Shown in pieces: positions 1-43,396 of a stretch of DNA of 43,396 bases (positions are counted from its first letter, which is position 1; every line of letters starts with the position of its first letter). The position numbers and the translations under genes were made by a program. Origin of the DNA: Candidatus Neomarinimicrobiota bacterium (lineage in GTDB: Bacteria; Fidelibacterota; SORT01). The stretch is from positions 1 to 43,396 of the forward strand of contig JADFGO010000008.1 in NCBI GenBank assembly GCA_022567655.1, read 5' to 3'. A model generated the notes under the pieces. The model searched no databases. It was not told where the DNA came from and was given only the letters and a program-made list of their open reading frames with translations.

Positions 1-762
1 GTTAAGGGGCATACCGAACTTTATCGGAATAAACTTCAGTTGAACGTTTCCAAGATCGGCAAGGTAAGAGAAGAGCACACTGACTACGGTTTTTCTCCTG
101 ATTCGCTTATCGCTTCGTCGAGCAGAGACCCTTTGGAGATGTTCGAAGAGGTTAAAGCTCTGATAGAATCCGTAGAGGATGTATTTCTGAAGGAGCTGTT
201 GAACCTGATTTATGATGAGAACCGGGAGAGGATAATGAGCTTTCCGGCGGCGAAATTCATTCACCATAATTTCCGGAGCGGACTCCTTGAGCATACACTT
301 TCCATCGCCAATGATGCGTCATATTTTGCGAAGAAATATCCCGATCTCAACAGGGATCTGCTCCTCGCCGGAAGCTTGCTGCATGACATCGGTAAGGTCG
401 AAGAATTAACGGGAGAAATCGCTACAGCGTATACCGACGAGGGGAATCTGGTCGGACATATTATACTCGGCAGGGACATGGTGAGGGAGGCTTCGAAGAA
501 AATAGACGGATTCCCGAAGGAGACGCTGCTTTTTCTCGATCATATGATACTCTCGCATCAGGGAAAATACGAATATGCTTCGCCGAGAAGACCTATGATA
601 AAGGAAGCGTTACTGCTCTATCACATCGATGAGATGGATGCTAAACTGAACATATTCGATAAGGCGCTGGAGGAAGACGAGAACGACCGCGAGTGGACCG
701 ACAGCAACAACTATTTTGGAGTTCCTCTCTACAAAGGAAACCGGCGCAAGGAAAAGCAGTGA
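1..762 (+). CDS. YhaM-like 3'-5' exoribonuclease, HD domain (5' end outside window)
   Basis: The reading frame is open from base 1, so the gene starts upstream. A TTG at base 40 could be mistaken for its start, but the codons before it read like the last strands of an OB fold, as in the YhaM family (OB-fold RNA-binding domain followed by a metal-dependent HD nuclease domain). The HD part is clear: an early His in 'FIHHNFRSGLLEHT' and the metal-binding His-Asp in 'LLHDIGK' (codons from base 382). A later His lies in 'ILSHQGKYE'. YhaM proteins trim RNA or single-stranded DNA from the 3' end. The stop is followed after 7 bases by the next ATG, so the gene is probably co-transcribed with the transporter gene. 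The family call is good; the substrate is inferred from the family. Confidence 0.8.
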   Translation, partial: VKGHTELYRNKLQLNVSKIGKVREEHTDYGFSPDSLIASSSRDPLEMFEEVKALIESVEDVFLKELLNLIYDENRERIMSFPAAKFIHHNFRSGLLEHTLSIANDASYFAKKYPDLNRDLLLAGSLLHDIGKVEELTGEIATAYTDEGNLVGHIILGRDMVREASKKIDGFPKETLLFLDHMILSHQGKYEYASPRRPMIKEALLLYHIDEMDAKLNIFDKALEEDENDREWTDSNNYFGVPLYKGNRRKEKQ

Positions 763-769
763 AAGGTCA

Positions 770-1315
770 ATGAGCATGTCTAATAAAGATATGGCTATGA
801 TCGGTATTTTTTCGGCGCTCTCGGTTGTAATGGGATATGCGTTCATACATGTTCCGAATATAGAGATGATATCAGCTTCGATATTCATATCCGGGTACTT
901 GTTGGGTATTCAGAAAGGGATACTTGTTGCTATAATAGCGGAAACGACCTATTCGGCTTTCAACCCGATGGGGTCAGGGCTTGCGTTTCCATATCTTCTT
1001 GTCGCTCAAATATTGGGGATGTCGTTATTCGGCGCAGTGGGCGGGATATTAGGCTCACGGGGAGAAATACAGCGCTTTTCCAAGGTCAGGATCGCACTTA
1101 TCGGAGCAGCCGGCTTAGGCTGCACGCTGTTTTATGATCTGCTTACGACACTCTCCTGGCCCCTTGCCGCCGGATTCGACCGAGGTCAGATTTACGCTAC
1201 GATCGCGCTCGGTTCGGTTTTTACATCAATTCACATAATCTCCAACACGCTTATTTTTGTTTTAGCGCTGCCCCCCATATTGAGAGCTGTAAAAAAAACA
1301 GGGCGGTTCGGTTGA
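770..1315 (+). CDS. ECF-type vitamin transporter, substrate-binding S component
   Basis: A small, very hydrophobic protein of about 181 residues with roughly six membrane segments. It resembles S components of energy-coupling-factor transporters, which bind a vitamin or metal and dock onto a shared EcfT/EcfA module. 'PNIEMISASIFISGYLLG' followed by a Pro/Gly-rich 'FNPMGSG' region is typical of the group. I chose ATG 770 because 'gaaagg' sits just before it; ATG 776 is also possible, while the upstream ATG 716 lies inside the preceding gene. No EcfT or EcfA gene is in the window, so the module would have to be encoded elsewhere. The 3' end overlaps the next start as TTGA, suggesting translational coupling to an outer-membrane barrel. 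The substrate cannot be read from the sequence; a corrinoid or its precursor is possible from the neighbouring B12-controlled receptor. Confidence 0.7.
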   Translation: MSMSNKDMAMIGIFSALSVVMGYAFIHVPNIEMISASIFISGYLLGIQKGILVAIIAETTYSAFNPMGSGLAFPYLLVAQILGMSLFGAVGGILGSRGEIQRFSKVRIALIGAAGLGCTLFYDLLTTLSWPLAAGFDRGQIYATIALGSVFTSIHIISNTLIFVLALPPILRAVKKTGRFG

Positions 1316-3228
1316 GATTCGTTCTTAGCGCCTTTCTGTTTTATTCAGCCCTTATCACTTTTAAATCTGCCTCCGCGCAGGAAACAGAAGCTGGTCTATC
1401 TTCGCCCGATTCGTTAATCGAAGCCGATTCAACAAGGGAGACATTTTACGATTGGACTCAAGCGGAAGCGGAAAATCGTCATAGTGGTACGAAATTTAGA
1501 GAATCGCTGAAAAGGGCAAATTTGTTAAGAGGAGTCGCTGATTACCTGATTCAAAGACCCGAATTTCAGGTTTTTTCAAGAGGGACTTACGGTTCAGCGT
1601 GGTATGGGGCTCCGAGCGGGTTAAACCCGAGATATCTGACTGTTTTCATGCAGGGAAGACCGATGCACAACGTCCGAAAGGGTAAATTTGACCTGAGTCT
1701 CCTGCCTGAATATAATCTCGATGAATCGTCATTCCGCTCCGCAGCGGATGGTCATCTGAACGGAGATCCGTCCCTTGCGGGTGTGACGTTCAGTCTTAAA
1801 CCGGAATTTAATGAATTTAACACATCGCAATTTGTCATCCGGCGCGGTAGGGGAGATTATGACGACGTAAACGTTAATATCACCCGCAGGTTGAACAGAA
1901 ATTCCGCGTTTTTTATTCAGGCGCTTATAAGAGACCAATCCGAGCGGGAAGTGCCGTTGAAATACAGGGGTAGGAAGATCAGCGCGGTATATGAGCGGCG
2001 GGGAGACAACGGGTGGCTTACGACGTATTCTTTGAATCATTCATTCAGAACGATAAATATTACAGGTCCGACATTCATTAACGCATACGGCTATGAAACG
2101 AGCGGAAGTTTCAGAGAGGTGGAATTCGATCATACTTTCACAATCCGAACTCCCGGCGCAGGAAGCGAACTGACTCTGTATCTGTCCACGAACGAATCGA
2201 AACGGAAGGACAATAACCGGATAGACGTGGATGAAAAAGGCGCGATCAAGACCTTTGAGGATATTAGTCTAAGTTATTATTACGGAAGTTATCTGAGGCA
2301 GAAACTGATCGGTATAGGCGATGGAGGAATTTACGCCGGATTTCGGTCGGAGGTTCATAACGTCAGAGGCGGGGGATTCGACCTGAGAAACCTGCAAAGA
2401 TCACATGTATTTTTATCCCAAATTTTCGGCGGCGATCGATTCTTTTCACTCAAATTCACTGAAGGAATAAAATTTGATTCCGAGTTCGGTTCAACGGGAG
2501 TATATGCCGGCAGATTAGGGCTTAACTTCACGGCAAAAACCGGTCTGTATGGCGAGATATCCAAAAGCGTTGTGGACGTCCCGGTTGATTACTATCTTAT
2601 GAACACGGTCAATTTCAGCCTTAACGAATCACTGAGTAGAGAATCTATTCAAAACCGTTCGGCAGGATTCGTTCATCATGGAGAGAGGCTGAGATTAAAA
2701 TTAGTGTATGACGTCACTGAAGTGCAAAACCCGTTAGTTGTCGAAGTTGTTGATAATATTGATAATCTCGGGGTGATCAAAAAAGAGAATTATCAAATTC
2801 AATCGATCTTCTCAGAAATTGAAACGGATTTTAACGGAGTTCTGAAGATAGGGTTGTCCGGATGGCAAAACCTGAATTTTGGATTTGATCAACCGTTTGC
2901 GAGAAGATACAAAGGGATTGCGTACGGGAGCGTGAATAGAAGATTTTTCGAGGATAACCTTAATTTCACCATATACGGAGAGGGAGTTCTCTTAGGAGAG
3001 GGGAACAGGTTCACCTATGATCCAGCTCTTGATTTTTATATCGTGACGGGAGGGGAGGTTCGACCAGCGGTCAACTTATTCAACTACTGGTTTACCATTG
3101 ATATATCGGATTTGACGATATTCCTCCGCAACGATAACCTGCTTCTTACACGTTATGAACTTGTGGACGGATTCGGGTTAACAGGGAATGAATTTTTCTG
3201 GGGCGTCAGCTGGGATTTCATCAACTGA
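1312..3228 (+). CDS. Outer-membrane beta-barrel with TonB-receptor-like plug
   Basis: A protein of 638 residues. It begins with a signal peptide (basic start, hydrophobic stretch, cleavage near 'SASAQ'). Residues about 65-165 look like a divergent plug domain: 'LLRGVADYLIQRPEFQVFS', then 'YLTVFMQGRPMHN' in the position of the plug's 'LVLIDGxPxN' segment, then a 'LPEYNLDES' segment. The rest alternates polar and aromatic residues as in beta-barrel strands, and the protein ends in hydrophobic/aromatic residues ('GVSWDFIN'). I see no clear TonB box. The start is a TTG overlapping the stop of the ECF S component (TTGA), so the two are probably made together as outer- and inner-membrane partners. 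It ends 23 bases from the convergent BtuB-like gene. Cargo unknown. Confidence 0.6.
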   Translation: MRFVLSAFLFYSALITFKSASAQETEAGLSSPDSLIEADSTRETFYDWTQAEAENRHSGTKFRESLKRANLLRGVADYLIQRPEFQVFSRGTYGSAWYGAPSGLNPRYLTVFMQGRPMHNVRKGKFDLSLLPEYNLDESSFRSAADGHLNGDPSLAGVTFSLKPEFNEFNTSQFVIRRGRGDYDDVNVNITRRLNRNSAFFIQALIRDQSEREVPLKYRGRKISAVYERRGDNGWLTTYSLNHSFRTINITGPTFINAYGYETSGSFREVEFDHTFTIRTPGAGSELTLYLSTNESKRKDNNRIDVDEKGAIKTFEDISLSYYYGSYLRQKLIGIGDGGIYAGFRSEVHNVRGGGFDLRNLQRSHVFLSQIFGGDRFFSLKFTEGIKFDSEFGSTGVYAGRLGLNFTAKTGLYGEISKSVVDVPVDYYLMNTVNFSLNESLSRESIQNRSAGFVHHGERLRLKLVYDVTEVQNPLVVEVVDNIDNLGVIKKENYQIQSIFSEIETDFNGVLKIGLSGWQNLNFGFDQPFARRYKGIAYGSVNRRFFEDNLNFTIYGEGVLLGEGNRFTYDPALDFYIVTGGEVRPAVNLFNYWFTIDISDLTIFLRNDNLLLTRYELVDGFGLTGNEFFWGVSWDFIN

Positions 3229-3251
3229 AATCCCATTTGAATAAAATACCG

Positions 3252-5156
3252 TCATAATTTCAGAGTTATCCCGCCATAAACGGCTCTGCCCGGCGAAGGG
3301 TATCCCGCCACTTCCTCATAGACCTCATCAAGAAGATTTTCTATTCTTAATTTCAAACGAACCTGTTCCAAGAGTTCATATGAAACCGCAACACGTGCCG
3401 TGGTATACGAAGGAAAGAAGCCGTAAGAAACCTGGAAATTTTCATCAAATACAAAATCAGTGTCGTATCGCTCACCCACAAAAGAGACACCGGCGCTTAA
3501 ATTCAATTTCTCTGTTGCTCGAATATTCAGACTGGCTCCACCGTTATGTTTCGCCCTTCGCAAAAGAGGTAAACCTGTGAGTAGATCTTCTGTCTCAAGG
3601 TAAGTATAATTCCCGGATACATCTATTTTTTCAGATATTTTTATATCAGTGTTCAGTTCAATACCCTTCGTCTCCGCCTTATTTATGTTTACGGCACCCG
3701 GCTCGGTTATTGTAATTAGATTGGTGAATTCGGTTTTAAACAGCTCGGCAGATATGAATAATTTGTTGTCAGCTGTTTTATGTTCGACACCAACTTCCAA
3801 ACTAATGCTTTCTTCGGGTTGAAGATTCGGGTTTCCGCCGAAAGAACCGAAAAATCCGGGAGAATAAAGTTCGAAAATGGATGGCGCTCTGAATCCTGTT
3901 CCCCAACTACCCCGGATTTTCGTCTCATTTCCATATGAATTTCTGAATATATACGCCGAAGTAAGTCTGTAATTAGTGCTGTTTCCGAAACTGCTGTGGT
4001 TGTCTGTTCTGACTCCTCCGGTTACGCTGAACTTATCATTCAACCGGAAGTGATTTTGTAAATAAATTGATCGAGTGTTTGTGCGATTCTCGAAGTCATC
4101 AAAGGTGGAAACTGATTTCCCCTGTTTCTCTTCCCATTCAATTCCTGTTGTTACCACGTTATTGGCTGAAAAGTGTAGATCGTTTTGCCAATCCACCTTG
4201 GAAACCGAGGAGATTATCGAAGAATTAAAGTCAGATGCAAATTCGCTAATGTCTCCCGGATTCACGGGGTCTGAATAATTGATGTCACTTTCTGATTTGG
4301 ACAGTTTTAATTTGTGATGGTAGAGACCTGATATTTTCTGGTTCAATGCCAGTGAAAATATATTAATATCACTTTTTTGTCTGGCGTTCGGATCAAAATT
4401 TAATTTCCTTTGATTCGGCGCTCCTCCCTCTGCGTTGGATTTCCTGACGGTGAGCGCGATTTCAGTGTTTTTCGGCAATGTGGTGGTTATCCGGCTTGAG
4501 AAAGTTGTGTTTTTGTAGTCGTCATTTTCGAATTGACCGTCCGTTTTAAGATTAGATAGAGAAAATGAAAATTTATAGCCGCCTAAGCTTCCCGACAAAT
4601 CTCCTGATTCGCTGAAAGTTCCGAACTCTCCCGCTTCGGCGTTCAACGAGAATGCTAAATCGTTAGATCCGCTTTTCGTAAAAATATTCACGATCCCTCC
4701 GATAGCTTCAGATCCGTAAAGAGTACTTTGAGAACCTCTGACTATTTCGATCTTTTCAATATTATCCGTTTTGAGATTTGAAAAATCGAAACCGCCGTTC
4801 ATCGGTTCGTTGACTTTAGCTCCGTCGATTAACACAAGTGTTTGGTTACTGTTAGCTCCTCGCAAGAAGAGTGTAGTGATCCTTCCGGTTGAACCGGAAC
4901 GGGCTATGCTCACACCTGTAACGTTCCTGAGCGCATCTCCAACTGTCTGATACTGTTGGGTTTCAATAGATTCGGCTGTTATCAAAGTCACAGAACTTGA
5001 AACCCTGTCCAGAGGTACTTCAATTCGGTCGGCCGTGACGACGACAGGCTTGAGCCTGATCGTGTCGTCGAACTCGTCTTCCTTGTCTTGCGCAAGGATA
5101 ATCGGGTTAACAGATGCTGCTATAAGGATCGGAAGCATTATTTTGAATGCGGACAT
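3252..5156 (-). CDS. btuB: TonB-dependent outer-membrane receptor, BtuB-like (cobalamin)
   Basis: A 634-residue TonB-dependent receptor. A signal peptide ends near 'IILAQ'. The segment 'IRLKPVVVTADR' looks like a TonB box leading into the plug. Plug motifs are clear: 'TVGDALRNVTGVSI', 'TLFLRGANSNQTLVLIDG', 'IEKIEIVRGSQSTLYGSEAIGG' region and 'IVNIFTKSG'. The barrel follows and ends with 'GGITLKL', a typical hydrophobic C-terminus. BtuB-type receptors bring vitamin B12 across the outer membrane using TonB energy. The specificity call rests on the cobalamin riboswitch in its leader (5383-5541) more than on the barrel, which diverges quickly. A strong SD, AAGGAG on the minus strand at 5163-5170, fixes the ATG start. 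No btuF/C/D or TonB genes are nearby. Confidence 0.85.
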   Translation of the reverse strand: MSAFKIMLPILIAASVNPIILAQDKEDEFDDTIRLKPVVVTADRIEVPLDRVSSSVTLITAESIETQQYQTVGDALRNVTGVSIARSGSTGRITTLFLRGANSNQTLVLIDGAKVNEPMNGGFDFSNLKTDNIEKIEIVRGSQSTLYGSEAIGGIVNIFTKSGSNDLAFSLNAEAGEFGTFSESGDLSGSLGGYKFSFSLSNLKTDGQFENDDYKNTTFSSRITTTLPKNTEIALTVRKSNAEGGAPNQRKLNFDPNARQKSDINIFSLALNQKISGLYHHKLKLSKSESDINYSDPVNPGDISEFASDFNSSIISSVSKVDWQNDLHFSANNVVTTGIEWEEKQGKSVSTFDDFENRTNTRSIYLQNHFRLNDKFSVTGGVRTDNHSSFGNSTNYRLTSAYIFRNSYGNETKIRGSWGTGFRAPSIFELYSPGFFGSFGGNPNLQPEESISLEVGVEHKTADNKLFISAELFKTEFTNLITITEPGAVNINKAETKGIELNTDIKISEKIDVSGNYTYLETEDLLTGLPLLRRAKHNGGASLNIRATEKLNLSAGVSFVGERYDTDFVFDENFQVSYGFFPSYTTARVAVSYELLEQVRLKLRIENLLDEVYEEVAGYPSPGRAVYGGITLKL

Positions 5157-5295
5157 ATCAGACTCTCCTTTTTTGGGTTATCGATTGACCCCGCGGTGGA
5201 ACCGTATTATTGACAATCATCCGGTGAATTTTTGATAAAGGAAATTGATACAGCGATACGCAGGATTTCCCGCCTGTTATACGGGGAAATCTCAC

Positions 5296-5321
5296 AAAAA
5301 ACCCTGACAATCGAGTCAGGG
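5296..5321 (-). terminator. Rho-independent terminator in the btuB leader (riboswitch expression platform)
   Basis: Read on the minus strand: CCCTGAC, a 6-base loop TCGATT, GTCAGGG, then six T's (plus-strand AAAAAA at 5296-5301). The 7-bp perfect stem plus T-run is a standard intrinsic terminator. It lies about 60 bases downstream of the aptamer's P1 stem and about 140 bases before the btuB start. Bases 5306-5313 (loop plus 3' arm) are perfectly complementary over 8 bases to 5372-5379, just after P1, which gives a candidate antiterminator pairing. This fits B12-induced premature termination. Confidence 0.8.
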
Positions 5322-5382
5322 CAGGGTGCATATCTGTTTTCATCTATCGCACCTTCCCTCGAAGGATTTAGCGATTGTCCGA

Positions 5383-5541
5383 CCGGAAAGGTTTCCTGAC
5401 TCGTGGTTCGTCTCGGCTCTCTGCGCCTTCCCGTCCCTTTTATCGAGGGCAGTGGCGTTTGCAGTAACCATAACCACATACAGTAGCGGGGCTGTGCCCG
5501 AATCCAGAAGGTTATATCTGTAACGGGCTTCCCTTTACCGG
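5383..5541 (-). promoter_or_regulatory. Cobalamin (AdoCbl-class) riboswitch aptamer upstream of btuB
   Basis: On the minus strand the conserved cobalamin aptamer segments appear in order: 'AAAGGGAAGCCCGTT', the core 'GCACAGCCCCGCTACTGTA' (plus 5479-5497), 'GCCACTG' (plus 5450-5456), 'GGGAAGGC', and the B12-box-like 'AGTCAGGAAACC' (plus 5390-5401). The closing P1 helix is visible: CCGGTAAAGG (plus 5532-5541) pairs with CCTTTCCGG (plus 5383-5391) with one bulged base. With the terminator at 5296-5321 it should shut off btuB transcription when cobalamin is plentiful. The subclass is not certain from reading alone. Confidence 0.92.
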
Positions 5542-5668
5542 GCGATTATTTTATCGTACAATAAATTGTAATACTTATTAAAATTGAAAGCAACAAATAT
5601 CCATGCAAAACCCTGAAATGAATTAAATAATATCGGAAGTACAATGGTCGTAAGATACGCTAAAAGCC

Positions 5669-5697
5669 TTGACAATGCTGGATTCATTAGCTAAATT
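5669..5697 (+). promoter_or_regulatory. Sigma-70-like promoter for the nlpC-trpS-scpAB-rluB operon
   Basis: TTGACA (5669-5674) is followed by a 17-base spacer and TAAATT (5692-5697). The -35 box is a perfect match and the spacing is ideal; the -10 box is fair. It lies about 35-60 bases upstream of the NlpC/P60 gene, the first gene of a tightly packed run to 11745, in the region diverging from the btuB riboswitch. Prediction from sequence only. Confidence 0.45.
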
Positions 5698-5732
5698 TCA
5701 CCGACCAAAAAGTGAAATAGATATGTATAACG

Positions 5733-6554
5733 ATGGAATTGATGCCCTATTATGTCGTGATGATTGCTGTCGCACCGATACGAGCCGAACCCGATCATCG
5801 GTCCGAGCAAGTCACGCAAGCCAGGTTGGGAGAAATCGTAAAGCTCCTTGAAGGAGAGGATCAATGGCTGAAGGTAGAGTTGGAAAGTGACGGTTATGTC
5901 GGTTATATATCGCGGGGGATGGTTGCAGGATTCAGCAAAGAGGATGCGATAGAATGGAGGGAATCTGAAAAATTCCTGTTCGGAGAGCGTTCATCGGATA
6001 TATTAGAAGCGCCGTTTAAAAGTGCCGGCATCGTCAGAACGGCGTATATGGGAGTAAAGCTCCCGATTGTTTCGCGCAAAGGAGTCTGGGTGGAGCTGAG
6101 ACTTCCCGAAGGTACAAAAGGATGGACCCGCGGTCAGCAGTTTCATCTGCAAAACTCGGGAACAAGAACGGGTATTGCCGATACAGCGCGGCTGTTTCTT
6201 GGTGCGCCATATCTATGGGGGGGGAGAAGCACCGGCGGTTTCGACTGCTCCGGTTTCGTGCAGACGGTATTTGAGCTGAACGGTATAAAACTGCCGAGGG
6301 ATACGAGCCGACAGATTAAAGCAGGAGAGGAGATAGGCACGGACATTAACATGGCTAAGGAGGGAGATTTACTGTTCTTCAGCGATAAGAAGGGCAAACT
6401 GAATCATATAGGTATCTATCTCGGAAACGGGAAGTTTATTCATTCTTCCGGAATCGTGAAAATTTCGGCTCTCAATTCGGGGGAGGCAGCGGATCAGGAT
6501 AATTATATAAACCGGTTCATGCAGGTGCGCAGCGTAGAGGAGTATCTAAGTTGA
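5733..6554 (+). CDS. NlpC/P60 peptidoglycan endopeptidase with SH3-like domains (YkfC-like)
   Basis: A 273-residue protein. Residues about 8-65 form a bacterial SH3-like domain ('APIRAEPDHRSEQVTQ'), and residues about 75-137 look like a second one. The NlpC/P60 catalytic domain follows: Cys172 in 'FDCSGFV', His225 in 'LNHIGIYLG' and His237 in 'FIHSSG', with the usual 'GDLLFF' before the His. Family members cut the gamma-D-glutamyl-diamino acid bond in cell-wall peptides. The layout resembles YkfC-type enzymes that recycle murein peptides. I see no signal peptide; the short hydrophobic start runs directly into the SH3 fold, which fits a cytoplasmic role, though an error in the start cannot be excluded since no good SD precedes 5733. 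It overlaps the HNH gene by TTGA. Confidence 0.85.
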   Translation: MELMPYYVVMIAVAPIRAEPDHRSEQVTQARLGEIVKLLEGEDQWLKVELESDGYVGYISRGMVAGFSKEDAIEWRESEKFLFGERSSDILEAPFKSAGIVRTAYMGVKLPIVSRKGVWVELRLPEGTKGWTRGQQFHLQNSGTRTGIADTARLFLGAPYLWGGRSTGGFDCSGFVQTVFELNGIKLPRDTSRQIKAGEEIGTDINMAKEGDLLFFSDKKGKLNHIGIYLGNGKFIHSSGIVKISALNSGEAADQDNYINRFMQVRSVEEYLS

Positions 6555-7072
6555 GCAGTTTAAACGGCAAAATGAATACGCAGGTACTTCTCCTGAACCA
6601 GAGTTATGAGCCGATGCAGATATGTAATATGAGGCGTGCAGTCGTTCTTCTGTTTCTCGGAAAGGCGCATCCGGTCGAGCACTTCGAGGATGAGATCCGG
6701 TCTGTCTCCCGGTCGATAAAGATGCCGGCAGTGATAAGGCTGTTTCAATATATTACGTTGCCCAGAAACAGCATTGTGCTCACCCGAAAAAACATTCTTA
6801 AGAGGGATTCCCTTTCCTGCCAATATTGCGGAACTAAAAGCTCGCCGCTCACGGTTGATCATATCATCCCGAAAGTACGCGGCGGCAGTGACAGCTGGGA
6901 GAATCTGGTTGCCGCCTGTGTTAAGTGTAATAATTTGAAGGGGAACAGAACTCCTCGCGAGGCGAAGATGAGACTCAAGTCCAAGCCGAGAGTACCGAAC
7001 AGAATAACCTTCATCCAACGATTCGTAAGAACGCCAGTAAAGGAGTGGCGCCCCTATCTGTTTATGGATTGA
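6551..7072 (+). CDS. HNH endonuclease family protein
   Basis: 173 residues. The centre carries a zinc-ribbon HNH motif: 'CQYCG', then 'LTVDHIIPKVRGGSDSWENL', then 'CVKCNNLKGNR'. So the two CxxC pairs, the DH pair and the Asn of a beta-beta-alpha-metal nuclease are all present. The N-terminal half ('VLLLNQSYEPMQICN') is the part typical of a widespread chromosomal HNH family found in many bacteria, whose role is not established. I chose TTG 6551 because 'gaggag' sits 8 bases before it; ATG 6572 is an alternative that would begin closer to the usual family start. It is translationally linked to the NlpC gene before it (TTGA) and is followed after 2 bases by trpS. Confidence 0.8.
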   Translation: MSSLNGKMNTQVLLLNQSYEPMQICNMRRAVVLLFLGKAHPVEHFEDEIRSVSRSIKMPAVIRLFQYITLPRNSIVLTRKNILKRDSLSCQYCGTKSSPLTVDHIIPKVRGGSDSWENLVAACVKCNNLKGNRTPREAKMRLKSKPRVPNRITFIQRFVRTPVKEWRPYLFMD

Positions 7073-7074
7073 TA

Positions 7075-8082
7075 ATGCCGGCTGAGGGGAAGCGCATACT
7101 CAGCGGGATGCAGCCGACAGGCAGATTACATCTCGGCAATCTTGTCGGTGCGCTGGAAAATTGGGTCGAACTACAGAATTCGGGATATGAAAATTTCCAC
7201 ATGGTAGCTGATTGGCACTCTCTCACCATTGATTATAAATCGAGTAAGCAGCTGAACGAGGCATCATTAGAAGTCGTTACGGACTGGTTATCAGCCGGCA
7301 TCGATCCCGAAAAGAGCGTTATTTTTTTGCAGTCGAACATAAAAGAACACGCCGAATTGAATTTGCTTCTCTCAATGCTGGTCACTGTTCCCCGCCTCGA
7401 ACGCAACCCTACCTTAAAAGAACGCGTAAGAGATGCCGATCTTGACGATAACCTGTCGTTCGGTCATCTGGGATATCCGGTACTGCAGGCGGCGGATATA
7501 CTGATATACAGGGCTGACCTGGTGCCTGTGGGTGAAGATCAGCTTCCCCATATCGAGATCACGAGAGAGATCGCCCGAAAGTTCAACGCTACCTATAAAA
7601 CCGTATTTCCTGTGCCGGAGGGAAAAGTAACAAAATTCAGTCGTCTTCCCGGATTGGACAACAAGAAAATGAGTAAATCAATCGGGAACACTATACTTAT
7701 GTCGGATAGCGCCGGGACACTGAAAGATAAGGTCAAGGGGATGATCACGGATCCCGAAAAGATCTACAAAGACAGTCCGGGGCATCCCGACGTTTGCCCT
7801 GTCTTCGCTTATCACAACAAGTTCAATGAGAAGGAAGTGCCGCAAATCCGGAAGGACTGCGAGGCTGGTACGCTCGGATGCGTTGATTGTAAACTGAATC
7901 TCACTAACCATTTAAATGATTATCTCGACCCTATAAGGGAAAGACGAGTGCAGTATGAAACGAAGCCGGAAGCAGTGCGGGAGATAATCAGCGCCGGCGA
8001 CACTAAAGCAAGGAGTGAAGCTTTATCTACGATGTCATTAGTTTACGAGGCAATGGAGTTTGGTAAGCCCGTTAATAGTTGA
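7075..8082 (+). CDS. trpS: Tryptophan--tRNA ligase
   Basis: 335 residues, normal length for bacterial TrpRS. It charges tRNA-Trp with tryptophan using ATP. The class I signatures are visible: 'GMQPTGRLHLGN' near the start (the HIGH equivalent is HLGN, residues 19-22) and 'KMSKS' at residues 198-202. 'DQLPHIEITREIARKFN' and 'YPVLQAADIL' are family hallmarks. I chose ATG 7075 rather than an upstream ATG in the same frame because family members begin just before the 'RILSGMQPTG' segment. There is no good SD, and the gene starts 2 bases after the HNH stop, so it probably depends on translational coupling. Its end overlaps scpA by 23 bases. Confidence 0.97.
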   Translation: MPAEGKRILSGMQPTGRLHLGNLVGALENWVELQNSGYENFHMVADWHSLTIDYKSSKQLNEASLEVVTDWLSAGIDPEKSVIFLQSNIKEHAELNLLLSMLVTVPRLERNPTLKERVRDADLDDNLSFGHLGYPVLQAADILIYRADLVPVGEDQLPHIEITREIARKFNATYKTVFPVPEGKVTKFSRLPGLDNKKMSKSIGNTILMSDSAGTLKDKVKGMITDPEKIYKDSPGHPDVCPVFAYHNKFNEKEVPQIRKDCEAGTLGCVDCKLNLTNHLNDYLDPIRERRVQYETKPEAVREIISAGDTKARSEALSTMSLVYEAMEFGKPVNS

Positions 8083-8803
8083 CCAATACAGGGTCAGGCT
8101 GCCGATATTCGAAGGTCCGCTTGATCTCCTTCTGTTTCTTATCAACAGAGACGAATTGGACATCTATGATATCCCGATTGCAAAGATAACTCAGGATTTT
8201 TTGGACTACGTCAATCTGTTGAAAGTCCTGAATCTCCATCTTGCCGGAGACTTTATGGTAATGGCGGCAACTCTTATGAGGATTAAGGCTCGCATGCTGC
8301 TGCCGGAGTCTCCATTGGATGATGAGGACGAGATCGAGGATCCGAGGCGGGAGCTCGTCGATATGCTTGTTGAATATAGAAAATTCAAAGAAGCAGCGGG
8401 TGATCTTGAAGAGTTGGAAGATGAGCAAATTAAGACGTTTCCAAGGATTCAGAGTATGGAGGAAGTCTATGGAGGTCCGACGCTTGAAGACTCCCTGAAA
8501 GACGTAACTTTATTTGATCTGCTCGAAACCGTGAAGAAAATCTTGGCGGAAATGCCCGAGGAAAGTTCGTATGAGATAGTTTCTCTCGATGTTACTATCG
8601 AGGAGCAGATGGGCGTTATAGAGAGTTTCTTCGGCGAGAAAGACCATTTTACGTTTATGGATTTGGCTAAGAACTTGAAACAGAGAATCCTGGTCATGCT
8701 GACATTTTTGGCTATGCTGGAGCTTATGAGATCACAAAAGATCAGGGTCGAACAGGAAGAAAATTTTGGTGAAATCATCATAAGGAAGCTGTCGAATGGA
8801 TAA
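8060..8803 (+). CDS. scpA: Segregation and condensation protein A
   Basis: 247 residues, typical ScpA (kleisin) length. ScpA bridges the heads of the SMC dimer and recruits ScpB, building the condensin that compacts and separates chromosomes. The N-terminal hallmark 'FEGPLDLLLFLI' is followed by 'DIPIAKITQDFLDYV', and the C-terminal winged helix includes 'FLAMLELMRSQKIRVEQ'. The only plausible start is TTG 8060, inside the 3' end of trpS, with 'gagg' at 8047-8050 as a possible SD. scpB follows with an 8-base overlap, the usual scpA-scpB arrangement. No smc gene is in the window. Confidence 0.95.
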   Translation: MVSPLIVDQYRVRLPIFEGPLDLLLFLINRDELDIYDIPIAKITQDFLDYVNLLKVLNLHLAGDFMVMAATLMRIKARMLLPESPLDDEDEIEDPRRELVDMLVEYRKFKEAAGDLEELEDEQIKTFPRIQSMEEVYGGPTLEDSLKDVTLFDLLETVKKILAEMPEESSYEIVSLDVTIEEQMGVIESFFGEKDHFTFMDLAKNLKQRILVMLTFLAMLELMRSQKIRVEQEENFGEIIIRKLSNG

Positions 8804-9344
8804 AAATGGAAGCCCGGTTGACAGGATCATAGAGGCTCTGATTTTCGCTTCCCCCGAACCTGTAAGTATAGGCAGGATAAGGGAATGTATTGAGGGCGGG
8901 GAGGAACTCGATATTGACGAAATGGTGAACAGACTGAATGGACATTACGCTGAAAACAACAGGTCTTTTAATATAATAAAGGTCGCCGGCGGCTATCAGA
9001 TGGTAACTTTACCTGAATATGAGCGTTGGGTCAGAAGGATATTTGTGGGAAGGGGGCGGCTTAGATTGTCTCATCAGGCGCTGGAAACGCTGTCGATTAT
9101 CGCCTATCGTCAACCTGTGAGCAAGCCTACCATGGAATCTATCAGGGGAATCAATTGCGACGGAGTGATCAAGACGTTGTTGGAAAGAGACCTGATTACC
9201 ATAAAAGGGAGAGAGAACTCTGCCGGCAGGCCGATTTTGTATGGTACAACCCGGGAATTCCTCAGATATTTCGGATTAGACAATCTAAGCGATCTGCCTA
9301 AACTTAAAGAGATTGAGGATATAATGGGAGCAGTCGAAGGTTGA
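8796..9344 (+). CDS. scpB: Segregation and condensation protein B
   Basis: 182 residues, two winged-helix domains. The family signature 'HQALETLSIIAYRQPVSKPT' followed by 'IRGINCDGVIKTLLERDLI' and 'GRPILYGTTREFLRYFGL' is unmistakable. ScpB dimers bind ScpA and regulate SMC-ScpAB condensin. ATG 8796 has 'aaggaag' 7 bases before it and overlaps scpA by 8 bases; the stop overlaps the rluB start as TTGA. ScpB next to a RluB-type pseudouridine synthase is a common bacterial gene order. Confidence 0.96.
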   Translation: MDKNGSPVDRIIEALIFASPEPVSIGRIRECIEGGEELDIDEMVNRLNGHYAENNRSFNIIKVAGGYQMVTLPEYERWVRRIFVGRGRLRLSHQALETLSIIAYRQPVSKPTMESIRGINCDGVIKTLLERDLITIKGRENSAGRPILYGTTREFLRYFGLDNLSDLPKLKEIEDIMGAVEG

Positions 9345-10036
9345 GGCTTAACAGATTTCTCGCAAGGGCGGGTGTTGCGTCGAGGCGGAAGAGCGACTCG
9401 ATCATCATGTCGGGTAGAGTGGCGGTGAACGGAGAAAAGGTGGAGGAGCTGGGGTTAGTAGTTGATGAAGAGACAGATTTTATAACCCTGAACGGTACTC
9501 ACGTATCGATTCCGAGTACCTTCACATATCTCGTATTGAACAAGCCGGTCGAAGTTCTCAGCGCAGTCTCCGACGATAGGGGGAGAAGGACGGTCCTTGA
9601 CCTTTTAGACAACCCTGTAGGGATACATCCGGTCGGAAGACTCGATTATGACACTTCCGGAGTACTGCTGCTGACGAATGACGGAGAGCTGACTTACGAG
9701 CTTACTCATCCCTCATTCGGCGTGGAAAGGGTCTATACGGTTCAGCTTAATGCTCCGTTTCAAAAGGATCATCTCGATAAGATTCGCAGGGGCGTAATGA
9801 TTGATGATCGTCGGGCGAACGTATTGAACGTTGAATGGAAGGGAGGGAACGAGGTGAAACTTCTGCTTGCCGAGGGAAGAAACAGAGAGGTTAGAAAAAT
9901 ATTTGAGCAGATCGGATACGGTGTAGAGATGCTGCACAGAGACAGTTTCGCCGGAATCAGCGACAAGGGATTGCCTCCCGGAGAATTCCGTGACCTAACC
10001 GCAAAAGAAGTCGAAAGCCTGAAAGGACTCGCTTAA
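9341..10036 (+). CDS. rluB: Pseudouridine synthase, RluB/RsuA family
   Basis: 231 residues. Residues 1-50 are an S4 RNA-binding domain ('RLNRFLARAGVASRRKSD', 'VAVNGEKV'). The RsuA-type catalytic domain follows with the catalytic Asp102 in 'GRLDYDTSGVLLLTNDGEL'. Further hallmarks are 'YLVLNKPVEVLS' and 'GRNREVRKIFEQIGY'. Enzymes of this group convert a uridine in 23S (RluB) or 16S (RsuA) rRNA to pseudouridine; position next to scpB favours RluB, but the exact target is inference. The start is TTG at the TTGA overlap with scpB. The stop shares one base with the ATG of the next gene. Confidence 0.9.
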   Translation: MRLNRFLARAGVASRRKSDSIIMSGRVAVNGEKVEELGLVVDEETDFITLNGTHVSIPSTFTYLVLNKPVEVLSAVSDDRGRRTVLDLLDNPVGIHPVGRLDYDTSGVLLLTNDGELTYELTHPSFGVERVYTVQLNAPFQKDHLDKIRRGVMIDDRRANVLNVEWKGGNEVKLLLAEGRNREVRKIFEQIGYGVEMLHRDSFAGISDKGLPPGEFRDLTAKEVESLKGLA

Positions 10037-11745
10037 TGGATATAAAAGGGAAGACGATACTGGTTCTCGGCGGTTGGGGAATGGTCGGTCAGTCGATTTG
10101 CAGAAAGTTGATTCCCGAAAATCCTGCAAAAATAGTGATTTGCTCATTAAGAGAGGAAGACGCCGAAACGATGGGAGAGTGGCTGAAGAAAGAAGTCAGC
10201 GGAAAAGACATTGAAGTCGGCTGGGAATGGGGCGACGTATTTTTAAGAAGCAAGTTTATGAAGACAGGCAGGCCCGAGATGCTGAAAGATACCGATACCC
10301 GCGGACTGTTGTTGGATGATATGATGTCGGAAATGGACAGCGATTTTTTGAAATCGACGGCGCTTTATTACCTGTTCGATAAGTACAAACCTGAATGTGT
10401 GATCGACTGTATAAACACAGCCACCGCAATCGCTTACCAGAACATTTACGGAAACGTAGGAAAAATTCGGGATATTATAGAGGATATAAAGAAGGACAAA
10501 TTCGATACCGCGCTGCTTATAGAGCAGCTCGAGCTTACTCTGGCATCGTTGAACATGCCTCAGCTTATAAAACATATACAAATTCTGTTTGAATCGCTCA
10601 AGTCGTGCGAGGTCAGAATATATTTGAAAATCGGTACGACAGGCACCGGAGGAATGGGATTCAATATTCCATATACGCACAGTGAGGAAAAACCGAGCAA
10701 AATGCTTCTGACAAAATCTGCAATAGCCGGCGCTCATTCTATCCTGTTGTTTTTAATGGGAAGAACTCCCGGAACTTCGATAATTAAGGAGATAAAACCC
10801 GCAACGGCAATTGCATGGAAAGATATCGGAAAGGGAAAAATCAAGAGGGGCGCCAGCTATATAAAATTATACGACTCCAACCCTGAAGACGCTGCAGAGA
10901 TAGATTCCGGACAATCGATATTCGAGCAGGGGAGTTGGACGGAGTTGGAGAACGAATATCTCGAAAGCGTCTATATCGATGCGGGAGAGAACGGATATTT
11001 CTCACTCGGTGAATTTGAGGCGATAACCACTCTCGGACAGATGGAGTTTATCACGCCGGAAGAAATAGCCGTGATTGCGGTACAGGAGATCAAAGGTATA
11101 AACACCGGAAGGGACATCATCTCCGCCTTGGACGCCTCTATTCTCTCCCCGACGTATAGAGCAGGCACCATGCGGGAGATCGCACTGAGCGAAATGCGGG
11201 AGATGGAAGCGGAATCTGCGCACGGCAGCATAGCGTTCGAAAATCTCGGACCTCCCCGGCTCTCAAAGTTGCTTTATGAAGCCTACATGTTGAAGCGGAT
11301 AGACGGCAAACTTCAATCTCTCGCAACCGCCTCTCCTAAAGAACTGTCAATTAAGATGGAAGAAATAATCAAAACCGATAAGTGGATCCGCTCGACCATC
11401 ATCTCAATAGGGCTTCCGATAATGCTGCCCGACGGGAAGAGATTTTTGCGGGGACCGGATATTAAAACGCCCGCTGTGGATGAAAGGAAGGAACTTCCGT
11501 CGTCAGAGGAAAAGCTCGACAGCTGGTGCGACAGGGGATGGATCGATCTGAGAGAAAAAAACATGGATAGATGGATTAAAAGAGCACAAAAAATCATATC
11601 CGACATAGAAAAGCAGAGTTCGGAAGATTCGTCGTCTTATTTGGAGCGAACGAAAAGGTTCTGGCTGGGCGATGAAGAGTTTTCCATAGGAAAGATCGTC
11701 GGGTGGATATTCGAGACTGAAGAGAGCGGATTCAGAATGAAATAA
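10036..11745 (+). CDS. NAD(P)-binding Rossmann-fold protein, SDR-like, function unknown
   Basis: 569 residues. The N-terminus is a dinucleotide-binding site, 'TILVLGGWGMVGQSICRKL' (GxxGxxG type), as in extended short-chain dehydrogenases and epimerases. 'KPECVIDCINTATAIAYQN' fits the strand-4 region of that fold, and 'IYLKIGTTGTGGMGFNIPY' with 'SKMLLTKSAIAGAHSILLFL' suggests an active-site Tyr/Lys area, although the classic YxxxK is not clean. The remaining ~300 residues match nothing I recognise and end in a charged, helical C-terminus. It is much longer than usual SDR proteins (250-350). It is the last gene of the operon (1-base overlap with rluB) and is followed by the repeat region. Reaction and substrate unknown. 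Confidence 0.6.
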   Translation: MDIKGKTILVLGGWGMVGQSICRKLIPENPAKIVICSLREEDAETMGEWLKKEVSGKDIEVGWEWGDVFLRSKFMKTGRPEMLKDTDTRGLLLDDMMSEMDSDFLKSTALYYLFDKYKPECVIDCINTATAIAYQNIYGNVGKIRDIIEDIKKDKFDTALLIEQLELTLASLNMPQLIKHIQILFESLKSCEVRIYLKIGTTGTGGMGFNIPYTHSEEKPSKMLLTKSAIAGAHSILLFLMGRTPGTSIIKEIKPATAIAWKDIGKGKIKRGASYIKLYDSNPEDAAEIDSGQSIFEQGSWTELENEYLESVYIDAGENGYFSLGEFEAITTLGQMEFITPEEIAVIAVQEIKGINTGRDIISALDASILSPTYRAGTMREIALSEMREMEAESAHGSIAFENLGPPRLSKLLYEAYMLKRIDGKLQSLATASPKELSIKMEEIIKTDKWIRSTIISIGLPIMLPDGKRFLRGPDIKTPAVDERKELPSSEEKLDSWCDRGWIDLREKNMDRWIKRAQKIISDIEKQSSEDSSSYLERTKRFWLGDEEFSIGKIVGWIFETEESGFRMK

Positions 11746-11751
11746 AAATTA

Positions 11752-11769
11752 CGTGGCAGTCAAGACTTG
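11752..11769 (+). repeat. 18-base direct repeat, copy 1
   Basis: CGTGGCAGTCAAGACTTG, matching 12168-12185 at 17 of 18 positions. It sits immediately after the last operon gene and before the first GC-rich repeat. Confidence 0.7.
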
Positions 11770-11780
11770 CCCGCCTGGCA

Positions 11781-11837
11781 TTCCCGCCAGACCGATGTCC
11801 TGCCCGGCAAGCGGTCTGACGGGCGGGCTGAAGTCGG
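11781..11837 (+). repeat. GC-rich dispersed repeat, copy 1
   Basis: 57 bases, identical at 55 positions to 12066-12122. It holds an internal inverted repeat: CAGACCG (11788-11794) against CGGTCTG (11812-11818), with outer CCCGCC (11783-11788) against GGGCGGG (11821-11827), so it can form a long GC-rich hairpin. Confidence 0.85.
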
Positions 11838-11877
11838 ACTGGTCCTGACGCCCTTAAGACATGTTCTTGCGGTCAGT

Positions 11878-11891
11878 CCGGCAGCTGCCGG
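11878..11891. repeat. 14-base perfect palindrome
   Basis: CCGGCAGCTGCCGG is its own reverse complement. It lies between GC-rich repeat copy 1 and the first GTAG hairpin; role unknown. Confidence 0.7.
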
Positions 11892-11915
11892 ATGCATTCA
11901 ATATTCACTTCAAGT

Positions 11916-11939
11916 GTAGGGGCGATTCACGAATCGCCC
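11916..11939 (+). repeat. GTAG-hairpin (REP-like) 1, forward
   Basis: GTAG (11916-11919) lies directly at the foot of a stem: GGGCGATTC (11920-11928, counting the pair G11920-C11939), a 2-base loop AC, and GAATCGCCC (11931-11939). GTAG next to a short imperfect hairpin is the recognised layout of REP units used by RAYT transposases. Confidence 0.7.
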
Positions 11940-11963
11940 GTGAAAAAGCTGGTGAATAGCTGT

Positions 11964-11987
11964 GGACAATTCATGAATTGTCCCTAC
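11964..11987 (-). repeat. GTAG-hairpin (REP-like) 2, reverse
   Basis: A perfect 20-base palindrome, GGACAATTCA/TGAATTGTCC (11964-11983), is followed immediately by CTAC (11984-11987), that is GTAG on the minus strand at the foot of the stem. Confidence 0.7.
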
Positions 11988-12014
11988 ATGGATATCCCAT
12001 CGGATATGAAATGA

Positions 12015-12040
12015 GTAGGGGAAGGTTTATTAACCTTCCC
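12015..12040 (+). repeat. GTAG-hairpin (REP-like) 3, forward
   Basis: GTAG (12015-12018), then GGGAAGGTT (12019-12027), loop TATT, AACCTTCCC (12032-12040). Nine-base-pair stem, different in sequence from the other four. Confidence 0.7.
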
Positions 12041-12065
12041 ATAAATGAGACAGGATTGCCTTGTA

Positions 12066-12122
12066 TTCCCGCCAGACCGATGTCCTGCCCGGCAAGCGGT
12101 CAGACGGGCGGGCTGGAGTCGG
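12066..12122 (+). repeat. GC-rich dispersed repeat, copy 2
   Basis: Near-identical copy of 11781-11837 (two substitutions by my alignment). One change, CGGTCT to CGGTCA, weakens the inner stem. Its 3' end runs directly into the hairpin at 12121-12141. Confidence 0.85.
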
Positions 12123-12145
12123 GCAGGTCACAGACCTGCCCCTAC
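12121..12145 (-). repeat. GTAG-hairpin (REP-like) 4, reverse
   Basis: GGGCAGGTC (12121-12129), loop ACA, GACCTGCCC (12133-12141), then CTAC (12142-12145) directly at the foot, so the GTAG is on the minus strand. It overlaps the end of GC-rich repeat copy 2 by two bases. Confidence 0.7.
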
Positions 12146-12167
12146 GATAAACGAGTAAATGCCGTAT

Positions 12168-12185
12168 CGTGGCAGTCAGGACTTG
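12168..12185 (+). repeat. 18-base direct repeat, copy 2
   Basis: CGTGGCAGTCAGGACTTG, one mismatch to the copy at 11752-11769. It precedes the third, nested GC-rich repeat, so the two copies bracket the middle of the array. Confidence 0.7.
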
Positions 12186-12210
12186 TTCCGAAGGAATCTC
12201 AATACGCAGG

Positions 12211-12288
12211 CACCCTTCGACTCCCCGCCTGACGTTCGTCCTGCCCGGCAAGTGGTCAGACGGGCGGGCAGGCGCTCAGGGTGACTAC
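12211..12288 (+). repeat. Palindrome interrupted by repeat copy 3
   Basis: CACCCTTCGACTCC (12211-12224) and GCGCTCAGGGTG (12272-12283) form complementary ends (CACCCT/AGGGTG). Removing the middle leaves a compact 'CACCCTTCGACTC...GCTCAGGGTGA' hairpin unit. A CTAC tetranucleotide follows at 12285-12288, one base from the stem. The layout suggests one repeat inserted into another. Confidence 0.55.
12221..12272 (+). repeat. GC-rich dispersed repeat, copy 3 (diverged)
   Basis: Shares the core TCCTGCCCGGCAAG and GGTCAGACGGGCGGGC with copies 1 and 2 but differs at several positions in the 5' arm. It lies inside the loop of another palindrome (12211-12288). Confidence 0.75.
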
Positions 12289-12310
12289 GCCACACTGATC
12301 CAGTAAATTT

Positions 12311-12334
12311 GTAGGGACAACTCAAGAGTTGTCC
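12311..12334 (+). repeat. GTAG-hairpin (REP-like) 5, forward
   Basis: GTAG (12311-12314), then GGACAACTC (12315-12323), loop AA, GAGTTGTCC (12326-12334). It is the unit nearest cmk. Confidence 0.7.
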
Positions 12335-12444
12335 TGGGGCAATTCCCCGCCTCCTTTGAGGTCAACATCTACCTGAGCTTCACGGTAGAATGGAATAAAA
12401 ATACTTGCATTAACATTTCTCTTAGAATACCTTAAAAAGCTGTG

Positions 12445-13155
12445 ATGAAAAGTAATGACGAAAACAGGAGTATAATTGCGATAGACGGCGTAGCAGCCTC
12501 AGGGAAAAGCACTACGGCAAAGTCCCTGGCTAAGTCTTTAGGTTTACGCTACCTCGACACGGGAGCGATATACCGTGCGGCGGCGTTGTCAGTGCTGCGG
12601 GGGAAGGTAAACCCGGATAATGAGGAAGCGGTGATCGAGACGATAACTACGGCAGATATAAGGGTCAATTGCAGCGAGGATAAGATGGAAATATACCTCA
12701 ACGATGTTGAAATATCCGAGGAGATCAGAACGCCGGAAGTCGCCGCTTTGACTTCCCGCATCAGCGCGCTTTCAGAAGTAAGGGAAGCAATGGTCAAGCT
12801 TCAGCGTGAAGCGGTAAACGACGGTGGATTTGTTGTAGAGGGCAGAGATATTGGAACTGTTGTGTTTCCGGATGCGGAGATAAAGTTTTTCTTGACCGCA
12901 ACCGTCGCCGAGAGGGCTAAAAGACGATTTGCCGAACTGAATGTAAGGCATGATGGCAGTTCGATTGAAGAGATCGAGCGGGATATTGCAGAGAGAGACT
13001 TAAGGGATTCGACCAGGTCAGAATCCCCGCTGCGAAAAGCTGACGACGCAATTGAAGTAGACACAACTGAGATGACAATCGACGAGCAAGTCAAACACTT
13101 AACCAGGATAATCGAAGCAGAGATGCACAAGGAGTCTAAAGTATATGTCGGATAA
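12445..13155 (+). CDS. cmk: Cytidylate kinase
   Basis: 236 residues. It phosphorylates CMP and dCMP with ATP, feeding RNA, DNA and CDP-lipid synthesis. The P-loop 'IDGVAASGKSTTAKSLA' is near the start, followed by 'LDTGAIYRAAAL' (nucleotide site), 'VVEGRDIGTVVFPDA' and 'RDLRDSTRSESPLRKADDAIEVDTT', all CMP-kinase hallmarks. GTG 12442 directly precedes ATG 12445; I prefer the ATG, and neither has an SD. Its end overlaps the S1 gene by 11 bases. The cmk-rpsA pairing is conserved across many bacteria and supports both calls. Confidence 0.96.
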   Translation: MKSNDENRSIIAIDGVAASGKSTTAKSLAKSLGLRYLDTGAIYRAAALSVLRGKVNPDNEEAVIETITTADIRVNCSEDKMEIYLNDVEISEEIRTPEVAALTSRISALSEVREAMVKLQREAVNDGGFVVEGRDIGTVVFPDAEIKFFLTATVAERAKRRFAELNVRHDGSSIEEIERDIAERDLRDSTRSESPLRKADDAIEVDTTEMTIDEQVKHLTRIIEAEMHKESKVYVG

Positions 13156-15481
13156 AGAAAAAACCAATAACGAAACAAATAACCCGGAAACCGAAGAACT
13201 GACAACAGAAACCGTGGATGAAGAAGTTACAGTAGAAGCAGAAGCAACTGTTGAGGAAGAAAAATCGGAAGAACCGAAAGAGGCAGAGACAGGAACAAAG
13301 GATAAAAAAGAAAAAAGTGTAGATGAAAAGATTCCGGAGGAGGATCAAACGGAGGAACCCCCGGAAGTTGAAGAAGAATACGTACTCGAGCCGCCGATAG
13401 CCGATGACATCATCAAGACGGTAACTCTTGAAGAACTCGAAGCGTTAACTATAACGGACTCTCCGACCGAAAGCGATATGGAAGAATTATACAACCAGTC
13501 GCTCCATGACATATCCGAGGGGGACGTAACGGAGGGAAGGGTCCTGGCTGTCAATGATAACGAAGCGATAGTCGATATAGGATTTAAATCCGAAGGGGTA
13601 GTACCGATAGAGGATTTCAACCGGGGGGAGCTGCCGCAGGTCGGGGAAACGATCGAAGTCTTTCTGGAAAAATTAGAGGACGAGACGGGTCAGCTTGTCC
13701 TGTCCAAGAAAAAAGCCGATTTTATGCGGATTTGGGAACGTATCCTTGAAGGGTATAACAACGATGAAATATTTGAAGGCAGGATATTGAGACGTGTTAA
13801 GGGGGGGATGATTGTTGATCTTCTTGGTCTTGACGCATTTTTACCCGGTTCGCAGATAGATATAAAACCGATTCAGGATTTCGATCAATTCGTCGGGAAT
13901 TCATACGAATTCAAGATAGTTAAACTCAATGAGGCTCGCAAAAACATCGTAGTCTCTCGCAGGGAACTGATAGAGGAGGACCTCAAGGAAAAGAGGATGG
14001 AGGTTCTCTCGGGTATAGAGGTCGATCAGGTTATGAAGGGGAGAGTAAAGAACATAACCGATTTCGGCGTATTTGTGGACCTCGGCGGAGTGGATGGACT
14101 ATTGCACATCACCGATCTTTCCTGGGGAAGAGTAAACCATCCCTCGGAAGTGGTTTCTATAGATGAGGAAATCGAGGTAACTATTCTCAATTATAACGAT
14201 GAGAACGGAAGAATTTCGCTTGGTTACAAACAACTGCAGCCTCACCCATGGGATAACATCGAGAAGAGATTTCCCGTCGATACGACCGTAACGGGACAAG
14301 TTGTGAGTATCACCAATTACGGAGCGTTTGTCGAGCTTGAAAAGGGCGTAGAGGGTTTGATCCATATCTCCGAGATGTCATGGACACAGCATATCAAACA
14401 CCCATCTAATATGCTCTCCTTAGGAGAGGAAGTGGAAGCCAGGGTCTTAAAGGTCACTCCCGACGAAAAAAAGATATCGCTCGGATTGAAGCAGCTCACA
14501 CCTGATCCATGGGAGAACATCGAGGAGAAATATCAAGTTGGGACGATACATTCGGGTGTGGTTAGAAATCTCACGCAATTCGGATGTTTTGTCGAGCTTG
14601 AAGAGGGTGTTGAGGGATTGGTCCACATATCGGACCTCTCCTGGACTAAAAAGGTGCGGCATCCAAAGGAAGTGGTAAAAAAAGGTGAAGAAATTGAGGT
14701 TATGGTGCTGGATATCAGTCGTGATAACAGGCGAATTTCTCTCGGGTATAAGCAGGTGGGCGAAGATCCATGGCCATTATTTGAAGAAAAGTACGGACTT
14801 GGTCAGATCACTGAGGGTACAATTGTAAAAGTCCTTGATAAAGGCGTAACAGTCGATCTCCCTGAAGGGGGTGAGGGGTTTGTGCCTTTATCGAAATTGA
14901 CAGGTCATAGAGTCAGACGGGCTTCTGAGATCGTCGAGGAAGGAGAGACCATTAACCTGAAAGTAATCGAATTCAGTAAAGAGGATAAAAAAATTGTGCT
15001 TTCGTATCTCGAATATTTAGAAGACTCCGGTGAGGAAGAACCATCGGATAGGTTAGAGTTAGCGCGAAAGAACAGAGCCGAAAAGGCAGAGGAAGCTGCG
15101 GCGGTCGAAACAGGCGAAGAGAGTTCGGAAAAAGGGAGTCCTAAAGAAGAAGAGTTGGATACAGAAGAATCGAGTGATGAAAAGGGGGAAGACGGCGCAG
15201 ACTTAACGTCTTCGGAGGAAGTTGAAAAATCTGAATCTTCCGAGGAAGCTGCGGCAGTCGAGACAGGCGAAGAGAGTTCGGAAAAAGGGAGTCCTGAAGA
15301 AGAAGAGTTGGATACAGAAGAGTCCGGTGATAAAAAGGGGGAAGACGGAACAGACTTAACGTCTTCGGAGGAAGCTGAAAAATCTGAATCTTCCGGGGAA
15401 GAATCAGAATCAGCTTCAACTGAGGAAAATGTAGACAGAGAATCTGCCGATGAGGAAGCGGAAGCGAAGGAATCGGATTAA
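13145..15481 (+). CDS. rpsA: 30S ribosomal protein S1-like protein, six S1 domains with long acidic ends
   Basis: 778 residues against about 550-600 for most bacterial S1 proteins. Residues 1-90 are an acidic low-complexity head. Six S1 RNA-binding domains follow from about residue 127, marked by 'VTEGRVLAV', 'EGRILRRVKGG', 'MKGRVKNITDFGVFVDL', 'VTGQVVSITNYGAFVEL', 'HSGVVRNLTQFGCFVEL' and 'TEGTIVKVLDKGVTVDL'. S1 helps mRNA bind and unfold on the 30S subunit. The last ~140 residues are an acidic tail with a 51-residue duplication (bases 15092-15397). A strong SD, 'aaggag' at 13129-13134, sets ATG 13145 and lies inside the end of cmk. The extra acidic head and tail are the odd part; domains 1-6 themselves look intact. 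Confidence 0.92.
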   Translation: MSDKEKTNNETNNPETEELTTETVDEEVTVEAEATVEEEKSEEPKEAETGTKDKKEKSVDEKIPEEDQTEEPPEVEEEYVLEPPIADDIIKTVTLEELEALTITDSPTESDMEELYNQSLHDISEGDVTEGRVLAVNDNEAIVDIGFKSEGVVPIEDFNRGELPQVGETIEVFLEKLEDETGQLVLSKKKADFMRIWERILEGYNNDEIFEGRILRRVKGGMIVDLLGLDAFLPGSQIDIKPIQDFDQFVGNSYEFKIVKLNEARKNIVVSRRELIEEDLKEKRMEVLSGIEVDQVMKGRVKNITDFGVFVDLGGVDGLLHITDLSWGRVNHPSEVVSIDEEIEVTILNYNDENGRISLGYKQLQPHPWDNIEKRFPVDTTVTGQVVSITNYGAFVELEKGVEGLIHISEMSWTQHIKHPSNMLSLGEEVEARVLKVTPDEKKISLGLKQLTPDPWENIEEKYQVGTIHSGVVRNLTQFGCFVELEEGVEGLVHISDLSWTKKVRHPKEVVKKGEEIEVMVLDISRDNRRISLGYKQVGEDPWPLFEEKYGLGQITEGTIVKVLDKGVTVDLPEGGEGFVPLSKLTGHRVRRASEIVEEGETINLKVIEFSKEDKKIVLSYLEYLEDSGEEEPSDRLELARKNRAEKAEEAAAVETGEESSEKGSPKEEELDTEESSDEKGEDGADLTSSEEVEKSESSEEAAAVETGEESSEKGSPEEEELDTEESGDKKGEDGTDLTSSEEAEKSESSGEESESASTEENVDRESADEEAEAKESD
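15092..15397 (+). repeat. Tandem 153-base duplication inside the S1 acidic tail
   Basis: Units 15092-15244 and 15245-15397 each encode 51 residues starting 'EAAAVETGEESSEKGSP'. I count 11 differences in 153 bases, some of them silent, so the duplication is recent on the scale of the gene and kept in frame. Confidence 0.85.
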
Positions 15482-15586
15482 GAGAAAGATAAATTCCCGG
15501 CAGAGTCAGTGCTCCGGGGTGTCCTGACCAAAGCGGTTCCTGCTTAGCATAGAAAGATTCACTGGTTTAGCTCCGGGGGTGATGGG

Positions 15587-16348
15587 ATGATAACTTTAAC
15601 CACAGATTTCGGTTATGGAGACCCTTACATTGGCGCCGTAAAAGGGGTAATTCAGAGTATTAACCGGGACGCCCGTGTTGAAGACGTTGCCCACGACCTC
15701 CCGAAACAAGATACACATTCAGCCGCGTTCGTACTTGGCGGATTCTACCGATATTGGCCCGCAGGAACGATCCATTTGATGATAATTGATCCGGGAGTCG
15801 GTTCTTCAAGATTGCCGATACTTGTCGAGACAGAGAATTGGACGTTCGTGGGTCCTGATAACGGAATATTTTCCGCTGTTTACAGGAATGAAGAATTCAA
15901 GGCGAGGCATCTGACGGAAAATAAGTTTTTCCTTGACTCCACGTCGGATACGTTTCACGGCAGAGATATCTTCGGACCGGTGGCTTCATACCTGAGTCTT
16001 GGAGTGATGCCGGAAGAATTCGGTCCCGAAATCGAAAATCCTGTTATAATCGATTATCCGGTAATGAATGAGAATGAAGGTGACTTAACCGGAGAGATTA
16101 TATATATTGATAGCTATGGTAATCTCGTATCTAATATAAGAAGACTTATGTCAGAAGAATTCGCCTCGGGAAACGTAAATGGGTTTGAAATAAAAACTAT
16201 ATTGAAAAGCTATAATTCCGGAGAAGATGATTCCCCCTTTTTCATAAACGGTAGCTCAGGATTCCTTGAGATCAGCGTAAAGAACGGCAGCGCTAAAAAA
16301 AATATGGATGTTGAGATCGGCGCGAAAGTTGTGATTAGTAAGAAATGA
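15587..16348 (+). CDS. S-adenosyl-L-methionine hydroxide adenosyltransferase family (DUF62) protein
   Basis: 253 residues. The family (related to fluorinase and the chlorinase SalL) usually splits SAM to adenosine and methionine with water as nucleophile. Visible signatures are 'ITLTTDFGYGDPYIGAVKG' at the N-terminus, 'IIDPGVGSSR', 'FVGPDNGIFSAV' and 'TFHGRDIFGPVASYL', including the conserved Asp/Arg/His positions of the hydrolase members. The C-terminal domain begins around 'GEIIYIDSYGNLVSNI'. ATG 15587 has 'ggggg' 7 bases upstream. It stands 105 bases after rpsA, so it may have its own promoter. The physiological purpose of SAM hydrolysis here is not known. Confidence 0.88.
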   Translation: MITLTTDFGYGDPYIGAVKGVIQSINRDARVEDVAHDLPKQDTHSAAFVLGGFYRYWPAGTIHLMIIDPGVGSSRLPILVETENWTFVGPDNGIFSAVYRNEEFKARHLTENKFFLDSTSDTFHGRDIFGPVASYLSLGVMPEEFGPEIENPVIIDYPVMNENEGDLTGEIIYIDSYGNLVSNIRRLMSEEFASGNVNGFEIKTILKSYNSGEDDSPFFINGSSGFLEISVKNGSAKKNMDVEIGAKVVISKK

Positions 16349-16400
16349 CTATTTTGCATGTGATAGATGTAAAGATAACGAGAAGAAAGGGAGAAACAAA

Positions 16401-16592
16401 ATGGAAGACCAATATCCGCAGTGTCTGAAATGCAATACGGGTTTACTTATCCCTATGTCGGATTATGGGAGACAGGGCTCTGAGATTCGTTATAAAGCAT
16501 GGGTTTGCTCAAATCCCGACTGTGGCTTTAACATCAGGATCGATAACGGGGAATTAAGTTTCGGTCATGCCCTTAAACAATCCCGGAAGTAA
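16401..16592 (+). CDS. Small zinc-ribbon protein, unknown function
   Basis: 63 residues with two Cys pairs: 'CLKCNTG' near the start and 'CSNPDCGF' in the middle, enough for one zinc ribbon. The rest is hydrophilic. A good SD, 'aaagggaga', lies 8 bases before the ATG, supporting a real gene. It sits between the DUF62 and YbbR genes. The fold could serve nucleic-acid or protein binding; no function can be assigned. Confidence 0.65.
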   Translation: MEDQYPQCLKCNTGLLIPMSDYGRQGSEIRYKAWVCSNPDCGFNIRIDNGELSFGHALKQSRK

Positions 16593-16619
16593 TTGTGATC
16601 ATCGGATAATCTGTTAAGT

Positions 16620-17624
16620 ATGAATCTTGCCGCAAAATTTATTGGGATGATATCCGGGAATTTATCTGTGAAGCTGAGTTCTCTGGTAATTGCCATGACC
16701 CTCTGGCTGTTTGTGGTAACGGGGAGCGAATATGTTCATGTGATGAAATTGCCAATAATATTAAGAAACTTACAAACAGGCAGGGTGTTGGCGGAGCCTA
16801 TTCCGGAGTACGCTGAAGTGAAAATGCGTGGAACGGGAAGGCAATTTTTAAATAACATGTTGACTAGGACCTTCGCCGATAAAGGGATAATGCTCGAGAT
16901 GGGGAGGATAAAATTTTATTATGAATTTGCGCTGGAACCATATCTAAGAAGCTATCCCGATAGATTTGAGGTTCCCCGGGATTTCGGATTAGAGCTTGTT
17001 GAAATAATCTCTCCTGATACTGTAAGGGTAAGACTGGATTCTTATCGGGAAAAGGAGGTTCCGGTCAGACCGAGAGTAACCATTTCCACCGATCCGGGTT
17101 ATATACAGGTCGGTGAACTGATAATAAATCCCCCGAAGGTCAGGATATCGGGACCCGCCTCGATTTTGGACACTATTGAAGAGCTGTTCACCGAGGAAAG
17201 AAGCTTTGAGGCGAGGAAAAATAATGTAAAAGCGACAATCTCTGTCGAGATAGACCAACCGCAGCTAGTTCAGATTTCTCAGCCGGAGATTGAGCTCAGA
17301 GCAAGCATACAAAGCATCGGTGAACGGAGGGTTGAAGGTATAGAAGTGGAAGTAAGAAACGTGCCTGAGAACCTCAAAGCTATTGTAAATCCGCCGACGG
17401 TATCTCTTGAACTTCAGGGCGGAATAGCATTCCTGACAGGACTCACCGGAGAAAACATAGGAGCATCAATCGATTATTCAAAAGATTGGAAGGAAAACCA
17501 GCGACTTTATCGGCTAAGAATTGAAGTTCCGAAAGATGTCACTAATTGGAAGAGCCTCACACCTTCGGAAGTTGAAGTGATCGTTATACGTGAACGGAGA
17601 GCAAGTGAGAGTCCTGGGAATTGA
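16620..17624 (+). CDS. YbbR-domain membrane-anchored protein
   Basis: 334 residues. One N-terminal membrane segment ('LSSLVIAMTLWLFVVTGSE') is followed by repeated YbbR-like beta domains, seen as 'VPVRPRVTISTDPGYI', 'VRISGPASILDTIEEL' and 'VEGIEVEVRNVPENLKAIVNPPTVSLELQG'. In Firmicutes, YbbR (CdaR) proteins sit next to the diadenylate cyclase and control cyclic-di-AMP synthesis. Here no cyclase gene is adjacent, so that role is not shown. The 3' end overlaps tsaD by 20 bases. The SD is weak. Confidence 0.78.
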   Translation: MNLAAKFIGMISGNLSVKLSSLVIAMTLWLFVVTGSEYVHVMKLPIILRNLQTGRVLAEPIPEYAEVKMRGTGRQFLNNMLTRTFADKGIMLEMGRIKFYYEFALEPYLRSYPDRFEVPRDFGLELVEIISPDTVRVRLDSYREKEVPVRPRVTISTDPGYIQVGELIINPPKVRISGPASILDTIEELFTEERSFEARKNNVKATISVEIDQPQLVQISQPEIELRASIQSIGERRVEGIEVEVRNVPENLKAIVNPPTVSLELQGGIAFLTGLTGENIGASIDYSKDWKENQRLYRLRIEVPKDVTNWKSLTPSEVEVIVIRERRASESPGN

Positions 17625-18624
17625 AACATCATGCGATGAAACGGCTGCATCAGTTGTTGAAGACCTGAAAATCCTCTCTAATGTAGTCTCTTCCCAATAT
17701 ATTCACGGCAAATACGGGGGAGTAGTACCTGAATTCGCATCAAGAGAACAAATCAAGGCAATAGTACCTGTAGTCAACTCGGCATTGGATGAAGCCGGCT
17801 CAAAGCTAAGTGATATAGACGCCGTTGCGGTGACACTCGGACCCGGACTGGCGGGATCGCTCCTGACGGGATTGAATTTCGCGAAGGGGCTCGCAATGGG
17901 GTCAGGGAGAAAATTCATCGCCGTAAACCATTTAGAAGGGCATCTGTTCGCCATTCGTCTGGCACTGCCGGATATTCAACCGCCGTTTCTTATGCTGCTC
18001 GTTTCGGGCGGGCATACACAGCTGATTCTCGTAAAAGAGTGGGGTGGATATGATATAATCGGAACGACGCTCGACGATGCGGCAGGAGAGGCGTTTGATA
18101 AAGTGGCGAAGATGCTTGGATTGTCATATCCGGGAGGACCCGAGATCGAGAGAATATCAAGTGGCGGGGATCCTGATTTTGTCAAATTTCCGAGAGCTTT
18201 AATCGGCAAAGGATTCGACTTCAGTTTCAGCGGAATTAAAACAGCCGTTCTCTATTATCTGAAAAAACAGGATCAGGCGTTTATCAATGAACGTATCGCC
18301 GATATATCCGCCTCATTTCAGAAGGCGGTTGTGGAAGTGTTAGTGGAGAAATCGGTCAGGGCGGCAAAGGAATTCGATTTTGACCGAATCGTCGTCGGAG
18401 GGGGCGTATCCGCCAACTCGGCTCTTCGTGACGATCTGATTTCAGCTGGAGAAAAGAATGACATCAAAGTAAACTTTCCTCCGAAATTTCTTACGACGGA
18501 TAACGGAGCGATGATTGCGGCGGCGGGAGCCTATTATCTTGAGAAGGGTAAATCATCCCCGTTGAGCGTCAATGTTTATCCGAATCTCGGAATAGGTGAA
18601 GAGATTCCAATAATCAACGGATGA
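17605..18624 (+). CDS. tsaD: tRNA N6-adenosine threonylcarbamoyltransferase
   Basis: 339 residues from GTG 17605. TsaD (Kae1/YgjD family) transfers the threonylcarbamoyl group to A37 of ANN-decoding tRNAs, working with TsaB and TsaE. The start 'RVLGIETSCDETAA' is the family signature. His109 and His113 in 'NHLEGHLFA' bind the metal, and 'LLVSGGHTQLI', 'GTTLDDAAGEAFDK' and 'VVGGGVSANSALR' form the ASKHA nucleotide site. GTG 17605 has 'ggaga' 4 bases upstream and matches the usual family start; an in-frame GTG at 17590 would add five residues. It overlaps ybbR at its start and the VWA gene by ATGA at its end. Confidence 0.96.
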   Translation: MRVLGIETSCDETAASVVEDLKILSNVVSSQYIHGKYGGVVPEFASREQIKAIVPVVNSALDEAGSKLSDIDAVAVTLGPGLAGSLLTGLNFAKGLAMGSGRKFIAVNHLEGHLFAIRLALPDIQPPFLMLLVSGGHTQLILVKEWGGYDIIGTTLDDAAGEAFDKVAKMLGLSYPGGPEIERISSGGDPDFVKFPRALIGKGFDFSFSGIKTAVLYYLKKQDQAFINERIADISASFQKAVVEVLVEKSVRAAKEFDFDRIVVGGGVSANSALRDDLISAGEKNDIKVNFPPKFLTTDNGAMIAAAGAYYLEKGKSSPLSVNVYPNLGIGEEIPIING

Positions 18625-20792
18625 ATAATCTAATCAACGGTTTCTCCCTAACCGGGATCAACGGGATAGGTTTGTTTATTGTGTTAGGGGGAATTTCCAT
18701 CGTCGCCGTATATTTATTTTACAAGAATATATTCCCTCCGCAATCAAGGTTCTTAAGAATAATTCTCCGGTCGCTGCGTCTGGTTACATTGCTGATTATC
18801 AGTATGCAAGCGGCGGTTTTTGTTATAGAGTGGAACGAATATTCCACCGAAAAAAAGGTAATCGGATTGTTGTTGGACGGGAGCCGAAGTACGCAGCTTG
18901 GCGGCGGTGTTCCCTTCGACTCGCTGCTTAATATGGTCGACAGGTTGGCTTCCACGATCGAAAAGAAGGCACAAGTAAGGAAATATATATTCGACTCAGG
19001 CTTGAGAGAATTCAATTTGGATGCCGAAGCCAATGGGGATCTAACCGATATCTCGAACTCTCTCAGTGAATTTGAAAGGGAGATGAGATGGAGTAACGTA
19101 TCGGGTTTACTCTTATTCAGTGACGGACAATCCAATCAAGGTAAATCCCCGGAACTCTACTCGAGAACTTATCCGTTTCCCATCTATTCCGTGGGACTCG
19201 GTGGAACCGGGACAATCAGCGATGTGAGAATCGTATCGGTCGAAGCGGCTCCCATAATGTTCTCGGGAGACAGTTCACGAATTTCGGTTCAGATTTCCTC
19301 AGAGGGTTTTGCCGGGGAGCGGACGGAGGTTCGTCTCACCGGTGATGGGATCAAAAAGGGCAAAAGAGTAATGCTTCCCCAGGACGGATTTATGAAAAAC
19401 GTTGAATTCGATGTGTCATTTGAGGGCGAAGGGGAACGAACACTCACCGCGTATATCACTCCCCTGCCGAAAGAGTTGACGGAATTGAACAACAGCCGAT
19501 TGATATCGATCAATGTTCTGTCTAAAAAGAAGGATGTTTTAATGTTAGCCGGCGCGCCGTCGGCGGATTACGTATTTATAAAAAACCTTCTTGAAGAGAG
19601 AGAAGATTTCAATCTGACGTCCATGGTTCAATCCCCGGACGGCGGATGGTATGAGGGTGGAGGTCTTGACCTGAATTCCGAAAATGAATACGATGTTATG
19701 ATATTCATAGGATTCCCTGCAAAACAGACGCAGGACAAAGATTTACGCTACCTTATCGACAGGATAAGTAAAAGTCGGACGGCAATCTTTTTTATAGAAT
19801 CCCCGAACGCTGATTACTCTCTCCTTTCGAGGTTCAACCGTTTCCTTCCTGTGGAATTTCCATCAGAGATAACAAACAGGGTTTATTCCGAAGCTGCGTT
19901 GAAGCTGACCGAAGAAGGGAAGTCACATCCTTTTACCAGGCAATCGGAATTCACCGAAGAGTCATCAATTTTATGGGACGCTTTGCCTCCGGCGCAGCTA
20001 CCGGTTCCGTCTATCAGAGCCGGGACAAACAGCACAATATTACTCTCCGCTAAATCAAGAAATGTTTCAGGAGTGAATGAAGTCCCGGTCCTGATTGTAA
20101 AAGAAGGAACCGACGGAAAAAGCGCGGTTCTCACGGCGGTAGATTCGTATACCCTGCATTTTCTTCAAATAGGAGTCGGCGACATGTCGTCCACGTGGAA
20201 GAAGACATTGACTCAGGGCGTCGAATGGCTTGCAACTTCACAGGAGCTGAACAGAGTGAATCTCCGGACCGATAAAAAGATTTATGCGCAGGGCGAACGC
20301 GTGCGTTTCAGAGGCAGAGTCTATGATTCTTCTTATAAACCTGTCAGGGACGCGCTTTTGCAGGTAAAGATCATTCCGGAGGGTTCAGCTGTCACAGAGT
20401 ATTCTTTTGACATGAATTTGACTCCTTCAGGGAATTATGCAGGCGAGTTTATCTCAATAGTTCCGGGCAGTTTTAACTACATCGCTCAGGCTACCAGAGG
20501 AGATTTACGGCTTGGTGAATTCAGGGGAAGCTTTATATACGAACCTTTTTCTCCCGAGTTGAACACTTTTCAAAGAAACGATGCGCTTCTGTCGTCTATC
20601 GCACTGAATACCAACGGTTCGTACATGCCGATCGAATCTTTCACACTTGATTCGCTCCATCTGGATCTCGAGAGCTACAGTGAAGCGTCAAAGGCCTCTT
20701 TTGATTTATGGAATAATACGTACCTGCTGATCATACTATTGATTCTTCTTGCGGCCGAGTGGACATTGAGGAGACTGAATGGGCTGTTATAG
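18621..20792 (+). CDS. Membrane protein with von Willebrand A-like and amidotransferase-like domains
   Basis: 723 residues. Two membrane segments at the N-terminus ('IGLFIVLGGISIVAVYLFY' and a second near residues 50-70) and one close to the C-terminus ('LLIILLILLAAEWTLRRL'). Between them: a VWA-like region around residues 80-200 ('IGLLLDGSRSTQLGG', 'SGLLLFSDGQSNQGKS', 'IYSVGLGG'), in which the metal site DxSxS is altered to DGSRST. Then an Ig-like region, a segment resembling class I glutamine-amidotransferase-like folds ('DVLMLAGAPSADYVFIKNLL', 'DVMIFIGFP'), and beta domains. The layout matches a widespread group of BatA/VWA-related proteins of unknown role. ATGA overlap with tsaD. Not otherwise identified. 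Confidence 0.6.
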   Translation: MNNLINGFSLTGINGIGLFIVLGGISIVAVYLFYKNIFPPQSRFLRIILRSLRLVTLLIISMQAAVFVIEWNEYSTEKKVIGLLLDGSRSTQLGGGVPFDSLLNMVDRLASTIEKKAQVRKYIFDSGLREFNLDAEANGDLTDISNSLSEFEREMRWSNVSGLLLFSDGQSNQGKSPELYSRTYPFPIYSVGLGGTGTISDVRIVSVEAAPIMFSGDSSRISVQISSEGFAGERTEVRLTGDGIKKGKRVMLPQDGFMKNVEFDVSFEGEGERTLTAYITPLPKELTELNNSRLISINVLSKKKDVLMLAGAPSADYVFIKNLLEEREDFNLTSMVQSPDGGWYEGGGLDLNSENEYDVMIFIGFPAKQTQDKDLRYLIDRISKSRTAIFFIESPNADYSLLSRFNRFLPVEFPSEITNRVYSEAALKLTEEGKSHPFTRQSEFTEESSILWDALPPAQLPVPSIRAGTNSTILLSAKSRNVSGVNEVPVLIVKEGTDGKSAVLTAVDSYTLHFLQIGVGDMSSTWKKTLTQGVEWLATSQELNRVNLRTDKKIYAQGERVRFRGRVYDSSYKPVRDALLQVKIIPEGSAVTEYSFDMNLTPSGNYAGEFISIVPGSFNYIAQATRGDLRLGEFRGSFIYEPFSPELNTFQRNDALLSSIALNTNGSYMPIESFTLDSLHLDLESYSEASKASFDLWNNTYLLIILLILLAAEWTLRRLNGLL

Positions 20793-20874
20793 AGCGGCAA
20801 TTCGGTATAAAATACGTTTTGTTGATTATCAATGACGGTCAGCGAATGGTTGATACCTAATGCAAATTCATATA

Positions 20875-20909
20875 AATTAACCTCCTGGCTAATTATTAGG
20901 AGGTGAATT
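20875..20909 (+). promoter_or_regulatory. Palindrome covering the SD and start codon of ugd
   Basis: ACCTCCT (20880-20886), an 11-base loop, and AGGAGGT (20898-20904) form a perfect 7-bp stem. An A/G mismatch follows, then AATT/AATT (20875-20878 with 20906-20909), reaching into the TTG start. The 3' arm is the SD itself, AGGAGGTGA, a full anti-SD match. In RNA it could hide the ribosome site; in DNA it could be an operator. A possible promoter TTGATA-17-TAAATT (20850-20878) would start transcription inside the palindrome and would favour the operator reading. Confidence 0.55.
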
Positions 20910-22209
20910 GCGCAATATCTGCATAATGGGAACCGGATATGTCGGGCTGGTCACGGGTACCTGCCTGGCCGATATAGGCAACAGGGTCATATGCGTGGAC
21001 CTTGATCAGGAAAAGATAGACACGCTCAACAAAAATATGCTCCCGATATACGAACCGGGTCTGAAAGAGATTGTTGAAAATAACGTAGAGAAGAATCGGC
21101 TCTCATTCTCTTCGGACATCGATAGTTCGATCAGATCGTCGGAAGTGATATTCATAGCGGTGGGAACTCCATCCGGCTCGGATGGAAAAGTCGACTTAGA
21201 CTACGTCGAGAAAGCGGCGGCAATGATAGGCAGCAACCTCAATGATTTCAAGGTAGTGGTCAACAAAAGCACGGTGTCGGTGGGAACGGGTAAAAGGGTA
21301 GTTGAGATAATCAAAGAAAACTCCAAGTCCGGCGCTGATTTTGAAGTAGTCTCGAATCCGGAGTTTTTACGGGAGGGATCCGCCGTGAACGATTTTATGA
21401 GGCCTGACAGGATCGTAATCGGAACGGATTCCGACATGGCTTACGAGGTAATGGCAGATATCTATAACCCGCTGTACCTCATAGAAACCCCTATCATAAG
21501 AACGACGGTCGAGACCGCTGAATTGATAAAGTATGCTTCCAACGCATTTTTATCCGTGAAAATATCGTTCATCAATGAGATGGCGAACCTTTGTGATAAA
21601 ACTGGCGCGGATGTGCATGTGGTAGCGAAGGCAATGGGACTTGACGGGAGGATAAGCCCGAAATTTCTCCACGCCGGTCCCGGATTCGGAGGATCCTGTT
21701 TTCCGAAAGACACAAAGGGACTCATTCGGCTGGCGAGAGACAACGGAGTCAAATCGGACGTTGTTGAAGCGGCTGTAGCCGCTAATGACCGTCAGAGGAT
21801 GATAATGGTGGAAAAACTACGGAGTCTCCTGCCCGAACTTAATAAAAAAATGATAGCGGTTCTCGGATTGGCGTTCAAACCGAACACGGATGACGTGAGG
21901 GAATCCCCGGCTCTTGATGTTATTAAGCTGTTGATAAACGAGGGATGTACCGTACATGCTTATGATCCCGTTGCGGTCGAAAATTCAAAAAAAATACTGC
22001 CGAGCGTAAAATATTTTGATGACATGATGGCGGCGTGTGAGGGAGTCGACGGCGTCATGCTGATGACCGAGTGGAACGAATTCCGGCAGATCGATCTCTC
22101 CGTGCTCAAAGAACGGATGTCAAAACCGAACGTAGTCGACTGCAGGAACATATACGACCCGAATAAGATGAAGGAATTGGGATTCAATTATCTATCCGTG
22201 GGTAGGTAG
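20908..22209 (+). CDS. ugd: UDP-glucose 6-dehydrogenase
   Basis: 433 residues, normal length. It oxidises UDP-glucose to UDP-glucuronate with NAD in two steps, supplying acidic sugars for polysaccharide. The N-terminal Rossmann motif is 'ICIMGTGYVGLVTGTCLAD'. Catalytic Cys264 lies in 'GPGFGGSCFPKDTKGL', and the C-terminal UDP domain begins near 'IAVLGLAFKPNTDDVRESP'. The start is TTG 20908 behind a very strong SD at 20898-20906; the family start and the SD agree. It begins a short polysaccharide cassette and is separated from the preceding gene by 115 bases. UDP-N-acetyl-sugar dehydrogenases look similar, so the exact substrate is probable rather than certain. Confidence 0.9.
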   Translation: MRNICIMGTGYVGLVTGTCLADIGNRVICVDLDQEKIDTLNKNMLPIYEPGLKEIVENNVEKNRLSFSSDIDSSIRSSEVIFIAVGTPSGSDGKVDLDYVEKAAAMIGSNLNDFKVVVNKSTVSVGTGKRVVEIIKENSKSGADFEVVSNPEFLREGSAVNDFMRPDRIVIGTDSDMAYEVMADIYNPLYLIETPIIRTTVETAELIKYASNAFLSVKISFINEMANLCDKTGADVHVVAKAMGLDGRISPKFLHAGPGFGGSCFPKDTKGLIRLARDNGVKSDVVEAAVAANDRQRMIMVEKLRSLLPELNKKMIAVLGLAFKPNTDDVRESPALDVIKLLINEGCTVHAYDPVAVENSKKILPSVKYFDDMMAACEGVDGVMLMTEWNEFRQIDLSVLKERMSKPNVVDCRNIYDPNKMKELGFNYLSVGR

Positions 22210-22227
22210 GCAGAGGCGGAAAATAAA

Positions 22228-23238
22228 TTGAAAAAGTATCTGATTACCGGAGGCGCAGGGTTTATAGGGAGCAGGTTCATAAACTTCATGATGAATAAAT
22301 ACGACGACGTTGAGATTATCAATCTGGATAAACTGACCTATGCCGGGAATCCGGAAAACCTCCGTGACGTTGAGAATAATAACAGATACACCTTTTATCA
22401 TGGAGATATATGCGACAAAAAGATGGTTGCGGAAATATTCGGTAAGCACGAACCCGACCTGCTCATAAATTTTGCCGCTGAAAGTCACGTAGACCGTTCG
22501 ATAGGTAAGCCGGAGGATTTTATTGAAACCGACGTGTACGGTACCTTCGTCCTCTTAGAAGCGGTCCGGGAGCGCTCCGTTTCGAAGTTCATACAGATAA
22601 GCACGGATGAAGTCTACGGAAGCACTCAGGGCGAGCCGTTTCGGGAATCGGATCCGTTGATGCCGAGCAGCCCGTATTCTGCGAGTAAGGCGGGAGCCGA
22701 CAGATTGGCATATTCTTATTTCAAGACGTACGGATTGCCCATCATCGTAACGAGGGCTTCGAACAATTACGGTTCCCATCAGTATCCGGAGAAACTGATA
22801 CCTCTGTTTATTACCAACGCGATAGAGGAAAAACCGCTGCCGCTTTACGGAGACGGAATGAACGTCCGTGATTGGCTTTACGTCGAGGATCACTGTTCTG
22901 CGATTGATTTTATTGTCAGAGAGGGAATTGACGGAGAGGTCTATAACATCGGCGGGGGGAACGAACTGACCAACATGGAGATAACAGAGAAAATACTCGA
23001 TCTCACGGGAAGGGATAAAGAGCTCATAAGGTTCGTTGACGACAGACCGGGGCATGATGAGAGATATGCGCTTAATTGTGAAAAATTGAGCGATCTCGGA
23101 TGGAACCCGGCGACGGATTTTGAAGACGGCATTAAATTGACCGTAGATTGGTATGTGAACGGAAGAGAATGGTGGGAACCGTTAAAATCAGGCGAATACC
23201 TTGATTATTATAAAAGTCATTATGGTATGGAATTATGA
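22228..23238 (+). CDS. rfbB: dTDP-glucose 4,6-dehydratase
   Basis: 336 residues, extended SDR family. It turns dTDP-glucose into dTDP-4-keto-6-deoxyglucose, the branch point to rhamnose and other deoxysugars. 'YLITGGAGFIGSRFINFM' is the NAD site, 'STDEVYGS' carries the catalytic Asp-Glu pair region, and 'SPYSASKAGADRLA' the Tyr-x-x-x-Lys pair. 'ITRASNNYGxxQYPEKLIPLFI'-type sequence is present with V for I. The start is TTG 22228, 18 bases after ugd, with 'agagg' 12 bases upstream. No rfbA, rfbC or rfbD genes are in the window, so the pathway must be completed elsewhere. Confidence 0.94.
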   Translation: MKKYLITGGAGFIGSRFINFMMNKYDDVEIINLDKLTYAGNPENLRDVENNNRYTFYHGDICDKKMVAEIFGKHEPDLLINFAAESHVDRSIGKPEDFIETDVYGTFVLLEAVRERSVSKFIQISTDEVYGSTQGEPFRESDPLMPSSPYSASKAGADRLAYSYFKTYGLPIIVTRASNNYGSHQYPEKLIPLFITNAIEEKPLPLYGDGMNVRDWLYVEDHCSAIDFIVREGIDGEVYNIGGGNELTNMEITEKILDLTGRDKELIRFVDDRPGHDERYALNCEKLSDLGWNPATDFEDGIKLTVDWYVNGREWWEPLKSGEYLDYYKSHYGMEL

Positions 23239-23352
23239 GTGATAAACGGAACTAAAACCGCGATAAAGCGTTGATAATTAAGGGTATATGTTTCTTTTTC
23301 AGTTCAGATTCGATAATATGTTGTAATCCGATAAATTAAGGACAAATTAAGA

Positions 23353-24615
23353 GTGAATTTTCGATTTATGAGTTTTAGAGTGATAACGTTGTTTTCATTG
23401 ATTACCGTCCTTTCTGTGCCTGTCTCACAGACCTTCGGGCAGGGTAGAATGTCGACAGAGGCGGAAAAACTAAAATACCAGAAAGCGCTGGAAAAGGTGA
23501 AAAGGGAGGAGAAAAGGGACGCCTTGATCGAGAAGCGGTTAAAGGAGCTGGTCAATCAGGTATTGGACGTCACTCTCGATCCAAAAGAGTATATAGTCGG
23601 GCCGGGAGATTTATTTTCAGTATATATTTGGGGTAAGGTCGATCAGCAATTCGAGGCGATCGTTTCTCCGGAAGGAGAATTAGAAATTCCCACAATCGGT
23701 CTGATACCTATAGGCGGAATGAGCCTCGAGAAATCAAAACTGAAGATAGTGGAGTTCAGTAAGAAAACATACTCCGGCGTGGAAATATCCATATCCCTTG
23801 TTCAGCTCAGATTATTTCGGATATATGTAACGGGAAACGTAGCTCATCCGGGTACTTATCCCGTTAGAGCGGTGGACAGAATTTCCGACGTGATTGAGCT
23901 GGCAGGCGGTCTTGATGGATTCGCCGACGGAGCAAACGTTGAAGTTTCCTCGATAGACGGAAGCGTCTATAAATTCGATTATCTTGAATTCATGTATGCG
24001 GGTAAGCTTTCAAAAAACAGGCGTCTGTTGAACGGTGACGTCGTTCATGTTCCCACACTTGATTGGTCAGGTAGGCTGGTAACGTTGGAGACGTATGACA
24101 AAAGAGCGGGTTCTTTTTATCTAAGAGAGGACGAGAACTTATCCTCGTTGTTTCGAAGAACCGGAGTCTTTTCCAAATTGACGGATATAGAAGGAATTTA
24201 CGTCTCGAGAAGAAACGGAGAAACCGAAGAAACGTTCAGAGTGGGCAAATCGCTTGATGAATTATTAAATTTCAAACCGAAGCCGGGAGACAGCATCATA
24301 ATTCCGTCGATAAACCAGATGGTCTACGTAACAGGCGAGGTAAGACATCCCGGAGCTTACCCGTACATACCCGACTTCACCTCTGAGGAATATATGGGAT
24401 ACGCGGGCGGCGCCAGCTCCGCCGGCAACGGAAGTAAAATTTTCGTAATCAGAGAAGGAAACAGAGTAAAAAGTAACTCTGCAATTATTATCCGGAGGGG
24501 AGACACGATAGTAGTCCCGAGGAAATGGAACCGCAAATTCAGAGACGCTTTTGACGTTTTCCTTCCGCTCTTTTCAATATTCTTAAGCGCAAAAGCAGCG
24601 GGATTGATAAATTAA
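23353..24615 (+). CDS. Polysaccharide export protein, Wza-like (Poly_export and SLBB domains)
   Basis: 420 residues. A signal peptide (hydrophobic stretch to about 'SQTFGQG') is followed by a charged helical segment. Then comes a Poly_export domain ('EYIVGPGDLFSVYIWGK', 'VSPEGELEIPTIGLI') and three SLBB-type domains ('IYVTGNVAHPGTYPV', a middle degenerate one, and 'VYVTGEVRHPGAYPY'). Proteins of this type form the outer-membrane channel for capsule or exopolysaccharide. Unlike E. coli Wza, the signal region lacks a lipobox Cys. A hydrophobic stretch near the C-terminus ('VFLPLFSIFLSAKAAGLIN') may be the membrane-inserting helix. GTG 23353 has 'aagga' 10 bases before it. No Wzc-type kinase gene is present. 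Confidence 0.85.
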   Translation: MNFRFMSFRVITLFSLITVLSVPVSQTFGQGRMSTEAEKLKYQKALEKVKREEKRDALIEKRLKELVNQVLDVTLDPKEYIVGPGDLFSVYIWGKVDQQFEAIVSPEGELEIPTIGLIPIGGMSLEKSKLKIVEFSKKTYSGVEISISLVQLRLFRIYVTGNVAHPGTYPVRAVDRISDVIELAGGLDGFADGANVEVSSIDGSVYKFDYLEFMYAGKLSKNRRLLNGDVVHVPTLDWSGRLVTLETYDKRAGSFYLREDENLSSLFRRTGVFSKLTDIEGIYVSRRNGETEETFRVGKSLDELLNFKPKPGDSIIIPSINQMVYVTGEVRHPGAYPYIPDFTSEEYMGYAGGASSAGNGSKIFVIREGNRVKSNSAIIIRRGDTIVVPRKWNRKFRDAFDVFLPLFSIFLSAKAAGLIN

Positions 24616-24717
24616 GCTGTTCAAAATCTTATAATGGCGACAATTGATTCAAAGAGTGAGGTCGAATTGATTCATTATTTTAAATGGGTGGACAGACCCT
24701 AACAGAACGGTTAAGAG

Positions 24718-26118
24718 TTGAATCTCAGAAAAAACGAAACGTTCATATTGGTAGCCCTTGATTTTGCGGCAACATTTACCGCACTTTTTCTGTTTTATTT
24801 GTTTAAATTCAAAAGCGGATTAATATCAAATCCGGTACCTTTGTTTCTAAGAGATATACCTCTGCCTGTTTCACTTATATCCGCCGGCTGGGTGCTGTTT
24901 TTCTGGTTTTCCGGATTGTACGCCATAAAATCTCCCACTTCGCGGTTCGATGAGGCGCTCAGCGTAGTTAAGACCGTCTCGGTAGGTACCCTGATAGTAT
25001 TTCTGTTTACGATTCAATTAAGCAACATGATCTCTCCGAGCCGTATTATAGTTATAACATACTGGGCCGGAATGATCTTTTTCGTTGTCGGGGCGCGGGT
25101 CGCATTCAGAACTTTTCAAAAACGGCGATTGATGCGGGGCGAGGAGCTGCTGCCGTCGATATTGGTAGGGTGGAACAATAGAGCGAGAGCGCTCAATTCG
25201 AGAATAAAATCGTATCCGGGTTTGGGATATGACGTAGTGGGTTTTGTCTCCACGCGTCCCGAAGACCTGGGAGAGTCCTCCGAAGGCGTACCGGTAATCG
25301 GTTCGATAAGAGATCTTCCGGCTATCATTCAGGAAAAGGGCGTCAAAGAGATTATTTTAGCGCTGTCGCCAAATGAACATGAGCGGCTTCTTGACGTGGT
25401 GAATATCGTCAACGGCGGATCGGTCGGTATAAAAATCAGCCCTGACATGTACGACATCATCAGCGGTCAGGCGCGGACGAATCAGATTTACGGACTGCCG
25501 CTCATTGACATTCTTCCGGAGTTGATGCCGGCGTGGGAAAGGTCGGTTAAAAGGATCGTGGATATCGCAGTTTCGGTCGGCGTGATAACGCTATTTCTCC
25601 CCCTGTGGGTGTTGATAGGGTTGTTAATTAAAATAGATTCAAGAGGGAGTATTCTTTACAGTCAGGAACGCGTAGGAAGAGACGGCAGGGTGTTCAACAT
25701 ACTGAAGTTCCGTTCGATGAGTTCAGGCGCAGAAAGCAAGACGGGTCCCGTATGGGCAGCTCAAGACGATCCGAGGATCACGAGTTTCGGAAAGTTCCTC
25801 CGCATATCCCGAATCGATGAAGTCCCGCAGTTCATAAACGTCCTTAAGGGAGATATGAGTCTTGTCGGTCCCCGGCCCGAAAGGCCGTATTTTGTTGAAA
25901 AACTCAAGAACGATTTACCGCTCTATACAAAACGGTTGAGAATCCGTCCCGGCATAACAGGATGGGCACAAATCAAACACAAGTATGATGAATCTCTCGA
26001 TGACGTAAAACGTAAACTCAGATATGATCTGTTCTACTTAGAGAACATGTCGCTCAGAATGGACTTTAAAATTTTACTGTCGACTATGATAGTAATACTG
26101 ACCGGCAGGGGACACTAA
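24718..26118 (+). CDS. Undecaprenyl-phosphate sugar phosphotransferase (polyprenyl glycosylphosphotransferase)
   Basis: 466 residues of the WbaP/WcaJ type. About four N-terminal membrane helices, a CoA-binding-like Rossmann region (residues ~145-260, 'PVIGSIRDLPAIIQEKGVKE'), another helix ('IAVSVGVITLFLPLWVLIGLL'), and the C-terminal sugar-transferase domain with 'YSQERVGRDGRVFNILKFRSM', 'RISRIDEVPQFINVLKGDMS', 'LVGPRPERP' and 'RIRPGITGWAQI'. It moves a sugar-1-phosphate onto undecaprenyl phosphate, the first step of polysaccharide assembly. TTG 24718 is the best start by hydrophobic profile, with only a weak SD. It follows the exporter by 102 bases. Confidence 0.93.
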   Translation: MNLRKNETFILVALDFAATFTALFLFYLFKFKSGLISNPVPLFLRDIPLPVSLISAGWVLFFWFSGLYAIKSPTSRFDEALSVVKTVSVGTLIVFLFTIQLSNMISPSRIIVITYWAGMIFFVVGARVAFRTFQKRRLMRGEELLPSILVGWNNRARALNSRIKSYPGLGYDVVGFVSTRPEDLGESSEGVPVIGSIRDLPAIIQEKGVKEIILALSPNEHERLLDVVNIVNGGSVGIKISPDMYDIISGQARTNQIYGLPLIDILPELMPAWERSVKRIVDIAVSVGVITLFLPLWVLIGLLIKIDSRGSILYSQERVGRDGRVFNILKFRSMSSGAESKTGPVWAAQDDPRITSFGKFLRISRIDEVPQFINVLKGDMSLVGPRPERPYFVEKLKNDLPLYTKRLRIRPGITGWAQIKHKYDESLDDVKRKLRYDLFYLENMSLRMDFKILLSTMIVILTGRGH

Positions 26119-26129
26119 AACTTAAGCTG

Positions 26130-26438
26130 ATGACGTCACGGCGATTCAGCCTTACCGCAGCAGTTGCAATCCTATCTTTTGTTTCAAGTTTGAAAGCACA
26201 ATCCACCGACACAGACCCCGGTTATCGGGGGTATGAAATTTTAGACGTTTACTCGAGCAGTAAGATGATCGAACGGTTTTTTACGGGGGTGAAGCCGCTT
26301 TCGGGAGAACGTTTCGGTTTTCTCCTTCTGCAGGCGGAGCGGGATATCGGCTTGACCGACGATAATATTGAGGAGACGAGCGCCGCACTGCTTGCACTGT
26401 CGGATAGCGGATCGAGATCTCCAAGGGTAAGCGGTTAA
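26130..26438 (+). CDS. Short secreted protein, possible 5' remnant of a Wzi-like outer-membrane protein gene
   Basis: 102 residues. A signal peptide ends near 'SLKAQ'. The rest, especially 'YEILDVYSSSKMIERFF' and 'VKPLSGERFGFLLLQAERD', recalls the N-terminal periplasmic segment of large capsule-assembly or porin-like outer-membrane proteins, where a helix is followed by 'PxSRxExxxLL'. Those proteins are normally 400-600 residues, so this may be a truncated remnant; its place directly after the priming transferase fits. After the stop, the next 196 bases to serS hold no clear continuation in any frame. It could also be an intact small protein. SD is weak. Confidence 0.4.
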   Translation: MTSRRFSLTAAVAILSFVSSLKAQSTDTDPGYRGYEILDVYSSSKMIERFFTGVKPLSGERFGFLLLQAERDIGLTDDNIEETSAALLALSDSGSRSPRVSG

Positions 26439-26634
26439 AATTCAACGCTCAAAAAGATGAGCCGGGACAACTTCGGCAGACGGGAGGGGAAAAAAGTTGC
26501 CGACAACAGGTTTTTCTTACCACGAAGCACAGATGTCCAAGCCGAAATAAAGTGAGTTCGGGGCGTTTTATTCCGGTCATGATGATGAGCAAGAGCTTTT
26601 ATCTTAGGGGGAAAATTGATATATTTTAAGTCTT

Positions 26635-27912
26635 ATGATAGATATTAAACTGATAAGGGACGATACGAAGCGTATGACGGAAAGGGTGTCGTTAAAAGGG
26701 GATAAGGTCGACTTTGAGCCTATAATAAAACTCGACTCGAAACGGAGAGCTGTTTTAGAGGAAGTTGAGAGTCTGCGGGCGCGAAGGAACACCGTATCCG
26801 AGGAGATCAGCCAGGCTAAGAAAAAGGGGGAGGAAGCCGAAGAAAAGATCAGTGAGATGCGAGAGGTTTCTAATAAAATAAAAGATCTGGACGACTCGCT
26901 GCGGGAGACGGAAGATAAGCTCAAAGAGCTGCTGCTGAATGTACCGAATCCGCCGCACGATAGCGTCCCGCACGGAAAAGATGCGTCGGAGAATAAGATC
27001 GTCAGGGAATGGGAGGATAAGCCGAAGAGCGATTTCGCCCTGAAGGATCACATGGAGCTCGGAACATCTCTCGGAATCCTGGATTTTTCCTCGGCTTCCA
27101 AAATTTCAGGATCCGGGTTTCCTCTCTATCTCGGTATGGGAGCTAAGCTCGAAAGAGGTCTTATCAACTTCATGCTCGACGTTCAAACGGAAGAACACGG
27201 CTACAAGGAGGTATTTCCGCCCTTTCTGGTTAATGAGGAAAGCGCCATTACCACCGGGCAGCTGCCGAAGTTCAGGGATGACATGTACGTCAGTTCACAG
27301 GAGGAACTCTTCCTCATCCCGACGGCAGAGATTCCATTGACAAACATACACAGGAACGAAATATTGCCGGAAGGAAGACTCCCGATCTCTTATGCGGCGT
27401 ATTCACCCTGTTTCAGGCGTGAAGCGGGGTCTTACGGAAAGGATACGAAAGGATTTTTGAGGGTTCACCAGTTCAACAAGGTCGAGCTTGTGAAATTCAC
27501 GCGACCTGAAGATTCCTACGATGCCTTAGAGGAGATATTATTGCATGCCGAGGAGATATTGAAAAGGCTCGAACTGCACTACAGGGTTGTGGAGCTATCG
27601 ACAGGCGATCTTTCGTTTGCGGCTGCAAAATGTTATGACATCGAGGTTTGGGCGCCCGCCGAGGGTAAATATTTAGAGGTCTCCTCATGCAGTAACTTCG
27701 AATCGTTTCAGGCAAGGCGCGGGAATATCAGGTACCGTCAAAACGAAGGCGGCGTAGATTTCGTTCACACGCTCAACGGGAGCGGACTGGCTACTTCCCG
27801 TCTCATGGTCGCCCTTTTGGAAACTCACCAGACCGAAGAGGGAAGCATACATCTTCCCGACCCCCTCGTACCGTACGTCGGCACGGCTGTGATAAAAGCA
27901 GAGGAGGAGTGA
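26635..27912 (+). CDS. serS: Serine--tRNA ligase
   Basis: 425 residues, standard length. It charges tRNA-Ser and tRNA-Sec. The N-terminal coiled-coil arm (residues ~30-100, Glu/Lys-rich) is present. Class II motif 2 is '[22 protein letters not shown]' in shortened form '[20 protein letters not shown]', and motif 3 is '[16 protein letters not shown]'. '[10 protein letters not shown]' contributes the serine pocket. ATG 26635 gives the expected start '[10 protein letters not shown]'; no clear SD is present. plsC follows after 4 bases. Confidence 0.97.
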
Positions 27913-27916
27913 ACCG

Positions 27917-28636
27917 TTGTTCCGATCAGTTATGACGGTAGTCTCGGCGTTAATTATAACCGGAGTCGTCAGCGTATTCGCGGTGATTCTGACACTAATA
28001 GATTATTCGGGAAACTCGACCGGCAGAATGACGCGTGCGTGGGCGTGGATCGTTTTGAAAATTGCCGGCATAAGCGTTGAAATCGACGGGCTCGATAAAT
28101 TAGAACGGGGGAAAAGCTACGTATTCATATCGAATCATGCGAGCCTCTTGGACATACCGGCGGTGCTCTATTCTCTGCCGTTTCAGCTTAGGTTTTTAGC
28201 AAAAAAAGAGCTCTACAAGTTCCCTGTTTTCGGACTTGCTCTGCGAATGGCGGGGCATATAAGGATCGACAGAGGAAACCTCGAATCCGCAGTCGAGAGC
28301 CTCAAAAAGGCTTCGGTGCAACTTAAAAAGCGCAAAGCGTCGGCGATGGTCTTCGCAGAGGGTACCCGCACATTGGACGGACGCGTCGGACGATTCAAAA
28401 AGGGCGGAATAATTTTGGCGATCTCAATGGGAATACCGATAGTGCCTGTTTCGATCTTGGGGAGCCGGGAGCTTGCCCCCAAGGGAGATATGATGATAAA
28501 ACGGGGAACGATAAGGCTAAAAGTGGGAAATCCGGTAGCCACGGAAGGAAGGGATATATCCGACAGGAACGAACTTGTGAAAGAGATCAGGAATGTGGTG
28601 ATAAAAAACATGGCTTACGAAAGTGCCGTACAATAA
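27917..28636 (+). CDS. plsC: 1-acyl-sn-glycerol-3-phosphate acyltransferase
   Basis: 239 residues. It adds the second acyl chain to lysophosphatidate, making phosphatidic acid at the inner membrane. The catalytic motif 'SNHASLLDIP' (HxxxxD) and the phosphate-binding 'FAEGTRTLDG' are both clear, with an N-terminal membrane segment ('VSALIITGVVSVFAVILTL'). The start is TTG 27917 behind a strong SD, 'ggaggag' at 27903-27909. The end overlaps the DUF2851 gene by 14 bases. Confidence 0.92.
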   Translation: MFRSVMTVVSALIITGVVSVFAVILTLIDYSGNSTGRMTRAWAWIVLKIAGISVEIDGLDKLERGKSYVFISNHASLLDIPAVLYSLPFQLRFLAKKELYKFPVFGLALRMAGHIRIDRGNLESAVESLKKASVQLKKRKASAMVFAEGTRTLDGRVGRFKKGGIILAISMGIPIVPVSILGSRELAPKGDMMIKRGTIRLKVGNPVATEGRDISDRNELVKEIRNVVIKNMAYESAVQ

Positions 28637-30053
28637 TCTTAGACTAAATTTTAGCGTCATTTCGGAATCGGTCCGGAATTATTCGACGGAGAACCTCAAA
28701 GAGAGCGAGATAGCGCTCAGATGGCTCCGATCGAGCAAGTCGATGGCGGGGAAACTCTTCAGTTCCGGGGGCAGCAAGGTGGCTGTTTTAGAGCCGGGAG
28801 AGCCGAACAGGGATTCGGGACCTGATTTTTTAGGAGCAATGCTTCTGATAGACGGGGAGGTCAAAAGGGGCGACGTCGAGATTCACCTTCGGGCGCGTTC
28901 ATGGTACGAACATAACCACCACAGCGATCCGGCGTTTGCGAACGTCATTCTTCACGTAGTGGCATTTGAGCCGAAAGGGGATCAAACGATAGACCATGCA
29001 GGCAGAATAATTCCCACGTTGGTATTTCCTTTATCCGAAGACTGGAATGCCCGGCTGAGCAAAAAACTCCAATGGCCCTGGAACGACGGGTGCTATCACG
29101 AGCGGCCGGAGATGAGAGAAGGAGAGATATATCTTGAACTTCTGAGGCTCGGCAAGGAGAGATTGAACCATAAACGTAAGAGCTTCAAATTGCAGCTGGA
29201 GGCGGGGCACAGCTACGGTGATATTTTCTACAGGGGTTTAGCGAGAGCCTTGGGGTACTCCAAAAATTCTACACAGTTCAGCCGGTTCAGCAGGATGCTG
29301 AGCCTCGACGATATTCACAGGGTGATTCGGACAGATGGAGCCGGATCGAAAGAGGATAAAACACTCGAATCATTGCTCTTCGGCTTTTCCGGGCTTATCG
29401 ACACAGGCAGCAGCGATAAGCGGCGAAGAGCGCTTTCGAGGAAATGGCATGAAATCAGTCATTTAATAGTGCAAGCCCCGATGAACGGCAGCGATTGGAA
29501 GTTCTTCCGGCTGCGTCCCCAGAACTTTCCGACAAGGCGTATGGCCGCTCTCGCCGGGTTCCTCAAACGGTACGATCCTGAACGGTTCGTACAATTGGCA
29601 GCCTTCGCAGCCGTGAATTTCAAATCGCCCGAAAAATTTATTATGGCTTTAGAGGAGTCTTTGATTTTACGGGGTGATCCGTACTGGAACCAAATGTCCC
29701 GGTTCGGAAAAGATCTGCGGAGGAGATCCGCGCTGATAGGAAAAGCGAGAGCAAGGACGATCGCTCTGAACGTCGTTCTCCCTCTCCTCGGTGTTTTTGC
29801 TGTCGAAGAATCCGACAGCGCGCTTGAGGCGAGAGTCAACAGAATAGCTTTTGTATATCCGCCCGAACAGGACAACTCGATATTGAGGCATATAAGAAGA
29901 TTCGTGCTGCCGTGTTCTCCTGATCATCCGATGTTCTCGAGCTCTGCGATGGTGCAGCAAGGAATGATCCATCTTTACAACCGTTGGTGTTCGAGAGGGG
30001 AGGTCCAGAACTGTCCCCTCTCGATTCAGACAAAGGGAAAGCTGTTTGGGTGA
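28623..30053 (+). CDS. DUF2851 family protein
   Basis: 476 residues. The N-terminal half has the family pattern 'NRDSGPDFLGAMLLIDGEVKRG' (cut short here) followed by 'GDVEIHLRARSWYEHNHHSD' and 'VILHVV', which looks like a nuclease-type or beta-rich core with conserved His/Asp/Glu residues. The C-terminal half is helical, ending with Cys-rich 'CSPDHPMF...CSRGEVQNC'. The family occurs mainly in Bacteroidota and relatives and has no established function. GTG 28623 overlaps plsC by 14 bases, and the stop overlaps the next gene by 8, so it is part of one transcription unit. Confidence 0.82.
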   Translation: MPYNNLRLNFSVISESVRNYSTENLKESEIALRWLRSSKSMAGKLFSSGGSKVAVLEPGEPNRDSGPDFLGAMLLIDGEVKRGDVEIHLRARSWYEHNHHSDPAFANVILHVVAFEPKGDQTIDHAGRIIPTLVFPLSEDWNARLSKKLQWPWNDGCYHERPEMREGEIYLELLRLGKERLNHKRKSFKLQLEAGHSYGDIFYRGLARALGYSKNSTQFSRFSRMLSLDDIHRVIRTDGAGSKEDKTLESLLFGFSGLIDTGSSDKRRRALSRKWHEISHLIVQAPMNGSDWKFFRLRPQNFPTRRMAALAGFLKRYDPERFVQLAAFAAVNFKSPEKFIMALEESLILRGDPYWNQMSRFGKDLRRRSALIGKARARTIALNVVLPLLGVFAVEESDSALEARVNRIAFVYPPEQDNSILRHIRRFVLPCSPDHPMFSSSAMVQQGMIHLYNRWCSRGEVQNCPLSIQTKGKLFG

Positions 30054-30531
30054 GCTCAAAAGATTCGAAGAACTCGGCGCTATCAGCGAAAAAGCGCATA
30101 ACGAAGGCAAAAAAATCGTGTTCACCAACGGTATCTTCGACATTCTGCACCTCGGTCATCTGAATTATTTGGAGGAGAGCAGGAAATTGGGCGACCTCCT
30201 CGTTATCGGAGTGAATTCCGATCGTTCGACCCGTTCGATCAAGGGAAAGGGGAGGCCGTTGAACGGTGAAAGAGACCGGGCGCTGCTTTTAGCAGGTTTA
30301 AAGTGCGTAGATATAGTCGTTCTTTTTGACGAAGACAGTCCATTGGAGCTTATAAAAACGGTGCGGCCGGATTTTCTTGTCAAGGGGTCCGATTATTCAG
30401 CGGAAGAAATCGTCGGCAAAAAAGAAGTGGAAGCTCAGGGCGGAGAAGTGCGGAGAATACCCCTTTTGGAAGGTTATTCAACGACTCTCATTCTACAAAA
30501 AATTTCAAAGGCAGCGAAGAGTTCAGATTGA
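30046..30531 (+). CDS. rfaE2: D-glycero-beta-D-manno-heptose 1-phosphate adenylyltransferase (stand-alone HldE C-domain)
   Basis: 161 residues, cytidylyltransferase-like fold. 'IVFTNGIFDILHLGHLNYLEE' holds the HxGH nucleotidyl-transfer motif and 'GDLLVIGVNSDRSTRSIKG' the next family block; 'VKGSDYSAEEIVGKKEV' and 'EGYSTTLILQKI' complete it. The enzyme activates heptose-1-phosphate to ADP-heptose for the lipopolysaccharide core. In E. coli the domain is fused to the HldE kinase; here it stands alone, as in many other phyla. The start is TTG 30046 with 'aaggga' 7 bases before it. Confidence 0.9.
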   Translation: MGELKRFEELGAISEKAHNEGKKIVFTNGIFDILHLGHLNYLEESRKLGDLLVIGVNSDRSTRSIKGKGRPLNGERDRALLLAGLKCVDIVVLFDEDSPLELIKTVRPDFLVKGSDYSAEEIVGKKEVEAQGGEVRRIPLLEGYSTTLILQKISKAAKSSD

Positions 30532-30632
30532 CGGTAAACGCCCGAACCTCTTCCAATCCCAGAAAGTGTTTGACAATAAAGGAGTTTGAGTCTATTTTTC
30601 GAGCGATTTGTTAAGGATGAAGGTATAAATTG

Positions 30633-32636
30633 ATGAATAACAGCAAGATAGGCATAATTATGCTCCTCTTCTGGAGTGCGGGATGCTCAACCGCACCCAC
30701 CGATAAGAGCGGCGCGGAACTGATCGCGACAGAGAGCGATATAGGAACCGGGATCTTATCGGATGACTGGGAGACATTGCGGGACGCCAAAATTCATTAT
30801 GCCCAGGCGATGATAGCCGAGGATCTGTCCGACACTTCCCGCATGCGTGAAGAGTATGATCTTGCGGTCTCACTGCTCGGGGAGATCGATCTCTACGATA
30901 ATTCATCAAACGCATTCGAATCGGAGTTTCAGGCGACCGCCAATAAAGTTTCCAAAGATTATCAGTTAGCGCTTAGAAGACTCCAGATCAGATACGGGAA
31001 TTCATCGGATTTGAGCTTGATGGAAAAGCTGGAGCTCTTCGATTCGATTGACGACACTTCCGGGATAGCGGTTAAGGTCCTTCAGGAATACGCCGATGAT
31101 TTAGGCATGGAAATACCGCTTGTGATAAACGGCAGTGTGATGAGAATAGTGCGGTTTTTCCAGACCGAAGCTTCCGAGTCGTTTGATCTGTGGCTTAAGC
31201 GAAAAGGCGCCTATCAGCAGATGTTTGAATCGATCCTCGTAGAGGAAGGACTGCCCAAGGAATTGGTGTATTTGGCGATGGTTGAAAGCGGTTTTTCGCC
31301 GAGAGCTTACTCGTGGGCACACGCCGCCGGACCGTGGCAGTTTATTTACGGCACGGGCAGGCTGTACGGATTGAAAAGGGATTGGTGGGTTGATGAGCGG
31401 AGAAATCCGATTAAGTCAACTCATGCAGCGGCGCGATATATAAAAGATCTGTTCACGGAATTCGGGGATTGGTATTTAGTGATGGCGGCATACAACTCGG
31501 GCTCGAACAGGGTCAAACGCGCAATGAAAAGAGGAAACACCGAAAATTACTGGGAGCTGCTGACACTGCCGCGGGAAACAAGGAATTACGTACCTTCGTT
31601 TATAGCCGCTGCTATCATAGGAGAGGATCCGGAAGCTTTCGGTTTTGACGTCAATCCGGAAAGCCCTCTCTCCTTTGAGGAGGTAAAAATTAAGGGAAGC
31701 ATCAGTTTATCCGTCATATCAAAAGCCGCAGGGGTCAGCGTCGAAGACCTGAGGAGGTTAAACCCCGAACTCAGACGTAACGCAACGCCTCCCCGCGATT
31801 ACGGGTACTCTCTTTTGCTGCCCATGGGGACGGCAGAACAATTCAATCAGAACTTCGCCGAACTACCCGAGAAGGAGCGGACGGGGTACGTCCGCCACAA
31901 GGTGAGGAGGGGTGAGGCGCTTTCTACAATTGCAGCCAGATACGGTGTTCCGGTCGGTCGGATAGTGCGTGTTAATTCGATAAGGAACCGCAATTCTATC
32001 AGGGCCGGCAAAATCCTGTTAATCCCGACCAACAGCAGTGTGTTTTCTTCTGCGGGCTCCAAGAGAATCGAAAGCCGCTCCGCCGTGCCTAAAAATTCCA
32101 AGCCGATCAAATACAGAGTCAAAAAAGGCGATACGCTCGGTCACATAGCGGAGTATTATAATACTACAGCTTTAAAGCTCAGGGCGTGGAACGGATTAAG
32201 GTACGGTAAACCGATCTACGAGGGAGAGAGTTTAAACGTTTATCTGCCGGAGTATTTGAAATTATCCCAGCCCGTATATTCGGTTGCCGATCCACGACTT
32301 TTCCTCTTACACTATCGTGTGAAAGCGGGTGAATCTCTCTCCGCTTTAGCGGCAAAATTTGAAGTTAAAACGGATGAGTTGAGGCTCTGGAATTCGATAA
32401 AGGGGAATGAGTTAAAGGCAGGGTCATTGATAAATGTATGGACGATGAAGGCTGTCGAGGCTGATATCACCTTGAAGAACGTGAAGTTGACAATCCATAC
32501 GGTGCGAAGAGGCGATACGTTATGGGATATTGCAAGGAAAAACGGCGTCTCTATCTCGGAGATGTTCTCCTGGAACCCGTGGGCGGAGGATAATCCGATA
32601 AAACCGGGCGACCGAATCAAGATTTACAGGAGGTAA
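30633..32636 (+). CDS. MltD-like membrane-bound lytic murein transglycosylase with LysM repeats
   Basis: 667 residues from ATG 30633 (TTG 30630 directly before it is also possible; 'gaagg' lies 9 bases upstream). A lipoprotein signal ends in 'WSAGC'. A helical region runs to about residue 170. The transglycosylase domain has catalytic Glu218 in 'LAMVESGFSPRA' and the hallmarks 'GPWQFIYGTG' and 'MAAYNSGSNRV'. Four clear LysM peptidoglycan-binding repeats follow ('HKVRRGEALSTIA', 'YRVKKGDTLGHIA', 'YRVKAGESLSALA', 'HTVRRGDTLWDIA'), and a fifth, weaker one lies before them. Such enzymes cleave glycan strands with formation of 1,6-anhydro ends. sppA follows after 7 bases. Confidence 0.93.
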   Translation: MNNSKIGIIMLLFWSAGCSTAPTDKSGAELIATESDIGTGILSDDWETLRDAKIHYAQAMIAEDLSDTSRMREEYDLAVSLLGEIDLYDNSSNAFESEFQATANKVSKDYQLALRRLQIRYGNSSDLSLMEKLELFDSIDDTSGIAVKVLQEYADDLGMEIPLVINGSVMRIVRFFQTEASESFDLWLKRKGAYQQMFESILVEEGLPKELVYLAMVESGFSPRAYSWAHAAGPWQFIYGTGRLYGLKRDWWVDERRNPIKSTHAAARYIKDLFTEFGDWYLVMAAYNSGSNRVKRAMKRGNTENYWELLTLPRETRNYVPSFIAAAIIGEDPEAFGFDVNPESPLSFEEVKIKGSISLSVISKAAGVSVEDLRRLNPELRRNATPPRDYGYSLLLPMGTAEQFNQNFAELPEKERTGYVRHKVRRGEALSTIAARYGVPVGRIVRVNSIRNRNSIRAGKILLIPTNSSVFSSAGSKRIESRSAVPKNSKPIKYRVKKGDTLGHIAEYYNTTALKLRAWNGLRYGKPIYEGESLNVYLPEYLKLSQPVYSVADPRLFLLHYRVKAGESLSALAAKFEVKTDELRLWNSIKGNELKAGSLINVWTMKAVEADITLKNVKLTIHTVRRGDTLWDIARKNGVSISEMFSWNPWAEDNPIKPGDRIKIYRR

Positions 32637-32643
32637 TACAGGT

Positions 32644-33534
32644 ATGACACGTAAACGAAATATATTGACCGCTCTTTTGATAACCTCCGTCTTTTTCGTT
32701 TTCACATTGTTCCTTGTCATCGCTTATAAGTATATCAGCGGGGGGGAAATAAATATATCGGACGGAAAACCTCTGATAGCAGTTGTCGAGTTGTCAGGCC
32801 CGATATACGATTCCAATTCTATAATAAGACAGTTCAAGAAGTACGGTGACGATGAGGATATCGATGCTATTCTGTTCAGGATATCGAGTCCGGGAGGCGG
32901 AGTATCGGCATCGCAGGAGATATATCAAGAAGTGAGGAAGGTCAGGGACTCGGGCAAGCCGATCCTCGCATCTCTGGGTGCCGTGGCGGCGAGCGGAGGC
33001 TATTATGTAGCCCTGGGCGCCGATAAGATAATGTCGAATCCCGCCACGGTAACCGGATCGATCGGAGTCATAGTAGGGCTTCCGAACTATGAGGGTCTTA
33101 TGAACAAGCTCGGGCTGAGTTTCGTCAATATAACGAGCGGCCCCTTGAAGGACAGCGGATCTCCTTACAGGAAACTCAGGAAAGATGACAGGGATGTTTT
33201 TCAGGAGGTTGTAGACGATCTTTACGATCAATTCGTAAATACGGTCTCCGTCGAAAGGGGAATGACGATAGAGAGAGTGCGCGAATTAGCGGACGGAAGA
33301 ATCTATTCCGGCAATCAGGCAAAAAAGTTCGGCTTGATAGATACGCTCGGTACATATCAGGACGCCCTGGACTACGCAGTCGAATTGGCGGGCTTGACCG
33401 GCAAACCGAATATATTGAAAGAAAAGAGACGAAAATCTTCGCTGCTCGATCTTTTCTTCGGGGACGCACAGGATCTTTTGAGAGTATTCGACAGAGTCGC
33501 CCTGCCGGAATATAAGTTAAACTTAAATTTTTAG
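32644..33534 (+). CDS. sppA: Signal peptide peptidase SppA
   Basis: 296 residues, the short single-domain form. One N-terminal membrane segment ('ITSVFFVFTLFLVIAYKYI'). The catalytic Ser117 is in 'AVAASGGYYVALGAD' and Lys169 in 'SGPLKDSGSPYR'; the spacing of 52 residues equals that of the Ser/Lys dyad in Bacillus SppA. 'RISSPGGGVSASQEIY' and 'VTGSIGVI' are further hallmarks. SppA degrades leftover signal peptides in the membrane. A strong SD, AGGAGGT at 32628-32634, lies 9 bases before ATG 32644, inside the end of the transglycosylase gene. Confidence 0.93.
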   Translation: MTRKRNILTALLITSVFFVFTLFLVIAYKYISGGEINISDGKPLIAVVELSGPIYDSNSIIRQFKKYGDDEDIDAILFRISSPGGGVSASQEIYQEVRKVRDSGKPILASLGAVAASGGYYVALGADKIMSNPATVTGSIGVIVGLPNYEGLMNKLGLSFVNITSGPLKDSGSPYRKLRKDDRDVFQEVVDDLYDQFVNTVSVERGMTIERVRELADGRIYSGNQAKKFGLIDTLGTYQDALDYAVELAGLTGKPNILKEKRRKSSLLDLFFGDAQDLLRVFDRVALPEYKLNLNF

Positions 33535-33550
33535 CGTTGGAGGTATAATA

Positions 33551-33841
33551 GTGACTAAAGCGGACATTGTAGACATTATAGCAGAAGCAACGGGTCTGAC
33601 TAAAGTAGAAACAGAAGCTGTCATCGACGGGTTTTTAAGCACTATTAAAAGCGCCTTGCAGGAGGGCGAGCGCGTTGAATTCCGCGGGTTCGGGAGTTTT
33701 AACGTTAAAAAGCGACAGCCCAAAAAAGCCAGGAACCCGGGGACGGGTGAAGTGATCTACCTCCCCGAGAGATACGTTCCCACATTTAAGGCATCGAAAA
33801 TATTGAGGGATCAGATCTCGGCAAATTTAAAAAAAGATTAA
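33551..33841 (+). CDS. HU/IHF-family DNA-binding protein
   Basis: 96 residues. 'TKADIVDIIAEATGL' is the N-terminal helix, 'VEFRGFGSFNVKKRQPKKAR' the start of the DNA-binding arm, 'RNPGTGE' the arm tip and 'PTFKASKILRD' the C-terminus. These histone-like proteins bend and compact DNA. Whether it is HU or IHF cannot be told from sequence; 'YVPTFKAS' is found in both. GTG 33551 has GGAGG (33539-33543) 7 bases upstream. It sits 16 bases after sppA and 44 before the small basic peptide gene. Confidence 0.93.
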   Translation: MTKADIVDIIAEATGLTKVETEAVIDGFLSTIKSALQEGERVEFRGFGSFNVKKRQPKKARNPGTGEVIYLPERYVPTFKASKILRDQISANLKKD

Positions 33842-33885
33842 TTTTAAATTATAAACATCTAAAAAAAGAGGAGCTCTTATAAGCT

Positions 33886-33981
33886 ATGCCATGCGGCAAA
33901 AAGAGAAAGCGGAAGAAGATAAATACGCATAAGCGTAAAAAACGTCTTCGGATGAACCGTCATAAAAAGAAAATTCGTTAG
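33886..33981 (+). CDS. 31-residue basic peptide, AURKAIP1/COX24-like (bS22/mS38-type ribosomal peptide)
   Basis: ATG 33886 opens 31 codons to TAG 33979-33981. The peptide begins 'MPCGKKRKRKKINTHKRKK' and ends 'RLRMNRHKKKIR'; about two thirds of its residues are Lys or Arg. It matches the tiny AURKAIP1/COX24-domain proteins of Bacteroidota-related bacteria, which correspond to bS22 in mycobacteria and mS38 in mitochondrial ribosomes. It is too short for usual gene callers. A candidate SD, 'gaggag' at 33868-33873, lies 12 bases upstream, which is long, and sits in a 5-bp hairpin (AAGAG/CTCTT). Sequence match is strong; ribosome membership here is inferred. Confidence 0.8.
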   Translation: MPCGKKRKRKKINTHKRKKRLRMNRHKKKIR

Positions 33982-34068
33982 AGGCGCAGGATGAATTCCT
34001 TCTATCTTCCCGGAATTCACAATCGCCAAATATGACACCGGATTTGTAAAAAATTAACCGGAAATGAA

Positions 34069-34947
34069 ATGAGCCTGAATATAAAGAACACATCGATTAC
34101 GATTCTTTTCATCGCCGCCATGTTTATTCCACTTGAACTGTCCAACGGATGGGGCTACGATGCCCACATGAGGATCAATTCCGATGCGGTCGACACTCTT
34201 CCCGCAGGAATGAAGGAATTTTTTGAAAGCGAGAGAAATTTCATATCGGAACACGCAGTGGATCCCGACAAATGGAAGCGTGATGACAAAGAGGAATTAC
34301 CTCGTCACTTCATCGACATCGATATGTACGGTACGTATCCTTTTAGGGAGCTGCCAAGGGATTACGATGAAGCGGTGAAGAAATTCGGTGCCGAGGCTGT
34401 AAACTCGAAGGGAACTCTCCCCTGGCGGATAGTCGAATACACAATGAAACTCTCCGAAGATATGAAATCGGGGGAGAGGGAGAAGATCCGCATGAGCGCA
34501 GCTGCGCTGGGTCACTACGTAGCGGATGCCCATATGCCCTTTCACTCGGCGGAGAACTACAACGGTCAGTTCACGAATAATGAAGGAATCCATAATCAGT
34601 TTGAAAAATTAATGGTCAATTCCTACATAGAAGAATATGACCCGTCGATGCAGGAGGCTGAGCCGATTGCCGATCCGCTCGGTTTTGCCTTCGATATTAT
34701 CCTGAACGGATATCAACTCGTATTGCCGATACTCATTGCGGACTCAAAGGCGAGAGAGGGTCTGTCGGACTCATTGATAGATTCTCTTGCCGACCGGAAA
34801 GCCGATCCCGTCAAGAATTATATTAAAGCGCTCTACTGGGATGTAGGAGATATAGGTTGGAAACAAATGAGCGGGGCTTCCGAGAATCTTGGTAGATATT
34901 GGGTCACCGCCTGGGAATCGGCGGGAAGACCCTCTTTGCCTCGATGA
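34069..34947 (+). CDS. Secreted S1/P1 nuclease- or phospholipase C-like zinc hydrolase
   Basis: 292 residues. A signal peptide appears to end just before 'WGYDAHMRINSDAV'. In this superfamily the mature N-terminal Trp is itself a zinc ligand, so the position of the Trp is telling. Other ligand motifs are visible: 'HMRIN', 'HFIDID', 'LGHYVADAHMPFHSAEN' and 'GIHNQFE'. Three zinc ions normally serve cleavage of single-stranded nucleic acids (S1/P1) or phospholipids (PLC). Which of these applies cannot be decided here. It lies 87 bases after the small basic peptide and its stop overlaps xseA as ATGA. Confidence 0.8.
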   Translation: MSLNIKNTSITILFIAAMFIPLELSNGWGYDAHMRINSDAVDTLPAGMKEFFESERNFISEHAVDPDKWKRDDKEELPRHFIDIDMYGTYPFRELPRDYDEAVKKFGAEAVNSKGTLPWRIVEYTMKLSEDMKSGEREKIRMSAAALGHYVADAHMPFHSAENYNGQFTNNEGIHNQFEKLMVNSYIEEYDPSMQEAEPIADPLGFAFDIILNGYQLVLPILIADSKAREGLSDSLIDSLADRKADPVKNYIKALYWDVGDIGWKQMSGASENLGRYWVTAWESAGRPSLPR

Positions 34948-36155
34948 GCTCAGATCAAAAGATATACTCCGTATCTGAAGTCAACTCACTTATAAAATCA
35001 GTATTAGAAATGAATATCCCTCCCGTGTGGGTAAATGGCGAGATTTCCACATGGATGAGAGCGGCATCCGGTCACGCATACTTCAGTCTCAAAGACGAAT
35101 CTTCTCAACTCTCATGCGTAATCTGGAAACAGAACGCGGGCAGGCTGCTTTTCAAACCGGAAGATGGAATGCAGGTCAACGTTTCGGGCAGAATCTCGAT
35201 CTACGAAAAATCCGGAAAGTATCAGCTTATCGCAGCGCAGATCCAACCGGTCGGGCTCGGGGAGCTGTACCGGCGATTTGAACTCCTTAAAGAACGGCTA
35301 TCGGAAGAGGGGCTCTTCGACGAAGACAGGAAAAAACCTTTACCGCCGTATCCGTTCAGGATAGGAGTAGTCACGTCGCCTGACGGCGCCGTGATTTCGG
35401 ATATTATCAACGTCCTGAACCGCAGGGCTCCTTACGTCGAATTGGTACTCGAACCCGTCCGTGTGCAGGGAGACGGGGCGGCGGAGGAGATAGCCGAAGG
35501 GATTGAAAAGCTGAATTTTAGGGGGGACGTGGATTTATTGATTGTCGGAAGAGGCGGCGGTTCAATCGAGGATCTCTGGGCATTCAACGAAGAGATTGTC
35601 GCCAGGGCGATCGCCGAATCAGCCGTTCCCGTCATCAGCGCAGTGGGACATGAAATCGACTTTACGATAGCGGATTTCAGCGCTGATCTGAGGGCGCCGA
35701 CGCCTTCGGCTGCGGCGGAACTGGCTGCTCCGAGGATGATTGATCTGCTTTCTGCCATCGAAGATCATTCAAAGTCGATCTACGAATCGGTCACCGTACA
35801 GATCAGAGAAATTGAGAGAGCAGTGGACGATATCGAGTCAGCTTTCAGCTGGGAGCGGATGGAAACGTTCATTACCGAATCTGATAATAAGGTTAACGAC
35901 ATAAGTATGAAGATGAGGCTCATTCAGGAACATATCTTTCAAGTTCTTAAACTCGAAACCAGAGCTCTTCAAAATAGTCTGGATTCCCTCAACCCGCTCT
36001 CTGTTCTCGGAAGGGGATATTCGATTGTAAGTTCTGAAGTTAGCGGAGAGATAATATCGAGTTTTAAACAAGTAAAGGTAAATGACGACATACGCATCAA
36101 GGTTCACGAAGGAACGCTGAGGGGAGTGATAAAGGAGGTATCGAATGGGCTCTAA
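34944..36155 (+). CDS. xseA: Exodeoxyribonuclease VII large subunit
   Basis: 403 residues. The OB-fold DNA-binding N-terminus is 'IYSVSEVNSLIKSVLE...PPVWVNGEIS' and 'GHAYFSLKDESSQLSCVIW'. The catalytic core includes 'RIGVVTSPDGAVISDI', 'LIVGRGGGSIEDLWAFNEE', 'PVISAVGHEIDFTIADFSAD' and 'RAPTPSAAAELA'. With XseB it degrades single-stranded DNA from both ends. I chose ATG 34944 at the ATGA overlap, giving the normal family start; an upstream ATG at 34899 in the same frame adds 15 unrelated residues. The end 'LGRGYSIV' fits the family C-terminus. xseB overlaps by 11 bases. Confidence 0.96.
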   Translation: MSSDQKIYSVSEVNSLIKSVLEMNIPPVWVNGEISTWMRAASGHAYFSLKDESSQLSCVIWKQNAGRLLFKPEDGMQVNVSGRISIYEKSGKYQLIAAQIQPVGLGELYRRFELLKERLSEEGLFDEDRKKPLPPYPFRIGVVTSPDGAVISDIINVLNRRAPYVELVLEPVRVQGDGAAEEIAEGIEKLNFRGDVDLLIVGRGGGSIEDLWAFNEEIVARAIAESAVPVISAVGHEIDFTIADFSADLRAPTPSAAAELAAPRMIDLLSAIEDHSKSIYESVTVQIREIERAVDDIESAFSWERMETFITESDNKVNDISMKMRLIQEHIFQVLKLETRALQNSLDSLNPLSVLGRGYSIVSSEVSGEIISSFKQVKVNDDIRIKVHEGTLRGVIKEVSNGL

Positions 36156-36372
36156 AGAAAAGAAAGGCAAAACTTCATTCGAACAGGCAATGAAAAGAAT
36201 GTCCGAAATAGTGAAAGAGCTTGAGGACGGGAAGATGAAATTGGAAGACACTCTTGAACTGTTCGAGGAAGGTGTGAAGTTGTCCAAGATCTGCCGCGAA
36301 TTCCTCGAAAATGCCGCCAAGAAGGTAGAGGAAATAAAATCAGAGGACAAAGAGGCAGCGCCGGAAGAGTGA
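36145..36372 (+). CDS. xseB: Exodeoxyribonuclease VII small subunit
   Basis: 75 residues. 'SFEQAMKRMSEIVKELEDGKMKLEDTLELFEEGVKL' (shown here only for its pattern) is the two-helix hairpin of XseB; the C-terminus is acidic. Several copies wrap the C-terminal helices of XseA in the complex. A strong SD, AAGGAGGT at 36131-36138, lies 6 bases before ATG 36145 in the end of xseA. The stop overlaps nadK as GTGA. Confidence 0.94.
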   Translation: MGSKEKKGKTSFEQAMKRMSEIVKELEDGKMKLEDTLELFEEGVKLSKICREFLENAAKKVEEIKSEDKEAAPEE

Positions 36373-37235
36373 TTTACGGAATCATAGCTAACACAGGGAA
36401 GAGTGAACTTTTCGAGATGCTTCCCGATCTGATTTCCTGGCTGGAAAAGCACGATAACAGCGTCATTCTCGAAACCGATATAATCTCGACGGCAAAGAAT
36501 GAATTGAAGGGTATCGAGAGCGCTGATCGCGATTCGATAGCGTCAAAGTGCGATATTATTCTCGCGCTCGGCGGCGATGGAACGATTCTAGCTGCTTCGC
36601 GAGCCGTGGGCAGCAGCGGAGTCCCGATAGCGGGGATAAATCTCGGCGGACTGGGATTTCTGGCTGAGGTGGCGGTAGAGGAGATATACGAAAGACTCGA
36701 ATTGATTCAAAAGGGTGAGTATCTGGTAGAGGAACGAATGGTGCTTGAGGCAGTCGTGGACGACGATAAGGGGACTCATTTCAGGGCGCTTAACGACGTA
36801 GTTATCGAAAGAAGATTCTCATCGAGGATGATGAGTATTTCGGTCAGAGTGGACGGATCCTTTTTTAATGACTACACCGCCGACGGAATTATTATCGCCA
36901 CACCCACAGGTTCTACGGCATATTCTCTTTCGGCGGGTGGACCCATAATCGTTCCGCCGCTTCAGGCTATGGTAGTGACGCCGATATCGCCGCACAGTCT
37001 TTCGCAGAGAGCGGTAGTCCTCAAACCGGATTCAAGTATAGAGATCAGTTTCAAAAATGTTCCGGAGGAGATGCTGCTCTCCATGGACGGACAGACGAGC
37101 GTCAAGATCAGGAAGGATCAAAGCGTGACGGTTGTCAGAGCGGAAAACAATATCAAGTTGATCAAATGGAAAGATAAATCATATTTTGACACTCTGAGGG
37201 CAAAATTAAACTGGGGCGTCGGAAGCAGATCGTAG
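36369..37235 (+). CDS. nadK: NAD kinase
   Basis: 288 residues. It phosphorylates NAD to NADP. The signature 'ILALGGDGTILAASR' is clear, with 'GINLGGLGFLAEV', 'LNDVVIER', 'DYTADGIIIATPTGSTAYS' and 'PISPHSLSQRAVV' following in family order. The start is GTG 36369 in the GTGA overlap with xseB; 'ggaag' is just upstream. The xseA-xseB-nadK order occurs in other bacteria and supports all three calls. Confidence 0.95.
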   Translation: MIYGIIANTGKSELFEMLPDLISWLEKHDNSVILETDIISTAKNELKGIESADRDSIASKCDIILALGGDGTILAASRAVGSSGVPIAGINLGGLGFLAEVAVEEIYERLELIQKGEYLVEERMVLEAVVDDDKGTHFRALNDVVIERRFSSRMMSISVRVDGSFFNDYTADGIIIATPTGSTAYSLSAGGPIIVPPLQAMVVTPISPHSLSQRAVVLKPDSSIEISFKNVPEEMLLSMDGQTSVKIRKDQSVTVVRAENNIKLIKWKDKSYFDTLRAKLNWGVGSRS

Positions 37236-37256
37236 AGAACAGAGGAATTTGACCTG

Positions 37257-38042
37257 ATGTACCTGCAGTTCTGGAACCTGAAGAGCAAGCCGTTCGAGAA
37301 CACTCCCGATCCCGAATATTTTTATAACTCGGAAGAGCACAAAGAATGTTACGAAAGAATGATCTATGCGGTTACGGAGAACAAGGGCGGCGCTCTTTTG
37401 ACCGGAGAATACGGATGCGGTAAAACCACTCTGCTGCGGATAATAGCGAATGACGTTAAAAGCGACGACAGGGAAGTGGTGATAGTCAATAACCCGCAGT
37501 TCAATCCTAAGGAGCTGTTGCAGGAAATACTCTATCAGTTGGGGGAAGAACTTGTTCAGAAACCGCGTGTGGAACTCTCAAAAATGATCGAAGAAATTTT
37601 GTACAGAAAATTTCAGTTGAGTAAAGATGTTTTGATCATGATCGACGAAGCGCAATTGATGAAGGATGCCTCCGTGTTTGAGGAATTGAGACTCCTATTG
37701 AACCATCAGCTCAACGACAAATTTCTCGTGACGATCGTACTTGTCGGTCAACCGGAATTAAGAGAAATGATCTCCTCCATGCCGCAATTCGAGCAGAGAC
37801 TCGGAGTAAAATATCACCTGCATGCATTCAACCTCGAAGATACGCACAAGTACATTCATCACCGGCTTAAAATCGCGGGGGCATCACCGAATATCGTCAA
37901 CGACGATGCGATTTCCGCCGTATTCAACGCTTCTTACGGCGTTCCGAGGAGAATAAACAGCATCTGTGATCTGGCGCTGATGACCGGAGCGAGAAGGGAA
38001 TTGAAATTGATAGATTCCGCTCTTATCAACATGGTGATCTGA
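37257..38042 (+). CDS. ExeA/GspA-like AAA ATPase
   Basis: 261 residues. 'FWNLKSKPFENTPDPEYFY' is the typical opening of ExeA-like ATPases ('GLxxxPFxxxPDPxFLY'). Walker A is 'TGEYGCGKTTLLR', Walker B 'VLIMIDEAQLM', and 'LVGQPELREM' and 'QRLGVKYHLHAF' follow as usual. ExeA helps secretin assembly in type II secretion; related ATPases occur with pili, exopolysaccharide export and Mu-type transposition. No secretin or peptidoglycan-binding domain is present, so the partner is unknown. ATG 37257 is 21 bases after nadK, with 'agagga' about 12 bases upstream. Confidence 0.82.
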   Translation: MYLQFWNLKSKPFENTPDPEYFYNSEEHKECYERMIYAVTENKGGALLTGEYGCGKTTLLRIIANDVKSDDREVVIVNNPQFNPKELLQEILYQLGEELVQKPRVELSKMIEEILYRKFQLSKDVLIMIDEAQLMKDASVFEELRLLLNHQLNDKFLVTIVLVGQPELREMISSMPQFEQRLGVKYHLHAFNLEDTHKYIHHRLKIAGASPNIVNDDAISAVFNASYGVPRRINSICDLALMTGARRELKLIDSALINMVI

Positions 38043-38075
38043 TATCAGGGAAGATAAGTATTGGCTCCGGAATTG

Positions 38076-38104
38076 TTGATTTTGACTTTTATCTGCTCTA
38101 ATTT
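38076..38104 (+). promoter_or_regulatory. Sigma-70-like promoter for the pseudo-receiver/HD-GYP gene
   Basis: TTGATT (38076-38081), 17-base spacer, TAATTT (38099-38104), in the 79-base gap between the ATPase and the regulator gene. Spacing is ideal and the boxes are fair. A GGAG SD follows at 38113-38116, so the leader would be very short (about 10 bases). Prediction only. Confidence 0.35.
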
Positions 38105-38121
38105 GGAGTAATGGAGCTTAC

Positions 38122-40314
38122 ATGATACGTTCTATAGATCTATTCCGGTCTTCGAGTCGCCCTAAGGTAACACAGGTTAATAACGATGAATCAGCAGCCG
38201 AGAAGAGCTGTATATTGGTGGTCGCCGCCTCGTCACAAATTCACAGCACCTTAGAGCAGGCTCTGGAGAGTCTCGGAATGGAGCTCGTAATTCTCGGATC
38301 CGGTGAAGCGGCGAGTGAATTTCTTCTTAAGAATACAGCATCGGTGGTAATCGCGGAAATTAATCTGCCGATGATGAACGGATTGACACTGGCACGGAAG
38401 ATAAAAGAAAACCGATCGCTTCAAAACACTCCGATTCTTCTCGTGAGCGATTCCGCAGAAGGACCCGATAAAGTTTTGGGTATGGAGACAGGAGCGGACG
38501 ATTATATCACGCTGCCGATCAACCCTGCGGAGCTGCGGAGCAGGGTAATGTCTTTGCTTTCAAGGACGCCGAACGAACCGGCGGACGATTCGTCTGCCTC
38601 AGACCGGATCGAGACAGAAGTAGATTCCGGAGCCGGCGCAGTGGCTATTCCCGTAGATGAAATAGGTCTGGAAACGGCCGATGAACCTGAACCTCAACCG
38701 GTCGAGGGGCTTTCTGCGTCGGACGAGACCGCCGCAGCAGAATCAGAGCCTGATCCGACTCATGAACCGGTCGGAGCAGCTGGGACTTCAACAGGAGTGG
38801 TTGATGTTCCCGAATCCGGCATGGGTGATGATGCTGTTAACCCTCTCAAGGTCCCAGCCGGGAATGCGGTCACTCCCGAGAGCGACGTCGTTCAAGAGGA
38901 AGTCGAACAGCCGCCGGCTGAAACGAGCGAGGAACCCGGGGTTGCGGATCAGGTCGAAGAGACGGATCAGGAGATGGACAGTCTTGATGCGGGATCAATG
39001 TTGGACGATATATTCGGCGGCTCCGGAGAGTTGACAAAACCGTCCCCGACGTCAGTCCCTGCCGATCCGGCGGCAGCTGCTCAGGAATCAGTTCCTGTAG
39101 AAATTGACCGGCAGGGAGTTGTCGATTCTCCTTCCGAAGCGGTCAGCCAGGTACCTTCACCGGTGGAGACAGCGCCTCAAATCCAGCAGGAACAAATTAC
39201 GGAGGCTCCCGTTCAACCTCCTCAACCGCCCGTACCGGTTGAACAAAATATCGAAAAGAGTACGATTATACCCGCTGACCAACAGGCAGCGCCTTCCGCT
39301 GAACTGCCTGATTCACCGGTTCCCCCGGGGGGAGTCGGTGAAGTTTCACAACCTCAACCTCAAGCGGAGGTTTTACCCGAATACGACTTTAATGAGGAAG
39401 TAGACCACAAGGAAGTATATTCAACGGCTTTATCTGATCTGAGGGAGTTCGAGAGTGCCGTTGTGAGCGGCGCCGAATATGATTTTAATTCTCTTATACG
39501 GGGCGCAAGACGGATAGTTTCTTCCGTCAATCAGTCGAATTACCTTCAGATACGCGCCATGGGCAGAAGAGAGGGTAACGATTTTCCCGTTCACTCGCTC
39601 AACGTCGGTATCTATTCCGTGAAACTCTCCACCGGATTAAAGTATGAGAATAAACTCATGGTTGAATTAGCTCTATCGGCTCTTTTACACGACGTGGGGA
39701 TGCTATTTATATCCGATGAGATTCGGAAGGCACAAAGGAAACTTTCCGACGAGGAAATGGATACACTCAAGAATCATCCGATCAAGGGAAGCGAGTATCT
39801 GGCAAACGCCATACTAACAAGACCTGAACTCGCTCAGTTCGGATTTCTACCGACTGTGGCTTTGCAGGAACATGAAAGGATGAACGGGGCGGGCTATCCT
39901 AACGCTGTTGCAGGCGACGAGATACACGATTATGCTAAAATAGTGGCGATAATCGATATGTATGAGGCTGTATCGCACCCCTCGTCGTACAGGAGTGAAT
40001 ATCTGGCATACGAGGCTCTTCAGAAGGTTGTGGCGCTCAAAGATTCGCACTTCGACGTTAAATTTCTGAGAGCTCTTGTGAGGGAGATTTCCGTATTTCC
40101 GATCGACTCGATTGTCAGATTGAATAACGGGGATATCGGAAAGGTCATCGGTCTTGATCCTTCGCATCCGATGCGACCGAAGCTCGATCTACTTTGCAAT
40201 GCCGACGGGGTACCTTATGACGAAGGGAAGGAGATAGAGCTGGCGAAATCACCTTTCCTTTACGTTGAGACTCCGGTTTCGGAGGAAGAATTCGAAAAAT
40301 TATTTAAGAACTGA
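38122..40314 (+). CDS. Degenerate receiver plus HD-GYP-like domain regulator with long Pro/Glu-rich linker
   Basis: 730 residues. Residues 29-147 align with a response-regulator receiver ('CILVVAASSQIHS', 'VVIAEINLPMMNGLTLARKI', 'TPILLVSDSAEG', 'GADDYITLPINPAELR'). Key residues are changed: the acidic pair is Ala35-Ala36, the phosphoacceptor position is Glu79, and the switch Lys is Leu131. Residues 150-425 are low-complexity, rich in Pro, Glu, Ala and Ser. An HD-GYP-like domain follows with His523-Asp524 in 'LLHDVGML', His584-Glu585 in 'EHERMNGAGYP' and GAGYP at 589-593. HD-GYP enzymes hydrolyse cyclic-di-GMP; here the HDxGK Lys is Met527, so activity is open. ATG 38122 has GGAG 5 bases upstream. 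Confidence 0.8.
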   Translation: MIRSIDLFRSSSRPKVTQVNNDESAAEKSCILVVAASSQIHSTLEQALESLGMELVILGSGEAASEFLLKNTASVVIAEINLPMMNGLTLARKIKENRSLQNTPILLVSDSAEGPDKVLGMETGADDYITLPINPAELRSRVMSLLSRTPNEPADDSSASDRIETEVDSGAGAVAIPVDEIGLETADEPEPQPVEGLSASDETAAAESEPDPTHEPVGAAGTSTGVVDVPESGMGDDAVNPLKVPAGNAVTPESDVVQEEVEQPPAETSEEPGVADQVEETDQEMDSLDAGSMLDDIFGGSGELTKPSPTSVPADPAAAAQESVPVEIDRQGVVDSPSEAVSQVPSPVETAPQIQQEQITEAPVQPPQPPVPVEQNIEKSTIIPADQQAAPSAELPDSPVPPGGVGEVSQPQPQAEVLPEYDFNEEVDHKEVYSTALSDLREFESAVVSGAEYDFNSLIRGARRIVSSVNQSNYLQIRAMGRREGNDFPVHSLNVGIYSVKLSTGLKYENKLMVELALSALLHDVGMLFISDEIRKAQRKLSDEEMDTLKNHPIKGSEYLANAILTRPELAQFGFLPTVALQEHERMNGAGYPNAVAGDEIHDYAKIVAIIDMYEAVSHPSSYRSEYLAYEALQKVVALKDSHFDVKFLRALVREISVFPIDSIVRLNNGDIGKVIGLDPSHPMRPKLDLLCNADGVPYDEGKEIELAKSPFLYVETPVSEEEFEKLFKN

Positions 40315-40338
40315 TTTAATTATACAAAGAGGTGACAT

Positions 40339-40713
40339 ATGGGATTCAATAAAATATTAGTTGTTGACGACGAAGAGGACATAAGAACAACCCTTTCGCT
40401 GTTTCTTGAGTCAAAGTGCGAAGAGGTACTGGATGCGGACGGGGTCGCGCAAACCATATATCACCTCAACAGGGCGATTCCCGATATCATATTTCTGGAC
40501 GTAATGCTGCCCGGTCTCGACGGCATTGAAATCCTTCAGATGATAAAGAAATATGATGAAAACGTACCGGTTATAATGATGTCAGGATACGCTACCGAGG
40601 AGATGGCGAAAAAATCGCTGAGTATAGGGGCTTACGACTATGTCAGGAAACCGTTTAATCTGGACAGGATCAGCTCCATGCTGTCTGTAATTGAATTAGC
40701 GAACTTCGCTTAG
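40339..40713 (+). CDS. Single-domain response regulator (receiver)
   Basis: 124 residues, one receiver domain with all key residues: Asp10-Asp11 in 'LVVDDEED', phosphoacceptor Asp54 in 'IIFLDVMLPG', Ser82 in 'MMSGYA' and Lys104 in 'YVRKPF'. It has no output domain, so it must act by protein contact, as CheY or Spo0F do; the tail after the receiver is only a few residues. ATG 40339 has 'gaggtga' as SD. It lies 24 bases after the HD-GYP gene, probably in one unit, and could be the phosphorylatable partner of its dead receiver. Its stop overlaps the convergent gene by 4 bases. No histidine kinase is nearby. Confidence 0.9.
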   Translation: MGFNKILVVDDEEDIRTTLSLFLESKCEEVLDADGVAQTIYHLNRAIPDIIFLDVMLPGLDGIEILQMIKKYDENVPVIMMSGYATEEMAKKSLSIGAYDYVRKPFNLDRISSMLSVIELANFA

Positions 40714-41129
40714 TCGGTATAGCGGTTGTATTCTTTCAATATACATCTGTCCATTATTACCTCAAGACCGCCGGATACGGCAATTTCCGCCGCCTGTTCG
40801 TTTATAACACCCTCCTGAAACCATATTCCTTTAGCGCCTATTTTGACCGCTTCTTCGGCTACGGATATCAGTTCCGAGGAACGCCTGAATACATCGACCA
40901 GATCAACGTTCACCCCGATATCCAGAAGGCTCGGGAACGATTCCATTCCCATCACTCTTTCGTAATTCGGATTTACCGGAATAACATCGTATCCGACACT
41001 CAAAAGAAACCGGGTGATGCTGTTGCTTGCTCTCCACGGCTTTTCGGAAGCGCCGTAAACGGCAATTGTTTTACTTTTGCGCAGTACTTTTCGGATTACC
41101 TTTTCGTTCTGATATTTCTCAATGTCCAA
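40710..41129 (-). CDS. CoA-binding protein, YccU-like
   Basis: 139 residues, a stand-alone CoA-binding Rossmann domain. 'TIAVYGASEKPWRASNSITRFL' is the nucleotide-binding start, and 'GYDVIPVNPNYERVMGMESFPSL', 'VDLVDVFRRSSEL' and 'GAKGIWFQEGVINEQAAEIA' are the family blocks. Its role in the cell is not well defined. The start is TTG 41129 on the minus strand with 'gagg' 7 bases upstream. Its stop overlaps that of the convergent response regulator gene in the bases TTAG, leaving no room for a terminator between them. Confidence 0.88.
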   Translation of the reverse strand: MDIEKYQNEKVIRKVLRKSKTIAVYGASEKPWRASNSITRFLLSVGYDVIPVNPNYERVMGMESFPSLLDIGVNVDLVDVFRRSSELISVAEEAVKIGAKGIWFQEGVINEQAAEIAVSGGLEVIMDRCILKEYNRYTD

Positions 41130-41225
41130 AAATCAACCTCATTACCGAATAAGGTATTCAATCGGTCTGGTGATTGTTCCGGCTTTCTCGATTGCTCACG
41201 ATTATACACAGGGATTAAACTACTT

Positions 41226-43396
41226 TCAAGCATAAAGCCCGGTTAAGCGGCGTCTCTTCACTTCCGGATTTCTGCTTACCGCGCAGCTGACGCTCACCTC
41301 GCCAAAGCCGATTGATTCGAACCTTCGGGTCAACAGATGAATATTTTCCGATATCAGTTCAAGGTATTCCCGGCGCTTTATGATGAGCGTGGCAACTACG
41401 CCGGTCTTAAGCTTACGCAGGGAAATTTCGATCGGTCCTATCGGCTCGGGGGAGAGCTTGAGCGAGATACTGAAATCCTCATCGTCTCCGGCGGATTCTT
41501 TTTTGGAAAACCGGAAATTAGCCTGACCGTCGTCCGGTGTGTTCGGGAACGGGAGTATGAATTGGAAGAGTCCTTCTTTTCTTGAATTGTCCATTTGAAA
41601 AATTTCCAACCGCTCAAGTGCCGTGGATAAGGACTTTAATAGAGATTCGACTTCCTTCACGCTCTTTTTCGTTGAGTGTCGGTTAATTTCTTCTTTGATT
41701 CTGAGCAATTCGTTTTTAACCGTTTCGGTGAGCTGTTCAACCTGTTTGGAAATCGCCCGTGAATGGTTGATCAGTCGATTATTTATGGTTGAATCGTCCA
41801 ACAACGAGCTCATTTTAATTAACGACTTCTGATCAGGCTTTCCGGTCGAAATAGCTATCAACAACTCAAGAATCCCCTTCATTCCTTCATTATTGCCCGT
41901 ATGGACTTCGGATTGAGAGATGAGTTCGAGGTAATCATTTGCGCTTCGGGCGACAGCGGAAGATAGAGAATCCAAGGGTTTGAGCAGCTGCCAGGTAGTT
42001 TCGTTCAACGGCATCCGCGAGGTTACCGCTCTGACGGCGCGCTCTATTTTCATCGTACCCGGCTTATCTCTGTCAGCTCCCGAATAACTCTCCAGATAAT
42101 TTGCTATTTTTTTAATCAACGCCTGTGCGGGGTCTAACTGACGGGCTATTAAACGGGCGGCGATCTTTCTTTCCAAGGAGTTCAGGTTACTCCCCGGTTC
42201 AGCCGGATAGTCTTCTATTTTTTGTAAAGAATCCGGCGATTTTCCGGCGATGACCGCGCTGATTGAGCGCTCAAGAGAGTGCAATTTGATTAACACCCTG
42301 ACGTTGTCCGAGAATAACTTTGCAGGAGAAATTTTTTCTATGGCGGAGTTTAATTCGGTCTGTACTTTTTGCAGAATCTTTCGTGCGTCGTTTTCTTTGA
42401 TTTGAGACAGAGGGAAGGAAATCTGCTTTTTAAGTTCCTGCGGAACTTCGACAGCTAAAGCGATGGAGAGTTTAATGAGGTCTGCGAAGCGGACGGTTTT
42501 TCCCGACAGTAAACCGGAAAGCCGTTTAGTGATTTCATGAAGTTTATCTATTCCATCGGGGAGGTTGAGTGCCTGAGAGGAATCGTTGTCAAGCAGGGCG
42601 GATAAAATTCGGCTGACGTTATAGCGGCTCTCGGCTACTCTGCTGATGAAAACAGCATTTTCGAAAGACCGGTTCAGTTTCATACTTTTCAACAACAGCG
42701 CCGCCTTCATCAGAGACTTTATCTCCTGTCGAGATCCGGTTTTGACCGGAAATGCCGAAATAGTGTCAGTGAGTGATTTTATCTCATCCCGTGTTACGGG
42801 ATGGTCCGATTCGAGAAGCGCTTCTAATGCGATAAGATTGAGGGAATCAGGTATCACACCGAGGTAGTTCAGGCTTTGCGCCGCCCGGATGAAATATAAA
42901 CGTGACAGCATAGACGTTTCCGGAGCCGGATTGTGTGAGCCGGATGATTTCTCAAACAGGGTCTGAAAGAATTCCATACCCGCCTTTATAGCCCTATACT
43001 TTTCTGAGGAGAGTTCGTTGTTCGAAAGTGTGGAGAGTTGGGAGGATAGTTTATTAAAAAGCATTCTTCTTAACGGCGGGAAATTATTATGGCTGCTAAA
43101 ATTTTTCTCGGCTATGCTGCGGGAGATTCTCGCTTCACCGTCGATTCCGAGCGAACCGATGAGAGCCCTTAATTCTAAGGAGTTGAGCGGACGCTCGAGT
43201 CCTTTTTCGATCAATTCGCCCGTGTTTTTCAGCAGCGGAGACGGAACAATTCCTCTGCTTTCGAGGAATGCGGATATCGATGACAGTTCATCGGAAAAAG
43301 CGGTTAGTCCGCCGGGAGGCTGGTTTTTCAGCCCGGAAATAAGTTGATAATAAGAGTTGTCATGCGGAGGCTCGAAAGAATCCGGGAGATTTATGG
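41226..43396 (-). CDS. Large helical protein with FliK-like C-terminal domain (N-terminus outside window)
   Basis: The frame is open to the last base of the window, so the gene begins beyond it; a TTG at 43214 could be mistaken for a start, but about 60 more codons without a stop precede it. At least 720 residues are visible. Most are amphipathic helix and low-complexity Ser/Leu/Lys/Glu. The last ~80 residues, 'FSISLKLSPEPIGPIEISLR' then 'GVVATLIIKRREYLELI' and 'HLLTRRFESIGFGEVSVSC', fit the C-terminal domain of flagellar hook-length control protein FliK (pattern: L-x-P-x-x-L-G-x-V-x-V). No other flagellar gene is in the window, so a flagellar role is not shown. Confidence 0.55.
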   Translation of the reverse strand, partial: INLPDSFEPPHDNSYYQLISGLKNQPPGGLTAFSDELSSISAFLESRGIVPSPLLKNTGELIEKGLERPLNSLELRALIGSLGIDGEARISRSIAEKNFSSHNNFPPLRRMLFNKLSSQLSTLSNNELSSEKYRAIKAGMEFFQTLFEKSSGSHNPAPETSMLSRLYFIRAAQSLNYLGVIPDSLNLIALEALLESDHPVTRDEIKSLTDTISAFPVKTGSRQEIKSLMKAALLLKSMKLNRSFENAVFISRVAESRYNVSRILSALLDNDSSQALNLPDGIDKLHEITKRLSGLLSGKTVRFADLIKLSIALAVEVPQELKKQISFPLSQIKENDARKILQKVQTELNSAIEKISPAKLFSDNVRVLIKLHSLERSISAVIAGKSPDSLQKIEDYPAEPGSNLNSLERKIAARLIARQLDPAQALIKKIANYLESYSGADRDKPGTMKIERAVRAVTSRMPLNETTWQLLKPLDSLSSAVARSANDYLELISQSEVHTGNNEGMKGILELLIAISTGKPDQKSLIKMSSLLDDSTINNRLINHSRAISKQVEQLTETVKNELLRIKEEINRHSTKKSVKEVESLLKSLSTALERLEIFQMDNSRKEGLFQFILPFPNTPDDGQANFRFSKKESAGDDEDFSISLKLSPEPIGPIEISLRKLKTGVVATLIIKRREYLELISENIHLLTRRFESIGFGEVSVSCAVSRNPEVKRRRLTGLYA

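Follow-up and report, generated by a model that had tools for sequence, protein, structure and literature searches.

GTAG REP elements in head-to-head, BIME-like dimers make up a repeat cluster in front of cmk

Five hairpins with the tetranucleotide GTAG at their foot share a single intergenic region, and the locus raises the question of what these hairpins are and how they came to be there. The window analyzed here (the whole stretch of DNA, 43,396 nucleotides) is contig C8 of genome G000, a 2.14-Mb genome in 150 contigs that is 96.6% complete. An initial annotation had described the hairpins as a REP/BIME-like array of strictly alternating orientation. Scanning the window for GTAG adjoining a perfect stem of at least 7 bp, we obtained exactly five matches, all at 11916-12334, which confirmed the annotated positions and the strand order +, -, +, -, + to the base (Table 1). 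In every unit GTAG immediately adjoins the base of a perfect 9-10 bp stem, which starts with GG and is closed by a loop of 0-4 bases. This is the form of GTAG REPs, in which an unpaired GTAG stands at the base of a stem of 6-13 bp closed by a short loop. In 60 first-order (dinucleotide) random sequences of the window, the mean expectation per 43-kb window was 0.05 for stems of at least 8 bp and 0.017 for stems of at least 9 bp, with a maximum of 1.

The array consists of REP elements of the known GTAG superfamily, and the 0.6-kb patch that holds it is of the REP/BIME kind previously described in many bacteria. The REP/BIME-like reading is supported by GTAG hairpins located between genes throughout the genome, by the presence of a RAYT gene, and by empty sites in two relatives. 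Judged from its sequence, the hairpin patch is clearly mobile DNA. We consider it very likely that the locus is a GTAG REP cluster of head-to-head, BIME-like dimers that accumulated before cmk, with a GTAG-reading RAYT as the presumed mover.

Table 1. Features of the repeat island and of related RAYT genes (positions are those of the window unless a genome is named)
Feature	Position	Strand	Basis
Left target copy AGAATGAAATAAAAATTAC, holds the stop codon of the upstream gene	11734..11752	+	flank alignment
Repeat island (insert), not at the orthologous site in G001, G002	11753..12386		alignment of both flanks
Truncated GTGGC-GTCAGG hairpin unit, family flanking the resident RAYT	11753..11769	+	genome repeat search
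~50-bp imperfect palindromic repeat CCCGCCAGACCGATGTCCTGCCCGGCAAGCGGTCTGACGGGCGGGC, copy 1	11783..11828		repeat search
GTAG REP unit 1, type GGGCGATTC	11916..11939	+	window scan, genome-wide copies
GTAG REP unit 2, type GGACAATTC	11964..11987	-	window scan; dimer with unit 1 = 11916-11987; DNA folding
Spacer between dimers 1-2 and 3-4, apparent TATCCCATCGAAGATGGGATA hairpin remnant	11988..12014		copy neighbourhoods
GTAG REP unit 3, type GGGAAGGTT	12015..12040	+	window scan, copy neighbourhoods
~50-bp repeat CCCGCCAGACCGATGTCCTGCCCGGCAAGCGGTCTGACGGGCGGGC, copy 2, in spacer of dimer 3-4	12068..12116		repeat search
GTAG REP unit 4, type GGGCAGGTC	12121..12145	-	heterodimer with unit 3 = 12015-12145; genome-wide copies
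Second truncated GTGGC-GTCAGG family unit	12169..12185	+	genome repeat search
~50-bp repeat CCCGCCAGACCGATGTCCTGCCCGGCAAGCGGTCTGACGGGCGGGC, copy 3	12224..12272		repeat search
GTAG REP unit 5, type GGACAACTC	12311..12334	+	window scan, copy neighbourhoods
Decayed partner of unit 5, GGGGCAATTCCCCGCCTCCTTTGAGGTCAACAT..	12336..12370, end approximate	-	comparison of dimers; intact type elsewhere = GGGCAATTCCCCGCTTTCTTCGGGGTAAACGTGAATTGCCCCTAC
Right target copy AGAATGGAATAAAAATAC	12387..12404	+	flank alignment
In-frame RAYT palindromes	G008:C34:46858-46885 (L227); G104:C19:29331-29358 (L230); G071 (L074:1588-1617); G056 (L077)

Spread and pairing of the GTAG units

Searching the whole genome by pattern and by covariance model, and merging the strands of palindromes, we found about 69 distinct GTAGGG sites. 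Most of these (42) have a loop of 2 bases, and about 15 of the 42 are double-foot palindromes GTAGGGGACGCAGATCTGCGTCCCCTAC; 19 have loops of 3-4 bases, and in the remaining 8 a long loop encloses a further hairpin. Intergenic placement and tetranucleotide preference were measured on 387 kb of stretches from the same genome. When all 256 tetranucleotides were ranked by the number of times they adjoin the base of a perfect 8-bp stem, TAGG (20) and GTAG (19) led, followed by AGGG (8), against a median of 1; the two leading counts are largely the same sites in two registers. Despite 91% ORF cover, 16 of the 19 GTAG units fell outside ORFs of at least 100 aa. The genome-wide enrichment between genes that had been proposed as a check is therefore present. 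All stem types of the window were found again elsewhere in the genome, and GTAGGGGACGCAGATCTGCGTCCC has identical or near-identical copies at about 15 sites.

Across unit types, 7 of 9 stem pairs showed compensatory changes and 100% of the cells were paired. Since those seven pairs had changed on both sides while every cell stayed paired, pairing, together with GTAGGG, is what is kept. The units are thus multicopy and dispersed, predominantly extragenic, and defined by palindromic pairing and not by a fixed sequence, as GTAG REPs are. The initial annotation had held that the stems differ and that only the architecture is conserved; the stems are not unrelated, as all of them start with GG and belong to recurring, paired REP types. 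Units 2 and 5 are of one stem type and unit 1 is close to it. The idea of five unrelated stems needing five RAYTs was rejected because the stems recur as paired types.

Inspection of the neighbourhoods of the genome copies showed that many GTAG units are arranged as head-to-head pairs with GTAG on the outside. Two kinds of dimer were recognized: in kind A a GGACAAYTC unit is paired with a GGGCRATTC unit across a spacer of 1-24 bp, and in kind B a GGGARGGTT unit with a GGGCNGGTY unit across 9-80 bp. Pairs 1-2 and 3-4 of the window represent one of each kind. The window dimer types recur at C2:22417-22475, C2:42312-42419, C25:6485-6567, C58:2037-2085, on C19 and C55, and at other places, with the types of pair 3-4 being those at G000:C2:42312-42419 and C25:6485-6567. 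Unit 5 is followed by an eroded long-loop partner, whose type is carried intact at other loci (Table 1). The alternating order is accordingly real, and it arises from three successive head-to-head dimers (1-2, 3-4, and 5 with its decayed partner) and not from a strict alternation of single units. The array nonetheless has what defines a BIME, a single intergenic region in which REP units alternate in orientation.

A pair of inverted REPs plus spacer that is repeated as a unit at several loci is also what characterizes a REPIN, and such repetition was found. Folding of the DNA, in contrast to the single long hairpin of a REPIN pair, gave two separate hairpins for each of dimers 1-2 and 3-4, and they were therefore not filed as classical REPINs. 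At many left-hand units the tag is adjoined by a TCCCATC..GATGGGA hairpin, often imperfect, and several other copies have the TATCCCATCGAAGATGGGATA hairpin next to their GTAG tag.

Two further arrangements were observed in this genome. Double-foot palindromes repeatedly adjoin the 3' ends of genes (L004, L011, L172, L210, L224), and these genes end in a TFVQTKKMLL-like tail that resembles type 9 secretion sorting domains; an insertion-site preference is a possible explanation. Nested repeats occur at L177 (C97) and L178 (C55), where the loop of a GTAG unit encloses a CCCCGCTTTCTTCGGGG hairpin, which in C97 encloses another palindromic piece.

The insert and its empty site

The array lies in the gap between a 569-aa gene and cmk, both on the same strand. 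From stop codon to cmk start this gap measures 696 bases in the window versus about 60 in G001, a member of the same family but of another genus, which has the same gene order and an upstream gene ending in ...GGTTTTAGAATGAAATAA. The gap before cmk is also short in G002, where most of the upstream gene is missing. Because both relatives have only a short gap at this place, the window carries an insert, and the search of related genomes for empty sites thus succeeded in two of them; base-for-base conservation of the array, which would have pointed elsewhere, was seen in none of the sequences compared. In G002 itself, a large internal deletion apparently left only the two ends of the gene upstream of cmk (L157 1300-1460).

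The insert, about 634 bp long, is made almost wholly of repeats and is bounded by imperfect target copies of 18-19 bp. Repeats shared with the rest of the genome cover most of 11751-12370, excepting 12151-12190, and around the insert none shared with other genome loci was found outside 11751-12370. Its left edge coincides with a GTGGCAGTC unit. A duplication of 18-19 bp is too long to be expected from known Y1 single-strand transposition, and some other past event at this site may have produced it. Besides the GTAG units, the island holds members of two other families (Table 1), one of which, the GTGGC-GTCAGGGC hairpins, occurs at 43 sites genome-wide versus 0 for the reversed control. Since GTGGC hairpins and the 50-bp palindrome have gathered there as well, the gap behaves as a repeat sink.

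A position between two same-strand genes and perfect stems that would fold as RNA too could also suit a conserved regulatory RNA, or a terminator array serving the upstream gene or cmk. This we regard as extremely improbable: the array is absent from the orthologous gap in G001 and G002, the same units stand at dozens of unrelated loci, terminator-like sites numbered 0 against 0.7 expected, and no Rfam family reached its gathering score. A regulatory RNA was rejected on the lack of an Rfam match above threshold and of conservation at the site, and terminators were rejected as none was found at the array. For the REP cluster that we prefer, no cellular function would need to be assumed.

How recent the spread is can be judged from the family. 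The GTAG model gave 45 matches in G000 and none in the four same-family genomes; as these lack the GTAG repeats, the spread appears recent on the family scale. GTCAGG hairpins, in turn, were present in 5 of 5 genomes of the family (G000-G004), at 4 to 49 copies each. Throughout the family, GTCAGG..CCTGAC hairpins are often paired about 40 bp apart. The simplest account would be that the GTAG units came into the lineage recently together with a GTAG-reading RAYT, or were moved by one, on top of an older GTGGC family.

The resident RAYT and the candidate mover

On the REP reading, each unit would be a non-autonomous single-strand hairpin with GTAG as a guide at its foot, and the likely mover would be a REP-associated Y1 (HUH) tyrosine transposase, which cuts and rejoins single-stranded DNA. 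Searches with PF01797 and NF047646 recovered a single Y1 gene in G000, at C14:18206-18763. NCBIfam classifies its product as a REP-associated tyrosine transposase (NF047646, 89 bits, cut-off 80); the 186-aa protein contains the HUH and Y...NP motifs, and among solved structures E. coli TnpA-REP (4ER8) is its best relative. The genome thus contains a RAYT gene above the curated cut-off, as the initial annotation had suggested looking for and as a REPtron would have.

The close flanks of this gene, on both sides, carry GTGGC-GTCAGGGC hairpins and not GTAG units, so that they do not tie the GTAG units to the RAYT as they would in a REPtron; the closest GTAG unit lies about 0.7 kb off, on one side only. 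In E. coli TnpA-REP, GTAG is contacted by W94, Q95, E100, H101 and R104 (PMC6006769), and in the alignment the resident RAYT has W, M, D, L and R at the equivalent positions. Given the different hairpins in its flanks and the changed contact residues, the resident RAYT is probably not the cognate enzyme of the GTAG units. Its closest homologue in the phylum, from G057 (33%), is also flanked by GTCAGG-type hairpins. Of the two options raised initially, several RAYT families or one transposase reading mainly GTAG and shape, neither was borne out.

GTAG-linked RAYTs were found in other genomes of the phylum. In G008, G104 and G071 the enzymes have W, Q, E, H, R at the GTAG-contact positions, and perfect GTAGGGG palindromes lie within their reading frames; in G111 and G076 GTAG hairpins stand on the flanks of the RAYT genes; and in G013 one similar palindrome is located close to a RAYT match and a second borders a RAYT reading frame. 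The in-frame palindromes are perfect, 30-32 bp long, and placed after the HUH motif or before WQR.YYEH of RAYT-like genes (Table 1); the one in G056 (L077) differs from the others in being CACCAGGCGACGATTCGAATCGTCGCCTGGTG. That they are new was considered and rejected, as they have been described for subclass 2.4 (PMC6006769). In the cmk tree the window groups with its four family members (100/99), and the same-phylum genome G006 groups with named Neomarinimicrobiota (Fidelibacterota) (100/53). Cmk relatives in named genomes reached about 50% identity at best, and the tree suggests that the window and its kin probably belong to Neomarinimicrobiota/Fidelibacterota.

A second, GTAG-type RAYT was not found in G000 by PF01797 or NF047646, an absence that is no proof in an assembly of 150 contigs at 96.6% completeness, and a GTAG-linked RAYT protein used as query gave no match, a weak result from a single distant query. 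The resident RAYT seems to go with a different hairpin family, and we therefore infer another one as the mover: a GTAG-reading RAYT may have moved the units and now be lost, unassembled, or foreign and elsewhere.

Alternatively, the resident RAYT itself might move both GTAG and GTGGC units by reading a loose GTRG tag together with hairpin shape. No other Y1 transposase was found, the foot of both families bears a GT-G tag, fragments of both lie in the same island, and one RAYT group accepts variation in GTAG (PMC8266576). We nevertheless think this unlikely, as its W, M, D, L, R departs from the W, Q, E, H, R of GTAG-linked RAYTs, the homologue in G057 keeps to GTCAGG-type hairpins, and GTCAGG hairpins occur throughout the family while GTAG units are confined to G000. 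The account stays alive because the strictness of the GTAG requirement varies between RAYT groups (Corneloup et al. 2021, PMC8266576). Were one RAYT, its GTAG-contact residues changed, to serve both families and their many stems, heterodimers of unlike stems would be the natural unit of movement. A strict link between RAYT and hairpin is itself weakened by G002, which has 49 GTCAGG..CCTGAC hairpins though a RAYT search of that genome found none.

The failure to find a GTAG-type RAYT in G000, the decay of the partner of unit 5, and the direct duplication at the island ends, which suggests a replication event, would also fit ancient REPs that persist as relics, having multiplied by local duplication and template switching without any transposase acting at present. 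Many copies are, however, identical or near-identical (GTAGGGGACGCAGATCTGCGTCCC, for example), and the same-family genomes are without the repeats, which makes this explanation quite unlikely. A GTAG-reading RAYT remains our favored mover.

Comparison with known systems

The E. coli BIME shares with the array its alternating REP units within one intergenic region. The window palindromes are perfect, unlike E. coli REPs with their bulge, and pairs are formed by different stem types with GTAG outside. Pseudomonas REPINs (PMC3116915) likewise consist of two inverted REPs whose combination with a spacer recurs as a unit; here, in contrast, the partners are of different stem types, form two separate hairpins, and are spaced by 1 to 80 bp.

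Subclass 2.4 REPs are marked by a foot of three G-C pairs, by double-foot forms, and by copies lying in frame within the RAYT gene (Quentin et al. 2018, PMC6006769). Resemblance to TnpA-REP subclass 2.4 / RAYT group 4 is seen in the three G-C foot pairs of most units, in the double-foot GTAGGGGACGCAGATCTGCGTCCCCTAC, and in the in-frame RAYT palindromes, the last in other genomes of the phylum. Three G-C foot pairs and/or a double foot are present in the GGG-type and double-foot units but not in the GGA-type units (2 and 5), which have G-C, G-C, A-T at the foot, and no subclass 2.4-like RAYT was found in G000.

GTAG REPs as surveyed by Di Nocera et al. (2013, PMC3733652) have 6-13 bp stems and short loops, form head-to-head dimers and heterodimers, occur as several families per genome, and in some cases supply TAG stops; their hosts were Proteobacteria, Cyanobacteria, Chloroflexi and the PVC group. 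The window units agree with this superfamily: GTAG stands at one end, the 9-bp stem carries a short loop, copies are many and mostly intergenic, dimers and heterodimers are head-to-head, and one genome holds several families. They differ in that the resident RAYT is not flanked by GTAG units and in the host phylum, here kin of Neomarinimicrobiota/Fidelibacterota by the cmk tree. The general picture of what REPs are is unchanged. The pairing of W-M-D-L-R with GTGGC hairpins and of W-Q-E-H-R with GTAG palindromes provides a natural set for studying the co-change of RAYT residues and REP tags, and GTAG REP dimers are added, with a clean empty site, for a candidate phylum outside those of the 2013 survey.
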